Notes under the pieces: model-generated
Databases searched by the model: none
What the model was told of the DNA's origin: nothing
The model's input: only the letters and a program-made list of their open reading frames with translations
Shown here: positions 1-64,000 of the stretch, one piece after another
Layout of the letters: every line of letters starts with the position of its first letter
Numbering within the stretch: position 1 is the stretch's first letter
Translations under genes and position numbers: made by a program
Source: Methanothrix thermoacetophila PT
Lineage (GTDB): Archaea > Halobacteriota > Methanosarcinia > Methanotrichales > Methanotrichaceae
Reading direction: 5' to 3'
DNA: 64,000 bases
Assembly: GCF_000014945.1 (NCBI RefSeq)
Contig: NC_008553.1
Location: 496,001 to 560,000, forward strand

Positions 1-150
1 GATTACCGGCTCCATCATCTTCATCCGGGCCAGAGCAGGCTCGATGATCTCTAGCGGCACATTGTTGATGCGGATTCTGCCCTTGCCCTCCTTGAACGTC
101 GCCCTGGCGATCGCAGTCTTCTTCTTTCCTGAGGAGTTGACCACCTTCAT
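1..150 (-). CDS. rps9: Ribosomal protein S9 (partial, N-terminal part)
   Basis: Fifty codons are present, from the start codon to the window edge; the rest lies outside. The translation begins [19 protein letters not shown] and continues with [13 protein letters not shown], the usual N-terminal stretch of archaeal uS9, a small-subunit protein of the ribosomal head. It is the third gene of a minus-strand operon, starting 11 bases after the L13 stop codon. The L18e-L13-S9 order is typical of archaea, where rpoN/rpoK and others often follow. Identification is firm; only the C-terminus cannot be judged. Confidence 0.95.
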
Positions 151-161
151 GAAGATCCTCC

Positions 162-581
162 CTAGAACTTCGAGCCGAGCATCCTGCTCAGCTCGCCAAG
201 CTCCATGTAGCTTGCGGTTCGCTTCACCTTGGCCTTATCCGGCTGCTCAAAGGCCATGCCGCTCAGGTCTGGAGGCACACCCACGTAGACCCTGAGGCGA
301 GCCATCGCCTCTCTACCCCTGCTGGTCTTGTAGGGGAGCATGCCCCGCACGGTCCTTTTCAGAATGCGGTCAGGTCGCTTCGGGTAGTATGGCCCCTTCT
401 CACGGGTGCCCCTCTCCAGCATCTCGCGATACTCGCGGAGGACCGATTCCTTACTCCCGGATATTATGGCCTTCTCAGCGTTAACTATCCTTATCTCCTC
501 GCCCTGGAGAAGACACTTCGCGGTTATGCTGGCCAGACGGCCCATAACCAGACCGGTCGCATCGAAGATCATCGCACTCAC
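162..581 (-). CDS. rpl13: Ribosomal protein L13
   Basis: Large-subunit protein uL13, 139 residues from a GTG start. The start overlaps the L18e stop codon (GTGA), suggesting translational coupling; an in-frame ATG three codons later ([15 protein letters not shown]) is a possible alternative start. Family features are the N-terminal D-A-x-x-x-x-M-G-R-L-A stretch, the NAEK/SGSK segment and the [16 protein letters not shown] core. Length is normal for an archaeal L13. It is the middle gene of the L18e-L13-S9 operon and is expected to be highly expressed. Confidence 0.97.
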
Positions 582-940
582 CTCAGAATCTTTATGCCAG
601 TCCCTTTAGGATGGAGCCTTATGAGCTCCTCTATCTTCATGCACCTTCCACCCGCGGATATTATCTTCGACGCCGCCTGCTCGCTGAAACCAAGCGCTGC
701 AACTGTCACCCTGTGATCTATCTCTCCGGCCCCAAGGACCTTGCCAGCGACCAGCACCGTGTCATCATCTCCAGTGTGCCTGTTGATCTTGCTCAGATTG
801 ACCGCGGCATAGTTTCGCCTCGGCTTCTCAAGCCTCTCAGCCACGTCACGCCAGATAGCGGCCTTGCTCTCACGTGAGGCAGCCTTGAGATCGCTGATGA
901 GACGGACCAGTCTCGGGTTAGTCTTCTTGATAATCTTCAT
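578..940 (-). CDS. rpl18e: Ribosomal protein L18e
   Basis: Archaeal/eukaryotic large-subunit protein eL18. The ATG chosen here ([11 protein letters not shown]) has a good ribosome binding site, GGAGGAT, about six bases upstream; an upstream in-frame start five codons earlier has none. The 120-residue length and the TNPRLVRLI and RHTGDDD segments fit the family. In many archaea this gene follows rpoD, but here it is the first gene of its transcript: a TATA box lies about 120 bases upstream and the region beyond holds repeats, so it has been separated from the usual rps11-rpoD neighbours. Confidence 0.96.
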
Positions 941-1013
941 CCAAATCCTCCGCAAAGCCTCGCTAGAGACCGACTCACGCGCACAGCGCGTTCGAACATC
1001 AGTTCATGCGCCA

Positions 1014-1029
1014 AGGGCCGTTCGGCCCT
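1014..1029 (-). other. Hairpin in the leader of the ribosomal operon
   Basis: Perfect inverted repeat AGGGCC-GTTC-GGCCCT lying between the predicted transcription start (about 1040) and the L18e ATG. The leader is about 100 bases, long for an archaeal mRNA. A GC-rich stem here could act in ribosomal-protein feedback, but there is no direct evidence. Confidence 0.35.
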
Positions 1030-1061
1030 CATGCGGATATCACTCTCGAACAATCCGCCAG

Positions 1062-1069
1062 TATATAAG
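1062..1069 (-). promoter_or_regulatory. TATA box of the L18e-L13-S9 operon
   Basis: Reads CTTATATA on the minus strand, a near-ideal archaeal TATA element with a CC-rich BRE side. Predicted start of transcription is around 1040. A copy of the R1 repeat begins 18 bp upstream of it. Confidence 0.7.
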
Positions 1070-1087
1070 GGTTTTCACGACTTTCTG

Positions 1088-1175
1088 GGACCTTTCCAAA
1101 TAAGATTCCTGCCATAAATTTGGAACTCACTGCTTTTGGATGTCTGAGACGCTTAATCCTTATTCGGAAAGGTCC
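1088..1175. repeat. R1 element, copy A (MITE-like, about 88 bp)
   Basis: Imperfect terminal inverted repeats: left end GGACCTTTCCAAATAAG, right end CTTATTCGGAAAGGTCC. The core carries the family stretch CTTTTGGATGTCTGAGACG. Flanking 8-mers (ACTTTCTG and ATTCTCTC) agree at only five of eight positions, so any target duplication has decayed. It lies just upstream of the ribosomal operon TATA box. Six other full copies are in this window. Confidence 0.75.
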
Positions 1176-1221
1176 ATTCTCTCAGGGTGTTTAGCCCAGA
1201 GAGTCTCGACTTGAGAATTTA

Positions 1222-1362
1222 AAACGCACGCTCTTATCCACATGATAACTTGCCCAAAGGGGCACCGATCATGATATGCATTTGTGTCGAATGGATAAGT
1301 GATTTCATCAACCACATCACATGCTGTACAAGTTGCTGCGCACATAAGAGCGAAAACGCAAT
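1222..1362. repeat. R6 repeat, copy 1 (about 140 bp)
   Basis: Non-coding repeat with inverted ends around CGCTCTTAT, near 1229 and at 1344-1353 on the opposite strand. It aligns along its whole length with a copy at about 62879-63020; shared stretches include GTGTCGAATG and CAACCACATC. A third, rearranged copy lies next to the insertion sequence near 38.3 kb. A 70-codon open frame across it is not kept in the other copies and is not called a gene. No transposase is linked to it. Confidence 0.6.
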
Positions 1363-1443
1363 CTGATACCAAAGGTGATCCCGCAATTCCTCCGTGCTAC
1401 TATATGCAGACAGAATGCGTCTGGCTATTTTAAGACGTGGCCA

Positions 1444-1794
1444 CTAAGATCCATCTTGGTGCACCGTCTCCTGCCTACCTCTGATCTCCTCCACAGGACA
1501 CAGCTCCTCTCCACGCGCTTTCTTGCAGATCTCACATATCCTCTTTATGAGGTCATCGGCATCTCCGTTCATCAGATCCTCCGCAAGCCTGGATATCTCC
1601 TCCCGGATATCGTCTCTGAACACGATGTTATAGCCTCTCTTTCCAGAGACGTACTGCGAGACTGCTGCAGGTGTGACATCCATCAGCCGCGATACCTCTC
1701 TCTGAGAGACCCCCCGCCTAACAAGCTCCTGTGCTATCGTGGCCCTGATTCCAGGGAGGACCTCCCACACAATCTCCTCACATGGCGATCTCAT
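1444..1794 (-). CDS. XRE-type HTH transcriptional regulator
   Basis: 116 residues from the ATG giving MRSPCEEIVWEVLPGIR; a longer upstream reading adds 28 residues that look non-coding. An HTH of the XRE/Cro class lies at about residues 28-55 (ELVRRGVSQREVSRLMDVT, then AAVSQYVSGKRG). The C-terminal part has cysteines in the pattern C-x2-C...C (CEICKKARGEELC), probably a metal site, which resembles a conserved archaeal family of predicted regulators. It is divergent from the membrane protein on the plus strand with 87 bp between start codons, so it may regulate that gene or itself. Target unknown. Confidence 0.8.
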   Translation of the reverse strand: MRSPCEEIVWEVLPGIRATIAQELVRRGVSQREVSRLMDVTPAAVSQYVSGKRGYNIVFRDDIREEISRLAEDLMNGDADDLIKRICEICKKARGEELCPVEEIRGRQETVHQDGS

Positions 1795-1881
1795 GTCATC
1801 AGAACCTTTATCATGACGTATCTCCATTGGGTGAGATCTGGCAGATAAACGTTCTTCTATGTAAAGCCCTGTGAGCATCTT

Positions 1882-2931
1882 ATGAACTGGAGATTGCCAT
1901 CGCTGGCCCCAAAGCCGCTCGTAAGAAGCGCGGAGGCGGATAGACGGCTTGAGCTGTTAATGGTGACCTCCGTAGCGACCATATTATGCATAAGGTTTCT
2001 CCTGCATGTTACCGGCTACCCGCAGCTCGCAGTCCGTGGTCTCCACATAGCACATGTGCTACTCGGCGGAGCCCTGATGGTTCTCGCGATTGTTATACTT
2101 CTCGCATTCATAGACCGCTACTCATCGGATCTTGCAGCTGTTATCGGCGGAATTGGGTTTGGAGCGTTCATCGATGAGCTCGGGAAGTTCGTGACGATGG
2201 ACAACAACTACTTCTTCCAGCCAACTGTGGCGCTGATCTACATAACCTTCGTGCTTCTGTACATATTCTTCCAGATGATAAACGGCAAGCTGCTGACACA
2301 TGAGGAGTGTCTTTTAAATGTCCTCGAGCTGGTCAAAGATGCCGTCATCAAAGATCTCGATATCCAGGAGAGGAAGAAAGCGCTTGAGCTGCTCGATGGG
2401 TGTGATCCATCAGATCCCCTCGTCAGGGTGTTCAAGGATATGCTGGCAGGAATGGAGTGCATCCCGGCACCATATCCTGGAATTTATACAAGATGCAGGG
2501 AGGGGGCGAGGAGGCTTTACCACTGGTTTGTCAGCAGAAAATGGTTTGTGAGCGCTGTAATCGCATTTTTCGTCGTAGATTCTGTCCTGACGTTTTTTGG
2601 GGCAGCACTGCTGGTCATGATCAAGCTTGCAGACTCTCTTCTTCACCTCCAACTGATATCCATCAGCATGGTCAGCTGGCTTGAGATCCTGGCTGCCAGC
2701 ATATCTTCCATCATGGTGCTCTCTGGAGTGTTCATTATCAGACGCAATCGCCTGGCAGCCTACTACCGTTTCAAAAGCGCCATGCTGATCCAGATACTTT
2801 TGGTTCAGACGTTCGCGTTCTACAGAGACCAGCTCTCCGCGCTTACCATGCTCGCCGTCAATATTGTGATATTTTTGACGCTCAGGTACATGATCGCCCA
2901 GGAATCCGCTGCAGATCGTGCAGATCTCTGA
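1882..2931 (+). CDS. Multi-pass membrane protein of unknown function
   Basis: 349 residues. Hydrophobic segments lie at about residues 25-45, 50-75, 80-98, 113-135, then a soluble region of about 75 residues (LTHEECLLNVLELVKDAV) and further segments at about 220-245, 255-285 and 300-335. The loop with GFGAFIDELGKFVT and an acidic pair is notable. No family recognised. It starts 87 bp from the divergent XRE-type regulator, so co-regulation is plausible. Its stop codon comes 8 bp before the convergent neighbour. Confidence 0.75.
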   Translation: MNWRLPSLAPKPLVRSAEADRRLELLMVTSVATILCIRFLLHVTGYPQLAVRGLHIAHVLLGGALMVLAIVILLAFIDRYSSDLAAVIGGIGFGAFIDELGKFVTMDNNYFFQPTVALIYITFVLLYIFFQMINGKLLTHEECLLNVLELVKDAVIKDLDIQERKKALELLDGCDPSDPLVRVFKDMLAGMECIPAPYPGIYTRCREGARRLYHWFVSRKWFVSAVIAFFVVDSVLTFFGAALLVMIKLADSLLHLQLISISMVSWLEILAASISSIMVLSGVFIIRRNRLAAYYRFKSAMLIQILLVQTFAFYRDQLSALTMLAVNIVIFLTLRYMIAQESAADRADL

Positions 2932-2939
2932 TATCTCAG

Positions 2940-3344
2940 CTAAAGCGGCCCGTCTCTCCAGCTCCACCTCTCGATCTTATATGCGACCGCCTCTGCCCTC
3001 GCGACGCCTCTGCGGAGCACGAGCTCTATTCCATACCGTCTTCTGATCTCATCCCGTGCGAGATCGAGTATATCTCCAAGAGACGATCGCGCATCTGGTA
3101 TCCCGGTCGCCCCAGCTGCGCTTCTGAACATCTCAATCAGTCTCTCCTCGGACAACACGAGCTGCACCACCACGCTCCGACTCCGCTCGTCTTCCTCGAC
3201 GTAGATCTCCTCTCCCTCGAACTGGAAGACCTCGCCGGGCTGCATCCTCGACACCCTCGCGCGGAGCGCGGCGCGCACGAGCAACGGAAATAATGGATGC
3301 TCCGAAAGCGTCTTCGCGCACTCCATGCGCTGGTCAGCTGGCAC
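2940..3344 (-). CDS. Hypothetical protein, 134 residues
   Basis: Soluble, charged protein with no family recognised. The C-terminal half (SLGDILDLARDEIRRRYGIEL) looks helical and the middle (GEVFQFEGEEIYVEEDERSR) strand-rich and acidic. The GTG start used has GGGGGT about eight bases upstream; an ATG six codons in is possible. Codon use looks like the neighbours. It is convergent with the membrane protein and lies about 80 bp downstream of the methyltransferase on the same strand, possibly in one transcript with it. Confidence 0.6.
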   Translation of the reverse strand: MPADQRMECAKTLSEHPLFPLLVRAALRARVSRMQPGEVFQFEGEEIYVEEDERSRSVVVQLVLSEERLIEMFRSAAGATGIPDARSSLGDILDLARDEIRRRYGIELVLRRGVARAEAVAYKIERWSWRDGPL

Positions 3345-3425
3345 CCAAAGACCCCCTCGCTCCTTCGACGACCTTGCTCTTCATGGCTGCCATCATCACA
3401 CTTTTATCTGGATATTGATGGCATA

Positions 3426-4241
3426 TCACTCTTTTCTGAACGCAGCTCGTATCTCAGATCTGATGAGATCTGCGCCTCCTACCCTCATTCTCCATCTCAC
3501 GGTATTGACAGATAGATTCAGGAGCGGTTTGAACAGATCGAGAACCTCATCCTCCGTGAAGTAATGCGTGATCGTCCCATCCCCACGGATGAAAGTCCCT
3601 CTCTCAATCTCATCTCCTCCAGCTCTGAAGTCATCGAATGAGAATCCCCTGAAGAAAACCAGGCCGCCACTGCGTGTGACCCGTATGATCTCCCTAGTCA
3701 CCACAGATCTCTGAGTCTCGAGCAGATGCCCCAAGACATGGAAGGCGAAGACAGCATCGAACACTTCATCTCTGAAAGGGAGCAACCTGCCGTCAGCTGT
3801 GAGAAGCTCCACCTCCTCTGTGATGCCCTTTGAGGAGTTCGTACTGGGATTCCCCAACTGAGATGCGACGGTCACTCCATCTTTAATGGATCTCGAGATT
3901 TCGACCGCTCTCCGGGATATGTCGATGGCCACGATGCGCCAACCCTTGCCGATCATCCCCCTGATGGTCTTCCCGCTTCCACAGCCGAGCTCGAGGACTC
4001 TTGAGCCACATGGAAGATCTGGGATGTCTCGTGTTACACCTCCCCATGATCTCCCCATCCGCCTGTAAAACATATCCCAGCTATCACGCAGATTCTGCAT
4101 GCATGCCAGCTCTGCAGGCAGCTTCGGTCCGCAGCGCTTCCCTCTGCGTGCGCCAGGCGACCGGATGAGAGAATCAGACGCATCCGGCAGAAGCGCCGGA
4201 CCTAGGAGATTTGATTTTACAGGACACATCGTCTCGCTCAT
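3426..4241 (-). CDS. Class I SAM-dependent methyltransferase
   Basis: 271 residues. Motif I is clear (VLELGCGSGKT, about residues 82-92), followed by motif II (WRIVAIDISRRAVEIS), an acidic LLTADGRLLPF segment and FDAVFAFHVLGHLLE, the usual order of a Rossmann-fold methyltransferase of the UbiE/small-molecule type. The substrate cannot be told from sequence. The N-terminal 55 residues are extra compared with minimal members. It is transcribed divergently from the ADP-ribosylglycohydrolase with 44 bp between start codons. Confidence 0.85.
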   Translation of the reverse strand: MSETMCPVKSNLLGPALLPDASDSLIRSPGARRGKRCGPKLPAELACMQNLRDSWDMFYRRMGRSWGGVTRDIPDLPCGSRVLELGCGSGKTIRGMIGKGWRIVAIDISRRAVEISRSIKDGVTVASQLGNPSTNSSKGITEEVELLTADGRLLPFRDEVFDAVFAFHVLGHLLETQRSVVTREIIRVTRSGGLVFFRGFSFDDFRAGGDEIERGTFIRGDGTITHYFTEDEVLDLFKPLLNLSVNTVRWRMRVGGADLIRSEIRAAFRKE

Positions 4242-4285
4242 TAGATGGACAAGCTTTTAGTCCTCAGCATTTTTGATGTAACACT

Positions 4286-5245
4286 ATGGACCTTCTCGAT
4301 AAGTTTATCGGATGCCTTCTCGGATCAGCGCTCGGGGATGCTCTGGGGATGCCGCTTGAAGGTCTATCGGCTCTGGAGATACAGCGATCGTTTGGGAGAG
4401 TTGTCGAGATGCTTCCTGCGCCTGATCATCACTTCCATCACGGGCTTCAGGCAGGCCAGTACACGGACGACACTGAGGAGACCATCATCCTGGCAGAATC
4501 TCTTCTAGAGGCACAGGGCTTCTCAGGTGATTTGTTTGCTGAGCGTCTGGTCAGATGGGGGTCCACATGGATACTGGACGAAAGACTTGACAGAGGTGTG
4601 GGAATTACAACAAGATCCGCGATAGAGAACATGCTCTCAGGAAAGCCCTGGCAGGATGCTGGAGTCGATATAGAGACCTGCGGAGCTGCGATGAGGGCTG
4701 CGCCGATCGGTCTCGTATACCACTGGGATCTGAGCATGGTATCCAGGTACTCAGAGCTCCAGAGCATCGTCACCCACAGAAGCCGCGGGGCCAGGGCCGG
4801 AGCTGTTGCGGTTGCCGTTGGTGTCGCCCTATCCCTTTTGGATCTACCGCGAATGAAGATCTTAGAGATATCGACTGATATCGCCTCGAGGATCTCTCCC
4901 GAGCTCGGAAGAAAGATGGACGAGGTGAGGATATTCCTCGAGTCGGACAGAGATCCATCGGATGTGCTGGAGCTCCTGGGCACATCTCCGTCTGTGCATG
5001 ATGCTGTGCCCTCTGCGTTCTACTGCTTTGTGCGCCTGGATCCGGAGGATGCTCTTGTGGAGGCAGTCAATGCCGGCGGCGATACTGACTCTGTGGCATC
5101 TATGGCAGGGGCGCTTGCTGGCGCCAGGTACGGGACATCATGGATGCCTGAGAGGTGGTTATCGCATCTCGAGAACAGAGATCGGATCGAGGAGCTGGGT
5201 AGAGAGCTCGGCCAGCTCAGCCTCAGGATCTCCGGCAGGGTATAG
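4286..5245 (+). CDS. ADP-ribosylglycohydrolase family protein
   Basis: 319 residues, DraG/ARH fold. Metal-binding signatures are visible: GCLLGSALGDALGMP at the N-terminus, QYTDDTEETI at about residue 57, and NAGGDTDSVASMAGALAGA near residue 260, the paired acidic motifs that hold two Mg ions. The family removes ADP-ribose from proteins or hydrolyses related compounds. No nitrogenase or DraT gene is nearby, so the substrate is unknown. It lies upstream of argC in the same direction with about 40 bp between them; a functional link to arginine is not implied by the family, though ARH enzymes do act on ADP-ribosyl-arginine. Confidence 0.9.
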   Translation: MDLLDKFIGCLLGSALGDALGMPLEGLSALEIQRSFGRVVEMLPAPDHHFHHGLQAGQYTDDTEETIILAESLLEAQGFSGDLFAERLVRWGSTWILDERLDRGVGITTRSAIENMLSGKPWQDAGVDIETCGAAMRAAPIGLVYHWDLSMVSRYSELQSIVTHRSRGARAGAVAVAVGVALSLLDLPRMKILEISTDIASRISPELGRKMDEVRIFLESDRDPSDVLELLGTSPSVHDAVPSAFYCFVRLDPEDALVEAVNAGGDTDSVASMAGALAGARYGTSWMPERWLSHLENRDRIEELGRELGQLSLRISGRV

Positions 5246-5284
5246 CGTTGCAGATTTATATCAGCAGTGAGCTCCTCACGCAGC

Positions 5285-6310
5285 ATGATAGACATAGGAA
5301 TAGTCGGCGGTTCTGGCTATACAGGTGGTGAGCTGCTCCGCCTACTCTCCGTCCATCCATCTGCAAATGTGGTCTGCGTCACATCCAGAAAGCTTGCTGG
5401 AAAGCCGGTGACCTCTGTTCATCAGCATCTAAGAGGCTTGCTCGATCTCAGGTTCGAGGCTCCATCGCCTGCTGAGATCGCTCAGAGATGTGATGTGGTT
5501 TTCACAGCAGTACCTCATGGAACTGCGATGGACTGGGTGCCAGAGCTGCTGGACAACGGCGCGAAAGTGATCGATCTGAGCGCCGACTACAGGCTTCCTG
5601 TGGATGTGTTCGAGAAGACCTACGGGATAAAGCACAGGGCGCCGAGGGATGCGGTCTTTGGACTGCCAGAGCTGCACCCTGAGGTTGCAGGCGCATCTCT
5701 TGTGGGAAATCCAGGATGCTATCCCACAGGCGCTACGCTTGCTATCGCGCCCCTGGCGAAGGCTGGTATGGTGGATCGCGTCGTCTTCGACTCCAAGTCG
5801 GGTATATCCGGCGCAGGCGCTGAGCCAACCGAGACCAGCCACTATCCGAACCTGGCGGAGAACATAAGGTGCTACAGGGTGACTAACCACAGGCATGTTC
5901 CTGAGATAAAACAGGAGCTCTCCAGGCTCCAGAATGACATCAGGATAAGCTTCACCCCCCATGTGATACCGGCCGTTCGCGGCATTCTCACAACAGCACA
6001 CGTGTTTGTGAAGGATTCGTTCCAGGATACGATACAGGACAGGGAGTTCATCTCAAAGCTCTACAGCGATTTCTACAGGAACGCCAAGTTTGTTAGACTT
6101 GTGGAGGGGGTGCCCATGCTGGGCAACGTCAGATGCTCGAACTTCTGCGACATAGGGTTTGAAATAGAGAAGAACAGCGACCGCATAGTTGTTATATCCG
6201 CCATAGATAACCTTGTCAAGGGCGCCTCCGGCCAGGCGATCCAGAACATGAATCTGATGATGGGGCTGGATGAGACTGCAGGCCTCTGGTTTCCCGGCGG
6301 TGCGCCATGA
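5285..6310 (+). CDS. argC: N-acetyl-gamma-glutamyl-phosphate reductase
   Basis: Third step of arginine synthesis: NADPH reduction of N-acetylglutamyl phosphate to the semialdehyde. 341 residues from ATG (MIDIGIVGGSGYTG); a GTG six codons upstream is in frame but less likely. It has the Rossmann glycine motif GGSGYTGGELLR, the catalytic cysteine in GNPGCYPTGA, and the active-site segment TNHRHVPEI. Length matches the family. It starts the arginine group argC - CBS gene - argJ - argH. Confidence 0.96.
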   Translation: MIDIGIVGGSGYTGGELLRLLSVHPSANVVCVTSRKLAGKPVTSVHQHLRGLLDLRFEAPSPAEIAQRCDVVFTAVPHGTAMDWVPELLDNGAKVIDLSADYRLPVDVFEKTYGIKHRAPRDAVFGLPELHPEVAGASLVGNPGCYPTGATLAIAPLAKAGMVDRVVFDSKSGISGAGAEPTETSHYPNLAENIRCYRVTNHRHVPEIKQELSRLQNDIRISFTPHVIPAVRGILTTAHVFVKDSFQDTIQDREFISKLYSDFYRNAKFVRLVEGVPMLGNVRCSNFCDIGFEIEKNSDRIVVISAIDNLVKGASGQAIQNMNLMMGLDETAGLWFPGGAP

Positions 6311-6417
6311 TCGGATTGCCAGGGTTACTGCATCGGGCTGAGAAGATCGTAGAATAACGATGGTGGTCTCAGAGAGGCGTGATTCAGAGGCAAAACCCTG
6401 GCGGTGAGGAGGTCGCA

Positions 6418-6894
6418 ATGCTCGTTAAAGACATCATGAACAGAAACCCTGTCTCTTGCCAGGCGAGTGATCCCATAGCAGAGGCTGCTCGCCTGCTCAG
6501 GGAGAACAGGATAAGTGGCATGCCCGTGCTCGATGGGGATGAGCTTGTGGGCGTAATATCTGAATCAGACCTGCTGCGGCTTCTCTCGACAGAGGACGAT
6601 CGCGGAGGACTATGGCTCCCAAGCCCCTTCGAGATCTTTGAGATCCCTGTGAGAGATGTGATACGGTGGGAGCGCATGAAGCGCTCGCTGGATGAGATAA
6701 CAAAGATGCGCGTAGCGGATGTCATGAGCAGGAAGCCCATAACAGTGAGCCCTGATGCATCGATAGAGGAAGCTGCTGCGATAATGACGAAGCACAGAAT
6801 AAACAGGCTTCCCGTCGTGGAGGGCTCCAGGCTTGTTGGGATCGTGACCCGTGGCGACATCATAAGCGGGCTTGGCTCTGGGGAGGACTTATGA
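6418..6894 (+). CDS. Two-CBS-domain protein
   Basis: 158 residues from the ATG preceded by GGTGAGGAGG. Two CBS domains: residues about 1-60 (DIMNRNPVSC...RISGMPVLDGDELVGVISESDLL) and about 98-155 (DVMSRKPITV...RINRLPVVEGSRLVGIVTRGDII). CBS pairs bind adenosyl nucleotides and usually sense energy charge. No catalytic domain is attached. Its stop overlaps the argJ start (ATGA), and it sits between argC and argJ, so it is almost certainly co-expressed with arginine synthesis enzymes and may tune one of them; that role is inference. Confidence 0.9.
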   Translation: MLVKDIMNRNPVSCQASDPIAEAARLLRENRISGMPVLDGDELVGVISESDLLRLLSTEDDRGGLWLPSPFEIFEIPVRDVIRWERMKRSLDEITKMRVADVMSRKPITVSPDASIEEAAAIMTKHRINRLPVVEGSRLVGIVTRGDIISGLGSGEDL

Positions 6895-8057
6895 GAGAAA
6901 TCGATGGCGGTATATGTGCCGTGCCAGGCGTGAGGGCATGTGGCATAAAGCGCGGCAGATACGGCGTCGCGATGATCGCATGCTCCGGGTACGCAGCAGG
7001 TGTCTTCACGAGAAACAGGGTAAGGGCTGCGCCAATAGAGGTGACCATCGACCACCTCAGAAGATCTGGAGGGAGAACAGAGGGGATAATCGCGAACAGC
7101 GGATCAGCAAATGCATACACAGGCGTGCGTGGAATAAGGGATGCAGAGAGGATGGCCGGCATAATGGCCGGGATCCTCGGATGCAGCCCTGAGATGATCA
7201 GCGTCGCATCGACCGGCGTCATAGGTCGCTACCTCGATCTCGATCTGATATCCTCGCTCGCAAAAGAGGTAGTCCCATCGCTCCGCACATCCCCAGATGC
7301 GAGCAGTGATGCTGCGCGGGCGATAATGACGACTGATACGAGAGTCAAAGAGATCGCTGTTGAGCATGAGGGGTTTCACATGGGCGGGATATGCAAGGGC
7401 GCGGGCATGATAGAGCCTGATATGGCGACGATGCTGGCGTTCATCTACACAGACGCTGATGTCGGACCGGGGCTCTATCCATTCTTAAAAGAGGCTGTGG
7501 ATGTGAGCTTCAACATGCTGACAGTCGATGGAGATACAAGCACAAACGACACCGTGCTCCTGACAAGCACCCGGATGGTGGAATGCGACCCTGACTCATT
7601 CAAAGAGGCGATGGAGTACGTCTGTGTGAGCCTGGCCAGGATGATAGCCAGGGACGGAGAGGGCGCTACGAAGGCGATGGAGGTGGAGGTCACAGGAGCA
7701 GCATCCAGCGAGGATGCGCGACGGGCCGCGAAGAGCATAGCGAGGAGCAACCTCGTGAAGGCAGCACTCTACGGCGAGGATCCGAACTGGGGGAGGATCG
7801 TGTGTGCAGCCGGCAGATCCGGGGCTGAGTTTGATCCCACGAAGATCTCTCTGAGCATAAGCTCCAGCATCGGCTCTGTGCTGCTTGTGGATCGCGGGAT
7901 CATAGTCGATGGTGTTCTGGAAGAGGCGAAAAAGGTCATGTCCAGCGATGAGATATTCATCCACATAGACCTCGGAGCGGGAGCCGGGAGCGCTCGCAGC
8001 TTCGGGTGCGATCTGAGTCATGAGTACGTGAACATCAATGCGAAGTACACAACATAA
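6891..8057 (+). CDS. argJ: Glutamate N-acetyltransferase (ornithine acetyltransferase)
   Basis: Transfers acetyl from N-acetylornithine to glutamate, recycling the acetyl group in arginine synthesis. 388 residues. The self-cleavage site is visible: KGAGMIEPDMATML, with Thr180 expected to become the N-terminal nucleophile of the beta chain. Other family segments are ANSGSANAYTG, the oxyanion region STGVIG near residue 108, and GEDPNWGRI. The initiation codon overlaps the CBS gene stop. Whether it also uses acetyl-CoA (bifunctional type) cannot be told from sequence. Confidence 0.96.
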   Translation: MREIDGGICAVPGVRACGIKRGRYGVAMIACSGYAAGVFTRNRVRAAPIEVTIDHLRRSGGRTEGIIANSGSANAYTGVRGIRDAERMAGIMAGILGCSPEMISVASTGVIGRYLDLDLISSLAKEVVPSLRTSPDASSDAARAIMTTDTRVKEIAVEHEGFHMGGICKGAGMIEPDMATMLAFIYTDADVGPGLYPFLKEAVDVSFNMLTVDGDTSTNDTVLLTSTRMVECDPDSFKEAMEYVCVSLARMIARDGEGATKAMEVEVTGAASSEDARRAAKSIARSNLVKAALYGEDPNWGRIVCAAGRSGAEFDPTKISLSISSSIGSVLLVDRGIIVDGVLEEAKKVMSSDEIFIHIDLGAGAGSARSFGCDLSHEYVNINAKYTT

Positions 8058-8261
8058 AAACAATCATAACAACCTGGAAGAGCGGGGCTGGTCCACTGCC
8101 AGGAATCCCGGAAACGTCGTTTTCATTATATGCAGCGAGGTGCATGGATAAGAAGAGGTCTGCAGGACTGCGTTCAGGTTAGAGTCAACAGATACACGAA
8201 AGGCTTGTGGGATTGACAGACCACACATCTTAACATTGAATATAATGAGGAAGCTCGAGAG

Positions 8262-9725
8262 ATGCTGCTGAGAGGATCAAGGCTGGGAGATATCTCCGGA
8301 GAGGTGTTGGATTTCATATCCTCAAGGGATGTGGATTTGTGGATAGCTGAGGCTGACGTCCTTGTGGACATGGCGCACCTCCTCATGCTTTATGAGAGAG
8401 GACTGATACCGCGAGAGGACTGCGCCAGAATACTCACGGCTCTGAAGGAGCTGCTCGCAGAAGGATTCGGGGTTCTTGGAGAGGGGGAGGACATACACGA
8501 GGCGATCGAGGCATATGTTATAGAGCGCGTCGGGCCGGCAGGCGGCAGAATGCACACCGCACGATCCAGGAATGATGAGGTGGCCACATGCATCCGAATC
8601 GCTCTCAGGGAGCAGATGCTCGGCCTCATGGATGAGCTCATCCAGATGATAGATGCGCTGGTGCGGATCGCGGATGAGACCCGGGAGCGCATAATTCCCG
8701 GGTACACGCATCTGCAGCACGCTCAGCCCACGACTCTCGCACATCACCTTCTTGCGCATGCAGACGCTTTAATAAGAGATCTCGAGAGGTTCGAAAGCAC
8801 CTATGAAAGGGTCAATCTCAGCCCGCTGGGTGCGGCTGCGTTCGCATCCACTGGGTTCGATATAGACCGATACATGACATGCGAGCTCCTAGGGTTCTCT
8901 GGGCTTGTGGAGAACAGCATGGACGCAGTGTCCAGCAGAGATTTCGCGCTGGAGGTTCTCTCTGACACATCGATACTGATGATAAACCTGAGCAGGATCG
9001 CGGAGGAGATCATACTCTGGTCAACCTCTGAGTTCGGATACGTAGAGGTGAACGACCTCTTCGCATCTACCAGCTCTATAATGCCTCAGAAGAAGAATCC
9101 GGATACCGCTGAGCTTGTAAGAGCGAAAAGCGGAACTGCCATCGGCTCTTTGGTCGGCGCGCTGAGCATATGCAAGGCGCTTCCGATGAGCTACAACAGG
9201 GATCTCCAGGAGCTTACACCACACATCTGGCGCGGGATTGGAGCCGCGAGATCGTCGCTGAGGGTCATGAGGGGGTGCGTGTCAACGCTCAGGTTCGACT
9301 TTGAGAGGCTTGAGAGATCATCAACAGAGGGATTCACAACAGCCACTGAGCTTGCCGATTCGATGGTGAGAATCACAGGAATCCCATTCAGAACAGCTCA
9401 TCAGATCGTCGGCAGGCTGGCGCGCCTTCCAGGAAAGCCGAGCCTGGAGGATCTCGACAGGGCTGCGATGGTGGTGGCAGATTTGCGGCTGAGCCAGATG
9501 GGGTTCACAGCTGAAGATCTCGAGAGAGCTCTTGATCCTAGAACGAACATCTCGATGCGCTCAAAACCTGGCGGCCCTGCGCCGGAGGAGGTCTCAAGGA
9601 TGCTGGATGCCAGGAAAAAGTACCTCGAGTCGGCGTCATCCAGGCTCGCAGAGAAGCGTTCGAAAGTAGATTCGGCCATCAGACGTCTGATGGAGGGGGT
9701 TGATCGCACAGTAACAGCTACATGA
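8262..9725 (+). CDS. argH: Argininosuccinate lyase
   Basis: Last step of arginine synthesis, cleaving argininosuccinate to arginine and fumarate. 487 residues, typical length. Family signatures: HTARSRNDEVAT, the catalytic-His segment GYTHLQHAQPTT, and the fumarase/lyase superfamily loop SSIMPQKKNPDTAEL. It begins 204 bp after argJ; the gap has an AT-rich stretch (TTGAATATAATGAGG) just before the gene, so it may have its own promoter. A GAGG-type ribosome binding site precedes the ATG. Confidence 0.96.
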   Translation: MLLRGSRLGDISGEVLDFISSRDVDLWIAEADVLVDMAHLLMLYERGLIPREDCARILTALKELLAEGFGVLGEGEDIHEAIEAYVIERVGPAGGRMHTARSRNDEVATCIRIALREQMLGLMDELIQMIDALVRIADETRERIIPGYTHLQHAQPTTLAHHLLAHADALIRDLERFESTYERVNLSPLGAAAFASTGFDIDRYMTCELLGFSGLVENSMDAVSSRDFALEVLSDTSILMINLSRIAEEIILWSTSEFGYVEVNDLFASTSSIMPQKKNPDTAELVRAKSGTAIGSLVGALSICKALPMSYNRDLQELTPHIWRGIGAARSSLRVMRGCVSTLRFDFERLERSSTEGFTTATELADSMVRITGIPFRTAHQIVGRLARLPGKPSLEDLDRAAMVVADLRLSQMGFTAEDLERALDPRTNISMRSKPGGPAPEEVSRMLDARKKYLESASSRLAEKRSKVDSAIRRLMEGVDRTVTAT

Positions 9726-9801
9726 AGAAATATCACGTTACTGCGACTGCGATCATGCGCCCATTACCGGCATTACCAGGCGGACGACAGGGAGATCGCC
9801 T

Positions 9802-10239
9802 TTACTTCTTCTCGTGCACCTCGCACGTCCCGACCTGGCAGGCCCTGCAGACCTCCCGCTCCTCATCGAGCTCTCGGGTGGCGGTTGCGAGAACGCTCGC
9901 GTTCACGAGATTCGCCGCGAGGAACATAGCAGCAGCAATCTCCTCATCGCTTATCCCCATCCTCGATGCAACCCGGATGTGCATCTCCAGGCAGTGACTG
10001 CACCTTATCGCAGCGCTGACCGCGATGGATATCAGCTCAATCGTCTTCATGTCGAGCTTTGAGTTGCGCACGATCGCGTTGTTGTGAAGGATCTTCGTCA
10101 CGAGAAGCTCCGGGCTGTCCTTCATGAAGTGAAATATGTAAGGGACCTCTCCATAGATCTCTTCGATGGTCTTTATCATATCCTCAGCAGACCTCTCCAC
10201 ACCCTTCTCGAGTATCCCCTTCAGCTCGTCCTCAAGCAT
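9802..10239 (-). CDS. AhpD-like (carboxymuconolactone decarboxylase fold) CxxC protein with extra C-terminal metal motif
   Basis: 145 residues from the ATG giving MLEDELKG, four bases after the mmp7 stop, so it is the last gene of the MCR activation operon. The AhpD fold is shown by ETIELISIAVSAA-type helix and CSHCLEMHIRVASRMG (Cys80, Cys83, His87), the redox CxxCxxxH site of alkylhydroperoxidase D-like proteins. Unusually the C-terminus ends in CRACQVGTCEVH (C131, C134, C139, H142; CX2CX4CX2H), probably binding zinc or an iron-sulfur cluster. AhpD-like proteins are thiol oxidoreductases; a link to MCR activation, which needs strong reductant, is inferred from the operon only. Confidence 0.85.
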   Translation of the reverse strand: MLEDELKGILEKGVERSAEDMIKTIEEIYGEVPYIFHFMKDSPELLVTKILHNNAIVRNSKLDMKTIELISIAVSAAIRCSHCLEMHIRVASRMGISDEEIAAAMFLAANLVNASVLATATRELDEEREVCRACQVGTCEVHEKK

Positions 10240-10243
10240 ATCC

Positions 10244-11167
10244 CTAAAACACCATCCCTGTCTCGGACTCAGGAAGTATCCTGACAAGCGTGTAGTTCTT
10301 CATTCTTGAGGGCAGTATCCTAGCGATCTCTTTAAGCATGACGCCCTCATCGAACATCACATTCCCGATCGCATCATGATATTCGTCATACGGAAGCTTT
10401 ATTCTGCATCCATTGAGGTTCAAGGCGATCGGGAGCGGCGAGTACGACCTTTCGATATCCGGAACCTGCTCGCGAACCACATCCATCACTCTCGGAGGAG
10501 ACGTCGTCAGCGGATCCTTCTCTATATCTGCGCGCATCTTGTCGAGAGCCCTGCCCACAGCTGCGACGATCCTGTCCAGGTTCCCGATCTCGTTCGCCTT
10601 CTTCGACCTGTGAGCGATCCTCCCCACAGAGGAGACGTACTCGAAGGCGTAGGGCATCTCCCCCTTCGGGATCTCAGGACCACCTGTCACGACCACAGGG
10701 ATGTTTACGCCCTTGTACAGCTCCTCCTTCTTGATAATGCATTTCACGAAATTCCCGAAGATGAAGACAGCCGCATCGTGCTCATTTATCAGCGCTGTCT
10801 CGTACTCGTTTATCTGGGCTATCTCTCGCCCGACCCCCCGCGCCAGCCCGATCATGTTGCTCTTCGCTCCATTCCGCCTGAGGTACTCTGCTATATCACA
10901 TGCTGTGTGCGGCAGGTGGTGTATCGCCAGTGTCGGGGTCACAACAGCAACCTCTGTTCCGGCAAGCGGCGCGCGTGTGAGCTCTCCGCGGAGCTCCTTC
11001 GTGAGATCCTCCAGGATCCTGAGATCCTCTGCGGGGACGAGCAGGAGCAGTATCACCTCGCTCTGGGTCACGTTCTTCTGCAGGAGGTAACCGCCCAGGT
11101 CCTCGACAAGCTCTATGACCAGGTCGTGCTTGTAGACGCCGCCGGTAAACATCACAGGCTCAAGCAT
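10244..11167 (-). CDS. mmp7: Methanogenesis marker protein 7
   Basis: 307 residues matching the methanogen-specific marker 7 family as I recall it (MLEPVMFTGGVYKHDL, LVPAEDLRILEDL, TGGPEIPKGEMPYAFEYVSSVGRI). Such proteins occur essentially only in organisms with MCR, and marker 7 has been reported to associate with the ATP-dependent MCR activation machinery. No classical enzyme motif is visible. It overlaps mmp17 by 8 bases and is followed by the AhpD-like gene. Cysteines are few (the C-x-I-I-K-K region and NLNGCRIKL). Confidence 0.9.
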   Translation of the reverse strand: MLEPVMFTGGVYKHDLVIELVEDLGGYLLQKNVTQSEVILLLLVPAEDLRILEDLTKELRGELTRAPLAGTEVAVVTPTLAIHHLPHTACDIAEYLRRNGAKSNMIGLARGVGREIAQINEYETALINEHDAAVFIFGNFVKCIIKKEELYKGVNIPVVVTGGPEIPKGEMPYAFEYVSSVGRIAHRSKKANEIGNLDRIVAAVGRALDKMRADIEKDPLTTSPPRVMDVVREQVPDIERSYSPLPIALNLNGCRIKLPYDEYHDAIGNVMFDEGVMLKEIARILPSRMKNYTLVRILPESETGMVF

Positions 11168-11729
11168 TCTCCATACCCCTTATCTTCTCCCTGACCTCCT
11201 CGATCAGCTCCGGTGTTATCGTCTCCTCAGAGGCGATGAAGAGGAAGGAGTCCTCGGTCATCTCGTTCCTTCTGTTTCTGAACCCCTCAGGCGCTATTCT
11301 TATCAGAGCATCGGTGAGATCCCTTCTGAACTCAGCGTCCACGTCCGTCACAATCAGATCCGCCGGGCTCACATCTGATGCAATCGTCAGCAGGTCTCTG
11401 TCCGGCTGCTCCACCCTGTCACGCCCGTACTTCTCCCACAGGACCCTGAGCATGTCAGCGAGATGCTCCTCCTCGTTCACCTTTATCTGGTATCCCTCTT
11501 GGGTCCTGACGACATCAGCGACATCGCCAACACGCAGTGGTGGAAGCGAGCCGCGCAGCAGGCCATAGACGGCAAAATACGGTCTTTCCATATCTATGTA
11601 AACGTAAAGCCTGCCTATGGATCTGACCAGGCCTAGGTCCTGGAGTATGTCGAGTATGATCTCTCGGTACTTCGCAGCGCCGAACTCCTCTCCCGGAGCC
11701 TCCACCCTGTAGACCTCGAGAGGATCCAT
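11160..11729 (-). CDS. mmp17: Methanogenesis marker protein 17
   Basis: 189 residues from the ATG giving MDPLEVYRVEAPGEEFG, two bases from the mmp15 stop; a longer frame upstream overlaps mmp15 and is not needed. Matches the methanogenesis marker 17 family: YIDMERPYFAVYG, VRVGDVADV-like segment, SPADLIVTDVDAEFRRDLTDALIRIAPEGFRNRRNEM. No catalytic motif recognised. Marker 17 is among the proteins reported with MCR activation complexes. Tight coupling with mmp15 and mmp7 supports one complex. Confidence 0.88.
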   Translation of the reverse strand: MDPLEVYRVEAPGEEFGAAKYREIILDILQDLGLVRSIGRLYVYIDMERPYFAVYGLLRGSLPPLRVGDVADVVRTQEGYQIKVNEEEHLADMLRVLWEKYGRDRVEQPDRDLLTIASDVSPADLIVTDVDAEFRRDLTDALIRIAPEGFRNRRNEMTEDSFLFIASEETITPELIEEVREKIRGMENA

Positions 11730-11730
11730 A

Positions 11731-12957
11731 TCAGACCTCCAGCATGCCGGAGACGAGCAGCGCGGCGCCGACAGCGCCGATGTACTGGGCGTGGTTCGGA
11801 ACAATGACCTTTATTCCCAGCAGATCCTCCATCGCTCTTGGGAGTCCTTCAATGAGCGATGTGCCGCCGACCATGATCACCGGTTGCTTCACCTCAACCT
11901 CCTGGAGCTGCTGCTCGAAGACCTGCTCTGCGACGCTGTGGCAGGCAGCCATCGCGACATCCTCCGGACGTGCGCCCTTCGAGAGGCTGTTTACGAGGCT
12001 CTGTGTGCCGAAGACAATACAGTAGCTGTTCATCGGCACGCTCTTGTACGACCCCCTGAGCGCGAGCTTGCCCAGATCTGTTATGTTCACGCCCAGCCTT
12101 CTCGCGGTGAGCTCCAGGAACCTTCCGGATGCGCCTGCGCATATCCCGCCCATCGTGAAGCTCCCGGGCACGCCGTCCTGCACGGATATCGCCTTGTTAT
12201 CCATCCCGCCTATATCTATCACAGTGGCAGGCCCCTTCTGGGCGTTCGCCAGGAAGACAGCTCCCTTGGAGTTGACCGTGATCTCCTCCTGTATCAGCTT
12301 CGCATCGAAGTGCTTGCCGACGAGGAATCTACCGTATCCTGTGACGCCTATGCCCTGGATCTCCTCGCGCTTCACCCCCGACTCCTGGAGAGCCTGCTGG
12401 AATGCCTCCTCAGCGCTCTTTATGACCTCTGTCGTGGGCACCCAGCCAGTGCCTATGATCTGGTTGTCGCGCATTATCACTGCCTTCGTGGTGGTCGAGC
12501 CTGAGTCTATGCCGGCTGTGAGCCCTGTCTGGCGCTCCCTGGCGAGCAATCCTCTCATCCTGGCTGTAGTCACCAGAGCCTCCATTCTCGTCAGCAGGGT
12601 CTCCGCCGTCGTCCGCTCTGTGAAAGAGTAGCTCAGAACAGGGAGTCTCGAATGCTCATGGATGTAGCGCCTCACCTCTCCACGAATTATGGCGCCCTCT
12701 GCGCATCTGAAACAGGTCGCCACGAAAACAGCGTCTGCAAGATCTGGATTCTGTACCAGCCTGGTCGCCCTCGCCATGATCAGGTTGAGGTCTCCACTCG
12801 GAACCGATACGCCGAAGCGCTTCTCCACCTCCATCACGTCCTCGAGCGAGACCTCGGGCGAGATCATCTTCGCGCCAACGATCTCAGCTGCCCTCTCAAG
12901 CTCCCTCTGGATTCCGCTGTACTCGGCGCCGCATGAAAGCTGGGCTATTCTTATCAT
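11731..12957 (-). CDS. mmp15: Methanogenesis marker protein 15 (BadF/BcrA-type ATPase domain)
   Basis: 408 residues. After an N-terminal region with cysteines ([21 protein letters not shown]) comes an ASKHA/BadF-like ATPase domain: [12 protein letters not shown] (phosphate 1, near residue 150), [13 protein letters not shown] (phosphate 2), [13 protein letters not shown] with the cluster-cysteine loop seen in 2-hydroxyacyl-CoA dehydratase activators, and [11 protein letters not shown] (adenosine). Such activators pass electrons at low potential using ATP and a bridging [4Fe-4S] cluster, which suits a role in reducing MCR; that role is inference. It starts 4 bases inside mmp5. Confidence 0.9.
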
Positions 12958-13391
12958 TTCAGCCCCTCCAGGAACATTCTGATCTCATGAACGAAGCGCC
13001 TGGCCTCACCATCGTCCCTCGGGTATTTCAGCTCTATGAAAGGTATGCCCTTGATCTTTATCAGCAGCCTGGTGAGCTCATTCGTCCTGGCGCATCCAGT
13101 GCACCCCACGAGACAGTTGTTATCCTCGACTATTATCGCGGCCTCTGCCTCATCTATCATCGGACCTATCAGCGACATCCGCCCGCGAACACCTGAGGGC
13201 ACATCGACTGCTGCATATTTCAGCCCCTTCTTCGGGTCCTCTGGTGTGATGTTCAGAGGAGGGGATTCGAGGCTCGGCGTGTCTATCTTCTTTCTGATCT
13301 CGTTCGCCATAACCAGGGGCGTGTGCCCCATCCTGTCGACGAGATCGGCGAGTATCGTGCTTGTGGGGGGGTAGACAATGACTTTGACCAT
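12954..13391 (-). CDS. mmp5: Methanogenesis marker protein 5
   Basis: 145 residues matching the marker 5 family: [25 protein letters not shown], the long [35 protein letters not shown] stretch, and a cysteine-rich [18 protein letters not shown] segment (three Cys within six residues) that could hold metal. Function not known. Its stop overlaps the mmp15 start codon and it begins 9 bases after mmp6. Confidence 0.88.
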
Positions 13392-13400
13392 CAGGATACC

Positions 13401-13826
13401 TCAGGCAAACTCATCCTTAATAATCTCTACAAGTCTTTCCATGCTCACGGGCGTCTTCTCGGGGGCGGCCTCTGGCAGGGGCGCGTTCCTGCTCTCCGCC
13501 TCGAGAGCCCTGGATATCATTGGAAGCATCTTCGACTCGCACTCCAGCATGAAGAAGCCAGGCCTCGGCCCTCCGCCACGGTGCCCGCGGCATCTTCTTG
13601 GATCTCCCGGTGGGAACCCACGGTCCTTTATGAATATCCCGTTCGGATCCATGGCTCTTATCTCCCTGACGAGATCTTCGATCTCGTCCTTCTCACCGTT
13701 TATGATCACCCCGAAGCAGGTCTCCTTCACATGAACGTCGCGCTTGGATCCGTAGATGTGCATGGCGATGTCAGAGGGGAGGATCTCAGACTCCGGAGAT
13801 GTTATCACGTACTTCGTAACCCTCAT
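13401..13826 (-). CDS. mmp6: Methanogenesis marker protein 6
   Basis: 141 residues of the marker 6 family: RVTKYVITSPESEILPSDIA near the start, CFGVIINGEKDEI, and the Arg/Gly-rich GDPRRCRGHRGGGPRPGFFMLE with one cysteine. No known enzyme fold recognised. Its start overlaps the mmp3 stop. The last 30 residues are a charged tail. Role is probably in MCR biogenesis by context. Confidence 0.88.
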   Translation of the reverse strand: MRVTKYVITSPESEILPSDIAMHIYGSKRDVHVKETCFGVIINGEKDEIEDLVREIRAMDPNGIFIKDRGFPPGDPRRCRGHRGGGPRPGFFMLECESKMLPMISRALEAESRNAPLPEAAPEKTPVSMERLVEIIKDEFA

Positions 13827-15352
13827 CTCTTCTCCTCCATTACATACACGATCTCCCCCTCCTTCACGTCCCTGAGCTTGTCAAGATCTATAACCCTGCC
13901 GATGATGTTCGTGCCCTCGAACTTCTCCCCGGAGGGGCCATACCTCCTGTCCTCTACGAACTTCACTCCAATCAGCCCGGTCCTCTTCGCCACCTGGTTC
14001 GTGACGCCTATCGATCCCGCAGGCACAGGACCTGTGGGCTTGTTCTCAGGCAGCAACTCCTTGTATCTGAGCGCGTCGATCAACGGCTTGAACAGAACCG
14101 TGTTCTCATAAACAAAGAATACCGGAAGAGGCCCCACCGGCCGCTCCTTGAGCCCCACAACATGCCTGAAATAGTCCAGGGTCTTCGGGGCCAGATCGTC
14201 GTAGAGCTCTATCCTCACCAGCCTGGATGACTGTATCGCCTTCAGTGAAACCTTACCGGCCTTCAGAACCTCCATGGTTGTCGGCGGGTTCTGCTCGATG
14301 ACGACCGCGTCATCTCCGGTGTAGCCATCGACCGATGGCTCTATGCCCCTGGATCTTGCGAGCTCCATCGCATCGCTGAGCGGCATGCCAAGCACCATGA
14401 ACCTCTCAGGTCTTACCTTTGCGGTGAGACGCTGGCCGGGGGATGCGAGCTTGAGGAGGTCCAGACCTGCAGTGACCCTTCCGACGACAGAGTGGCCAGG
14501 GTTGGATGTTCTGTCAGCCTTGTAGATGAATATGTGGCCCAGCCCTCTTCCGGACGTCCTCACCGTAACAGCGCCCTCAAGCCGCGGCTCCCTGTGCTCA
14601 AAGTCTATTGGCTCGCCCTTTAGGATATGGGAGGAGATGTATGAGCTGGAGATCGCATCCACCCTGAGCGCTCCATCCTTCGTGGCTGCAAGGAAGAACT
14701 CCGCCCCCTTGGGAGCGTCCTGGATGAGTTCAACCTCGAACCTAGAGTAGATCTCCATCCCATCGGCGAGAGGAAACGACATATCAGATGTGACAAGCTT
14801 CTCGGTCAGATCCTCCCACTCGACGATCGGCTCCACTTTGAGTATGCTGTCGCTCTTCTCCAGCCTGTCGAGTATGTTCTTCCCGCCGACGACCCTCGCG
14901 AAGATGCCCCTGCTCTCAGATGGCACACCGTAGACTGCGGAATGTCTGCGCTTGATGAATATCAGCTGGGACTTCTCGCTTTCAAAGCCGCTGGCGCCGA
15001 GGAGCACATCAAATCTGCTGTACTCGTGGACGCCTCTGCCCGGAGATATCGACGAAGGGAAGTTTCCAAAAGCAACCGCCCCTGAATCAGACCATCTCCC
15101 CTCCAGCCCCTCTATCCTCTCTACCGCCTCATGCCACGCATCCTTCAGGCCAGTATCCAGGAGATCGATCCTTATCCTGCCCTTGGTCGTGACGAGCCAG
15201 TAGGAGTCCGTGGCCTTCGCCTTCTCTCCGCGTCCTTTTATTATGCCGATCACGGCCCCTGGCGATACAGCGGCGTTCGCGGCCTCAAGAGCTTCTCCAA
15301 GAGTGGCCCCATCTCTCAGAGATACCTCCGAACCATCTACTCTAACCCTCAT
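13823..15352 (-). CDS. mmp3: Methanogenesis marker protein 3
   Basis: 509 residues from the ATG giving MRVRVDGSEVSLRDGATLGEAL; an in-frame upstream start would add 10 residues. The N-terminal third has a ubiquitin-like or ThiS-like look (VDGSEVSLRDGATLGEALEAAN). The middle and C-terminal parts contain two cyclophilin-like segments (for example GHIFIYKADRTSNPGHSVVGRV), as described for the marker 3 family. It lies between atwA and mmp6 and overlaps mmp6 by 4 bases. Marker 3 has been reported in MCR activation complexes. Confidence 0.9.
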   Translation of the reverse strand: MRVRVDGSEVSLRDGATLGEALEAANAAVSPGAVIGIIKGRGEKAKATDSYWLVTTKGRIRIDLLDTGLKDAWHEAVERIEGLEGRWSDSGAVAFGNFPSSISPGRGVHEYSRFDVLLGASGFESEKSQLIFIKRRHSAVYGVPSESRGIFARVVGGKNILDRLEKSDSILKVEPIVEWEDLTEKLVTSDMSFPLADGMEIYSRFEVELIQDAPKGAEFFLAATKDGALRVDAISSSYISSHILKGEPIDFEHREPRLEGAVTVRTSGRGLGHIFIYKADRTSNPGHSVVGRVTAGLDLLKLASPGQRLTAKVRPERFMVLGMPLSDAMELARSRGIEPSVDGYTGDDAVVIEQNPPTTMEVLKAGKVSLKAIQSSRLVRIELYDDLAPKTLDYFRHVVGLKERPVGPLPVFFVYENTVLFKPLIDALRYKELLPENKPTGPVPAGSIGVTNQVAKRTGLIGVKFVEDRRYGPSGEKFEGTNIIGRVIDLDKLRDVKEGEIVYVMEEKR

Positions 15353-15394
15353 ACGCCTCCTTGCCACCGGGAATCCCGGCAACCATCCTGGAGA

Positions 15395-16996
15395 TCAGCT
15401 CCCCAGCATCTCGCGCTCCTCCTCTTCTGTCAGCAACTTCAGGACATCCGCAGGAGCGCCGATAGATACCACTCTTCCGTTTCTCATAAGCATAGCGCGA
15501 TCACACACATTGCTGACAAAGTCCATGTCATGGCTCACTATGACGAATGTCTCCTCAAGCTCCTCACGTGCACTGAGAATCGACTTGCTCACCTCTATCT
15601 TCGTTATCGGATCCATCGTGCCTGTGGGCTCATCAAGAACAACTATCCTGGGCTCCTTTATAAGAACCTGTGCCATGGCGACCCTGTGCCGCTCGCCCTC
15701 GCTCAGCTCGTCCGGGTATTTGTTGAGGATCATCTCAGCCTCATCCTCTGTGAACCCGACGGTTGTGAGCGTGTGGATCGCCTTCCTCTCGCCGAGCTCA
15801 TACGGGAGCGAGAGCCCTATAGCCTCTGTCAGGTTCTCTATGACTGTTCTATAGGGATAGAGCGTGTACTCCTGGTGCAGGACACCGATATACTTCGTGG
15901 CCCTGCCTCGACCATCAGCACCGAGCAGCGTCATGTCCACCCATTCATCTCCGACCCTGACAAACGCGAACCCGCTCGTTGGGGTTATGAGCCCGCTGAT
16001 TATCTTCGAGAGCGTCGTCTTTCCACCGCCACTAACGCCCACTATGCCGAAGATCTCCCTCTCGTATACCTCGAAGGAGACGTTATCTACAGCTTTGACA
16101 ACACCGCGATCTATGCTGATGTATCTCTTCGAGAGGTTTGTGGCCCTGATTATCGGCTCGCCAACAGCAACCGGCTCCCTCTTCCCTACCTCTCCCGCCA
16201 TGGCGATGAACTGATCCGCTATCGTCCTGGGATCACCCACGGCCTGTATCTTCCCGTGATCGAGAAGTATAGCCCTGTCTGCCAGATCGACCATCACATC
16301 CTGCCAGTGGCTGGTGATGACCATGGTCATCTTGAAGTCCCTGACAGCTCTTTTTATGGAGTCGTGGACCACAGCCGCGGTCGCCGGATCCAGGGTTCCA
16401 GTCGGCTCATCTGCGAGTAGAAGCATCGGCGATTTTGCGAGCTGCCTTGCCAGCACAACCCTCTGCTTCTCGCCGCCGCTGAGCTCTCTCGCAACATGCA
16501 TCATCCTGTGTGAGAGGTTGACCTCGTCAAGAAGATCAGCTGCCTTGTGAACGCTGATCGTCTCGCCGGCGTCCTCGACAGCCCTCATGACGTTCACGAT
16601 CACCCTCTCATCGCCGTAGAGGGCAAATGTCCTCTGGAGCATTATGGCGATTCGCCGGGCGACTGCTCTCCTGAGAGGATCGTTTATCCCCAGCTTTGCG
16701 AAATCCGCTTCAGATGCTTTAAAAGTGCCACCGCATCTGCACTGCCCGCCCACTCTGCTCGGCGGCTCGACATGGCCGCAGCGGTCGCAGATTGCGATGT
16801 GGTATATCACACTCCCGCTTATGCCTGGAAACTCCTCAACCCCTCTCAGGACATGCATCAGAACGCTCTTGCCAGCACCGCTCCTGCCTAGGATCCCTAC
16901 AGACTCACCCTCCTCGATCTCGAGATTTACATTGCTCAGAACCTCAAGATCACCGAACCGAACAGTCAGATCCTTGATCTCTATAAAAGGTGCCAA
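15395..16996 (-). CDS. atwA: Methyl-coenzyme M reductase activation component A2 (double ABC ATPase)
   Basis: 533 residues with two ABC ATPase modules; component A2 drives ATP-dependent reductive activation of MCR. Module 1 has Walker A GRSGAGKS (residues 37-44), LSGGE (172-176) and LLLADEPTG; module 2 has GVSGGGKTT, LSEGE and VVLDEPTGTMD. A zinc-finger-like insert lies in module 1 (C70, C73, C86, C88), a known feature of this family. The start is TTG: no ATG or GTG gives MAPFIEIKDL. A TATA box about 24 bases upstream leaves room for almost no leader. It heads the operon running to the AhpD-like gene. Confidence 0.94.
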   Translation of the reverse strand: MAPFIEIKDLTVRFGDLEVLSNVNLEIEEGESVGILGRSGAGKSVLMHVLRGVEEFPGISGSVIYHIAICDRCGHVEPPSRVGGQCRCGGTFKASEADFAKLGINDPLRRAVARRIAIMLQRTFALYGDERVIVNVMRAVEDAGETISVHKAADLLDEVNLSHRMMHVARELSGGEKQRVVLARQLAKSPMLLLADEPTGTLDPATAAVVHDSIKRAVRDFKMTMVITSHWQDVMVDLADRAILLDHGKIQAVGDPRTIADQFIAMAGEVGKREPVAVGEPIIRATNLSKRYISIDRGVVKAVDNVSFEVYEREIFGIVGVSGGGKTTLSKIISGLITPTSGFAFVRVGDEWVDMTLLGADGRGRATKYIGVLHQEYTLYPYRTVIENLTEAIGLSLPYELGERKAIHTLTTVGFTEDEAEMILNKYPDELSEGERHRVAMAQVLIKEPRIVVLDEPTGTMDPITKIEVSKSILSAREELEETFVIVSHDMDFVSNVCDRAMLMRNGRVVSIGAPADVLKLLTEEEEREMLGS

Positions 16997-17015
16997 ACTA
17001 TCAATCCCCGTGGTG

Positions 17016-17024
17016 ATTTATAAG
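17016..17024 (-). promoter_or_regulatory. TATA box of the MCR activation operon
   Basis: CTTATAAAT on the minus strand, centred about 24 bp from the first base of the atwA TTG codon, so the transcript should begin at or next to the start codon. A GGGGATT stretch lies between them, so a slightly different start site with a short leader is also possible. Confidence 0.55.
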
Positions 17025-17123
17025 GTGCATTCGGTTCCCAGGACCGAATCCTACTTAAGTTTATTGTTAACAATTGCATTCTCCATGGCACGAATCCAGA
17101 GGTGAGCGCTGGCTGGCGGTGCA

Positions 17124-17309
17124 TCAGTGCCCCTTTCCGCCTGTCCCTGCCTTTACCAGTAGGAACTCCTTGTCGAGGTATGCCTGATGGCTCAGCTCCA
17201 GACACTCCTGGCAGATGTAGAACGTGGTATCCTTGGGACCGAAGATCGTCACCTGCTTCGCATTTACGGGAAATGTCTCCTTCTCCACCCCACAGAGTTG
17301 ACACTTCAT
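17124..17309 (-). CDS. Small zinc-ribbon protein (61 residues)
   Basis: Two CxxC pairs, CQLCGVEKE near residue 3 and CQECLELSHQ near residue 33, make a treble-clef or zinc-ribbon-like fold. The stretch between reads as strands (QVTIFGPKDTTFYI). It starts 13 bases after ubiX and ends about 130 bp before atwA, in the same direction. No family recognised; it may be a nucleic-acid or protein adaptor. Real-gene status is supported by spacing, codon use and the paired cysteines. Confidence 0.7.
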   Translation of the reverse strand: MKCQLCGVEKETFPVNAKQVTIFGPKDTTFYICQECLELSHQAYLDKEFLLVKAGTGGKGH

Positions 17310-17322
17310 TCAATTCACCTGC

Positions 17323-17922
17323 TTATTGCTCTTCACCCGTATCATTATAAGCATTTCCACCGAAACCGCCCCATCTGGGCGATATGCTGTTATCTATCCC
17401 CAGAATGTCGAGAATCCTACACACCACAGTGTCCACCAGATCCCCGACTTTTAGAGGCCTGGAATAGAAAGAGGGGGATGCTGGAAGTACAATACCCCCT
17501 GCCTCCGAGACTGCAACCATGTTTCTCAGATGTATGAGGCTCAGTGGAGACTCTCTGGGCACCAGCACGAGCGGCCTTCGCTGCTTCAGGCAGACATCAG
17601 CTACCCTTGTGATGAGCGTGTCAGACATACCATAGGCTATCGCTGCCATAGTTCTCATGCTGCATGGGGCCACAACCATAGCATCGAAGAGATACGAGCC
17701 GCTTGCAATGGGCGCTGTGAGGTCGCCCGGCTCGAACACGCGATCTGCCAGAGAGATGATATCCTTGTAGGATCTATCGCACTCTATCTCCAGGATCTTT
17801 CTTGCAGCCTCGGTGACTATCAGGTTGACAAAACAGCGCTCACGCAGAACCTCAAGCAGTCTTGTACCATACACAACACCAGAAGCGCCACTTATCCCAA
17901 GGACGATCTCCACACCATCCAC
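17323..17922 (-). CDS. ubiX: Flavin prenyltransferase (UbiX family)
   Basis: 199 residues. Makes prenylated FMN, the cofactor of UbiD-type decarboxylases. Family features: GISGASGVVYGTRLLEVL (FMN phosphate loop), the APCSMRTMAAIAYGMSDTLITRVADVCLKQRRPLVLVPRE core with the conserved S/M/T residues, and SPLSLIHLRNM. The C-terminal 18 residues (RWGGFGGNAYNDTGEEQ) are beyond the core. No ubiD homolog lies in this window. The zinc-ribbon gene follows at 13 bp. Confidence 0.92.
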   Translation of the reverse strand: MDGVEIVLGISGASGVVYGTRLLEVLRERCFVNLIVTEAARKILEIECDRSYKDIISLADRVFEPGDLTAPIASGSYLFDAMVVAPCSMRTMAAIAYGMSDTLITRVADVCLKQRRPLVLVPRESPLSLIHLRNMVAVSEAGGIVLPASPSFYSRPLKVGDLVDTVVCRILDILGIDNSISPRWGGFGGNAYNDTGEEQ

Positions 17923-18239
17923 CTCAATCTATCTGTATGACCTGAGGACCTGAGCCACTATGAAGTGGGATTTTTCATCCCACTGCGATGATCCAGTCCT
18001 TATGGCCCATGCGGTTTATGCCATCCATGCACTCCGGACCGCATACGCTCGGCATTATTCTGGAGCATGTTGCACCACAAAGTCACAGCCAGTACGCGAT
18101 TTCTGCCATCACTCTTTCTGTGGTTCAAACATAAGACCGGATTCTGGATGTGCTATTGATCTTCACGCAATTTATCTCTGTCGATCTGTGTAGATTGCAT
18201 GTACAGTAACTGCAACGCTCGCAGAGGCTCGTGTCTGAT
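17923..18239. other. Gap between ubiX and the MFS gene
   Basis: No gene seen. It holds one clean hairpin, AGTGGGAT-TTTTC-ATCCCACT at 17964-17984, just upstream of ubiX; on the minus strand the loop is GAAAA and no T-tract follows, so a leader structure or processing site is as likely as a terminator. The rest shows no recognisable element. Confidence 0.4.
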
Positions 18240-19403
18240 TCATATTTCCCGAAGGCTCAGCGTCATGGCAGAGATCAGCAGGGATACAGCCAGGAATGCC
18301 GTGATAGCTCCTGCCAGCCCACCGAGATCCGCAGTGAGGCCGGCTATTATCGGACCTATGACGACGCCGAGCATTCTGGAGGTGTTGAATATCCCGAAGA
18401 TCTCCCCCCTCCTCTCCGGGCTTGTGATATACGAGACCACAACAGTAGCCGCTGGTGTGCATATTCCAGAGCTCAGGCCTAGAATAGTCAGAGCGATGAG
18501 CTGTGGGAGAATGCCCTGACCGTGGCCAAGCACCAGGAATCCAAGAACACATCCAAGACTTCCTCCGCTTATGAGAAGCCTGCGGTGGCCAAGGTCGGCT
18601 ACCCTCCCGAAATAGATATTGGCCAGTGCATTGCTGCCCGCGTATGCCATATACAGGATGCCCAGCTGGGATACACCCACACCGACGCTCAGCGCCAGCT
18701 CGGGCAGCAGGGTCATGTTGAACCCTCCGATTATGCCAGGTACCATAACCACACTGCAGCATATGATGAACGTTATCATGGATCCATCTACAATCAGCCG
18801 GGCTTTGGGTGTTCTGGGTGTATTTGTGGACAGCACCTCTCCCCTGACTGGCGGCTCTCTGACAACAAACGTCACCATGATAAGAGATGCGACTGCAAAC
18901 AGACTCCAGAATATGAATGGCGCATTTATTCCAAAGCTCCCATAGAGAAGGCTTCCGATGACAGGACCCACAGCCACGGCAGAGTAGAATGATGCATTGT
19001 ACCATCCCATCGCAAGACCTCTGTGGGATGGATCCACGCAATCGACTATAAGAGCCATGGTGACTGGCCAGACCATCGAAGCTCCTATGCCGCCGAAGAT
19101 TCTTATCAGGAGGAGCTGATACGCATTTGATGCATAAATGTAGAGCAGCGGCATTATTGTGAATGTCAGGAGACCGATTAGGAGAACTGGCTTTCTTCCC
19201 CTCTGGTCTGAGAGCCTGCCAGCGGGCATCTGTGTCAGCAGCTGAACCGCGCCGTAAATGGAGATTATCATCCCCAGCATGAGGTGTGTGGCCCCCATAT
19301 CAAGGACGTAGAGGGGGAATATCGGCGCCACCACTGCAAAACCCAGAACTGAGACGAAGACCGACAGGTACAGGGGAAATATGCTCTTTGGGAGGTCTGC
19401 CAT
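18240..19403 (-). CDS. Major facilitator superfamily transporter
   Basis: 387 residues, about 12 membrane segments. The MFS loop-2/3 signature is present after helix 2 (GRLSDQRGRKPVLLIG, about residue 61), and the second half repeats it weakly (GRVADLGHRRLLISGG). It resembles drug or small-solute exporters but the substrate is unknown. The start codon comes directly after the stop of the upstream RAM-domain gene, so the two are coupled. Confidence 0.88.
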   Translation of the reverse strand: MADLPKSIFPLYLSVFVSVLGFAVVAPIFPLYVLDMGATHLMLGMIISIYGAVQLLTQMPAGRLSDQRGRKPVLLIGLLTFTIMPLLYIYASNAYQLLLIRIFGGIGASMVWPVTMALIVDCVDPSHRGLAMGWYNASFYSAVAVGPVIGSLLYGSFGINAPFIFWSLFAVASLIMVTFVVREPPVRGEVLSTNTPRTPKARLIVDGSMITFIICCSVVMVPGIIGGFNMTLLPELALSVGVGVSQLGILYMAYAGSNALANIYFGRVADLGHRRLLISGGSLGCVLGFLVLGHGQGILPQLIALTILGLSSGICTPAATVVVSYITSPERRGEIFGIFNTSRMLGVVIGPIIAGLTADLGGLAGAITAFLAVSLLISAMTLSLREI

Positions 19404-19637
19404 CTAGAACTTTAGCTCCATTCCAAGTATCGTTCTCGTGTTCGTCACGCTGGGTATCTCGCGAACCGAGAGAACCATCCTGTTGAGATCAGATATCGCC
19501 TCGACATCTGCTATCGCTATGAAGTCATACTCACCATACACCGGCACGACCTCCTTTATGTCTCTGATCTTCTGAAGTGAGTCAAAGACCTCCTTCTCAG
19601 AGCCCGGCTCAACATTTATCATTATGAACCCTTTCAT
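19404..19637 (-). CDS. Stand-alone Lrp/AsnC ligand-binding (RAM) domain protein
   Basis: 77 residues: MKGFIMINVEPGSEKEVFDSL, then VVPVYGEYDFIAIADVE and TNTRTILGM, the pattern of the RAM domain of Lrp/AsnC regulators without the HTH. Such proteins bind amino acids or similar ligands as oligomers. Its stop codon touches the MFS start codon, suggesting that it senses or regulates that transporter's substrate, perhaps through an HTH partner elsewhere. Confidence 0.85.
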   Translation of the reverse strand: MKGFIMINVEPGSEKEVFDSLQKIRDIKEVVPVYGEYDFIAIADVEAISDLNRMVLSVREIPSVTNTRTILGMELKF

Positions 19638-19673
19638 GCGAGCCCTCCGTGACCTGACGTTTAGCCTGGATAT

Positions 19674-20183
19674 TCACCCGCTCTCCTCAGAGCCCATGTT
19701 CTCATGAGCGAGATCCTCCATCGCCTGGACTTTTCCTATTATGGCGGCCATCTCGACCTCAAACCTGGGGTCGGGGGTCATCTCATAGGCTCTGCCGATG
19801 CATTCGATGGCATCCTGAAACCTGCCCAGCGCAACGAGTATGGTCGCCTTCGCCTCCAGGTCATAGGCATCTCCACCCCTCTCTATAATAGTCTCGTAGA
19901 GCTCCAGGGCTTTTTCAAGTTCGCCGAGGTCGCGGTGGACGAATGCGATGTTCCTCATAGCATCCAGGTTACCGGGATCTATCTCCAGAGCTCTGTTGTA
20001 GCACTCGAGCGCCTCATCAATCCTGTCCAGGTTATACAGTGCGACCCCCTTGTTGTTCCAGGCATCCGAGCTGTCCGGGTTGATCTCAAGCGCTCTGTCA
20101 CAGTACTCCACTGCTTTCTCATACATCCCTCGCTTCACCATGTCTATGCCCTTGTGTATGAGGATCTTCTCCTTGGTGTGCAT
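19674..20183 (-). CDS. TPR-repeat protein
   Basis: 169 residues from the ATG (MHTKEKILIHKGIDMVKRGMYEKAVEYCDRAL) with GGGGGA six bases upstream. Three or more tetratricopeptide repeats: YEKAVEYCDRALEINPDSSDAWNNKGVALYNL, IDEALECYNRALEIDP, and LEKALELYETII, then a weaker fourth (FQDAIECIGRAYEMTPDP). It probably scaffolds protein contacts; partner unknown. It follows the DUF3467 gene by 11 bp. Confidence 0.88.
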   Translation of the reverse strand: MHTKEKILIHKGIDMVKRGMYEKAVEYCDRALEINPDSSDAWNNKGVALYNLDRIDEALECYNRALEIDPGNLDAMRNIAFVHRDLGELEKALELYETIIERGGDAYDLEAKATILVALGRFQDAIECIGRAYEMTPDPRFEVEMAAIIGKVQAMEDLAHENMGSEESG

Positions 20184-20194
20184 AATCACTCCCC

Positions 20195-20518
20195 CTACAT
20201 GTAACCTTGGAGCTGCGAGGATCTCTCCGTCTCCTTCGCCTTCCCAGGGCGCTTGATCTCCCCGAAGAGCTTCTCATACTCCTTTATGTGGTTCATCAGC
20301 CACTCGGCAAGCTCCTTTGCTGCCAGCGGTGAGAGTATGACCTCAACCTCCATGCTCCGCTCTACAGTGCTCAGCTGCTTACCACCCTCTATGAAGGCTC
20401 TTGGCGAATCGTTGTAGAATGATATTCTGAAATCATACGGGCTGTGGCCGCCAATGGCTCCTATCGCGTAGACCTGCCGGAATGCAGGGCTCCTTGTTAC
20501 CTCTATAGAGACTTCCAT
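20195..20518 (-). CDS. DUF3467-type small protein
   Basis: 107 residues from the ATG giving MEVSIEVTRSPAFRQVYAIG; an upstream in-frame start adds six. The sequence order (charged start, R-x-x-YAIGAIGGHSPYDFRISFYNDSPR, then a helix VILSPLAAKELAEWLMNHIKEYEKLFGEI) fits the DUF3467 family found in bacteria and archaea; function unknown. It is followed closely by the TPR gene, so the two form a small operon. Confidence 0.75.
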   Translation of the reverse strand: MEVSIEVTRSPAFRQVYAIGAIGGHSPYDFRISFYNDSPRAFIEGGKQLSTVERSMEVEVILSPLAAKELAEWLMNHIKEYEKLFGEIKRPGKAKETERSSQLQGYM

Positions 20519-20884
20519 GGTAATCGGGTAAAACATCTATATTAAAATAGGTGTTGAGACTGCTCCCATAACTCGACGCGCTCGGAACACACGGCTGTTC
20601 GCTGCAGTTTTTCTCTCGGGCATGTTGTTGCGACGCCCTGTGGTCTGCGTATTTCGAGCGCCGGACCGGATGTGATTCATCGCTGAGATCGACTGCGATC
20701 GGTCTTGGTTCGAACATCTGAAAACCTGGGCCTGTGGATCGGCATCCTCTGAACGAACCCCCATGAGGTTGATGCACAAGCTTTCGCTCTAATACCACAA
20801 GCAAAACATTCAACTGCTCTATTGATTTCTCTTCTCAATGAGATCGCAGAGAAGGTTAAAAATCACGCAGAATAATTTGGAATT
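20519..20884. other. Gap upstream of the DUF3467 gene
   Basis: No convincing gene. Open frames here are short and lack ribosome binding sites. The first bases include an AT-rich ATATTAAAATAG that could be the DUF3467 promoter. The rest has no recognised element up to the candidate RNA promoter near 20856. Confidence 0.4.
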
Positions 20885-20985
20885 GGGTGAGAGGTTGGAC
20901 GCCGATCCAGGGAGGAGACCCTCTCACCGGGTGTTATATGGCCTCTGGAGTTTCTCCAGATATCTTGAGTATAAACAATTTTACT
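20885..20985 (+). ncRNA. Candidate small structured RNA
   Basis: A TATA-like GGTTAAAAATC (about 20853-20863) is followed 20-25 bases later by GGTGAGAGG, which pairs with CCTCTCACC 26 bases on (stem of 8-9 bp). A second perfect hairpin, TCTGGAG-TTT-CTCCAGA (20944-20960), is followed by a T-rich run, as expected of an archaeal transcript end. No open frame fits. It is not recognisable as SRP RNA, RNase P RNA or tRNA. A small RNA of about 100 nt is inferred; no expression evidence. Confidence 0.35.
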
Positions 20986-21240
20986 TACTTAAACCTTCCG
21001 GCTGTGCATTTCTGGCTTCACTCATGCGCAGAGGGGATATCGAGATCTGTTGGGGGCTCGAATAGCCGAAGGCGATAACAGCGATCGACAGCTTTGAGCA
21101 GCTCTGCTGGGTCTCATTGGCTGAATGCTGCGGATATTCAATTGGGCACGCGTCCGGCTCTGAGCTACGACGACGGACATGGGTCGATCGCGCCGGGAAA
21201 CAAATACCAGACCTCGGCATCATAAGAGCACGAATCTATC
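20986..21240. other. Gap without a recognised gene
   Basis: Between the candidate RNA and an R2 element. No gene with start, ribosome binding site and coding character found. Contains GGGGGCTCGAATAGCCGAAGG, which resembles CGAATAG-containing stretches near 31.3 and 38.2 kb, perhaps old repeat debris. Confidence 0.35.
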
Positions 21241-21337
21241 GAGGATTCCTAAAACCCACCCTGTTGATTAAAATAGTAACAATATAATTATGCATCAACC
21301 CGTACAGATCCCGAGAAATGGATTAATAGGAATCCTC
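21241..21337. repeat. R2 element, copy 1 (97 bp, MITE-like)
   Basis: Ends are inverted repeats GAGGATTCCTA and TAGGAATCCTC. The left 20 bases (GAGGATTCCTAAAACCCACC) are identical to copy 2 near 29.9 kb while the cores differ. Flanks TATC and TACC hint at a 4-bp target duplication starting with TA. Confidence 0.7.
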
Positions 21338-21398
21338 TACCAAATATCACATGTTTTGAGCAGGAGAATACTCATACATCCCCAAGCCTCAGCTAAAG

Positions 21399-21406
21399 TT
21401 ATATAC
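21399..21406 (+). promoter_or_regulatory. TATA box of the 110-residue hypothetical gene
   Basis: TTATATAC centred about 25 bp before the ATG, so the mRNA should be leaderless. No ribosome binding site is present, which agrees. Confidence 0.6.
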
Positions 21407-21427
21407 TTAAAAACTTAATGATTAAGC

Positions 21428-21760
21428 ATGAACTATGGCTACACAGGCTATGTGGCCACGCAAGGGTCTGATGAGGTAGATATCGCGGAGTTCCTAAGGA
21501 GTCTTGGATTCCTGGAGGACGAGGTATTCAGCGTTGTGTACGAGCTGAACTCATACAGAACGATTCCAGGAACAACTCTGGAAAGGTACATCAACAGGGT
21601 TGTCTCATCCATTGTTGATGAGGAGAGGATATCATTCCTCAAAGGGCTCCTGGTGGGAATAGCCATACGTCAGGTCGTCGATACGATCCAGGATGATGAT
21701 GAGCCGCCGCTCAGCGATGAGGAGGCACGGCTCCTGGAGGAGCTGGGAAGGCTCTCCTGA
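21428..21760 (+). CDS. Hypothetical acidic protein, 110 residues
   Basis: Acidic and mostly helical. N-terminus MNYGYTGYVATQGSDEVDIAEFL; the middle ERISFLKGLLVGIAIRQVVDTI is amphipathic and the C-terminal part DDDEPPLSDEEARLLEEL strongly acidic. No family recognised. Its own promoter gives a leaderless message. The next gene is convergent. Confidence 0.6.
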   Translation: MNYGYTGYVATQGSDEVDIAEFLRSLGFLEDEVFSVVYELNSYRTIPGTTLERYINRVVSSIVDEERISFLKGLLVGIAIRQVVDTIQDDDEPPLSDEEARLLEELGRLS

Positions 21761-21924
21761 TGGGGGATTCAGGGCGCAAGCTCCTGTTTCGATGCCCCCA
21801 GGATCTTAAAGTACGGCTGCTGATGATCCAGCGGCTTCTTATGTGCTAGACGCCACCATACCACACTCGATGTAGCTGGGCCAAGGTGAGTGCAGATGAT
21901 CTGTCCATACCAACGCATGCGAGT

Positions 21925-22344
21925 TCAGAGATCCCGCAGCAGATCTCTGTGGGCTTTCCTGCACGCAGAGAGCATCTCTGTGTAACTCGAGCTGTAATGC
22001 AGGTGGCTCGGACATCTGCAGTCGGTGCATCCAAAGCGCGGCACGGAAATGCAATATGCACCGATCCTCTTGGCAGCCTCGCACTCGAGATCCATATCAG
22101 TTGCTGTGGTGATCACATCCCTCAGAGTGGCATGTGGAAGAAGATAATCGATATGCCACCGGCGTGTGGAGTTATCGCCGTTCATCACTGCGACGTGGCG
22201 GGATATCCGTTTGAAGCCGCCCGGGCCGCGGGCAGAGCCGGTGTACGCGTAGTATCCCTCCGGAAACAGAATCTCGCCGATAGAGCCCACCCTTATCCTG
22301 ATCACATGCTCCAGTCCCAGTATCAGGGTGTATATGCCGCGCAT
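21925..22344 (-). CDS. GIY-YIG nuclease-fold protein (DUF123 type)
   Basis: 139 residues. The GIY-YIG core is clear: RGIYTLILGL ... GYYAYTGSARGPGGFKRISRHV, with the second tyrosine and the downstream arginine in place, then WHIDYLL. This matches the archaeal Uri/DUF123 nuclease family; a cysteine group near the C-terminus (RFGCTDCRCPSHLHY) may bind zinc. Biological role unknown. It starts 22 bp downstream of mmp10 on the same strand, so both may share a transcript. Confidence 0.88.
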   Translation of the reverse strand: MRGIYTLILGLEHVIRIRVGSIGEILFPEGYYAYTGSARGPGGFKRISRHVAVMNGDNSTRRWHIDYLLPHATLRDVITTATDMDLECEAAKRIGAYCISVPRFGCTDCRCPSHLHYSSSYTEMLSACRKAHRDLLRDL

Positions 22345-22366
22345 CTATATCTCCACATTCGCGTTC

Positions 22367-23608
22367 TTACACGCCGAGCGCGTTGATCTCATCGATCAGC
22401 TCGGCGAAGGCCTCAAGCTCTAGCTCTATGACCTCTTCCTCTGTCATGGAGATGCTCATCTCGCCATCGACCGTGAGCCTGTCCGGCCCTCTCACTATCA
22501 GCCTGTCGATCCCATCTCTCGAGAGCTCCTTTTTCACCTCCCTCTCATGCGCAAGCATCCTTCCCGGAATGACGACGGTCCTTTTAACCCTGGAGAGATC
22601 TATGTCCCTGAGATCATCGATCGTCATGAGGCATGCGACATCTTTCTTTGTGGCGACGACATTCACGTCTCTACCGAGTGCAGAGAATATCCTCTCGAGC
22701 AGCGGAGCAGCAATTGATCCTGTTACGATCGTTGCAGATCTCTTCAGCTCCGGGAGAGATCTGAGTCTGTCGGTATTGTGAGCAAGGGAGAATGGCGCCT
22801 TCGTCTCCGGATCCCAGAGTGGGGTTCCGGTTATCCTTATGCTGTACCTCTGATTCATCTCCGTGACAATGCACCTGAACTCCTCAACGGTGTGGACATC
22901 CTGCCCTGGGATGATGGGCGCATTTCCCAGTATCAATCCCTGCTCAGGATGGTTTGCAAACCTCATCAGGATCAATCCCTTTGCTCCCATATCCTCAAGA
23001 TCCTGGCATGTTCGCTCGAGCACCTCCCCGTCGTTCACGCCCTTCAGCAGAACCGCCGCTGCATACACATCACACCTCTCGCAGAAAATCCTCAGATTAG
23101 AGAGCGCTGCCTCTGGATGCTTGTCATGCATGTATTTTCGTCTCAGCTCGGGATCTGTTGCGAAGACTGTAAAGGAGACCTCTCTGACGCCCGCATCCAC
23201 AAGCTCATCCGCCTCGTCGCCCCGCTTGAATCCCTTTCCGCTGGTGTAGCCCAGATGTATCGGGACATTCTTCTGGCCGAGAATTCTCACGAGTTTCAGA
23301 AGATTTGGATAGCAGCTCAGGTCGCCGCCACCGCTTATGGTCACCTTCTCCGGCGTGGCTCCATAAGAGGCCTGGGCGACATCGAACACCACTGCATCAA
23401 GCGGCTTGAAGCCCGGGTATCCCTCGATTATGGCCCTGGTGCAGTAATCGCAGCCCTTCCTGAACGGAAGACAGTGCTTGCAGCCAAAGGGCGGAACCGG
23501 CTTCACGCCCCTGAAGTAGCAGTAGGTACAGAATCCACCGCAATCGATGCCGGGCCTGCCGCCAACATCTGCGAGTATCTCCATGGAAGCGAGTCTGTCC
23601 AGGAACAT
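22367..23608 (-). CDS. mmp10: Methanogenesis marker protein 10, radical SAM MCR arginine methyltransferase
   Basis: Cobalamin-dependent radical SAM enzyme that C-methylates an arginine of McrA. From the ATG giving MFLDRLASMEILADVGG (AAAGGT upstream) it has 413 residues; ATG nine codons on is an alternative. The cluster motif is C23-x3-C27-x2-C30 in PGIDCGGFCTYCYF, followed by extra cysteines C43, C46, C53 and C56, typical of this family. The SAM glycine-rich segment reads VTISGGGDLSCYP. A longer frame reaching further upstream runs through direct repeats and is not favoured. It is 5.4 kb from the main MCR cluster. Confidence 0.93.
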   Translation of the reverse strand: MFLDRLASMEILADVGGRPGIDCGGFCTYCYFRGVKPVPPFGCKHCLPFRKGCDYCTRAIIEGYPGFKPLDAVVFDVAQASYGATPEKVTISGGGDLSCYPNLLKLVRILGQKNVPIHLGYTSGKGFKRGDEADELVDAGVREVSFTVFATDPELRRKYMHDKHPEAALSNLRIFCERCDVYAAAVLLKGVNDGEVLERTCQDLEDMGAKGLILMRFANHPEQGLILGNAPIIPGQDVHTVEEFRCIVTEMNQRYSIRITGTPLWDPETKAPFSLAHNTDRLRSLPELKRSATIVTGSIAAPLLERIFSALGRDVNVVATKKDVACLMTIDDLRDIDLSRVKRTVVIPGRMLAHEREVKKELSRDGIDRLIVRGPDRLTVDGEMSISMTEEEVIELELEAFAELIDEINALGV

Positions 23609-23632
23609 AAAAACCTTTGGCGATCGACACTC

Positions 23633-23744
23633 TCCTGGAGATCTGCTCAACCGATGTAGCGGACAATCTGCTGATTTTGCAACCGACGGCGACCTCCAGC
23701 ACATGGTCCTGGAAATCTGCTCAACCGATGTAGCGGACAATCTG
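23633..23744. repeat. Two-copy 38-bp direct repeat upstream of mmp10
   Basis: Units at 23633-23670 and 23707-23744 differ at one base and share the stretch GCTCAACCGATGTAGCGGAC. The spacer is 36 bp, period 74. It covers the probable promoter and leader region of mmp10. Only two units, not palindromic, no cas genes near, so a local duplication or paired regulator sites rather than a CRISPR. Confidence 0.8.
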
Positions 23745-24016
23745 GCCAGGTTCGAAGAGATGACAAGATGTCAGGCCATCTGTGGTTGCAGTATCCGATA
23801 CTGTATTCGCATCGACGAGTTCAGACGTATCCAACCTCGTGGGGATCATGCAGCATTATGCCAGAGCAGTATTCCTGATAGCTTTCTGCTATTCTAGCCC
23901 ATGATCCTCAACTCCATATGGTCTGGCAAAGGCGATCACCGGGCTGGCAGATTACGGAATGCATCGACTTCATCGCAAAAAAAAAAAACATGCTGCAGGC
24001 ATTTTTGCTACAATTG
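23745..24016. other. Gap between mmp10 and the FmdE-like gene
   Basis: No gene. Contains a perfect palindrome CAGTATC-C-GATACTG (23789-23803) and a run of 12 A (23977-23988). Nothing else recognised. Confidence 0.4.
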
Positions 24017-24032
24017 TTAAGATTAATCTTAA
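24017..24032. promoter_or_regulatory. 16-bp perfect palindrome over the promoter of the FmdE-like gene
   Basis: TTAAGATTAATCTTAA, exactly symmetric. Its right half merges with the likely TATA element CTTAAATAG (24028-24036); the gene's ATG follows about 35 bp on. A dimeric repressor binding here would block TBP. The regulator is unknown; a metal-responsive one would suit the neighbouring genes. Confidence 0.5.
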
Positions 24033-24068
24033 ATAGTAGTATACTAATAATCCATAATCGGTGATAGT

Positions 24069-25160
24069 ATGATGAGATATGTTTTAAGTAGTATCTGCAT
24101 CACCCTTGTCCTGATATCATGCGCGTTTGCAGACGATGCCATGATACAGGAGATTGGTGTCAAAGCTGCAGAGAAGGCGATGAGCGAGTTATCCTTCCAG
24201 AAAGGCGATGAGAACATACTTGTTTTGACGAATGCCGGTTATGCGATCGTCTCAGGCATGACCACCCAGAAGGCGCTGAAGGGCATTACTGAGACAGCAG
24301 GCTGCTCTCATGGCGACGGAAACCTCTTTCAGGTTCTAAGGCCGCATTGGAAGCCGCTGTGGTTCTACTTCTTCGATAAGAACAGCAAAGAGGCGCTGTA
24401 TCTGGAAGTGAAGCCGGAGGCGCTCTCGATGAGTTTGGAGGAGTTGAAAGCTGCGTCGGATGATGCAGTCTTCTCAAAGATCTCAAAGGCAAATGTGGAT
24501 CTCGATTACCTATTGAATAACACCGATGAAGGTAACAGAACTTTTAACGAGAAGCTCTTCAACGGGAACGAGTTCTCGCTTGTCGGCATCTCGAATGTGT
24601 GGGCGAGGAACGCCAGCTTTGACTTCATTCAGGCTACTTCATTCCATGATCATCTCTGCCCTGGAGTCACCAGTGGATACATGATCGCGAAATACGTGGA
24701 GAGGGAGCTGCCGATAAACAGCAGTGCCGAGAGCTACAAGGTGATAGCAGTGCCTCCATGGTGCAAGGATGACGCACTCCAGATTCTCTGGGATGCGACG
24801 GTCGGGAAGAGCGGCATCTTCGTCATGGCTCTGACGGACACGGAGAAGAATGCGCTCAAGGCGAAGTACAACCAGAGCGACGTTGCGGGGATATTCGTGA
24901 GATGGAATGATACCGCAAAGCAGGGGGATGCGCTGGTTCTGAGCTTCAACTGGACCAGGATGTACGAGCTCACGGAGACGAAGGACTGGAAGGGCCCATC
25001 CTGGGCGCCGAAGCTCGTGATGGATGTTCGCATGATGGACTACTGGGATGAGCCAGAGATCGCGGTGAGCGTTATAAAGAGATTCCAGGTTGACCAGAAC
25101 ATGCTGGCCCAGCTCCAGAACGCTGGCATGCATCCCCTGAAGGTTGCGGGAGTGATGTGA
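24069..25160 (+). CDS. Exported FmdE-like protein
   Basis: 363 residues. A Sec signal peptide occupies about residues 1-21 (MMRYVLSSICITLVLISCAFA then DD). The C-terminal half is an FmdE-type domain with SFHDHLCPGVTSGYMIAKY (His193, His195, Cys197) and a later C-K-D-D-A segment, residues that bind metal in this fold. The N-terminal half (KALKGITETAGCSHGDGNLFQVLRPHWKPLWFYFF) is a related or added domain. FmdE proteins usually sit inside the cell; an exported one suggests metal capture. Followed by a binding protein and CooC, so nickel handling is a reasonable inference. Confidence 0.82.
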   Translation: MMRYVLSSICITLVLISCAFADDAMIQEIGVKAAEKAMSELSFQKGDENILVLTNAGYAIVSGMTTQKALKGITETAGCSHGDGNLFQVLRPHWKPLWFYFFDKNSKEALYLEVKPEALSMSLEELKAASDDAVFSKISKANVDLDYLLNNTDEGNRTFNEKLFNGNEFSLVGISNVWARNASFDFIQATSFHDHLCPGVTSGYMIAKYVERELPINSSAESYKVIAVPPWCKDDALQILWDATVGKSGIFVMALTDTEKNALKAKYNQSDVAGIFVRWNDTAKQGDALVLSFNWTRMYELTETKDWKGPSWAPKLVMDVRMMDYWDEPEIAVSVIKRFQVDQNMLAQLQNAGMHPLKVAGVM

Positions 25161-25185
25161 GGGACAGAATCCCTCCTTTATATTT
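25159..25185 (+). terminator. Terminator after the FmdE-like gene
   Basis: Hairpin GAGGGA-CAGAA-TCCCTC beginning at the stop codon, followed by CTTTATATTT. Confidence 0.55.
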
Positions 25186-25299
25186 AGCAACTTTAATGAC
25201 CTCTACCAATAAATACGACACTTTAGTTGCCAGATTAAATTGATGAGCCAGACTTGTTGCAAGCAATTTCATTAAAGATGTTATTCAATGACAAAGAAT

Positions 25300-25307
25300 T
25301 CATATAT
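25300..25307 (+). promoter_or_regulatory. TATA box of the family-5 binding protein gene
   Basis: Within AATTCATATATGTAGG; the predicted start is near 25330, giving a leader of about 20 bases that contains the AAAAGGAGATG ribosome binding site. Confidence 0.5.
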
Positions 25308-25349
25308 GTAGGAAAAATTTCATATTAACTTGAAAAGGAGATGTAGAAC

Positions 25350-26882
25350 ATGAGCAGGTTGGTAAAGATCCTCTGCACTGCCATGCTGATATCGCTTCTT
25401 CTGCCGGCAGTTGCAGAGGAGATACCGGTATACACGATAGCGGACACGACCGGGGACTGGGGGTACCCATCGCCGTACCTCCACTACTCCAGGGGTCCCG
25501 GATATGTGCGGATGAGCTTCATCTTCGATACCTTGGTCTGGAAGGACCAGAACGGCTTCGTGCCTGCGCTCGCAGAGAGCTGGGAGTATCTGAAGGACGA
25601 GAACGCGTACATCTTCAATCTGAATCCGAACGCGAAATGGCATGACGGCGAGCCATTCACAGCGGACGATGTGGTCTTCACGATCAACTACATAAAAGAG
25701 CATCCGTACCAGTGGGTCGACAGCAGCACTGTGGATAGGGCTGAGAAGATCGATGATCACACGGTTAAGATCTACCTGGCGAAGCCCTACGCCCCGTTCC
25801 TGGACCAGGTCGCAGGTACACTGCCGATCCTCCCGGAGCACATCTACATCGATGTGACGAAGCCGGAGGATTTCCAGGATGCGAAGGCGCTTACAGGCAC
25901 AGGACCGTTCAAGCTTGTCGATTACAACAAGGCCCAGGGCACCTATCTGTACGAGGCTAATGAGGATTACTACCAGGGCGCTCCGAAGGTGAAGCAGCTC
26001 AAGTTCGTCAAGCTGAGCGAGGAGATGGCAGGGCCGGCGCTGAAGCGAGGCGAGGTCGATGCTGCGGCTGTGCCTCCAGAGGTCGCTGAGGGGCTCAGGG
26101 GCAGCTTCGTGGTTCTCGAGGGCGCGCACGACTGGCTCGCGAAGCTCATGATAAACCACAAGAAGGAGCCGTTCTCCGATGTCAGGTTCAGACAGGCTCT
26201 TGCGTATTCCATAGACAGGGAGAAGCTCGTTGAGATAGCCCAGCGCGGGTATGGTGTTCCTGCGAGCCCCGGCCTCTTCGCGCCTGACAGCGAGTGGTAC
26301 AATCCGGATGTTGAGCAGTATGCCCATGATCCGGAGAAGGCGGGCGAGCTCCTGAAGGAGCTGGGGTATGAGAAGAAGGGGGTCTTCTTCGAGAAGGACG
26401 GAAAGACGCTGGAGGTTGAGCTTCTCGTCACATCGAGCAATGAGCGCGCTGGCGAGCTCATAAAAAGAGATCTGGAGGAGGCGGGCATAAAGGTCAACAT
26501 GCGCAGCGTCGACTCGAAGACTCTTGATAACGCGGTCAACGAGTGGAACTTCGATCTCGCGCTCAGCGGGCACGGCGGAATGGGCGGAGATCCGGCGATA
26601 CTGAACAAGGTGATCACAGGGTCTGGCTTCAACAGCGCCAGATACGATAACCAGGAGCTGAGTGATCTTCTCAAGAGGGAGATCTCGGAGATGGATCCGG
26701 AGAAGAGAAGAGAGCTGGTGAACGAGATACAGGAGGTCTACGCGAGAGAACTTCCAGCGCTCCCGCTCTACTACCCGACCAACTACTGGGCACACGACGG
26801 GAAGGTCGATCTCTTCTACACAAAGAACGGCGTTGGGAGCGGCGTGCCAATTCCGCTGAACAAGATGGCCTTCCTGGCCTGA
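25350..26882 (+). CDS. ABC-type extracellular solute-binding protein, family 5 (peptide/nickel type)
   Basis: 510 residues with a signal peptide (about 1-22, MSRLVKILCTAMLISLLLPAVA). Family-5 features: IFDTLVWKD...PALAESWEYLKDENAYIFNL, WHDGEPFTADDVVFTINYI, GTGPFKLVDYN, FSDVRFRQALAYSIDREKLVE. The family binds peptides, nickel or nickel chelates. No lipobox is seen and no permease or ATPase genes lie beside it, so it must borrow transport subunits or act as a free binding protein. CooC follows after 17 bp, suggesting nickel; not proven. Confidence 0.9.
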   Translation: MSRLVKILCTAMLISLLLPAVAEEIPVYTIADTTGDWGYPSPYLHYSRGPGYVRMSFIFDTLVWKDQNGFVPALAESWEYLKDENAYIFNLNPNAKWHDGEPFTADDVVFTINYIKEHPYQWVDSSTVDRAEKIDDHTVKIYLAKPYAPFLDQVAGTLPILPEHIYIDVTKPEDFQDAKALTGTGPFKLVDYNKAQGTYLYEANEDYYQGAPKVKQLKFVKLSEEMAGPALKRGEVDAAAVPPEVAEGLRGSFVVLEGAHDWLAKLMINHKKEPFSDVRFRQALAYSIDREKLVEIAQRGYGVPASPGLFAPDSEWYNPDVEQYAHDPEKAGELLKELGYEKKGVFFEKDGKTLEVELLVTSSNERAGELIKRDLEEAGIKVNMRSVDSKTLDNAVNEWNFDLALSGHGGMGGDPAILNKVITGSGFNSARYDNQELSDLLKREISEMDPEKRRELVNEIQEVYARELPALPLYYPTNYWAHDGKVDLFYTKNGVGSGVPIPLNKMAFLA

Positions 26883-26899
26883 ATTTTTTTTGGAGGTGG

Positions 26900-27652
26900 A
26901 TGATGAAGATACTGATATGCGGCAAGGGCGGTAGCGGTAAGAGCACAGTTTCAGCTCTTCTCGCCAGGGAGATTGCTGGAAGGGGCACGAGGGTTCTTGT
27001 GGTCGATGCTGACGAGTCCAACTTCGGAATTTACAGGATGCTCGGCTTTGATCAGCCGAAAGACTTCATGGAATCCTTAGGAGGAAAGAGGGCGCTCAGT
27101 GAGAGACTGATGCGTTTCATCAGATCCGAACGGAGAGAGGCGCTGAGCATAATTCCAGAGGAGTTCCAGATAAAGGATATACCTCCGGAGGTCGTGGTTG
27201 GTGATGAGATGGTAAAGCTCGTCGCCATAGGCAAGATCCACAACTTCGGCGAAGGGTGCGCGTGCCCCATGGGCGCTCTCGCCCGGGAGTTTCTGGAGAA
27301 GCTCAGGACCAATGGAGAATATGTGATCGTCGATACAGACGCTGGAATAGAGCACTTTGGGAGGGGTGTGGAGACAGGCTGCGATAAGATCGTGGCTGTC
27401 ATAGATCCATGCTACGAGTCTGTACAGCTATCTGAGAAGATAGCTGAGATGGGCGAAAAGATTGGAAAAGATGTGTTTTTCATCGTGAACAGAATCGATG
27501 AGGACTCTGAGGACATCCTGGATATGATCGACAGGGACAGGGTCATCGGCGTGATACCGAAACGTAAGGATCTATTCAGGGCAAGCCTGACCGGCGGAGC
27601 ACTCCCAGAGATCGCGATAATGGGAGAGATCGCCGACAGGCTGATCAGATAG
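26900..27652 (+). CDS. cooC: CooC-type nickel-insertion ATPase
   Basis: 250 residues, MinD/SIMIBI-class ATPase. Deviant Walker A GKGGSGKSTVSALLA (from residue 8), VVDADESN, and the CooC hallmark CxC at C120/C122 (GEGCACPMG) that bridges the dimer and binds nickel. VIVDTDAGIEHFGRG is the second conserved block. CooC loads nickel into carbon monoxide dehydrogenase, central in methanogens that split acetate. GGAGGTG precedes paired ATG codons. No cdh genes are in the window. Close coupling to the binding protein suggests a nickel uptake-and-insertion unit. Confidence 0.88.
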   Translation: MMKILICGKGGSGKSTVSALLAREIAGRGTRVLVVDADESNFGIYRMLGFDQPKDFMESLGGKRALSERLMRFIRSERREALSIIPEEFQIKDIPPEVVVGDEMVKLVAIGKIHNFGEGCACPMGALAREFLEKLRTNGEYVIVDTDAGIEHFGRGVETGCDKIVAVIDPCYESVQLSEKIAEMGEKIGKDVFFIVNRIDEDSEDILDMIDRDRVIGVIPKRKDLFRASLTGGALPEIAIMGEIADRLIR

Positions 27653-27723
27653 ATGGAACAACATAGTATCTCCTTCAGTCACAAGCTCCGGTCTTCAGGT
27701 CGGGCAGTTGGCAGATGGGATGA

Positions 27724-28185
27724 ATGGACATGGAGAGCGAGATGGTACTAAGACCCATTGGGGTGATCCACACCCCCTTCACCAGCAGGGCCGAGGCGCC
27801 GCACCAGGGCAGGGTCTCCAGAGAGATCTGCGAGATCGAGATCTTTCCCGAGTTTGAGGATGGGCTGATGGATATTGAGAAATGCACGCATCTCATAGTG
27901 CTTTACTGGCTGGACAGAGCAGACAGAACGAAGCTCAGAGCTGTACCGCCTCATGACGGCCGTGTCCATGGGGTCTTTGCGACACGATCTCCTGATCGGC
28001 CGAATCCGGTGGCATTCAGCGTAGCGGAGCTGTTATCTGTGGAGGGGAGGAAGCTGCGGGTGAGAGGCCTGGATGCCCTCGACGGCACGCCGCTGATCGA
28101 CATAAAACCATATTCTGCTGGGATCGATTGCGTTCCTGATGCGAGGATCGGGTGGTGGGATGAGAAGGAAGGAGTGAGCGCATGA
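27724..28185 (+). CDS. tRNA N6-threonylcarbamoyladenosine methyltransferase-like (TrmO/TsaA family)
   Basis: 153 residues. Family blocks: LRPIGVIHTPF, EIEIFPEFEDGLMDIEKCTHLIVLYWL, GVFATRSPDRPNPVAFSVAELL and LDALDGTPLIDIKPY, matching the UPF0066/TrmO fold that methylates t6A37 in some tRNAs with SAM. In archaea the substrate is less certain. It begins about 70 bp after cooC and converges with the reductase gene. Confidence 0.88.
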   Translation: MDMESEMVLRPIGVIHTPFTSRAEAPHQGRVSREICEIEIFPEFEDGLMDIEKCTHLIVLYWLDRADRTKLRAVPPHDGRVHGVFATRSPDRPNPVAFSVAELLSVEGRKLRVRGLDALDGTPLIDIKPYSAGIDCVPDARIGWWDEKEGVSA

Positions 28186-28197
28186 TCTCGGTGCACA

Positions 28198-29364
28198 TCA
28201 AAACCGGAGCAGATTGAGAAGAAATCGCGGCAGCATGCTTGGCATGGCTTTTGTCAGCTGAAAAGCTGCATTCGCGCTCTTTCTCCACAGACCTCCAGGC
28301 ACCAGCAGATTCCTGCCGGAAAGGGAAATAAAGAGCCTGTCGATCTCATCATCGCTCATCGATCTGAGACGCTCAAGCGATGCTCTCCCAAGGATGTACT
28401 CAAAACCAAGCTCCCGCCACCACCTCCTGCTGTACTCTGAGAGTCGCTCCCTGGATGGATCCCTTTCCAGAGCTGCTCTGCCTGCAACGTCTCCACATAT
28501 CTCACCCGCACGCATCGAGTACGCAAGCCCGCTTTGGGCTGCAGCCCCGCCTGTGACCATTATACCATCATCAACAATCCTTCCTGGAAGTACGGCGATC
28601 GGGTCACCACCCCGCCTGGTCCCCAGGATCCTCATTCGCTCCAGGCCGGGATGTGACCCTGCCCTTCTGCTAATGAATTTCTTCAGGAACGTTTCCAGAA
28701 ACCTCTGGACATCTCTTCCGTGTCGTCTAACAAAGACTCCCAGCGTGGCCATGTCTTCACCTGCTGGAGAGAACGTGGCCTTCCATCCAGGAGCTATGCT
28801 CCCCACCCAGTACTCGAACCGGTCCTCCTCGCCGATGCCCGGATGGCGCACATCGACCTCAATCGCCCAGGCCACGTCATCGGGGTGACGCATGGTTTTG
28901 ATTCCCAGAGACGATGCGAGCTGTGAATCCACACCCGCAGCATCTATGACGATCCTGGCATCGATCACATCTCCTGTGGACAGAAAAAGCTCCATTCCAT
29001 CCGCGGATCTAGATACAGACCTGACTTCTGATTCGATGATCTCTGCTCCATAATCTGCTGCGGAATTCAGGTAGTGAGCGTAAAACCCCTTCCTGTCCAG
29101 GAAGTGGCCCCCCGCATCGATCTCAAGGCTGTGGCCCGATGGAGATATCAGCCGCATGCCTCTGACCTGGTGAATGGAGAATGGCTCCACATTCAGGCAT
29201 GCAGCAGACGCCATCCCCTCAAAGATGGTGTTGGCATTGGGCACCGATGTGAGATCCCTGTCAATGAGCACTGTCCTCGCGTCGGTGCGGGCAGAGCTTG
29301 CTGCAGCAGAGAGACCTGCTGGCGAGGCGCCAACAACAGCAACATCGAACTTCATCTTTCTCAT
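28198..29364 (-). CDS. Geranylgeranyl reductase-family flavoprotein
   Basis: 388 residues. FAD-binding Rossmann motif at the start (DVAVVGASPAGLSAAASSARTDARTVLIDRD), a second FAD block (ARIVIDAAGVDSQLASSLG) and the GGR-type C-terminal GRIVDDGIMVTGGAAAQSGLAYSMRAGEICGDVAGRAAL. Family members saturate archaeal lipid chains or related isoprenoids, but a GxGxxG written here as GASPAG and divergence elsewhere leave the substrate open. ATG three codons in (MKFDVAVVG) may be the real start. Convergent with the TrmO-like gene. Confidence 0.85.
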   Translation of the reverse strand: MRKMKFDVAVVGASPAGLSAAASSARTDARTVLIDRDLTSVPNANTIFEGMASAACLNVEPFSIHQVRGMRLISPSGHSLEIDAGGHFLDRKGFYAHYLNSAADYGAEIIESEVRSVSRSADGMELFLSTGDVIDARIVIDAAGVDSQLASSLGIKTMRHPDDVAWAIEVDVRHPGIGEEDRFEYWVGSIAPGWKATFSPAGEDMATLGVFVRRHGRDVQRFLETFLKKFISRRAGSHPGLERMRILGTRRGGDPIAVLPGRIVDDGIMVTGGAAAQSGLAYSMRAGEICGDVAGRAALERDPSRERLSEYSRRWWRELGFEYILGRASLERLRSMSDDEIDRLFISLSGRNLLVPGGLWRKSANAAFQLTKAMPSMLPRFLLNLLRF

Positions 29365-29635
29365 GGATCACCCGGCGGCATCTGTCGAGCAGATCATCCC
29401 GAGCATCATCCGATCTGCATAACACGAACACTGCATCATGCGGATCTAATCTTGCATAGGAGATCTGCTTGAAGGGATCTTTCGGGCCACCATGCTTCAT
29501 GGCTGTTTATACATTCATCGGTTATTCTGTAGTGTTCCCCTCAACCAATGACTGTAGAGTTTTTTCTAACGATCCCGCTATGCTGCGATCGTATCAACGA
29601 ATTCAAACGGTAGTACTTCAAAATCAATTCCCTTA

Positions 29636-29708
29636 TGGGGCCATCGCGATTTGAACGCGAGTCACAGGACCCCCAGTCCTGTAGGATACCAGGCTACCCT
29701 ATGGCCCC
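29636..29708 (-). tRNA. tRNA-Pro (GGG)
   Basis: 73 nt, full cloverleaf. Acceptor GGGGCCA/TGGCCCC with A73, anticodon stem CAGGA/TCCTG, loop CTGGGGG with anticodon GGG, T-arm GCG-TTCAAAT-CGC type. CCA is not encoded. TATA box at 29743-29750 predicts a leader of about 14 nt. Confidence 0.95.
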
Positions 29709-29742
29709 AAGACTCAGGCTGGCTTGAGTTGGCCCAGCTGCA

Positions 29743-29750
29743 ATATAAGG
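29743..29750 (-). promoter_or_regulatory. TATA box of tRNA-Pro
   Basis: CCTTATATTG on the minus strand with CCC upstream as BRE; 35 bp before the mature 5-prime end. No R1 element is found upstream of this promoter. Confidence 0.6.
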
Positions 29751-29905
29751 GTTTCCCATGGGAGAGAACTGATAGGGATTTCAGACTCTTAGTGTAAACA
29801 GAGTACTTCATTTAGTTTTTGTGGTAGTCAACCAGTCAAAGTTTATGTCCAGTACACAACCAAATTAACTTATATATGTGCATATTATCATATATTGACA
29901 TTAAA

Positions 29906-29993
29906 GAGGATTCCTAAAACCCACCAAATTGCGCCTCGCCTTATATACCTTTTATAAAACTGAGACCAAAATCGGAGGTTATTAGGAATCCTC
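29906..29993. repeat. R2 element, copy 2 (88 bp, MITE-like)
   Basis: Inverted ends GAGGATTCCTAA and TTAGGAATCCTC (12 of 12). Flanked on both sides by TAAA (29902-29905 and 29994-29997), a plausible 4-bp target duplication. Core differs from copy 1 except for the left 20 bases. It lies about 75 bp before an exported-protein gene. Confidence 0.75.
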
Positions 29994-30066
29994 TAAAGAC
30001 TGGATATGGGGTGGGAGCATATCTGCAAGTTCAGGCATACTTGAAAAGGGTGAGCTGATTCGAATA

Positions 30067-30972
30067 GTGAGCTTGGCAATCCTGCTGATTTCCCTATCAG
30101 CTACATCCAGTGCGATCACGGGATTGGTGAAGGAGCAGGCCGATGTAACGGCAGCACAGTCCCTTGAGGCAGGGACAAACTATCCGATTCCAGTAGATAT
30201 TGTGATTGATCTGTACTACACAGACGCAAGGGAATCCCCAGGCTCTGTCTACCATGCTGGTACGCCAAACTACACAAGGAGGAGCGGAAACATATACAGC
30301 TTCGCGTTCCATCCAGGAGTACCTGAGAAGCTTTACTTCGTCAATGCTAATGAGAACAAGATATACAGGACACACATGAGAAGTGACGGATATTATTTCC
30401 CAGAGGAGACGGTGTACACGCACGATACATACGTAAGGGACATAGCATTCGCATTGGATGACTCGGGTGATCTGCGCCTATACTTCAGCGAGGCCACAGG
30501 TGCGGGAGCCAACGGAATGATTTACAGGCTTGAAACCAACGGAACCGCGGCTCCGTTTTACGTGGTCAGACTCTCTGATGTCGGCGGCTCCTGGGCAGGG
30601 GACTTCGCATTCGATACTGAGGGGAACCTGTACCTGAGCTCTGGAAACCGGATCCCTGCAAGCATATACAGGGTGAGATCAGGTACCGGTGTTGTTGAGG
30701 TGGTCTATACTGATAACACGGAGCCAATCAAGGGGCTGGTCGTTAAGGATGGGGCGATATACTACGCAAACTGGAGAAACACGATCTATAAGCTGAATCT
30801 CACAGATGGAAGTAAAATCGACATCTACACAGATTCAGACAGGACATGGCTCTCCGACGTAGGATTCAGACGCGTTCTGAGTGCTGATGAGATGCCAAGA
30901 GCTGGAACATACGAGAGATTGCCGCTGAGAGATTTTACGAGGACGATGACTAGGGCTGCCATTCATAAATAG
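30067..30972 (+). CDS. Exported beta-propeller (NHL-like) protein
   Basis: 301 residues from a GTG; a hydrophobic N-terminus (MSLAILLISLSATSSA) acts as signal peptide, and the true start could be a few codons upstream at a weak codon. Repeats of the type FDTEGNLYLSSGNRIPASIYRV, LVVKDGAIYYANWRNTIYKLNL and FHPGVPEKLYFVNANENKIYR indicate a five- or six-bladed propeller of NHL/SMP-30 type. Function unknown; probably surface located. A weak ribosome binding site (AAAGGGTGA) lies about 20 bases before the start. Confidence 0.75.
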   Translation: MSLAILLISLSATSSAITGLVKEQADVTAAQSLEAGTNYPIPVDIVIDLYYTDARESPGSVYHAGTPNYTRRSGNIYSFAFHPGVPEKLYFVNANENKIYRTHMRSDGYYFPEETVYTHDTYVRDIAFALDDSGDLRLYFSEATGAGANGMIYRLETNGTAAPFYVVRLSDVGGSWAGDFAFDTEGNLYLSSGNRIPASIYRVRSGTGVVEVVYTDNTEPIKGLVVKDGAIYYANWRNTIYKLNLTDGSKIDIYTDSDRTWLSDVGFRRVLSADEMPRAGTYERLPLRDFTRTMTRAAIHK

Positions 30973-31049
30973 CAATCTCCAGCATCACCTCCATTTTTGC
31001 ACTCGCTTGTTTCTGGGCTGAGGGCTTGATTCATCGAATTGGGCAGTGT

Positions 31050-31138
31050 ACCATATTTGCTGCGAATTCAAAACTGATCGGTACGCGTCGGATAGTACGT
31101 GACCGATTCACAGCAATTTCAGCACACCACCTCGATTT
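31050..31138. repeat. R5 repeat, copy 1 (about 89 bp)
   Basis: Aligns over 89 bp with a copy upstream of adenine deaminase (41384-41472), sharing ACCATATTTGC and AAAACTGATCGG. No inverted ends or target duplication obvious. Confidence 0.55.
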
Positions 31139-31406
31139 GTCACTGATATTGGCATCCAATAGCACGCCGTGGACATATAATTGAACGGAATTTCATGAAC
31201 CGATATTCACTGGTACAACAGATCACAAATCATGCGAGGTCACATGCTGTTGGCTTCGATGATCGGTTGCGTGCTCGAATAGCTGAATGATTCTGCTGGA
31301 ATCGAGCGCTTGGGCGAGACTATCCCAGGAGTCTGAACGGGCTGATCGCTACGGGTTTCAACGATACGAGTATACGATTCAATGGCATAACGTGGTCATT
31401 CAAGTC
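31139..31406. other. Gap without a recognised gene
   Basis: Sequence between R5 and R4 copies. Nothing convincing. The stretch GCTCGAATAGCTGAATGATTC resembles sequence near 38.2 kb next to another R4 copy, so R4 may extend into it. Confidence 0.3.
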
Positions 31407-31608
31407 GTCTCTAAACCAGCTGCCCACTGGCTGTGACATGGTGTCCTGCCATGCATTTGGGTTCCATGTGCTGATCATATCCACCGATGGCAGCGGGATG
31501 TTTTGAGACATGCTCAGCGTCTTCTTCTCCAAAATTGCATTGAAAATCTGGCTCAGGCCTCGATTGTGCCGATCAGTGGTGCAAAAGAGCAGTACTCAAG
31601 AGATGTAT
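31407..31608. repeat. R4 repeat, copy 1 (about 202 bp)
   Basis: Very similar to 37974-38176 (long identical stretches such as TCCAAAATTGCATTGAAAAT) and in its first half to 63089-63208. A 70-codon frame on the minus strand spans part of it, but a one-base insertion breaks the same frame in the second copy, so it is treated as non-coding. Confidence 0.7.
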
Positions 31609-32051
31609 AAATAGCATCAGCTGTTTCGAGATGGCTTCGACACCGCATAAATCCCGTGATGTCAAATGCTGCTGATATCACAGATCCAAGCACACGGCCG
31701 ATTTTCTTGAATAAATCATGTTACTAAATGTTTATGATCGTTTGTCGCTAAATTTAAATAGAATCGATTTGTAAATTAAATCCACAAGTTCGTCATCGAA
31801 GATGATAGGAGGGAAGAGCTTAATCAAGGTGTGTGTCGCGTGTATTGTGTGCCGTATTGCAGGTTAGATCCAAAAGATTTCGAGAGATACATTCGCTGAG
31901 CTCATCACACATTGAGAACCCTTTTGAGAGGGAGTTTCAGTGTAATACAGCTGGCTGTCAAGCGAATTCAGATCTGTATTGTTGAATCATGGTAATTATT
32001 GTATTGGTCTGTATGTATAGCATGGTATGATGTAAGGAGGGTGTTTGAAGT
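31609..32051. other. Leader/intergenic region before the OxlT-like gene
   Basis: No gene. It has AT-rich boxes (AAATTTAAATAG near 31750) that may be a promoter and, just before the ATG, a strong ribosome binding site TAAGGAGGGTG. A TTTTGAGAGGG/CCC pairing near 31920 is weak. Confidence 0.4.
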
Positions 32052-33308
32052 ATGGCAGAAAATGTGGAATTCAAGGAGCCGCCAGGAGGCAGATGGGTCC
32101 TTGTCATATTGGGGATGATAATAAACCTCTGTCTAGGCAGCGTTTATTCCTGGTCGGTATTCGTTAAGCCCCTGACCGACCACTTCCAGGCGATGGGACA
32201 GGTGGTGAGTGCAAACGATGTGCTGCTGCCATTCTCGATATTCCTGGCAGTCTTCGCCATAGCGATGCCTTTGTCAGGCAAGTACATCGAGAAGTACGGT
32301 CCACGAAAGGTCACTATGGTGGGTGGTGTGCTCTGTGGACTGGGGTGGCTGCTGGCCTCGACAGCAAGCAGCGTGCAGATGCTGTATCCCACATACGGAA
32401 TCATAGGCGGGCTGGGCGTCGGAATAGCATATGGGTGTCCAGTAGCAGTAGCTGCCAGATGGTTCCCCGACAGGCGCGGCCTCGCGGTGGGTCTGACTGT
32501 GCTTGGATTCGGCTTTTCAGCGTTCTTCACCGCAAATATAGCCGGATACCTCATTGCTGCTCAGGGCGTTATGAACACATTCAGGGTATTCGGTGTGGCG
32601 TTCATTATAATAATCGTCCTGCTCTCAATGCCGCTGGTATTCCCACCGGCTGGATACAAGCCCCCTGGATGGACGCCCCCTGCTCCAAAGCCTGGCGCAG
32701 CCGTCACCCACGAGTTCAGAAGAGAGGAGATGCTCAAGACGCCGACGTTCTATGGTCTCTGGCTCTGTTACTTCATCGGATGTCTTGCAGGACTAATGGC
32801 GATAAGCGTATCAAAGCCGGTTGGCACTGAGATCGTCCAGATCGACCCAGAGCTTGCAACATTCCTGGTGGGATTCTTTGCCATATTCAATGGTGGTGGC
32901 AGACCTCTCTTCGGCTATCTCACCGATAAGCTGACTCCGAGGAACGCAGCGATAGTATCGTTCGTGCTGATCTTCATCGCATGCATGATGATGGCCACAA
33001 TGGCCAAGCCCACTGCCTCTGAGATATACGTTGTTGCGTTTGCTGCTCTATGGCTCTGTCTGGGTGGCTGGCTGGCAATAGCCCCGACATCGACTGCCAC
33101 ATTCTTCGGAACCACGGATTATCCGCGCAACTATGGTGTTGTTTTCCTCGCATATGGTGCTGGTGCGATAGTCGGTCCGCAGCTCGCTGGCTTCATCAAA
33201 ACGTCCACTGGAAGCTATATGGGTGTCTTCAACTACGTGGCGGCCCTTGCCATAATCGGTATCATCATAGCGTATGTTCTGATGAGGCCTCCGAAAAAGC
33301 CAGAATGA
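32052..33308 (+). CDS. MFS transporter, oxalate/formate antiporter-like
   Basis: 418 residues, 12 membrane segments. N-terminal LGMIINLCLGSVYSWSVFVKPL and the loop signature GKYIEKYGPRKVTMVGG match the OxlT-type branch of the MFS, which exchanges monocarboxylates. The central loop (PPAGYKPPGWTPPAPKPG) and FNGGGRPLFGYLTDKLTPRNAA of the second half also fit. In an acetate-using methanogen a carboxylate such as acetate is a possible substrate, but this is a guess. Strong Shine-Dalgarno, own terminator. Confidence 0.88.
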   Translation: MAENVEFKEPPGGRWVLVILGMIINLCLGSVYSWSVFVKPLTDHFQAMGQVVSANDVLLPFSIFLAVFAIAMPLSGKYIEKYGPRKVTMVGGVLCGLGWLLASTASSVQMLYPTYGIIGGLGVGIAYGCPVAVAARWFPDRRGLAVGLTVLGFGFSAFFTANIAGYLIAAQGVMNTFRVFGVAFIIIIVLLSMPLVFPPAGYKPPGWTPPAPKPGAAVTHEFRREEMLKTPTFYGLWLCYFIGCLAGLMAISVSKPVGTEIVQIDPELATFLVGFFAIFNGGGRPLFGYLTDKLTPRNAAIVSFVLIFIACMMMATMAKPTASEIYVVAFAALWLCLGGWLAIAPTSTATFFGTTDYPRNYGVVFLAYGAGAIVGPQLAGFIKTSTGSYMGVFNYVAALAIIGIIIAYVLMRPPKKPE

Positions 33309-33340
33309 ATGGATAGACCATTCATTTTATATTTTTTGTT
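33304..33340 (+). terminator. Terminator of the OxlT-like gene
   Basis: Hairpin AATGAATGG-ATAGA-CCATTCATT that includes the stop codon, followed by TTATATTTTTTG. Confidence 0.65.
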
Positions 33341-33415
33341 TAATTTAGTTGTAGTTCTCTGTGTATCCCTTGGGGGATTGGGAGTATTGCACATGCAAAA
33401 GTGCATTACGCCCTG

Positions 33416-33471
33416 GAGATGCTCTGATGGCATCTCGGGCGTTTGTATTTATGATGGCCTGCTTTTCAGGC
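33416..33471. terminator. Two hairpins between convergent genes
   Basis: GAGATGC-TCTGATG-GCATCTC (33416-33436) and GCCTG-CTTTT-CAGGC (33457-33471) lie between the OxlT-like gene and the convergent exported-protein gene. They may terminate the minus-strand transcript or serve both directions. Confidence 0.4.
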
Positions 33472-33478
33472 GTTTGCA

Positions 33479-34477
33479 TTAGATATAGAGTGCATATCCG
33501 GGCTCGACCCAGAGTGTTGTGGTAACACCTCTCGAATAGTACTTGGGCTTGCCGTAGAAGAACTGGCCGTCCCAGACCTTTATGAAGTGCTCCATGTTGC
33601 CCACGACTCTAAGGGTAAACGAGCCGTCAAGTGGATCTCCACCCTTTCCATCGGTTCCAACATATACATCGTCAAGATATACATCGTAACCTATCATACC
33701 TGTGGATTTTATAATCACAACAGTATCTCCAGCTTGTGATGGCGCTGCCGGCATGGCCGGAGGAGTGTACAGAGAGCTCACTGCGGAGACCGCGGGAACA
33801 GCCTGTTGAGGAGTCTGCTGCGGAGTAGTTTGAATGGCAGGAACGACATCTATTATGACGATATTGCTCGGGATGCTGTTCGCTATGAAGAAAACCATGT
33901 TCCTTCCAACAGCATCTGCCCTGAAGTTCATCTCGTTGGGCCCTGGGAAGATCGGGTACTGTCTGCGGTTGATTGTGTTGTTCGGGTATATCTCGTAGAT
34001 GTCAGCCACACCATCAGTTGTTGAGTCTGCGATGAGCCTGAGCAGCGTATTCACAGGGCATACAACATACTGCGTCCATGTGCCAGATCCGGCGATCCAG
34101 AGCTGGTTTGTTCCCAGCAGGGATGCACGCGACACAAACTCCCTGTAGGGAATCGGCTCAGCTCCGAACAGGTAGACGAGCTGCGGCTCATGCCCTCTTA
34201 TCTCAATTCTTCTCGGCTGGCTCAGGCCGGATGTCATGGATACGGAGGAGGACACAGACGAGCTGCTGAAGTAGAACTGGCTGAAGAAGGACATGCTGGC
34301 ATTGTCGAAGTGATCCATCATGGAGAACGTAGTGTTCGAGCTGAATCCTGGAAAGGGCATATCCAGATAGCTGTAATTCTCATCACCAAAAAGATCCTCC
34401 GGCGTTATCGGGGTTGCTGTGCCTGCGATCATGCATGCAATCAGCATTACCATGATCAGAGTTCTCAAATTAAACAC
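33479..34477 (-). CDS. Exported protein of unknown function
   Basis: 332 residues with an N-terminal signal (MFNLRTLIMVMLIACMIAGTATP). After a Ser/Phe-rich part (FYFSSSSVSSSVSMTSG) there is a domain with GHEPQLVYLFGAEPIPYREF, a Pro/Gln linker (TTPQQTPQQAVPAV) and a C-terminal beta domain (YDVYLDDVYVGTDGKGGDPLDGSFTLRVVG) that resembles carbohydrate-binding or PEGA-like modules. GTG start; a TATA box at 34500-34510 would place the transcript start next to it. A TTG three codons on, behind GAGGTG, is the alternative. No family assigned. Confidence 0.75.
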   Translation of the reverse strand: MFNLRTLIMVMLIACMIAGTATPITPEDLFGDENYSYLDMPFPGFSSNTTFSMMDHFDNASMSFFSQFYFSSSSVSSSVSMTSGLSQPRRIEIRGHEPQLVYLFGAEPIPYREFVSRASLLGTNQLWIAGSGTWTQYVVCPVNTLLRLIADSTTDGVADIYEIYPNNTINRRQYPIFPGPNEMNFRADAVGRNMVFFIANSIPSNIVIIDVVPAIQTTPQQTPQQAVPAVSAVSSLYTPPAMPAAPSQAGDTVVIIKSTGMIGYDVYLDDVYVGTDGKGGDPLDGSFTLRVVGNMEHFIKVWDGQFFYGKPKYYSRGVTTTLWVEPGYALYI

Positions 34478-34730
34478 CTCATGGGACCGTTGATCAAGGC
34501 ATTATATATCACTGAGCGTCTTGTAGGACTCACATGAGCCCAACAGGATTCTGGTATAGAAGCAGCAGTGTGCAGACTCCGGTCTTCAGGCCAGAGGGAA
34601 AGGTCAGCCGTATGGATATACACCTGCGTAGGGATACGGCCATCAATTCACAGCTGCCTGCCATCGCATACCGATAGACCGCCATACGCAGCGAGTCGAT
34701 CTGAGAGCCATCGGAGCCACCGGATGCATG
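34478..34730. other. Intergenic region with promoter of the exported protein
   Basis: Contains GATATATAATGC (34500-34510, minus strand), the TATA box for the exported-protein gene. An 88-codon frame on the minus strand runs through it into the R1 copy and is not considered a gene. Confidence 0.4.
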
Positions 34731-34819
34731 GGGCCTGTCCAGATAAGAGATGAATTCAGAGATCTGTGGCTTACTCCTTTTGTATGGAGAAGACACTCAA
34801 TCCTTATCCGGACAGGTTC
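34731..34819. repeat. R1 element, copy B
   Basis: Ends GGGCCTGTCCAGATAAG and CTTATCCGGACAGGTTC. Flanked by GATGCATG (34723-34730) and GATGCCTG (34820-34827), an 8-bp target duplication with one change. A possible TATA (GCAATATTCTAAG near 34856) for the downstream flavoprotein gene lies about 36 bp away. Confidence 0.85.
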
Positions 34820-34914
34820 GATGCCTGCATCACAAGATTCTTCTTCAGGATCTGCAATATTCTAAGAAGCTCGTCTCAAACAGCGAGCCTCTGGGCGTCT
34901 CATGAGGGATCAGG

Positions 34915-35712
34915 TTGAGTGAGTACATACCTTTGCAGGCAGAGATCGTGGATATCGACCGCGTGACACATGACTCGTATCTCATATCCCTTCAGATCCT
35001 GGACAGGGATGTGAGCTTCACATACAGACCCGGACAGTTTGTCATGGTCTCGCTTTTTGGAATGGGCGAGTGCCCCATATCGATAGCATCGAGCCCGACG
35101 AGAAATGTGCTCCAGCTCTGCATCCGCAGGGCGGGGAGGATAACAAACGGAATAATGGACTCCATGATAGGTGATGTTCTTGGAATCCGCGGACCACTGG
35201 GAAATGGATTCCCCATCGATAAAATGCATAAAAGTATCGTCATCGCAGGAGGTGGCTCCGGCTTCGCGACCCTGCGGTCTCTGATAAATTACATTGTTGA
35301 TAGGAGAGATGAGTTCGAGGAGGTCTTTGTGGCATACGGGGCCAGAACGCGTCAGGATCTCTACTTCATGCAGGAGTACAAATCCTGGAAGATGGAGGGA
35401 ATTGAGATCGAGCTGACCGTGGACGTCGGCGATGAATCCTGGAGGGGCAACGTCGGGATGGTCCCTGAGCTGCTTGATAGAATGGATATATCACCACCAG
35501 CATCAGCTGCGATCTGCGGCCCACTGCCGATGATTCGCGCGGTTGCGAACAGACTCCTGGAGAATGGTTTCAGAGGATCAGACATACTTCTATCGATGGA
35601 GCGGCACATGAAATGCGGAATCGGAAAGTGCGAGCACTGCACCATCGGCCCATACCGTGTATGCAAAGAGGGTCCGGTCTTCCCGTACAATACGATCAGG
35701 GACCTGCTCTGA
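34915..35712 (+). CDS. Ferredoxin reductase-type FAD/NAD-binding protein with C-terminal Fe-S motif
   Basis: 265 residues from a TTG start. FAD domain first (FTYRPGQFVMVSLFGMGECPISIASSP), then the NAD-binding IVIAGGGSGFATLRSLINYI and ICGPLPMI, and C-terminal cysteines (MKCGIGKCEHCTIGPYRVCKEGP) that hold a [2Fe-2S] cluster. This is the layout of PyrK and of the gamma subunit of sulfhydrogenases. No pyrD or hydrogenase gene is adjacent, so the electron partner is not known. It converges with trkH, 2 bp apart. Confidence 0.85.
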   Translation: MSEYIPLQAEIVDIDRVTHDSYLISLQILDRDVSFTYRPGQFVMVSLFGMGECPISIASSPTRNVLQLCIRRAGRITNGIMDSMIGDVLGIRGPLGNGFPIDKMHKSIVIAGGGSGFATLRSLINYIVDRRDEFEEVFVAYGARTRQDLYFMQEYKSWKMEGIEIELTVDVGDESWRGNVGMVPELLDRMDISPPASAAICGPLPMIRAVANRLLENGFRGSDILLSMERHMKCGIGKCEHCTIGPYRVCKEGPVFPYNTIRDLL

Positions 35713-35714
35713 TC

Positions 35715-37289
35715 TCACTTCTTCCAGAAATCCGGGAGAAGAAGCACGAGGACCGTCATGATCTCGAGCCTGCCCATCCACATGCAGAGGATGAGTACCA
35801 GCTTGCCCAGCGGATGTATCTCAGCGAAGTTCATGTACGGACCAACCGGTCCGAAACCAGGTCCGACGTTTCCGAGACATGAGGCAACCGCGGATATGAT
35901 CGCCTCCAGGTTCATCGCCTGATCTGAGTACGAGATCGCAGCGAGTACGATAGAAGCCAGGGCGAATGTCAGCATGTAGACTCCGAAGAAGCTGATCGTG
36001 GAGCGAACGATCTCCTCCTTGACAGTGATGTCATGAAGTTTTACCTGTATCACCGCCTTTGGATGCATTGCGAGCATGAGTTCCCGATGGACGTACTTCA
36101 GGATCACCAGCACCCTTACAACCTTTATGGCACCACCAGTTGAGCCTGCGCATGCGCCCACGAACATCAGCAGCAGCAGAACGATCTTCGCGGCTGGGTA
36201 CCATGTGTCGAAGTTTGTTGTCGAGAAGCCGGTCGTTGTCATTATAGAAACTACCTGAAACAGCGCACATCTTATGCGATCCGGAAGGGGACTCATCATG
36301 CCAGCTGTGGCTGCGATAAAGAGCGTGGAGACTACAATGATAAAAGAATAGAACCTGAACTCCGGGTCCCTGATCAGGCATCTCCTGTCCTGATGTATCG
36401 TCATGTAATGAAGCGCGAAGTTTGCTCCTGCCAGAAACATGAACAGCACTATTATGTATTCGATCATCGGGCTTCCGTAAGCCTCGATGCTCATCGATTG
36501 TGGCGAGAATCCACCTGTGGCCACCGTGGCGAACGTGTTGCATAGTGCATCATAAAGCGGCATTCCGGCCACTTTGAGGAGAATTACTTCGATAATGGAA
36601 AGTGAGAGGTATATCCCCCAGAGCAGCTCTGCGGTCTGTCTTATCCTGGGCGTCAGTGACTCCTTCTCAGGTCCAGGCACCTCTGCCCTGTAGAGCTGCC
36701 TGCCGGCAACACCGAGCCGCGGCAGTATCGCGATGAACAGGAGGATTATTCCCATTCCGCCCAGCCACTGGGAGAATGACCTCCAGAAGAGGAGACCGTA
36801 ATACGTGGGATGTTCAGGGATCATCGCAGATACAGTTGTATTTGTCGTTGCCCAGAGGAGGTACTCGACGGATCCAGCGACTATAAACGCCACACTCTGG
36901 TTTGCCAGCTCACCATCTATAATCCAGTACCCCTCGCTGTTGCTATCTGTGAGCACAGATGCGCCAGTTGTGGTAAATCCGGACATCGATTCGAAGAGCG
37001 AATCTATGGACCCCATTCCCAGCATCATGTAAGGTATCGCGCCTATCATCGCAGCTGCCAGCCAGCCGAAGGCCACCAGCGCAAACCCATCCTTGATGCT
37101 AAGGTCCCCAATTTCACCGTGCCTTCTGAAAAAAGAGCCTATCATCATCGCGATCATCGATGTGAACGCGAACGCCACAACGCCATGTGGCTCTCTGTAG
37201 CAGGCCGCGGCAATACCAGGAAATACCATCGCTATGCCGATTATCCTGAGCAGATCTCCAAATGAGTAAAGGAGGATTTTCACGTTCAT
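35715..37289 (-). CDS. trkH: Trk-type potassium transporter subunit
   Basis: 524 residues, integral membrane. Four M1-P-M2 repeats; the first selectivity loop is visible as [13 protein letters not shown], the third region [12 protein letters not shown] and the fourth [11 protein letters not shown]. The [15 protein letters not shown] segment is typical of TrkH/KtrB. It carries K+ (or Na+ coupled K+) uptake and normally works with the NAD-binding regulator TrkA, not present here. 2 bp separate its stop from the convergent flavoprotein. Confidence 0.93.
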
Positions 37290-37468
37290 GCAGATGCCAC
37301 TCGAATATAGCTTGAGATGGGCTGAAGCCCTGCCTGCAGCTCCGCCGTCTCACATCAGGTCCTGGGACATATCATGTTCTTGATCATAAAGCTTTAGCAT
37401 TAATGGTACCCCATGGGGACGCGTGAGAATAAGATTTGAGTGTTTCTGACAGGCAGAAGCGTAAACGC
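37290..37468. other. Upstream region of trkH
   Basis: Probably holds the trkH promoter; GGTCCTGGGACATATCATG and AT-rich CATAAAGCTTTAGCATTAATGG are seen but no clear TATA is assigned. No gene. Confidence 0.3.
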
Positions 37469-37561
37469 GTCTCAAAATTATCAGGCGTATTGATTTATGT
37501 GGTTTGTATTTCCGCACAGGATCGACACAGGTCAGCACCATTGCTTAAATAGTTTCGAGAC
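37469..37561. repeat. R3 element, copy 1 (93 bp)
   Basis: Inverted ends GTCTCAAAA and TTTCGAGAC. Close match over the full length to 49946-50038; both contain GGCGTATTGATTTATGTG and GCTTAAATAGTTTCGAGACGA. The inner CTTAAATAG can act as a TATA box reading rightwards. Confidence 0.75.
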
Positions 37562-37597
37562 GACTTCGCAGTAAATGTTCAGCTTTCTGGCCTCAGC

Positions 37598-37615
37598 GCT
37601 TATCTGGACAGGCCC
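37598..37615. repeat. Truncated R1 right end
   Basis: GCTTATCTGGACAGGCCC is an R1 right end without a left partner. It directly adjoins the left target duplication of R1 copy C, so copy C inserted at the edge of an older R1 remnant. Confidence 0.6.
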
Positions 37616-37623
37616 ACAGATTC

Positions 37624-37710
37624 GGACCTATCCGAATAAGGATTAGTGTCTCAGACATCCAAAAGCAGTAAGGCCCGGCATCTGGCTTAAGCTCTTATCC
37701 GGACACGTCC
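37624..37710. repeat. R1 element, copy C, with perfect 8-bp target duplication
   Basis: 87 bp, ends GGACCTATCCGAATAAG and CTTATCCGGACACGTCC. Flanked on both sides by ACAGATTC (37616-37623 and 37711-37718), a perfect 8-bp duplication, the best proof in the window that R1 moved by transposition. The core is in reverse orientation to copies A, D, F and G. It ends 18 bp before the TATA box of tRNA-Glu. Confidence 0.9.
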
Positions 37711-37728
37711 ACAGATTCAGCCAAAAAG

Positions 37729-37735
37729 GTTAAAT
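37729..37735 (+). promoter_or_regulatory. TATA box of tRNA-Glu
   Basis: GTTAAAT in AAAAAGGTTAAATGATTG; transcription should start near 37757, just before the mature tRNA 5-prime end. Confidence 0.55.
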
Positions 37736-37760
37736 GATTGAAGGACTACCATTGCTCCGC

Positions 37761-37835
37761 GCTCCGGTAGTGTAGCTCGGCCAATCATGAAGGACTCTCA
37801 CTCCTTCGACTAGGGTTCAAATCCCTACCGGAGCA
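37761..37835 (+). tRNA. tRNA-Glu (CTC)
   Basis: 75 nt. Acceptor GCTCCGG/CCGGAGC with A73; anticodon stem AAGGA/TCCTT, loop CTCTCAC with anticodon CTC; T-arm TAGGG-TTCAAAT-CCCTA. CCA not encoded. Its D-arm GTGTAGCTCGGCCAATCA is typical of archaeal tRNA-Glu. Confidence 0.95.
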
Positions 37836-37973
37836 CTATTCTCCGATTATCTACAATGTCATGTTGCGAATTGATTTGTGTAATTCATGCATTCTGGCGG
37901 TCTGACGAAAGTGCGCACCAATTCGCCAGAATGCACAGATCGCCAAATGGGTGCGAGTTTTGATAGCATGCTT
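37836..37973. other. Gap after tRNA-Glu
   Basis: No gene. TTGTGTAATTCATGCATTCTGGCG and its near inverse (CGCCAGAATGCAC at about 37924) form a loose inverted repeat, of unknown meaning. Confidence 0.3.
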
Positions 37974-38176
37974 GTCTCGAAACCAGTTGCCCACTGGCTG
38001 TGATATGGTTGTCCTGCCATGAATTTAGATTCCACGTGCTGATCATATCCACCGATGGCAGCGGGATTTTTGAGACAGTCTAAGCGTCTTCGTCTCCAAA
38101 ATTGCATTGAAAATCTGGCTCAGGCCTCGATTGTGCCGATCAGTGGTGCCAAAGAGCAGTACTCAAGGGGATGTAT
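37974..38176. repeat. R4 repeat, copy 2 (about 203 bp)
   Basis: Full-length partner of 31407-31608 with few changes, including a one-base insertion that disrupts the frame open in copy 1. Lies between tRNA-Glu and the IS element. Confidence 0.7.
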
Positions 38177-38264
38177 CGATGGCGGTAGATATTTTGGAGC
38201 AGCTCTATGAAAGCTTGCCCGAATAGGCACTGATTCTGCTATTCGTCTGTGGCGAATGGATGGG

Positions 38265-38421
38265 CTCTCACCAACCACATCATACCAGCCACATCATCTG
38301 CCCTTCCCCCCTGCGCATGTTTGTTTTAGTTATATATCCCTCTCACCAACCACATCATACCAGTCACATCATCTGCCCTATGAGCTGCTATGTGCATAAA
38401 GGCGCAGCATTTTTGCATTTT
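38265..38421. repeat. R6 repeat relic with internal 40-bp duplication
   Basis: Two 40-bp units (38265-38304 and 38340-38379) differing at one base, sharing CTCACCAACCACATCATACC, 35 bp apart. This stretch and the following GAGCTGCTATGTGCATAAAG match the right half of R6 copies at 1.3 and 62.9 kb. The IS element inserted at its right end, in a run of T. Confidence 0.55.
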
Positions 38422-39413
38422 TGTGCTGTGTTGGATAACTATTTAAACTAGGAAAATATATAATATATTTCATGGCCTATGAGGATAACCGCAATTGGCG
38501 CGAATACAATGAGAAATTGGTTAGGCGAGGATGGTTTTACCTTAGCACTGACTTTGTGAATAATTGGGATGAAGAGCTACTGAAGATGAATAAGAACAAG
38601 AATGGCAGACCCTATCGCTATCCTGAGACATTTATTCAATTTTGTGGTTTAGCATACGCCTTTCTTCATTTACCATACAGGCAGCTCGAAGGATTTATTC
38701 AGGCGCTAAGCGGATTTGTTCCTGGGCTGTTGGCTGCCGATTATTCGACATTATGGCAGAGGATTACGAATTTGGAGTTGAATATTCCAATACCTGATAA
38801 CGATTTAGTGGTCGCAGTTGACTCAACAGGAATGAAGGTTACGAATAGAGGCGACTGGATGAGAGAAAGTCATGGTGTTGAACGCAGAGGCTGGATAAAA
38901 GTGCATATCGCCGTAGATGTTGAAACAAGGAAGCCCGTAACCTTCGAGATAACCGATGAGACCGTCACTGATCATGAGATGGTAAAACCGCTGCTGGAAG
39001 ATGTTAAGCTTGAAGATTCACTGATGGATGGAGCTTATGATAAGGAGGGGGTATTCGATTTCATGAAAGAGAAGGGCGTAGATATGCCTGGAATCAAGAT
39101 CAGGAAGAATGCTATCGTCAAAGCAGGCTCGTCCAGAGCCGAACCAGTTCTTGAGTTTATGAAGTATGGATACCACAGTTGGAAAATTGTGCATGGATAT
39201 GGAAGAAGGTGGGCGGCTGAAAGTGTATTCTCAGCAATTAAGAGGATATTTGGCGAGACTGTGAGGGCCACTTCGAAGGAAGGCATGATTCGCGAAGTAC
39301 GCAGGATGTTCACATTTTATACTATAATTTTAAGCGTATAACATTATGACGAAGATTCTTGAAAGAATAAGAGAGAATATATGAATATAAAGCTACTTAT
39401 CCAACACAGCACA
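38422..39413 (+). mobile_element. IS5-type insertion sequence (about 992 bp)
   Basis: Bounded by 17-bp perfect inverted repeats TGTGCTGTGTTGGATAA (38422-38438) and its complement (39397-39413). Runs of T on both sides allow a TTTT target duplication. It carries one intact DDE transposase gene and is more AT-rich than its surroundings, so it is a recent arrival. Its ends do not match R1, R2 or R3, so it is not the obvious source of their movement. Confidence 0.85.
38472..39341 (+). CDS. IS5-family DDE transposase
   Basis: 289 residues, apparently full length. N-terminal DUF772-like region (GRPYRYPETFIQFCGLAYAFLHLPYRQLEGFIQAL), catalytic D117 (VVAVDSTGMK), D186 (SLMDGAYDKEG) and E250 in RWAAESVFSAIK, matching the R-x3-E-x6-K signature of IS5 and related families. 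AT-rich codon use unlike neighbouring genes suggests transfer. Confidence 0.92.
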   Translation: MAYEDNRNWREYNEKLVRRGWFYLSTDFVNNWDEELLKMNKNKNGRPYRYPETFIQFCGLAYAFLHLPYRQLEGFIQALSGFVPGLLAADYSTLWQRITNLELNIPIPDNDLVVAVDSTGMKVTNRGDWMRESHGVERRGWIKVHIAVDVETRKPVTFEITDETVTDHEMVKPLLEDVKLEDSLMDGAYDKEGVFDFMKEKGVDMPGIKIRKNAIVKAGSSRAEPVLEFMKYGYHSWKIVHGYGRRWAAESVFSAIKRIFGETVRATSKEGMIREVRRMFTFYTIILSV

Positions 39414-39425
39414 TTTTTGTAATAA

Positions 39426-39442
39426 ATAAACTGATAGTTTAT
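39426..39442. promoter_or_regulatory. 17-bp palindrome before the SsuA-like gene
   Basis: ATAAACT-GAT-AGTTTAT, perfect 7-bp arms. It lies just outside the IS right end and about 40 bp before the likely TATA box (ACTTTATAG, near 39480-39486) of the transporter genes; the GTG start is about 25 bp after that box, so the mRNA may be leaderless. Possible regulator site. Confidence 0.35.
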
Positions 39443-39510
39443 CCATTTAGGGAAATGCTTCTCCCAATTTATGGAAAACACTTTATAGCGAGCGATCCCC
39501 TGAAAAAGCG

Positions 39511-40500
39511 GTGAGGATATTGAGGTACATGCCTGTCTTCCTGATCGTCGGAATGGTGGTGGTTGCCTCGCTGGGCTGCATAACAAAAACACCATCCGAG
39601 AATATAACACTCAGAATCGGCTACCAGCCGAGCACCCATCAGATAGCGGAGATGGTCGCGATGGAGAAGGGTTGGTGGCTCGAGGATCTGAAGCCGTTTG
39701 GCGTTACGGCAGTCGAGGAGTACGAGTTCCCCTCCGGCCCACCTGAGATGCAGGCGATGCTTGCCGGCAGCCTGGATGTCGCTTACGTTGGAACAGCGCC
39801 GCCAATATCAGCGATATCAGGCGGTCTCGATGCAAAGATAGTTGCAGGCGTCAACACCAACGGCTCTGCTCTTGTACTCGCACCTGATAAGGAATACAGT
39901 GGCCCCGAGTCGCTGAAGGGCATGAGCATAGCTACGTTCCCGCCAGGCTCGATACAGGATACGGTGCTCAAAAAATGGCTGAGGGAGAACGGCGTCGATA
40001 CATCCGAGGTGAAAGTGCTTCCTATGGGGCCGGGTGATGCTGTGACAGCGATGTTCGCCGGCCAGGTAGACGGCACGTTCCTGCCTGAGCCATCGCCATC
40101 GGTAATTGAGATGTCCAATAAAGGAAAGGTCGTCGTATACTCTGGAGAGATGTGGCCGAACCATGCCTGCTGCAGCCTGGTCGTCAGCGGCAAGCTCATC
40201 AGGGAGCATCCGGAGCTTGTCGAGCAGATCGTAAAGACGCATATCAAGGCAACAGAGTATGTGTATGCTCATCCTGATGAGGCAGCGAGGATCTATGCCA
40301 ACCGGACGAAGCAGGATCTGAGCGTTGTGGAGTACTCGATGAAGAACTGGGATGGGAGGTGGATAAGCGATCCTCATGTGCAGATCCCATCCACAATGGA
40401 GTACGCCAGGGTCAACTACGAGCTGAATTACATAAGCAGAATGCCATCTGAAGAGGAGCTCTTTGATGTGAGCTTCTACGATAAGGCGAGGGGTGAGTGA
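39511..40500 (+). CDS. ABC transporter substrate-binding lipoprotein (SsuA/TauA/NMT1-like)
   Basis: 329 residues from GTG. Lipobox ASLGC puts the lipid-bearing cysteine at residue 23. Family blocks: LRIGYQPSTHQIAEMVAMEKGWW, MQAMLAGSLDVAYVGTAPPISAISGG, KGMSIATFPPGSIQDTVLKKWL, and ACCSLVVSGKLIREHPELV. The family binds sulfonates, nitrate, thiamine precursors or similar anions; ligand unknown. It overlaps the permease gene by 8 bases. Confidence 0.9.
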   Translation: MRILRYMPVFLIVGMVVVASLGCITKTPSENITLRIGYQPSTHQIAEMVAMEKGWWLEDLKPFGVTAVEEYEFPSGPPEMQAMLAGSLDVAYVGTAPPISAISGGLDAKIVAGVNTNGSALVLAPDKEYSGPESLKGMSIATFPPGSIQDTVLKKWLRENGVDTSEVKVLPMGPGDAVTAMFAGQVDGTFLPEPSPSVIEMSNKGKVVVYSGEMWPNHACCSLVVSGKLIREHPELVEQIVKTHIKATEYVYAHPDEAARIYANRTKQDLSVVEYSMKNWDGRWISDPHVQIPSTMEYARVNYELNYISRMPSEEELFDVSFYDKARGE

Positions 40501-41281
40501 GATAAGCAGAGAAGCCGGTAAACCCGGAAAGGGGTGGGCACAGCCCCTCCCCCTCATCGGAATGCTGGCCGTATGGCAGATCTCTGCCATGCTCGTGAAC
40601 GATTCTCTTGTGCTTCCAAGCTTTCTTGATGTGGTGAACGCCTTCGGATCCAGCTGGAGGGACATATTCTTTCAGGACCTGCCTGTGAGCCTGCTGCACT
40701 TTTTCCTGGGGATATTCGCAGGCATGATCATAGCAATGCCTCTTGGCATGGGGATGGGCTGGTCGAGGTCTCTGGATAAGATCATCGATCCCATAGTGGA
40801 GGTGGTCAGGCCGATACCACCCCTGGCCTGGATACCATTCGCCATCGTCTGGTTCGGGCTCACACATGAGTCAGCAGGATTCATAGTCTTCATCGGCGCC
40901 GTATTCCCGATACTGATAAACACATATGTCGGGTTCAGGAACCTGCCCCGGGTATATGTGGAATCGGCAATGGTCCTGGGCGCAACAAGGGACAGGGATC
41001 TGATAAGGTATGTGGCGCTTCCATATGCGCTCCCATCAATAGCTGCGGGGATAAGGATCGCGATGGGCATAGCCTGGATGTGTCTTGTTGCGGCTGAGAT
41101 GTTCGGAGTGAGCACGAGCGGTCTCGGATACAGGATATGGTCTTACTACTATCTCCACAAAATGGAGCACGTCCTGCTGTACATGATCGTTCTGGGCATG
41201 CTCGGACTATTCATCGACAAGGCGTTCAGGAGTATAATCGAGGACAGGCTTCTCAAATGGCGGGTCGGGCTCACACAGTGA
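40493..41281 (+). CDS. ABC transporter permease (SsuC/TauC-like)
   Basis: 262 residues, about six membrane segments. The EAA loop reads ESAMVLGATRDRDLIRYVALPYALPSIAAGIRIAMG, the contact for an ATPase subunit. IVEVVRPIPPLAWIPFAIVWFG is typical of the TauC branch. GTG start within the binding-protein gene. No ATP-binding gene follows (the next 300 bp hold only a repeat), so the ATPase must be encoded elsewhere. Confidence 0.9.
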   Translation: MSEISREAGKPGKGWAQPLPLIGMLAVWQISAMLVNDSLVLPSFLDVVNAFGSSWRDIFFQDLPVSLLHFFLGIFAGMIIAMPLGMGMGWSRSLDKIIDPIVEVVRPIPPLAWIPFAIVWFGLTHESAGFIVFIGAVFPILINTYVGFRNLPRVYVESAMVLGATRDRDLIRYVALPYALPSIAAGIRIAMGIAWMCLVAAEMFGVSTSGLGYRIWSYYYLHKMEHVLLYMIVLGMLGLFIDKAFRSIIEDRLLKWRVGLTQ

Positions 41282-41586
41282 GCACGCTCCGGAAATTTTT
41301 GAGATCGTCTCCGCAGGTTTCAAGAGCGGACGTTTTGCGGGCTGCATGAACCTTCCTCAGGTTATTACCGGCTCAGGTGGCGCACCATATTTGCCGTAAA
41401 TCCAAAACTGATCGGCATGCGTCGCACCAGCATAAGGTCAATTTATAAATTTCGGCAGACCACCCTGGATTCCCGCCAGATAACCTGGCCGCACCTTCGT
41501 AACAGTTTTTAGCATTTTAAGGCAACTCCACAGGCTCTCAGAGCAGAGCTATATCCCATGCTGCAGTATGTTCAGAAGGTGATTCT
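41282..41586. other. Intergenic region before adenine deaminase
   Basis: No gene; includes the R5 copy described separately. An ATP-binding cassette gene would be expected here but is absent. Confidence 0.5.
41384..41472. repeat. R5 repeat, copy 2 (about 89 bp)
   Basis: Aligns with 31050-31138 along its length with roughly 70% identity by eye. Shared ends ACCATATTTG and CCACC-TGGATT. Contains ATTTATAAATTTC, which could act as a TATA box for the adenine deaminase gene about 125 bp on. Confidence 0.5.
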
Positions 41587-43290
41587 GTGAGAATCGAGGA
41601 TCTGATTGCTGCAGCGAGGGGCGAGCTTGAGGCGGATCTCCTCCTGGAAGGCGGGAAGCTGGTCAATGTCTTCTCAGGGGAGATACACAGGGCTGATATT
41701 TCGATTTACGGCGGATTTGTGGCGGGTTTCGACTGCCCGAGCGCCAGGAGGGTCATCTCGGTTGAGGACCACCTTATAGCTCCTGGCTCCATAGATGCTC
41801 ATGTTCACATCGAGAGCTCCATGCTGATGCCCTCAGAGTATGCGAGGGCTGTTGTCCCGCGCGGGACGCTCACTGTGATAGCGGATCCGCATGAGATCGC
41901 GAACGTACTGGGCGTTGATGGAATATCGTATCTGCTCAGATGCGCTGAGGGCATCCCGATGAGATTTCTCGTGACTGCGCCATCCTGCGTGCCTGCAACT
42001 CACCTTGAGACATCAGGCGCTGCACTGGGTGTGAGCGAGATCGCCAGTCTCCTCGATGATCACAGAGTCGTGGGCCTGGGGGAGATGATGAACTATCCAG
42101 GAGTGATTCACAGGGACAAGCCTGTGCTCGCGAAGCTGAAGGTTGCGGCCTCCAAGAACAAGACGATCTGCGGCCATGCTCCAGGGCTCGGAGGCAGGGA
42201 TCTTCATGCATATGCTGCTGCGCTGATAGAGGATGACCACGAGTGCACCAGAGCAGAGGAGGCGATGGAGCAGCTCCGCGCAGGCATATGCATAATGATC
42301 AGGGAGGGCAGCGCGGCGAGGAATCTCGATGAGCTCGTGAAGATCATAAGAGAATACAACACGCCAAACATCATGCTCTGCACGGACGATCTGGATCCGA
42401 GAGATATCGTGCATAGGCATATCGATCACATGATAAGAAGAATCATAGAAGCAGGAACAGATCCGGTCGCTGCGATACAGATGGCCACCATAAATCCAGC
42501 GCGCCACTTCGGGCTCCGCAGGACAGGTGCTGTCGCCCCGGGATACAGGGCTGACATCATTGTTATGGATCATGATTTCAATGTGAGGCGCGTGATCTTC
42601 GAGGGCGAAGAGGTGGCGAGGGACGGAAGGCTCACGGCAAGTTTCGAGTCGAAGCGGCTGCCGGTGCAGACCAGCATGAATGTGAGGCTGCCCATCACGC
42701 GAGAGTCTTTCAGAATCCCCGCAACAGGCAGAATCGTCAGGGTCATCGGCGTTGCGCCGAACCAGATTCTCACGGAGACAATTGCGGCGCGCCCTGAGGT
42801 CAGGAACGGAGAGGTTATTTCAGACACGAGAAACGACATTCTGAAGGTCGCGGTGGTGGAGAGGCACAGGGCAACGGGCAACGTGGGACTCGGTCTTGTG
42901 AGCGGGTTTGGACTGAAGAGAGGCGCGATTGCGAGCTCTGTCTCACACGACTCCCACAATATAATAGTTGTTGGAGAGGACGAGGAGAGCATGGTGAGGG
43001 CTGTGGAATCACTGATATCCATGGGCGGTGGATGGGTTTCTGTGGACGGGACTACGATCGCCTCTTTGCCACTCCCAATCGCGGGTCTGTTATCTGAAAG
43101 GCGAGTGGAGGATGTTGTCGAGGAGGCGGAGAATGTCATCGCAGCATCTCACTCCCTAGGATCAGAGCTCGAGGATTCATTCATGACGCTCTCATTCCTC
43201 GCCCTGCCGGTTATACCAGAGCTTAGGATCACAGACAGAGGGCTTGTGGATGTGAGGGAGTTCGGGCACGTCCCCCTGTTTATGGAGTAA
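41587..43290 (+). CDS. ade: Adenine deaminase
   Basis: 567 residues from GTG; amidohydrolase that turns adenine into hypoxanthine for purine salvage. Metal-site motif GSIDAHVHIESSMLMPSEYARAVVPRG, then TVIADPHEIANVLG, GLGEMMNYPGV, KTICGHAPGLGGRDLHAYAAALIEDDHEC and MLCTDDLDP, all typical of the Ade family. The C-terminal domain (GFGLKRGAIASSVSHDSHNIIVVG) is intact. Nine bases separate it from the next gene. Confidence 0.95.
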   Translation: MRIEDLIAAARGELEADLLLEGGKLVNVFSGEIHRADISIYGGFVAGFDCPSARRVISVEDHLIAPGSIDAHVHIESSMLMPSEYARAVVPRGTLTVIADPHEIANVLGVDGISYLLRCAEGIPMRFLVTAPSCVPATHLETSGAALGVSEIASLLDDHRVVGLGEMMNYPGVIHRDKPVLAKLKVAASKNKTICGHAPGLGGRDLHAYAAALIEDDHECTRAEEAMEQLRAGICIMIREGSAARNLDELVKIIREYNTPNIMLCTDDLDPRDIVHRHIDHMIRRIIEAGTDPVAAIQMATINPARHFGLRRTGAVAPGYRADIIVMDHDFNVRRVIFEGEEVARDGRLTASFESKRLPVQTSMNVRLPITRESFRIPATGRIVRVIGVAPNQILTETIAARPEVRNGEVISDTRNDILKVAVVERHRATGNVGLGLVSGFGLKRGAIASSVSHDSHNIIVVGEDEESMVRAVESLISMGGGWVSVDGTTIASLPLPIAGLLSERRVEDVVEEAENVIAASHSLGSELEDSFMTLSFLALPVIPELRITDRGLVDVREFGHVPLFME

Positions 43291-43299
43291 CCGACTGCT

Positions 43300-44415
43300 A
43301 TGTCCGGGCCGGATATCTGGTTCAGGTGGAACAGAAAGAACAGGTACACTATAGCAGCGCTGCTCCCGCTCGTGAGCGGCGCCAGGCTTGTGGATAGGCC
43401 AAGGCCGGGAATAATGCTCTACAGCATCGCGACACCTCAGGCTGAGGAGGTTTACAGAGAGGTCGATGCAGCGCGCAATTCTGGTATGAAATCTGTGTTC
43501 ATCGCCGGAGGGCCGCATCCATCTGCAAGGCCTGAAGAGGTCCTCAGGCACTTCGATTATGTCGTCATTGGCGAGGGGGAGGAGACGCTCCCAGAGCTCA
43601 TCGATGCACTCCGCACAGGCCGCGATCCGGGATCTGTGAAGGGGATAGCGTATATGAAAGAAGGAGAGCTCATAATCACAGAGCGCAGGGGTTTCGTGGA
43701 TCTCGATCGATTCCCCTCATTCTCGCGCCCTCTTCTCGCGCCAATAGAGATAACCAGGGGCTGTCCGTGGGGATGCGCGTACTGCCAGACCCCCAGGCTC
43801 TGCGGAAGCGTGATGCGCCACCGCTCCATCCCGTCGATTCTCAGCCATGCGAGGATGCACATGGATCTCAGGTTCACGTCTCCAAATGCGTTCGCATACG
43901 GCTCAGACGGTCTCAAACCCAGACTGGAGAGGGTCGAGCTGCTTCTCAGAACGCTATCAGAGCTCGGGAGGCCGATATACTTCGGCACGTTCCCATCAGA
44001 GGTGCGGCCGGATTTCATCTCAGGGAAAGCGCTCGAGCTCATAACAACGTACTGCACGAACCGAACGCTCAGCATAGGAGGACAGTCGGGAAGCGACAGG
44101 ATTCTGAGAGATATCAATAGAGGCCATTGCGTGCATGATATCGAGATGGCCTGTGAGATCTGTCTCGATCATGAGATCGTGCCGAATGTTGACCTTATTC
44201 TCTGCCTTCCCGGTGAGACAGAGGAGGACCAGATGCTAACGGTCGAGCTCGCAGAGCAGATAGTGAGAATGGGTGGCAGGGTCAGAGTTCACAGGTTCAT
44301 GCCCCTGCCAGGAACTCCACTCGAATCTCAGGAGCCATCGCCACTCATGAGGGAGGCGGAGCTCAGGCTGGGCCGGCTGGCACTGGCCGGAAAGCTGAAG
44401 GGAAGGCTGCACTAG
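43300..44415 (+). CDS. B12-binding-domain radical SAM protein
   Basis: 371 residues. N-terminal B12-binding-like Rossmann region (MLYSIATPQAEEVYREVDAARNSGMKSVFIAGGPHPSARPEEVLRHFDYVVIGEGEETL), then the radical SAM motif C-x3-C-x2-C in EITRGCPWGCAYCQTP. It resembles an archaeal family typed by a Methanocaldococcus protein; the substrate is unknown. A helical region with LILCLPGETEEDQMLTVELAEQ follows. Start is an ATG; a 4-base overlap exists at the 3-prime end with the convergent hypothetical gene. Confidence 0.87.
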   Translation: MSGPDIWFRWNRKNRYTIAALLPLVSGARLVDRPRPGIMLYSIATPQAEEVYREVDAARNSGMKSVFIAGGPHPSARPEEVLRHFDYVVIGEGEETLPELIDALRTGRDPGSVKGIAYMKEGELIITERRGFVDLDRFPSFSRPLLAPIEITRGCPWGCAYCQTPRLCGSVMRHRSIPSILSHARMHMDLRFTSPNAFAYGSDGLKPRLERVELLLRTLSELGRPIYFGTFPSEVRPDFISGKALELITTYCTNRTLSIGGQSGSDRILRDINRGHCVHDIEMACEICLDHEIVPNVDLILCLPGETEEDQMLTVELAEQIVRMGGRVRVHRFMPLPGTPLESQEPSPLMREAELRLGRLALAGKLKGRLH

Positions 44416-44747
44416 AGGTAGAACTGCCTAAACGGGAGCATATAGCTGTCCTGGAGCTCGTATCTGATCAGTATCTCCTTCGGGCGCACCTCTATCTCCC
44501 TGACAGCCTGAGAGAACAGGTACCAGATGTATCCCCTCTGAGGTATCTTGTACTTGTCGGGAAGCGTTGACGCAAAACCCGATGCGTTCAAGATGTATGT
44601 GCGCAGGAGCTCACTGCCCGACGCGAACAGGAATGGCAGGCTCAGCTTATCAAGCGCCTCTCCGCACTTTCCCTCAAGCCTGAGCCGCTCCAGAAGAAAG
44701 TCACGGATCTCCTCCTCGTTTATGACAAGCTCTCGCATCTCGCTCAT
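44412..44747 (-). CDS. Hypothetical protein, 111 residues
   Basis: MSEMRELVINEEEIRDFLLERLRLEGKCGEALDKL start, then PQRGYIWYLFSQAVREIEVRPKEILIRYELQDSY. Soluble, mixed helix/strand. No family recognised. Convergent overlap with the radical SAM gene by 4 bases. A hairpin AGCTGC-TTC-GCAGCT lies upstream near 44790. Confidence 0.6.
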   Translation of the reverse strand: MSEMRELVINEEEIRDFLLERLRLEGKCGEALDKLSLPFLFASGSELLRTYILNASGFASTLPDKYKIPQRGYIWYLFSQAVREIEVRPKEILIRYELQDSYMLPFRQFYL

Positions 44748-44970
44748 CGGATCACCCTAAGAGAGTGATACGTGGATTATAAAATTAGCTGCTTCGCAGC
44801 TCCTCGGAAACCCCTGTGAGCAGACATGACGTTAGGTGCTCAAGAGATAGACACGGATAGAACTCCTGAGGCATCGTGCCGGTTGAAAAATCCTCAGAAG
44901 ACTGTCCGGCGATTTGGTCCCGCGACCAAAACAAGGACTTCGAACTCCTATTTCGGTTGGGAAGCGCATG

Positions 44971-45858
44971 CTATACGGTGAGGATCTTCCGGTACATCAT
45001 CGCATGGATGCTGCTGATGCCGAAGATCTTTGATATCCGCCGGAGATCCTCTGAAGTGGGTGAGGAGAGCCTGGCTGGAGGCACAGGCCTGCACTCCCTC
45101 GCAAACACGCACCCTCCGCGCATCCTGGAGCATGCAAAACCTCCTGCGCTTCCTTTCACGAAGATCTCCCCAGATCTCATCTCGGTTGCTGTGAAATCCT
45201 CCGTATCGCCATGCACAATCACAGTTCCGCCAGACAGGAGAACCCCTGTGTTTCTTCCTGAGCAGCCATGGATCTCGAGATCCCCAGAACGCATGAGAAT
45301 TCCGGCACTCATTCCCGCATTCCCGAAGACCTCGATCCTCCCGGGAGATTCGTTCCTCGCCCCTATCGTCTCTCTGGATACACCATCGCATATCCTGAGA
45401 ACGCCATCAGAGAGCTCGTTCGGATGGAGTGGAGAATACCCCTTCTCCAGAAGCTCTGTTATGGATACAAACTTTCTGTATCCGGAGAGATCGCTCTCCA
45501 CCTCTATGACATTGCCCAGCGGCTCCTCGACCCTGCCGCTGACGTAGATCGCACCTCTGATCATTGAGATGCCCATCCTCGGGCCCACATCTCCATCCAC
45601 TATTACCTTTCCTCCATCCACAGCGCCCCCGCTCCCGCCCAGCCTCATCAGATCCACGCCCATGCTGGAACAGAGCCTGCTCCCCACGTCCCCCAAGATC
45701 CTCACAGTCTCCCCGCGCCTGAGCGCGTCCACCAGTGCCCTGTAGCTCCATCCATCGATCTCAGCATCCGGATCGAAACGCGAGCCCCTGTGCTGCCAGT
45801 AGAAATCGAAGGTGAAATCGCAGAGGCACTTCTCGCCTGATGTTCTGATGGTTATCAT
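44971..45858 (-). CDS. GXGXG-repeat protein related to FwdC/GltB C-terminal domain
   Basis: 295 residues. Repeats such as GGKVIVDGDVGPRMGISMIRGAIYVSGRVEEPLGNV and RIEVFGNAGMSAGILMRSGDLEIHGCSGRNTGVLLSGG form the right-handed beta-helix seen in formylmethanofuran dehydrogenase subunit C and in glutamate synthase. No other fwd genes are adjacent. Cysteines in GGFACSRMRGGCVFARECRPVP are unusual. It may be an orphan structural subunit or an unrelated enzyme; some relatives have been annotated as tributyrin esterase. A TTTGGTC/GACCAAA hairpin lies about 40 bp after its stop. Confidence 0.8.
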   Translation of the reverse strand: MITIRTSGEKCLCDFTFDFYWQHRGSRFDPDAEIDGWSYRALVDALRRGETVRILGDVGSRLCSSMGVDLMRLGGSGGAVDGGKVIVDGDVGPRMGISMIRGAIYVSGRVEEPLGNVIEVESDLSGYRKFVSITELLEKGYSPLHPNELSDGVLRICDGVSRETIGARNESPGRIEVFGNAGMSAGILMRSGDLEIHGCSGRNTGVLLSGGTVIVHGDTEDFTATEMRSGEIFVKGSAGGFACSRMRGGCVFARECRPVPPARLSSPTSEDLRRISKIFGISSIHAMMYRKILTV

Positions 45859-46012
45859 CGAATCGATCCAGTAACGAACTCAATGATATGATTGCCGATG
45901 GCATCTTGAGGTGGAGCTACCCGAATAAGAATAGAGCGCTATGACAAACAAGAGCAGTGAGGCACAGTTTCTAACTCCAAACCGTATCTCCAGAAACCAT
46001 GCCATGTGTCGC

Positions 46013-47104
46013 TCAGACGCGCTCGGCATACACTCTCTCGATCTCCCCACATATCACATCCCAGTCGTATCGGCTGGCGATCTCCCTGCATTTTTGGCCG
46101 GCTTTTCTTGAGAGATCGAGCGCGGCCTGGATCGCATCCGCCATCGAGGCAGGAGATAGCTCTGAGATCACTCCTGTCTCAGGGGTGAGAAGGTCACAGG
46201 CAGCGTTCATCCTGTGGCGCACAGCGACCACAGGAACCCCGCATGCCATCGCCTCCAGCGCGGCCATCCCGAACCCCTCTCTTGTTGAGGGAAGGACAAA
46301 AGCCCTGGATGACTTGATCAGAGCGATCGTATCCTCGTATTTGAGAAAGCCGCTGAACCTCACCCTGTTATCCACACCAAGCGATCTGGCGAGGGAATGA
46401 AGCCGCGACGCCTCCGGCCCCTCACCGATTATCAGGAGGCTCACATCCGAAAGCAGAGCGATCGCCTCCAGAAGCATGTGCAGGTTCTTGTGAGAGATCA
46501 GCCTCCCTGCGAATACAAGATCGTGCTCCGAATCCGCAGGCCGGATCGATTGTATGTGGCTGTAATCTATCCCGTTAGGAACCACGATGCTTCCCGCTCC
46601 CAACTTCAGCAGCTCCCTCCTTGTCATCTCAGACACCGCTATGTTGTTTCCGGTCAGCGTCGCAGTAGCTTTCTCGACGGCCATTCCAAGATAGCCCGAG
46701 ACGCCCAGATACTCTATCCAGTAATCCCCCCAGATCTCATGCCATGTTATGAAGAAAGATGCGCCTCCGGAGCGGAGCCTCGTGGAGAAGCATGAAAGAT
46801 AGGGGAACTCCTGGCAGTCAATGACATCAAACCCGCCCTCGAGGTTTCTCAGAACACCAAGTGCGAAGAGCAGGGCCTGCTTCACCGACCTTTTATTTTT
46901 GTTGTATAAAGGATGCGGCGGGCAGACACCGTGATGCCACACATCGCCCAGTTTGATCTCTCTCTCTCCATCCCACCATCTGGCGCCGTAGCAGTGGACA
47001 TCGTGCCCCCTCCGGGCGAGCCTCTGCGAGAGCTCGTAAACCCTCCGCTCAGCCCCTCCCTTGATCCAGGGGTACACTGCGTCATAAACATACGCTATTC
47101 TCAT
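46013..47104 (-). CDS. Glycosyltransferase family 4
   Basis: 363 residues, GT-B fold. N-terminal acceptor half (GGAERRVYELSQRLARRGHDVHCYG), C-terminal donor half with NGIDYSHIQSI, LVFAGRLISHKNLHMLLEAIALL, and the E-x7-E motif in PSTREGFGMAALEAMACGVPVVAV. Likely adds a sugar to a lipid-linked or surface glycan. It follows the GT2 gene by 35 bp in one transcript. Confidence 0.92.
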   Translation of the reverse strand: MRIAYVYDAVYPWIKGGAERRVYELSQRLARRGHDVHCYGARWWDGEREIKLGDVWHHGVCPPHPLYNKNKRSVKQALLFALGVLRNLEGGFDVIDCQEFPYLSCFSTRLRSGGASFFITWHEIWGDYWIEYLGVSGYLGMAVEKATATLTGNNIAVSEMTRRELLKLGAGSIVVPNGIDYSHIQSIRPADSEHDLVFAGRLISHKNLHMLLEAIALLSDVSLLIIGEGPEASRLHSLARSLGVDNRVRFSGFLKYEDTIALIKSSRAFVLPSTREGFGMAALEAMACGVPVVAVRHRMNAACDLLTPETGVISELSPASMADAIQAALDLSRKAGQKCREIASRYDWDVICGEIERVYAERV

Positions 47105-47139
47105 GGTGATCAGCCCTGCTCTCCAAACGCATGCTCTGA

Positions 47140-48264
47140 TCAGTCCCTGCCGTCTGTGAGCAGGAAGAGGCTTATGAGCATGCCCGAGAATATCGTCTGG
47201 ATCCCGATCATGGATAGGACCATTGCGATCATCGCGCTCTGAACCTCCGCAAGCGATCCGAAGCCGGCGCTGATCCAGCTCATCAGCACCTTACCACCGA
47301 TCGCGATGCCCGCGATTATGAAAGCCATCCCCAGAAGAATCTCCTTCTCCAGGGAATGATAGCTCAGCAGCCTCTCCGCCAGCCAGCTGCTCGCGATTCC
47401 GTGCGTTGCGCCGAATATGCTGAAGTGAACACCGGCGAGAAACGTCTGGTAGCCGATGAAGAGCATCATGATTCCGAGGATGAGAGAGTGCATCCGGAGC
47501 TCAGAGGAGCGTGATACAAGAAGAACCCCTACAGTTAGCATCATGCCCAGAGACATTACAAGAGCGCCGGGCGCTACGAGAAAGGGGATCGGCTGGTAGA
47601 GCATCATGAACCTCAGATGGCGCCAGCCATCGGAGAACGAGCGGAGCTTTGATCCACCCCTCCGCCTCGGATAGTAATCGATCGGAGACTCTGCAATCCT
47701 GAGACCCCTCCGGGATGCCTCGACCAGCATCTCCGAGGCGAACTCCATCCCCGCAGTTCTCAGCCGCATCTTCTTCAGGGCATCTCTCCTTATCGCTCTG
47801 AGACCGCAGTGCGCATCTGAGACTCTGATGGAGTAGAGATGGTTGAGGATCCATGTGAGTGCTGGATTCCCGATGTATCTGTGAAGCGCTGGCATCGCCC
47901 CAGGATGTATCCTGCCGCGAAGCCTGCTGCCCATCGCCAGGTCCGCGCCGTCGTCGAGCAGCTTCAAAAGCTTCGGGATGTCCTCAGGGGCGTATGTCAG
48001 ATCTCCGTCCATGAGCACGATGTAATCCCCCGATGCCACCTCGAAGCCCTTGAGGTACGCCCTTCCGTATCCGAGCGCTTCAGATCTCACCACCCTGGCG
48101 CCGTGGCTTTCCGCTATCCTGGGGGTTTCATCATCAGAGCTGTCGATAACGATTATCTCCCACACAGAGGCAACGCTCTGAAGAACAGCGCGCGATCTTC
48201 TTATGCATTCGCCGATCGTATCTGCCTCGTTCAGGGTGGGTATGATGAGACTGACAGAGCGCAC
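47140..48264 (-). CDS. Glycosyltransferase family 2 with C-terminal membrane domain
   Basis: 374 residues. GT2 catalytic domain: VSLIIPTLNEADTIGECI, IIVIDSSDDETPRIAESHGA, DYIVLMDGDLTYAPEDIPKLL (D-x-D), SRLRGRIHPG and SDAHCGLRAIRRDAL. The C-terminal third has four membrane segments, as in dolichol-phosphate sugar transferases of archaea. It probably makes a lipid-linked sugar donor. An R1 element ends 15 bp upstream of its TATA box. Confidence 0.92.
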   Translation of the reverse strand: MRSVSLIIPTLNEADTIGECIRRSRAVLQSVASVWEIIVIDSSDDETPRIAESHGARVVRSEALGYGRAYLKGFEVASGDYIVLMDGDLTYAPEDIPKLLKLLDDGADLAMGSRLRGRIHPGAMPALHRYIGNPALTWILNHLYSIRVSDAHCGLRAIRRDALKKMRLRTAGMEFASEMLVEASRRGLRIAESPIDYYPRRRGGSKLRSFSDGWRHLRFMMLYQPIPFLVAPGALVMSLGMMLTVGVLLVSRSSELRMHSLILGIMMLFIGYQTFLAGVHFSIFGATHGIASSWLAERLLSYHSLEKEILLGMAFIIAGIAIGGKVLMSWISAGFGSLAEVQSAMIAMVLSMIGIQTIFSGMLISLFLLTDGRD

Positions 48265-48285
48265 ATACGGCCAATGACATGCGGT

Positions 48286-48295
48286 ACTTATAAGG
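48286..48295 (-). promoter_or_regulatory. TATA box of the glycosyltransferase operon
   Basis: CCTTATAAGT on the minus strand, with the GT2 start codon some 25 bp downstream, so a leaderless or very short leader transcript. R1 copy D begins 15 bp upstream. Confidence 0.6.
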
Positions 48296-48310
48296 GTTTG
48301 TGAGGCGCGG

Positions 48311-48398
48311 GGACCTGTTTGAATAAGAGCTGAATTCAGAAATCTTGGCTTGCTGTTTTTGGATGACGGGGATACTTAATTCTTATCCGGAGAGGTTC
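48311..48398. repeat. R1 element, copy D
   Basis: Ends GGACCTGTTTGAATAAG and CTTATCCGGAGAGGTTC. Flanked by GGCGCGG on both sides (48304-48310 and 48399-48405), fitting a 7-8 bp target duplication. Its core matches copy F almost perfectly (GAGCTGAATTCAGAAATC and further), so D and F are recent relatives. Confidence 0.88.
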
Positions 48399-48430
48399 GG
48401 CGCGGCCACAATAATATCTATTGGATAGAG

Positions 48431-48519
48431 TACTTGTCCGGATAGGATCTAAGGCCAGAAATCCGGACCCTACCGCCTTCTGCAGGTCGAAAACACATGA
48501 TCATTATTCGGACAGGTCT
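48431..48519. repeat. R1 element, copy E
   Basis: Ends TACTTGTCCGGATAGG and TTATTCGGACAGGTCT; flanked by GGATAGAG (48423-48430) and GAATAGAG (48520-48527), 8 bp with one change. It lies only 32 bp from copy D. Unlike most others it is not next to a clear promoter. Confidence 0.82.
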
Positions 48520-48754
48520 GAATAGAGTGTATGTGATTGTAAGCCCGCATGCAATAAAAGGCATGTTAAATGGTGTAGGCATTTGAGATGCTGGTTGGTC
48601 TTCCCAAAATGTCTAGGCATAGCAGGCTATACCCTCCGTATTGTGCTTTCATGCTAATCTCCCGCTCTGTTGATGCTACTTACACCAAAATATTTATTAA
48701 TATGGGTTATAAAGATTTAAAAACAACGACCTTAAATAATACGGAGGCAACATA
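48520..48754. other. Intergenic region before the binding-protein gene
   Basis: No gene. AT-rich AAATATTTATTAATATGGG (about 48690) is a possible promoter for the next gene, which has the ribosome binding site ACGGAGGCAAC. Confidence 0.4.
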
Positions 48755-49840
48755 ATGAGAAACTTAATCATAATCTTAACCTTAATATTGTCCATCGTCC
48801 TGTGTGCTGCAGAGAACTCCTCAGAGTATCCGATAACGATCACAGATTCGATGGGTAGAAATGTAACCATAGATGTCCCTATTGAGAGGATTGTTGTTCT
48901 GAACTCAGATGCAGCCGAGGCTGTGGCGATACTCGGGTGTGCAGATGAGATCGTCGGAGTCTCTGACACAGTCAAGAACAAGGAATACTATTTCCCACAG
49001 CTAAAGGGAGCGCAGCTTGTGGGAACGTGGAAGGAGCCGGACTACGAAATGATAGCGGAGATCGCAAAGGTGGGTGATGAAGTTGTCCCCAATATCCTTG
49101 TAATAACATATACATCCCCCGGGAAGTTATATGGGGTGGAAGAAGCTGCTGCAAAGCTCGAGCCCTTTGGCATCAAAGTCGTTGGTCTCGACCTGAACAA
49201 GCCTGAAACAATGATATCAGAGATTCTAACGCTTGGCAAGATCCTGGACAGAGAAGAGGAGGCCAGCAGGTACGTGGAGTGGTACAAGAGCGTACAGGAA
49301 GAGGTGGAGGATGCTGTAAAGGATGAGAGCGTTCCGAAAGTGTACGTCGAATCCACATCAAAAGGTGGGTCTTACACCACACACGGTCCCGGCTCTGGCG
49401 TTGACCAGCTCGTATCAATTGCGCGCGGGCATAACATCGCAGCCGATCTCAGAGAAGCTTATCCGGTCGTCGACTGGGAATGGGTTATCTCCAAGAATCC
49501 GGATATCATAATAAAAAAGGTCTCGTACACCGATAGAACACCATATCCATTCGGATGGGAGATACCACCATCACAAGACAGCGTGAAACTTGAGAATATA
49601 TTAAATGAGATCATCAGCAGACCCGGGTCAGAGAGCATCAGCGCCATCAAAAACAGCAGGGTTTATCTGATGAACTGGGAGATAACTGCAGGCCTTGATG
49701 ATGTGGTGGGTCTTGCATACATGGCAAAGATCCTCCATCCTGAGATCGATCTGGATCCTGAGAATGTTTACAGAGAGTATCTCCAGATGCTCGGAGTCGA
49801 TTACCCCAAGAACCGGACATTTGTTTATCCGGAGATATGA
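48755..49840 (+). CDS. ABC transporter substrate-binding protein, iron/cobalamin type
   Basis: 361 residues with signal peptide (MRNLIIILTLILSIVLCAAE). Class III binding-protein (BtuF/FepB-like) blocks: ITITDSMGRNVTIDVPIERIVVLNSDAAEAVAILGCADEIVGVSD, DYEMIAEIAKVGDEVVPNILVI, and VVDWEWVISKNPDIIIKK. No permease or ATPase is adjacent; the ligand (siderophore, cobalamin or another chelate) is unknown. AT-rich codons at the beginning, otherwise typical. Confidence 0.88.
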   Translation: MRNLIIILTLILSIVLCAAENSSEYPITITDSMGRNVTIDVPIERIVVLNSDAAEAVAILGCADEIVGVSDTVKNKEYYFPQLKGAQLVGTWKEPDYEMIAEIAKVGDEVVPNILVITYTSPGKLYGVEEAAAKLEPFGIKVVGLDLNKPETMISEILTLGKILDREEEASRYVEWYKSVQEEVEDAVKDESVPKVYVESTSKGGSYTTHGPGSGVDQLVSIARGHNIAADLREAYPVVDWEWVISKNPDIIIKKVSYTDRTPYPFGWEIPPSQDSVKLENILNEIISRPGSESISAIKNSRVYLMNWEITAGLDDVVGLAYMAKILHPEIDLDPENVYREYLQMLGVDYPKNRTFVYPEI

Positions 49841-49945
49841 TCAACGCGCGTGGCCATACAAGAGCTCAGAAGATGACTGGCGCCTGCTGAGGGCATTCAG
49901 CCTGAGAGAGATAACATGTGGCATGTAATTAATAAAAATGAAGTT

Positions 49946-50038
49946 GTCTCAAAATTCCCAGGCGTATTGATTTATGTGTATTATATTTCCGCGCAAGATC
50001 GATGGAGATCAGCATTGTTGCTTAAATAGTTTCGAGAC
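49946..50038. repeat. R3 element, copy 2 (93 bp), carrying a TATA box
   Basis: Same ends (GTCTCAAAA and TTTCGAGAC) and core as copy 1. Its inner CTTAAATAG (50021-50028) sits about 20 bp before the ATG of the ABC ATPase gene, at the distance expected for a leaderless promoter. So the element itself seems to provide this promoter. Confidence 0.75.
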
Positions 50039-50045
50039 GAATTCG

Positions 50046-50897
50046 ATGATATCAATTACTGCGCTGACAAAAGAGTATTCAGGGCGGTGTGTGGTCGACG
50101 ATCTGAACCTCCATGTTGCCCGGGGGGAGCTGTTCGGCTTTCTGGGGCCGAACGGTGCTGGAAAGACCACAACCATTCGGATAATCACGACGCTGACCAA
50201 GCCGAGCTCCGGGAGGGTTCTCATCAATGGCATAGATGTTGTGAGGCATCCCTCGCGAGTCAAGGCCGAGTTCGGTGTTGTGCAGCAGCACATGAGCCTG
50301 AACAGGGATCTGACGATAGAGGAGAACCTCGAGCTGCATGCGAGACTCCATCACATTCCGCGATCCGAAAGGCGTGAACGGATATCCGAGCTTCTGGAGT
50401 ACGTTGGCCTGGAGGAGCATGCGGATTACCTGATAGATGATGTCTCAGGTGGGATGAAGCGGCGTGCGATGATCGCGAGAGCACTCCTGCACAGACCGCG
50501 GCTGCTTATACTCGACGAGCCCACAGTCGGCCTGGATGTGCAGACACGCCGGCGCGTCTGGGATCTGATCCGCAGGGTCAACTCAGATGGAGCCACGGTA
50601 TTTCTGACGACCCACTACATCGAGGAGGCGGAAGCGCTCTGCAACAGGGTCGGAATAATGCATCATGGTAGGCTCATAGCCCTGGGGACTCCACTGGAGC
50701 TGCGCCGGATGACGGGAATGGTGACGGTTGAGGTCCAGAACAACTCGAACGGTACAAGATATAGATACTTCCCTGACAGAGATGCAGCCGCTGAGTATGT
50801 GAAAGCACTTCCTGACAGCACCAAAGTTGTCATGAGGGAATCGAATCTGGAGGATGTCTTCGTGGAGCTGACTGGCGAGAAGGTGCGTGAGACTTGA
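50046..50897 (+). CDS. ABC-2 type exporter ATP-binding protein
   Basis: 283 residues from the ATG giving MISITALTKEYSGRCVVDDLNL; an upstream in-frame start lies inside the R3 repeat and is unlikely. Walker A GPNGAGKTT, Q-loop VVQQHMSLNRDLT, signature VSGGMKRR, Walker B LLILDEPTVGLD, then H-loop TTHYIEEAEALC and a C-terminal DrrA-like domain. Works with the following permease gene (4-base overlap) as a drug or lipid exporter of unknown substrate. Confidence 0.93.
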   Translation: MISITALTKEYSGRCVVDDLNLHVARGELFGFLGPNGAGKTTTIRIITTLTKPSSGRVLINGIDVVRHPSRVKAEFGVVQQHMSLNRDLTIEENLELHARLHHIPRSERRERISELLEYVGLEEHADYLIDDVSGGMKRRAMIARALLHRPRLLILDEPTVGLDVQTRRRVWDLIRRVNSDGATVFLTTHYIEEAEALCNRVGIMHHGRLIALGTPLELRRMTGMVTVEVQNNSNGTRYRYFPDRDAAAEYVKALPDSTKVVMRESNLEDVFVELTGEKVRET

Positions 50898-51649
50898 ATC
50901 CAGTCATGGTGATCACAGATATATGCAGCATACTTTGGTCCGATCTCGTGACGCTGAAACGGAGATGGGCGAGGTATCTCATCACAACACTGATGAGCCC
51001 TCTGCTGTATCTGATGGCGTTCGGCTGGGGATTGGGCAGGGGCATAAACATGAACGGTATGAGCTACCTGGAATTCGTCATCCCGGGAATAATCGCTCTC
51101 ACCGCCATGAACGCAAGCTTCAATGGAGCCGGCATAAGGCTCAACGTCGATAGACTCTATTTCAGAAGCTTCGACGAATCTCTGATGGCACCTGTGTCAG
51201 ACGTATCGCTGCTCATCGGGAGGTCCATGATAGGGATGGTTCGTGGGCTGATAAGCTCCTCTGTATTCGTCATGCTCGCGCTGGCAATAGCACCATCGAT
51301 GCATATCGAGCCTGTATTCCTCCTCATTCTCCTGATCACATGCATGACATTCGCCTCCATGGGAGTGCTCGCGGCCCTGCTCGCGCGATCCCACGAGGAC
51401 ATGGCCACGTTCAGCAGCCTGATACTGATGCCCATGACCTTCCTCGGCGGCACGTTCTTCTCGCTCTCACAGGTGCCGGAATGGCTCAGACTCGTCCTGT
51501 ACATCCTGCCGTTGACGCATTCGAGCGCATGTCTGAGAGCTGCTGCACTTGGCCAGCCGGTGCCCTGGAGCTCGTTCATCGCTATCATCATGTTCATGTC
51601 TGTATTTCTTGTTACGGGCAGAATGGCGCTGAGGAGGATTAGCGAGTAG
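50894..51649 (+). CDS. ABC-2 type exporter permease
   Basis: 251 residues, six membrane segments, TTG start in the ATPase stop or ATG four codons on. Typical ABC-2 blocks: RRWARYLITTLMSPLLYLMAFGWGLG, YLEFVIPGIIALTAMNASFNGAG and the final LPLTHSSACLRAAALG. It pairs with the ATPase just before it. Confidence 0.92.
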   Translation: MNPVMVITDICSILWSDLVTLKRRWARYLITTLMSPLLYLMAFGWGLGRGINMNGMSYLEFVIPGIIALTAMNASFNGAGIRLNVDRLYFRSFDESLMAPVSDVSLLIGRSMIGMVRGLISSSVFVMLALAIAPSMHIEPVFLLILLITCMTFASMGVLAALLARSHEDMATFSSLILMPMTFLGGTFFSLSQVPEWLRLVLYILPLTHSSACLRAAALGQPVPWSSFIAIIMFMSVFLVTGRMALRRISE

Positions 51650-52064
51650 TTCTCAGAGCTGTCTCTATCTTATTTGATGACACGCATTTGTATTGGTTCT
51701 TTTAGTATGAACAACTGCTTCTGCAGCTTATGTACGCTGACCGAATGAGTATTTGCTCAATATCATGAGCGTACTTGAGTACTGATCAAGTGAGGTCGCT
51801 ATTATTGGGTATAGTCGTTCATCCAGAAATCTGTCAAGAGGGCAATTTACATCAGCGTATCGAGCATGTTCCGAATGATCCAAAGTTGCGGGTCGTGGAC
51901 CCGTATCACTGAATAAGTAGCTAATAAGTAGCTATGATCGAGAGCTATGGGCGGGAGATCCCCTGAATCTGGATGGATCGAGCGCTCCAGATTTCAATGA
52001 ATCAAGTACACGACCAAGTTGCACAAGAGCGACCTGTTTTAGGATTTCGGCGCACGGACGATCC
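51650..52064. other. Gap before R1 copy F
   Basis: No gene seen. Contains ACTTGA-GTACTGA-TCAAGT (near 51772), a 6-bp hairpin, and a local duplication TAAGTAGCTAATAAGTAGCTA at about 51914. No recognised element. Confidence 0.4.
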
Positions 52065-52152
52065 AAACCTGTCCGAATAAGAGCTGAATTCAGAAATCTT
52101 GGCTTGCTGCTTTTGGATAGCGGAGACGCTTAATCCTTATTCGGACTGGGGC
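52065..52152. repeat. R1 element, copy F
   Basis: Ends AACCTGTCCGAATAAG and CTTATTCGGACTGGGG. Core nearly identical to copy D. Flanks ACGATCC and ACGACCA suggest a decayed duplication. It ends 18 bp before the TATA box of cdc48; its orientation to the promoter is the opposite of copies A, C, D and G. Confidence 0.82.
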
Positions 52153-52170
52153 CACGACCACATAGAAAAG

Positions 52171-52178
52171 TTTATATA
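52171..52178 (+). promoter_or_regulatory. TATA box of cdc48
   Basis: TTTATATA after AAAG (BRE side). Start of transcription expected near 52200, leaving a leader of about 100 bases. Confidence 0.65.
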
Positions 52179-52194
52179 TCAGTTTCATTCTCAT

Positions 52195-54458
<2,264 letters not shown>

Positions 54459-54490
54459 GCGCTCTCGATCATGATGCTGCTCGTCCCGTC

Positions 54491-54522
54491 GCCCGTCCGC
54501 TGTGAGGACGGGCTTCTGTTTT
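54491..54522 (+). terminator. Terminator of cdc48
   Basis: Hairpin GCCCGTCC-GCTGTGA-GGACGGGC followed by TTCTGTTTTC. Confidence 0.7.
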
Positions 54523-54629
54523 CATTGCGCATTCCGGCATGCTGCAGCTCATATGCAAGTGAGACTCAGAGTCTCCACTTGAAACTGAACCGCTGCATTT
54601 AATTTCTGGGCAGCATCCTATGGGCGATC

Positions 54630-55427
54630 ATGAGCAAGATTGGCAAATCGATAAGGCTTGAGCGCATAATAGACAGAAAGACGAGGAAGACCGTCATAGT
54701 CCCAATGGATCATGGACTCACGGTCGGCCCCATACCTGGTCTCATAGATCTGGCAGCAGCTGTGGATAAGGTCGCGGAGGGTGGCGCAAATGCTGTCCTC
54801 GGGCACATGGGCTTGCCGCTGTACGGCCACAGAGGCTACGGGAAGGATGTCGGGCTCATAATCCACCTATCAGCGTCGACATCCCTGGGCCCGGATGCGA
54901 ACCACAAGGTGCTCGTGACCAGGGTCGAGGATGCAATAAGGGTTGGCGCAGACGGAGTCAGCATTCATGTGAATGTGGGCGCTGAGGACGAGGCGGAGAT
55001 GCTGCGAGATCTGGGCATGGTCGCGAGGAGGTGCGATCTGTGGGGCATGCCGCTTCTCGCCATGATGTATCCGCGTGGCGCGAAGGTAAGGTCAGAGCAC
55101 AGCGTCGAGTACGTGAAGCATGCGGCCAGGGTTGGAGCTGAGCTGGGCGTGGATATAGTCAAGACAAACTACACAGGCTCTCCGGAGACGTTCAGAGAGG
55201 TCGTCAGAGGGTGCCCTGCGCCGGTGGTCATAGCAGGCGGCCCAAAGATGGATACTGAAGCGGATCTCCTCCAGATGGTGTACGATGCGATGCAGGCTGG
55301 CGCTGCCGGCATCTCCATAGGGAGAAACATCTTCCAGGCAGAGAATCCTACCCTGCTCACCAGAAAGCTCTCAAAGATCGTGCATGAGGGCTACACACCA
55401 GAGGAAGCTGCAAGGCTGAAGCTCTGA
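54630..55427 (+). CDS. 2-amino-3,7-dideoxy-D-threo-hept-6-ulosonate (ADH) synthase
   Basis: 265 residues, class I aldolase-like TIM barrel of the archaeal type. [17 protein letters not shown] near the start, [19 protein letters not shown], then the Schiff-base lysine in [15 protein letters not shown] and VIAGGPK. Members form ADH, first step of the archaeal path to 3-dehydroquinate, or act as fructose-bisphosphate aldolase; the MDHG and HLSAST segments suit ADH synthase. DHQ synthase II, which uses its product, begins 8 kb further on in this window. Confidence 0.85.
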
Positions 55428-55668
55428 GATCCACACGACCTGGTTAAAGGCTCGAACAGCTGAAGGAGAAGCGATAGCCTCTGACGGATTCGGTAAGTCA
55501 ATGGGCTGTAAACGCCTGCGGATATTACACGACTTTTTGCCTGATCCGCGCAGGGGAAAGCGGCTTTCTCTGTTTGTGGGCGAGCCTGAGCTCATCCGTA
55601 CGTAACATGTGACGGATGTCAGATGTCAAGAGTGAGAACCCGGGCGTTCCACGCCCAGGAAAAATAAG

Positions 55669-55741
55669 CGCCCGGACCGGGATTCGAACCCGGGTCGAAG
55701 CCTCGACAGGGCTTCATGATAGGCCTCTACACCATCCGGAC
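55669..55741 (-). tRNA. tRNA-Asp (GTC)
   Basis: 73 nt. Acceptor GTCCGGA/TCCGGGC with G73, anticodon stem AAGCC/GGCTT, loop CTGTCGA with anticodon GTC, T-arm CCGGG-TTCGAAT-CCCGG. Begins 10 nt after tRNA-Tyr, so both are on one transcript. Confidence 0.95.
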
Positions 55742-55751
55742 AATTCTCAAG

Positions 55752-55859
55752 TCCCGCCTCCCAGATTCGAACCGGGGACATCGCGGTGACTGCGCGTAGC
55801 ACCATAAAGGTGCGATACATACTACAGCCGCGCACTCTACCAGGCTGAGTTAAGGCGGG
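55752..55859 (-). tRNA. tRNA-Tyr (GTA) with a 34-nt intron
   Basis: Starts C1 and pairs with G72, the archaeal tyrosine identity pair. Exon 1 is 38 nt, exon 2 is 36 nt. The intron (55788-55821) sits after position 37, next to anticodon GTA, and holds a GCACC-TTTAT-GGTGC hairpin suited to bulge-helix-bulge splicing. Acceptor CCCGCCT/AGGCGGG with A73. Confidence 0.93.
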
Positions 55860-55880
55860 CCTCGCTATTGGTTGACGTGC

Positions 55881-55890
55881 TTATACTTAA
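55881..55890 (-). promoter_or_regulatory. TATA box of the tRNA-Tyr/tRNA-Asp operon
   Basis: TTAAGTATAA on the minus strand, centred about 27 bp before the tRNA-Tyr 5-prime end. R1 copy G begins 20 bp upstream. Confidence 0.6.
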
Positions 55891-55910
55891 GCTCTTCGAT
55901 GGGCCAGAAG

Positions 55911-55998
55911 GACCTGTCCGAATAAGAGCTGAGGCCTGAAATCTGGACCTTACCCCTTCCGCAGGTCGGAAACACCTAACCCTTATTCGGACACGTCC
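55911..55998. repeat. R1 element, copy G
   Basis: Ends GACCTGTCCGAATAAG and CTTATTCGGACACGTCC. Flanks GGCCAGAAG and GGCCAAGG point to a decayed duplication. A further half-end (GCTATCCGGATAAG at 56009-56022) lies next to it, maybe an older remnant. Faces the tRNA-Tyr promoter. Confidence 0.82.
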
Positions 55999-56095
55999 GG
56001 CCAAGGTAGCTATCCGGATAAGATTGAGACTCATTCATGTATGTCCAGCTTGCTGACCATAAGATCTAAGTCGATGCGCAAGAGAACTCATGTAG

Positions 56096-58708
56096 ATGGA
56101 TCATTCCGATTATGACATACTATCACTCTTCGATGATACGGTTCGGGAATGGTGGATAAGAAGCTTCGGCGGCAGAGAGAAGCTGTTCACGCCTCCCCAG
56201 CGACTGGCGGTACCTCTTATCCACGCCGGAAGGAGCGTGCTCATAAGCTCGCCAACTGGATCCGGAAAGACGCTGTCTGCCTTCATCTCCATTATAAACA
56301 GCCTCTTCATACTCTCCAGAACAGACGGACTCGAGAACAGTGTTTACTGTCTCTATGTATCACCGCTGAGATCGCTGGCCAACGACATACACAGAAACCT
56401 GGAGCGACCCCTAACGGAGATACAGGAGATCGCAGCAGAGCGGAGAATCGAGTCGGTGGAGATCAGGCACGCCATACGACATGGGGACGTATCATCCTCA
56501 GAGAGAGCGAAGATGCTCAGAAAGACACCTCACATACTGAACACGACGCCTGAGAGCCTGGCGCTGCTGCTGAACTCCCCTCGCTTCAGGGAGAAGCTCA
56601 GGACCATCAGATGGGTCGTTGTCGATGAGATACATTCACTTGCGGGCTCCAAGAGAGGCGTTCACCTCTCGCTCAGCCTGGAGCGTCTTGAAGAGCTTAA
56701 AAGAGAGACAGGTGGGGAGAGCTTCGTGAGGATCGGCTGCTCAGCGACCATCGAGCCGCTAAGGGAGGTCGCTGCGTTTCTCGGCGGCGCGGGCAGGGAT
56801 GTGGAGATCATCGACACAAGGTTTTCGAGAAAGTTCGACCTCAGGCTGATCTGCCCCGTGCCAGATCTCATCTCCACGACTCCCGGAGAGCTCAGCCGGG
56901 CGCTCTACGAGACCCTGGATGAGCTGATACAGGAGCACAGAAACACGCTCGTATTCACAAACACCAGGAACGGGGCTGAGAGGATCCTCTACAACCTCAG
57001 GGCGAGGTATCCGGATCGTTACAACGAGAGCAACTCCGGCTGCCATCACGGCTCGATGGGGAAGACTAGCAGGCTGGATGTGGAGGAGAGGCTGAAATCA
57101 GGGGATCTTAAGGTCGTGACCTCTTCCACATCACTGGAGCTCGGGATAGACATGCCGCATCTCGATCTCGTCCTCCAGATAGGCTCTCCAAAGTCGGTGG
57201 CAGCCCTGCTCCAGAGAATAGGAAGGGCGGGCCACAGCCTGGATCAGATTGTCAAGGGCAGGGTCGTTGTTCTCGACAGGGACGAGCTCATAGAGTGCGC
57301 GGTGATGCTCGGATGCGCGAGAGAGGGTTTCGTCGACAGGATCCACATACCAAGAAACTGTCTGGATGTTCTATGCCAGCACATCATGGGCATGGCCCTG
57401 GAGCGGCGGTGGCGCATAGATGATGCGCTGAGGATCATAAGAAGATCATACTGTTACAAAGACCTCAGTGAGGACGATCTGAGGTCTGTAATGACATACC
57501 TCTCCGGTGCGTATGCCGATCTGGAGGAGAGGAACATCTATGCGAAGATCTGGTACGACCCTGAGACCGGAGAGTTCGGCAAACGCGGAAGGAACTCCAG
57601 GATGATATACATGCTCAACCTGGGGACGATACCCGATGAATTCTCCTGCGATGTCGTCACAAGGGACGGGAGATGGGTGGGGAATCTCGATGAGAAGTAC
57701 CTGGAGCGGCTGTCGAAGGGCGATGTCTTCGTCCTCGGCGGCAGATCGTATGCATTCAGGTACAGGCGCGGCGGAAAGATTTACGTCGATCCCACCGGAG
57801 AGCGCCCGACGATACCGAGCTGGTTCTCTGAGAAGCTCCCCCTCTCATTCGATCTCGGCCTGCGTGTGCTGCAGTTCAGGGCGCACATGCTCGACATCAT
57901 GAGGAGAGCTGGTGAGGATGAGGTCGTTCATCATCTCCTCGAGATGCTACCGATAGATGAGAACAGCGCCAGAAGCATCTACCAGATATTCAAGCAGCAG
58001 ATCAGGTACCTCGGAGAGGACTCGATCTCAACAGACAGGCGCATTGTTGTGGAGGAGACAAGGGACACCAAAGGGAAAATGGTATACTATTTCCTGACCA
58101 ACTACGGGCTGAGGTTCAATGATGGATTCAGTAGGATGGTCGCTTATCTCCTCTCAAGGGAGGGCAGGAGCAATGTTCTGGTCTCGATAGCGGACACTGG
58201 CTTCATGCTATCCATCCCTGAGAAATCGAAAGCTGACCCCATTGCAGCTCTCAAATCCATCAGGCCAGAGATGTGTGAGGATCTGCTCAGGAGAGCGGTC
58301 GAGAACACGAATCTGCTGAAGAGGGTCTTCAGGATAAACGCCACCAGGTTCTTCATGATCCTGAGGAACTACATGGGGCACAGAAAGAGCGCGAGGAGGC
58401 AGCAGGTATCCGCAGACATGCTCATAGGTCTCGCAAAGCGGCTCGAGGACTTCGCGGTCCTCAAGGAGAGCTACCGTGAGATCATCGAGGACAAGTTCGA
58501 GCTCGATAACATAAAGAGCGTTGTTGAAGCGATAAGCACCGGGGATATAGAGATCGTGAAAAAGAGAAGCCCGTCGCCAGGTCCGATGGCGTTCGGAATA
58601 GCATCCATCGGAACTCCCGATGTCGTGCTGGCGCAGGACAGGCTTGCGCTGCTGAAGGAGTTCCAGAGAAGGGTCATGGAGAGGATCGCCGGAGAGAGTG
58701 CAGCGTGA
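56096..58708 (+). CDS. lhr: Lhr-type DNA/RNA helicase
   Basis: 870 residues, superfamily 2. Motif I SPTGSGKTLSAF (52-59 region), DEAH-type motif II VVDEIHSLAGSKRG, motif III GCSATIEPL, IV LVFTNTRNGAERIL, V VVTSSTSLELGIDMP, VI LLQRIGRAGHSLDQ, then a large C-terminal domain with a winged-helix. Archaeal Lhr unwinds forked DNA and is linked to repair. It overlaps the phosphoesterase gene, a common archaeal pairing. Confidence 0.94.
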   Translation: MDHSDYDILSLFDDTVREWWIRSFGGREKLFTPPQRLAVPLIHAGRSVLISSPTGSGKTLSAFISIINSLFILSRTDGLENSVYCLYVSPLRSLANDIHRNLERPLTEIQEIAAERRIESVEIRHAIRHGDVSSSERAKMLRKTPHILNTTPESLALLLNSPRFREKLRTIRWVVVDEIHSLAGSKRGVHLSLSLERLEELKRETGGESFVRIGCSATIEPLREVAAFLGGAGRDVEIIDTRFSRKFDLRLICPVPDLISTTPGELSRALYETLDELIQEHRNTLVFTNTRNGAERILYNLRARYPDRYNESNSGCHHGSMGKTSRLDVEERLKSGDLKVVTSSTSLELGIDMPHLDLVLQIGSPKSVAALLQRIGRAGHSLDQIVKGRVVVLDRDELIECAVMLGCAREGFVDRIHIPRNCLDVLCQHIMGMALERRWRIDDALRIIRRSYCYKDLSEDDLRSVMTYLSGAYADLEERNIYAKIWYDPETGEFGKRGRNSRMIYMLNLGTIPDEFSCDVVTRDGRWVGNLDEKYLERLSKGDVFVLGGRSYAFRYRRGGKIYVDPTGERPTIPSWFSEKLPLSFDLGLRVLQFRAHMLDIMRRAGEDEVVHHLLEMLPIDENSARSIYQIFKQQIRYLGEDSISTDRRIVVEETRDTKGKMVYYFLTNYGLRFNDGFSRMVAYLLSREGRSNVLVSIADTGFMLSIPEKSKADPIAALKSIRPEMCEDLLRRAVENTNLLKRVFRINATRFFMILRNYMGHRKSARRQQVSADMLIGLAKRLEDFAVLKESYREIIEDKFELDNIKSVVEAISTGDIEIVKKRSPSPGPMAFGIASIGTPDVVLAQDRLALLKEFQRRVMERIAGESAA

Positions 58709-59412
58709 TCATCGAGGATCTTCGAGATCATCTAATGAAGAGGTTCGATTTCCTTCTGGGATCTCTCTATATTAAGGAGACGGAAACATGTGTGCTCTCC
58801 GATATCCACATTGGCCTCGAGGAGGAGCTCCTCGCCCAGGGGCTCGTCTTCCCTCTCAGGGAAAAAGAGGAGCTGCTGCGGAGAATCGAGATCATCCTTG
58901 CGAAGCTTAATCCGAAAAGGTTCGTTCTTGCAGGAGATGTGGTCCATTCATTCGGACGGGCGGATCAGAGGATTCGGAGGAAGCTTGATGCCATCTTAAA
59001 CACAATCCGCTCGCGATGCGATCTGGTTCTCATTTCAGGCACACACGATGGGATGCTGCCCTACATGGGATTCACAGCTCAGAGCAGATATGATGAGGGT
59101 GGGTACACAGTATCTCACGGGGACGAGGACCTTAGGGACCACGGCCATCTGATAATGGGACACGAGCATCCGGTGCTGGATGTCGAGATGATGCGCATAC
59201 CATGCTACCTCTTTGGCAGGGGTCCCATGGACGGAATGGACATCATGGTCCTGCCTGCCTTCAATCCGCTCTGCCAGGGCGTGGCTGTGAACCATCTCGA
59301 AGCTCCTGATCTTTTGTCGCCTCTGCTGAGAAGACTGGACATAGGCAAGCTTCATCCTGTTGTCGAGATGGAGGGGGAGGTGATGGTCTTCCCGGAGATC
59401 AGGCATCTGTAA
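58705..59412 (+). CDS. Calcineurin-like phosphoesterase (archaeal, Lhr-linked)
   Basis: 235 residues from GTG, overlapping lhr by 4 bases. Metallophosphoesterase motifs: LSDIHIGLEEE (D-x-H), LAGDVVHSF (G-D), GTHDG in place of the usual GNHD, and IMGHEHPVLD (GHxH). The Asn-to-Thr change in GNHD removes a metal ligand in most relatives, so activity may be altered. The family is found next to Lhr in many archaea and may act on nucleic-acid ends. Confidence 0.88.
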   Translation: MIIEDLRDHLMKRFDFLLGSLYIKETETCVLSDIHIGLEEELLAQGLVFPLREKEELLRRIEIILAKLNPKRFVLAGDVVHSFGRADQRIRRKLDAILNTIRSRCDLVLISGTHDGMLPYMGFTAQSRYDEGGYTVSHGDEDLRDHGHLIMGHEHPVLDVEMMRIPCYLFGRGPMDGMDIMVLPAFNPLCQGVAVNHLEAPDLLSPLLRRLDIGKLHPVVEMEGEVMVFPEIRHL

Positions 59413-59430
59413 GATGCACCCGCCCTCGTT

Positions 59431-60642
59431 TTAGGCTCCTCCGTGCAGCTCCTGGAGCTGCATTATCCTCCTCAGCTCATCCCTGAGGGATTCCGGAAGG
59501 CCCTTTATCTCCACGTCCAGGAACCCTCTGACTATTACGCCGGTCGCCTGATCCTTTGTCAGGCCCCTTGCCATGAGGTACTCCAGCTCCTGCTCTGAGA
59601 TCTTGCCGACTGCAGCCTCATGCGACATGTCGAGGCCGCCGCATCTTCCATCGAGCTCAGGTATGGAGTCTATTCTACCCTTCTCAGATAATATCAGCCC
59701 GACGCACTCGAGATGCGCCTTGACGTCAGGCACCTCGCCGACCATCTTTCCTCTGGTTATTATCTCCCCGCCGACCGAGACCGCTCTTGTTATGGAGTCC
59801 GCGCTGCATCCGGGCGCCCTAAGCACGACCTCGCTTCCGGTGTCAAGATGCCCCTCCTTCGCATAGAGAACGGTGTTGAAGCTCGCCACCGCCCCGGGCC
59901 CATCCAGTATCGCCTTCGGGTACGTCTGCAGGGTCTTCGCGGGCGTCAGGCAGATGTAATTGTTCGATAGAGTGGCCCCCCCCTCCATGTATATCGCTGT
60001 TCTGGGCCGGACCTCAACCTCGCGCCCCCAGTTGTGGATCATGGTGAAGCTCACATGCGCGCCCTTCTTTATGAAGAACTCAGACACGCCGAGATGCAGG
60101 CCTCTCTGCACATGGCTGGGCGTCGTGCATCCTGTGATGACGTGAAGCTCGCTGCCCTCCTCCGCTATTATTATGTTGTGCACTCTCTGGTTCAAATTCG
60201 TCTGCCCGAGGTATAGACAGCTCTTGAGCGGAAATATCGTCTTCGCGCCCCTCCTCGCCCTGAGGAAGTAGCCGGCTGGTGGATGGAGTGCAACATCTGC
60301 TGTGTACTTGTCCTGGTCCACAGGAACGAGCTTCCACCAGTAGTCCTTGAGACCATCATACTTCTTCAAAGCAGTGGCTATATCCAGCACCTCGATCCCC
60401 TCAGTGGAGGAGCTCGCGACGACAGGCGTCTGATCCATCTGGATGTATGCGCCACCGACCTCATCCTCCAAACTCACACCAACACCCAGAGCTGCCCTCC
60501 TGACCTCCTCAGGCACCTCCTCGATGCTCTGAACCTCATCGTGTGGCTTCGCCTCGACCTCATACTCCTCAAGATCCACATCCGGGCCATATGTCGCCTT
60601 CTTGCCCAGAGCTTTCCTCGCCCTCTCAGCTATGTCGGACAT
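59431..60642 (-). CDS. sufB: SufB/SufD-type scaffold of the minimal SUF system
   Basis: 403 residues from the ATG giving MSDIAERARKALG; an upstream GTG would add five. Beta-helix core and the C-terminal RCGGLDMSHEAAVGKISEQELEYLMARGLTKDQA match SufB/D. With SufC it forms the iron-sulfur assembly scaffold; many methanogens have only this SufBC pair. It starts 13 bases inside sufC, so translation is coupled. Confidence 0.93.
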   Translation of the reverse strand: MSDIAERARKALGKKATYGPDVDLEEYEVEAKPHDEVQSIEEVPEEVRRAALGVGVSLEDEVGGAYIQMDQTPVVASSSTEGIEVLDIATALKKYDGLKDYWWKLVPVDQDKYTADVALHPPAGYFLRARRGAKTIFPLKSCLYLGQTNLNQRVHNIIIAEEGSELHVITGCTTPSHVQRGLHLGVSEFFIKKGAHVSFTMIHNWGREVEVRPRTAIYMEGGATLSNNYICLTPAKTLQTYPKAILDGPGAVASFNTVLYAKEGHLDTGSEVVLRAPGCSADSITRAVSVGGEIITRGKMVGEVPDVKAHLECVGLILSEKGRIDSIPELDGRCGGLDMSHEAAVGKISEQELEYLMARGLTKDQATGVIVRGFLDVEIKGLPESLRDELRRIMQLQELHGGA

Positions 60643-61367
60643 AGGCACCTGACACACCCCTCGTATCCTCTTGTCTTGATCTGCTCCAGTATCTCCCTCG
60701 GACTGCCCGTGCAGACTATCGTGCCCTCCATCATAACATGAGCTTTGTCCACAGAGATGTAGTCGAGTATGTGACCGAAGTGTGTTATTACGATGCCAGA
60801 GCGGATCCTCTTGCTGGGCTTCGTGTCCTTCTCTGTGAGCTTGTTTATCGCTCTGCCGATGAGCTTTATGTTCTCCAGATCAACTCCTGAATCAGGCTCA
60901 TCCAGCATCACAAGCTCCGGTCTCTGCGCAAGCAGCTGAGCCAACTCGGATCTCTTGATCTCCCCTCCCGAGAATCCGCGGTTGACCTCACGATCTGCAA
61001 ACTCCAGGAAGTTCACCTCCTTCAGCACCTTCTCCGGGTTCACCTCAGGGTTGCACAGCTTTATGAGATCCTTCAGCTTCAGTCCCCTTATCGCAGGCGG
61101 GCTCTGAAACGCGATCCCTATCCCCATCCTCGCCCGTTCATCCATCGATAAATGGGTAATATCATTTCCTTTGAACAGTATCCTTCCTCTTTCAACGATA
61201 TATCTGGGCACGCCTGCTATCGTATTCAGCAGCGTGGTCTTGCCGCATCCGTTCGGCCCGAAGAGGGCATGGTTCTCTCCCCGGTTGATCTTGAGGTTTA
61301 TGCCCTTCAGAACCATCCGGCCGCCGATGCTTACATGCAGATCCTCGATCTCGAGCAGCCCGAACAC
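60630..61367 (-). CDS. sufC: SufC ATPase
   Basis: 245 residues, ABC ATPase of the SUF system. Walker A GPNGCGKTT, Q-loop IAFQSPPAIRG, signature FSGGEIKRSE, Walker B LVMLDEPDSGVD, typical SufC wording. GTG start directly at GGGAGGTG; a TATA-like GTAAATAAAC near 61405 fits a short leader. Heads the sufC-sufB operon. Confidence 0.94.
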   Translation of the reverse strand: MFGLLEIEDLHVSIGGRMVLKGINLKINRGENHALFGPNGCGKTTLLNTIAGVPRYIVERGRILFKGNDITHLSMDERARMGIGIAFQSPPAIRGLKLKDLIKLCNPEVNPEKVLKEVNFLEFADREVNRGFSGGEIKRSELAQLLAQRPELVMLDEPDSGVDLENIKLIGRAINKLTEKDTKPSKRIRSGIVITHFGHILDYISVDKAHVMMEGTIVCTGSPREILEQIKTRGYEGCVRCLCPT

Positions 61368-61497
61368 CTCCCAGGGTTGATAAAGCTCTGTTGAGCTCTC
61401 TGTTTATTTACGCTTTCCCGTCACCTCTGTGGACGCTGTGTCAGGAATCCTGTAAGGAGATCGTGTGAATGTGCAGGGCTCTCGAGGGCACAGAGCT

Positions 61498-61857
61498 TCA
61501 GACCACATCCACGATGACGCTCCCCTGAACCTCTTTCCCTGTGGAGTCGCGAACCTTGACGACTATGAGATGCTCGCCTTTCTTCAGACCGCTCGAGTCG
61601 ACCTTTATCTTGCTCCCAGACCCAAGATATCTGTTCATGCTTGACCACCATTCATAGGTGTATGGCCCCCTCCCACCGCTCGCCGATGCCTCCATGACCA
61701 CGGGGCCACCAGAAAGGACAGCCCCAGCCTTTGGGGATATGATCTTCGCAGCCAGCTCAGTGGAACCCGTGTTCGTCTGAGATTCCTCGCGCTCGAGACA
61801 GCCGGATGCGAGGACGATAATCAATACGACAACAACTGCCAGAATCCTCATGCTCAA
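61498..61857 (-). CDS. Small lipoprotein with Ig-like/PKD-like domain
   Basis: 119 residues. Signal and lipobox LASGC with Cys20. After a Thr/Ser linker comes a beta-sandwich like module (AKIISPKAGAVLSGGPVVMEASASGGRGPYTYEWWSS ... GEHLIVVKVRDSTG). Likely on the outer face of the cell membrane. Function unknown. Confidence 0.78.
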   Translation of the reverse strand: MSMRILAVVVVLIIVLASGCLEREESQTNTGSTELAAKIISPKAGAVLSGGPVVMEASASGGRGPYTYEWWSSMNRYLGSGSKIKVDSSGLKKGEHLIVVKVRDSTGKEVQGSVIVDVV

Positions 61858-62130
61858 ACCACCATTAGCTTCTGGAACGAGACCCTCGAATGCTCAAAGC
61901 TGCCCGGGGATATAGCTGGTATTACAGTGAACTATCCTAAAGGGTAAAGCTTCCCACTTCATAGCCAACACTTGCATTACAGAAATATCTATCGTTTAGC
62001 ATGCCAGAGCAAGGAGGGCTTCGTTTTCATCCCAACTGCGCCCTTCTCCACTCCCCAAGAGTTAAAGATCTCAGTAGCACTCCAGCTGCATGCATCTGCA
62101 GCTCCCATGTATCAGGCTCAAGCTCTCTGC
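61858..62130. other. Gap between the lipoprotein and TIR genes
   Basis: No gene. Nothing recognised apart from possible promoter sequence for the lipoprotein. Confidence 0.3.
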
Positions 62131-62694
62131 TCAATCTGTGATGGGTGAGAACGTCCTGGGGTCGAGTGAGATCTCAGCCTCACAGAAAGAGCATGCTGTC
62201 TCAAGGTATCTGTTCTCCCTTATCGCGCGGTCCACATTCTCCTGAGGCGTGAGGTACTGTGTCATCTCCTCTCCACAGATCGGACACCTGACCCTGAGCC
62301 ACTCAAGCCGTGTAAGGGATCTCACAATCCTTATCAGATCTGCCACTGCGTTCGCGAAACCACCTGATGAAAATGTGATGGGCACGACATCCTCTATGAA
62401 GAATGGCATCTCCACCCCATCCTCTGCGATCGGAATTATGAGATGGTCTATCGCTTTGGCGAATCCGATCTCCATGTTGACCGTCCGGGAGAATATCGAG
62501 TTCGATGTCACGATGGGCACAATGCATTCCGATGATCGTATCCCGAATGATGCCCAGGCGGTCCTGGAGATACCACAAGTGTATCTGAATTGCGATGTGA
62601 GAGACTCGATACATATGCGATATAGCGCAGTGCAGAGATCTCCTGCAAGATCTGCATCAGAGTGGCAATGAGAGACATATATTTTTGAGATCAT
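62131..62694 (-). CDS. TIR-domain protein with C-terminal zinc ribbon
   Basis: 187 residues. TIR-like start KIYVSHCHSDADLAGDL, central ECIVPIVTSNSIFSRTVNMEIGFAKAIDHLIIPI with E75 in the place of the catalytic glutamate of TIR NADases. The C-terminal part has two CxxC pairs (C137/C140 and C168/C171), a zinc ribbon. TIR proteins in prokaryotes often act in antiviral defence or NAD signalling; here no defence partner is nearby. A role is not proven. Confidence 0.78.
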   Translation of the reverse strand: MISKIYVSHCHSDADLAGDLCTALYRICIESLTSQFRYTCGISRTAWASFGIRSSECIVPIVTSNSIFSRTVNMEIGFAKAIDHLIIPIAEDGVEMPFFIEDVVPITFSSGGFANAVADLIRIVRSLTRLEWLRVRCPICGEEMTQYLTPQENVDRAIRENRYLETACSFCEAEISLDPRTFSPITD

Positions 62695-62878
62695 GCTTTA
62701 TCAAGCCTCGCTCATGAGGGCGTAAACCAGACGCGCTGTATCATCAAGAGCGACCCCCCGCGCCCCATATCCATGTCATTTGAAAGGCCTTCTGCATTCG
62801 CAGAGAGACCTGCACCCTCAAACCCCATGTAAGTTTGCTTCCTGCGACATTATATGGCTTATGAGATTTAAGAAGGTG

Positions 62879-63020
62879 TTTTGCGTTTCGCTCTTATCCA
62901 TTTGATGACTTGCCAGAAGGATCAGTGGTCATGCTATGCGTTCGTGTCGAATGAATGTGGTCATCACCAACCACATCGCATGCCCTACGAGTTGTTACGC
63001 AGACATGAGCGTTGCATTTT
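62879..63020. repeat. R6 repeat, copy 2 (about 142 bp)
   Basis: Starts TTTGCGTTTCGCTCTTATCC, ends ATGAGCGTTGCATTTT (inverted). Full-length match to 1222-1362 with many changes. Confidence 0.6.
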
Positions 63021-63088
63021 AATATGCCTAGCTTTGTTGAACCCCATCGACATCGCAAGAAGCATGCGGATTCATTTGAAAGTGACGC

Positions 63089-63208
63089 CACCTCGAAAGC
63101 CGCCGGCCACTGGCAGTGACATGCTCTTCTGCCATGCATTTGGGTTCCAGTGCCTGATCATATCCCCCCATGGCAGATGGATGTTTTGAGACAAGTCCAG
63201 TGCAGCTT
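63089..63208. repeat. R4 repeat, copy 3 (partial, about 120 bp)
   Basis: Matches the first half of R4 copies 1 and 2 (GCCATGCATTTGGGTTCCA, TGATCATATCC, GATGTTTTGAGACA). A frame across it on the minus strand resembles that in copy 1 but is not extended in the same way. Confidence 0.6.
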
Positions 63209-63515
63209 CCACTCTGCCCTGAGGGCAGGCTTCCTGCGATTCAACGTGCTTCAACATGGTCGAAGCCTCTCGATGCAGTCGAGAGCAGCCGAAAACATTC
63301 GAGAGATTCGAATGATTCATTGATCAGGTTCGTCTGGCATGCTTCTACTTACACAGAACCAGTGGCTACCTAGTAGCCTCTTCTCAATAGTCTCTACCCA
63401 TCTGTCCGAGGGTTAATATACAGGCATGTGGCTGAGTAGCATACCATCACTACTGAGAGCTTGTGCCTGCCTGTCTGGCTGGAATACCAACTCATTACTG
63501 CGCCTCGGAGGTATT
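63209..63515. other. Upstream region of DHQ synthase II
   Basis: Contains a hairpin CTGCCC-TGA-GGGCAG (63214-63228) and a probable TATA box GGTTAATATAC (63411-63421) that gives a leader of about 75 bases. Ribosome binding site CGGAGGT directly before the gene. Confidence 0.45.
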
Positions 63516-64000
63516 ATGAAAGAAAAATGGCTTATGGCGCTTGCATCCGAATGGGATGATGTAAAGCCGCTGATAACCACAGCACTCGAATCCGGTTTCG
63601 ACTGTGTGGTCGTGAGCAGAGATCATATCGAGCTTGTGAGGGAGCTCGGCAGCATTAGGATCGCATGCTTCGGTCGCGAGCGTGGATCCGAGGACCTTCT
63701 GATCATGGACACATCTGTGCCCAGAGAGAATCAGATCAAGAGTGTCGAGAAGATCGGCAGGCCCATCGGGGGTTATGTTGAGATACGCTCCAAGGAGGAT
63801 GAGCTCTTCGCCACAGAGCTCGGCAAACATGTTGACTACCTCCTCGTTGTCGGAACTGACTGGAAGGTCATACCTCTGGAGAACATGATCGCAGCGCTCC
63901 AGGGCTATGATTGCAAGATAATAAGCTGTGTGCGCTCCTCAGAGGAGGCAGAGGTCGCCCTCTCCACGCTCGAGCACGGCGCTGATGGCGTGCTTCTTGA
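63516..64000 (+). CDS. 3-dehydroquinate synthase II (partial)
   Basis: 161 codons to the window edge. MKEKWLMALASEWDDVKPLITTALESGFDCVVVSR and later YVEIRSKEDELFATELGKHVDYLLVVGTDWKVIPLENMIAAL match the archaeal DHQS family, which converts ADH to 3-dehydroquinate. The rest lies outside. It completes the second step of the archaeal aromatic pathway with the ADH synthase gene in this window. Strong ribosome binding site CGGAGGT. Confidence 0.93.
   Translation, partial: MKEKWLMALASEWDDVKPLITTALESGFDCVVVSRDHIELVRELGSIRIACFGRERGSEDLLIMDTSVPRENQIKSVEKIGRPIGGYVEIRSKEDELFATELGKHVDYLLVVGTDWKVIPLENMIAALQGYDCKIISCVRSSEEAEVALSTLEHGADGVLL

Follow-up and report, generated by a model that had tools for sequence, protein, structure and literature searches.

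The gene under study lies in a stretch of 64,000 nucleotides from Methanothrix thermoacetophila PT (positions 496,001 to 560,000 of NC_008553.1; hereafter the window), which is part of a closed genome of 1,879,471 bp. Translation of positions 9802-10239 on the minus strand of the window gives an AhpD/CMD protein of 145 amino acids, and its gene is the final member of a one-strand gene order atwA-mmp3-mmp6-mmp5-mmp15-mmp17-mmp7-ahpD. The features are as follows.

9802..10239, minus strand: AhpD/CMD-family protein, 145 amino acids, with a C-terminal Cys-pair tail (PF02627, 60.6 bits)
9805..9849, minus strand: C-terminal tail, residues 131-145, with the conserved pair C131 and C134 and the local residues C139 and H142 (orthologue comparison; AlphaFold2 pLDDT 57-60)
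9973..10038, minus strand: codons of the AhpD catalytic set E68...C80-S-H82-C83-x3-H87, residues 68-89 (invariant in 17 and in 47 orthologues)
10244..11167, minus strand: mmp7, methanogenesis marker 7 (TIGR03274, 395.5 bits)
11160..11804, minus strand: mmp17, whose listed start probably lies too far upstream (TIGR03291, 145.5 bits)
11731..12957, minus strand: mmp15, with a CoA_E_activ-type ATPase domain (TIGR03286, 705.5 bits)
12954..13391, minus strand: mmp5 (TIGR03271, 212.5 bits)
13401..13826, minus strand: mmp6 (TIGR03272, 154.1 bits)
13823..15382, minus strand: mmp3 (TIGR03268, 560.5 bits)
15395..16996, minus strand: atwA, component A2 of MCR activation (TIGR03269, 848.1 bits)

The identities of atwA, mmp3, mmp6, mmp5, mmp15, mmp17, and mmp7 were assigned by NCBIfam models, each scoring above its curated cut-off. 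The intergenic gaps in the operon ranged from -8 to +12 bp, with the single exception of -74 bp at mmp15/mmp17. This 74-nt overlap is probably a start-codon artefact, since the TIGR03291 match starts at mmp17 residue 39; an internal ATG near residue 26 would abolish it. The stop codon of mmp7 and the ATG of the ahpD-like gene are separated by 4 bp, and a scan covering bacterial-type promoters only found no promoter- or terminator-like site at this junction. Coordinates and NCBIfam matches thus agree with the preliminary description of this DNA, which had placed the gene 4 bp after mmp7 and behind seven MCR maturation genes. The next gene beyond it (8262-9725, plus strand) is convergent with it. 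On the other side of the operon, a gene on the same strand as atwA and ~330 bp upstream of it (17323-17922, minus strand) presumably encodes a UbiX-like flavin prenyltransferase, judged by eye. Also in the window is mmp10 (22367-23584, minus strand; TIGR03278, 594.6 bits), which encodes the McrA-arginine methylase; it shares the strand of atwA and lies ~5.4 kb upstream of that gene.

The protein matched the Pfam CMD family (PF02627) with 60.6 bits against a gathering cut-off of 23. Glu118, Cys130, His132, Cys133, and His137 are the established catalytic residues of AhpD, and a profile of 17 orthologues aligned without gaps to residues 112-164 of Mycobacterium tuberculosis AhpD, placing E68, C80, H82, C83, and H87 on these five positions. 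All five residues were invariant in alignments of 17 and of 47 orthologues. The CxxCxxxH thiol site reported earlier (C80, C83, H87) was found in the translation, with H82 and E68 added to the set. An entry for the H137F mutant of AhpD was also met among the solved-structure matches. The score against the AhpD subfamily model TIGR00777 was 33.3 bits, far below its cut-off of 191.95, and that against the PcaC equivalog model TIGR02425 was 26 bits, far below its cut-off of 155.7, so that a 4-carboxymuconolactone decarboxylase function was not supported.

The AlphaFold2 model was all-helical, with seven helices, a pLDDT of 83.8, and a confident core. The prediction was weak from about residue 121 onwards, with pLDDT values of 57-60 over residues 131-145, and the tail is accordingly predicted to be flexible next to the confident core. 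The nearest solved folds or sequences were Methanothermobacter O27018 (3bey), TM1620 (1vke/1p8c), and RclX (7y4r), which share the CMD core with CxxCxxxH; in Foldseek, 3bey (rmsd 1.5-1.6 Å) and 7y4r both had a probability of 1.00, with E-values of only ~5e-3. The chains of 3bey and 7y4r are 96 and 112 amino acids long, compared to 145 here, and the matches stop before the tail. With M. tuberculosis AhpD (PDB 1gu9, 1knc; TIGR00777) the protein has in common the catalytic set and the all-helical CMD fold. However, it is ~30 residues shorter, its overall similarity to AhpD is very low, and the C-terminal Cys pair and the linkage to MCR genes are features of its own. The reductant of AhpD itself is a lipoylated protein, and its client is AhpC.

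The tail had been described as a CX2CX4CX2H motif (C131, C134, C139, H142). All four residues are real in this genome, but only C131 and C134 are kept across the family: C139 and H142 occur only in Methanothrix plus a few close relatives, with Methanothrix harundinacea already lacking them, as do the other families read, so the full motif was rejected as a family motif. The conserved feature is instead a CX2-3C pair at the C-terminus, preceded by a variable linker, present in 78 of 79 complete orthologues (from 80 named loci, one truncated at a contig end and one with wider Cys spacing). The spacing was mostly CX2C, with CX3C in several Methanomicrobiales and CX5C once, and the preceding linker varied in both length and sequence. 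Retention of the Cys pair amid drifting flanking sequence suggests that both thiols are under selection. The pair was absent from all 26 other CMD proteins read in the same phylum and from three bacterial homologues. A virus- or plasmid-borne origin was also considered and rejected: viral contigs held no relative of the protein, and the plasmid homologues were CMDs, of which three were read and lacked the tail.

Alternatively, the tail cysteines could coordinate Zn or an Fe-S cluster, together with C139 and H142 in Methanothrix or between subunits elsewhere, and anchor the protein to the activation complex. The Methanothrix tail offers four potential ligands, both CX2C and CX3C variants are tolerated, and ligands could be shared between subunits because the CMD proteins with solved structures form oligomers. 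We regard such a metal or Fe-S accessory as improbable, since only two tail cysteines are conserved and further ligands are missing in most orthologues. Of the earlier proposal of a dedicated thiol/metal protein, the thiol part is thus borne out by the invariant catalytic set and the near-invariant tail pair, while a bound metal is not supported. The varied spacing of the pair (CX2C, CX3C, once CX5C) would by itself fit a structural disulfide or a metal site equally well.

To compare gene positions, the ahpD-like gene and mmp7 were located across 394 genomes of the phylum, of which 129 could be scored among the matches listed. The orthologue lay downstream of mmp7 in the same orientation in 122 of these 129 genomes, at a distance of up to 400 bp in 106 and of 0.7-4.3 kb in 16 (among the matches listed). 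In the best-sampled family (f2), this arrangement was found in all 62 genomes among the matches listed; the seven exceptions among those matches, for the most part Methanoperedens and a second ANME-2 group, were six genomes from f3 and f4 together with a single draft from f15. The place of the gene in other MCR-containing genomes, on which the preliminary description had made its reading depend, therefore matches that in the window, and most orthologues are linked to mmp7. In some genomes of family f15 (L035, L036), PEGA- and META-domain genes intervene between mmp7 and the orthologue, which despite these insertions is on the same strand as mmp7 and within a few kb. At a Methanocella locus (L040), a DsbD/CcdA-type membrane protein (PF13386; 2552-3961, minus strand) is encoded between the two genes on the opposite strand; it was rejected as a redox partner because the other loci inspected did not share it.

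Among the 80 named loci, 47 had mmp7 just upstream (median gap 28 bp), 27 faced mmp10, and six had neither neighbour, being short contigs or unlinked. The group facing mmp10 comprised Methanoperedens and a second ANME-2 group, and two mmp10 neighbours that were checked both scored far above the Mmp10 cut-off (TIGR03278). Mmp10, the McrA-arginine methyltransferase, is a radical SAM enzyme unrelated to the present protein. Most orthologues that are not linked to mmp7 thus still lie beside an MCR-maturation gene, and the 122 of 129 genomes together with the neighbourhoods of the named loci rule out chance placement. The two contexts are perhaps not independent of each other, because in one genome (G387, C1:697503-699635) mmp10 and mmp7 are convergent and 27 bp apart, with the ahpD-like orthologue elsewhere (211600-212034), and an ancestral cluster could have split in different ways. 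This pair weakens the mmp10 linkage as fully independent evidence.

The linkage also bears on whether the protein is a general thiol enzyme kept in the operon by descent, with a function not tied to MCR. Shared descent does explain part of the linkage, as the gene tree follows species groups, and unrelated genes intervene after mmp7 in some Methanomicrobiales and in Methanocella. However, the linkage holds over several orders despite the surrounding insertions, an mmp10 neighbour appears where mmp7 linkage is lost, and the gene is retained by almost every genome of the group, and we consider a bystander of this kind very unlikely.

Within the families that have the orthologue, ~167 of 170 genomes carried it among the matches listed. 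The three non-carriers (G039, G341, G364) are draft assemblies with a fragment, a weak CMD match, or nothing. Carriers belong to the Methanosarcinia, Methanomicrobiales, and Methanocellales, and include the methane oxidisers ANME-2 and ANME-3. Some 70 further genomes of the phylum that carry mmp7 had no match or a weak, non-orthologous CMD among the matches listed; in 21 of them, which were searched again with a profile, none of the best matches read had the tail. In the gene tree, the other CMD proteins were on one side (support 79) and the orthologue groups followed species, with deep branches that are uncertain because the alignment is short. The preliminary description had allowed for homologs that occur mainly in non-methanogens and lack the tail, but the orthologues were found in MCR-bearing archaea and are tailed. 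The survey covered one phylum, with the Class I methanogens (Methanobacteriales, Methanococcales) outside it. The ahpD-like gene is a lineage-specific accessory of one large group of MCR-bearing archaea and not a core part of activation; a universal core factor was rejected, as no orthologue was found in the ~70 mmp7-bearing genomes among the matches listed.

The activation complex of Methanococcus maripaludis consists of McrC, Mmp7, Mmp17, Mmp3, A2, and DUF2098 (PMC12176620), and the genes mmp7, mmp17, mmp3, and atwA share an operon with the present gene. McrC pull-downs in that organism recovered McrA/B/G, Mmp3, Mmp7, Mmp17, A2, DUF2098, and Hsp20 (PMC12176620, PMC9584954). In contrast to the lineage-specific gene described here, no AhpD-like protein was reported for the complex or in these pull-downs, in an organism whose gene content lies outside the present survey (PMC12176620, PMC9584954). 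The suggestion that the protein is a missing part of MCR activation therefore stands for the linkage to mmp7 and falls for a general part, given the ~70 mmp7-bearing genomes without an orthologue (among the matches listed) and a complex that is active without a reported AhpD-like protein (PMC12176620). MCR activation does not depend on the orthologue everywhere.

We consider it on balance probable that the protein is a dedicated AhpD-fold dithiol-disulfide oxidoreductase that is co-expressed with, and serves, the MCR activation or maturation machinery. The C80/C83 pair would carry out dithiol-disulfide exchange, as in AhpD. The flexible tail pair C131/C134 may act as a built-in swinging arm that shuttles reducing equivalents between C80/C83 and a partner, which would probably be a component of MCR activation or maturation. 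In M. tuberculosis, electrons pass from NADH through Lpd, DlaT (lipoyl), and AhpD to AhpC (PMC12028322). As it is the lipoyl step that reduces AhpD there, a dithiol arm within the protein would naturally substitute for it. The likeliest use would be to keep sulfur groups of the activation complex reduced, with the cluster-binding cysteines of McrC, Mmp7, and Mmp17 or the inhibitory CoM-S-S-CoB as candidate targets. CoM-S-S-CoB sits in the proximal site of the activation complex, in what has been described as an inhibited state (PMC12176620). It seems less likely that the protein directly supplies the low-potential electron by which Ni(I) is formed.

The protein might instead be an antioxidant, that is, a thiol peroxidase or peroxidase reductase that shields the oxygen-sensitive activation complex and MCR and is co-made with its target; we hold this to be a possible but less favoured explanation. 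AhpD relatives serve peroxide defence (PMC8945050), and the complete catalytic set of AhpD is present. The gene is also confined to methanogen groups that are generally held to be more oxygen-tolerant, and a placement near a very oxygen-sensitive machine would yield most of the same genomic picture except for the tail. On the other hand, an antioxidant leaves the tail Cys pair unexplained, a general antioxidant would not require a location as specific as one beside MCR-specific genes, and no ahpC-like neighbour was seen by eye in the ORFs read.

A more specific form of the dithiol-disulfide oxidoreductase is a natural coupler between thiols and the activation complex, in which the tail dithiol would pass electrons of the CoM or thioredoxin pool to the cluster relay of McrC-Mmp7-Mmp17 or would clear CoM-S-S-CoB. 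We think that such a coupler is unlikely; if it were true, a mild thiol donor could take part in MCR activation. Activation by DTT works with A2 plus A3a (PMC9081873), and crude A3a is indispensable for this effect of DTT (PMC9081873, PMC12176620). DTT-driven activation makes a thiol input plausible. The A3a preparation of that work reportedly came from Methanothermobacter, which is outside the lineages where the gene was found, so the missing A3a factor cannot simply be equated with the AhpD-like protein. Thiols have potentials of about -300 mV and free F430 one of -650 mV, and a thiol alone is too weak to reduce F430.

Almost all methane of biological origin is made by MCR, and the in vivo reduction of its nickel cofactor is still an open question. 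The M. maripaludis complex described in 2025 activates MCR weakly, and its authors noted that auxiliary factors may be missing (PMC12176620). The ahpD-like gene encodes a conserved, uncharacterised redox protein in the same operon as genes of the activation complex, and by its linkage it is a strong, as yet unproven candidate for a missing redox helper. A literature search with incomplete coverage of subscription papers and supplementary tables found no link between AhpD/CMD proteins and MCR activation. The CMD/AhpD family is already known; what is new here is a member that has a conserved additional pair of cysteines and its own dedicated genomic location. Its carriers include acetate- and methyl-based methanogens as well as ANME-2 and ANME-3 methane oxidisers, and the question of its role is directly testable, because the gene can be deleted and tagged in Methanosarcina.
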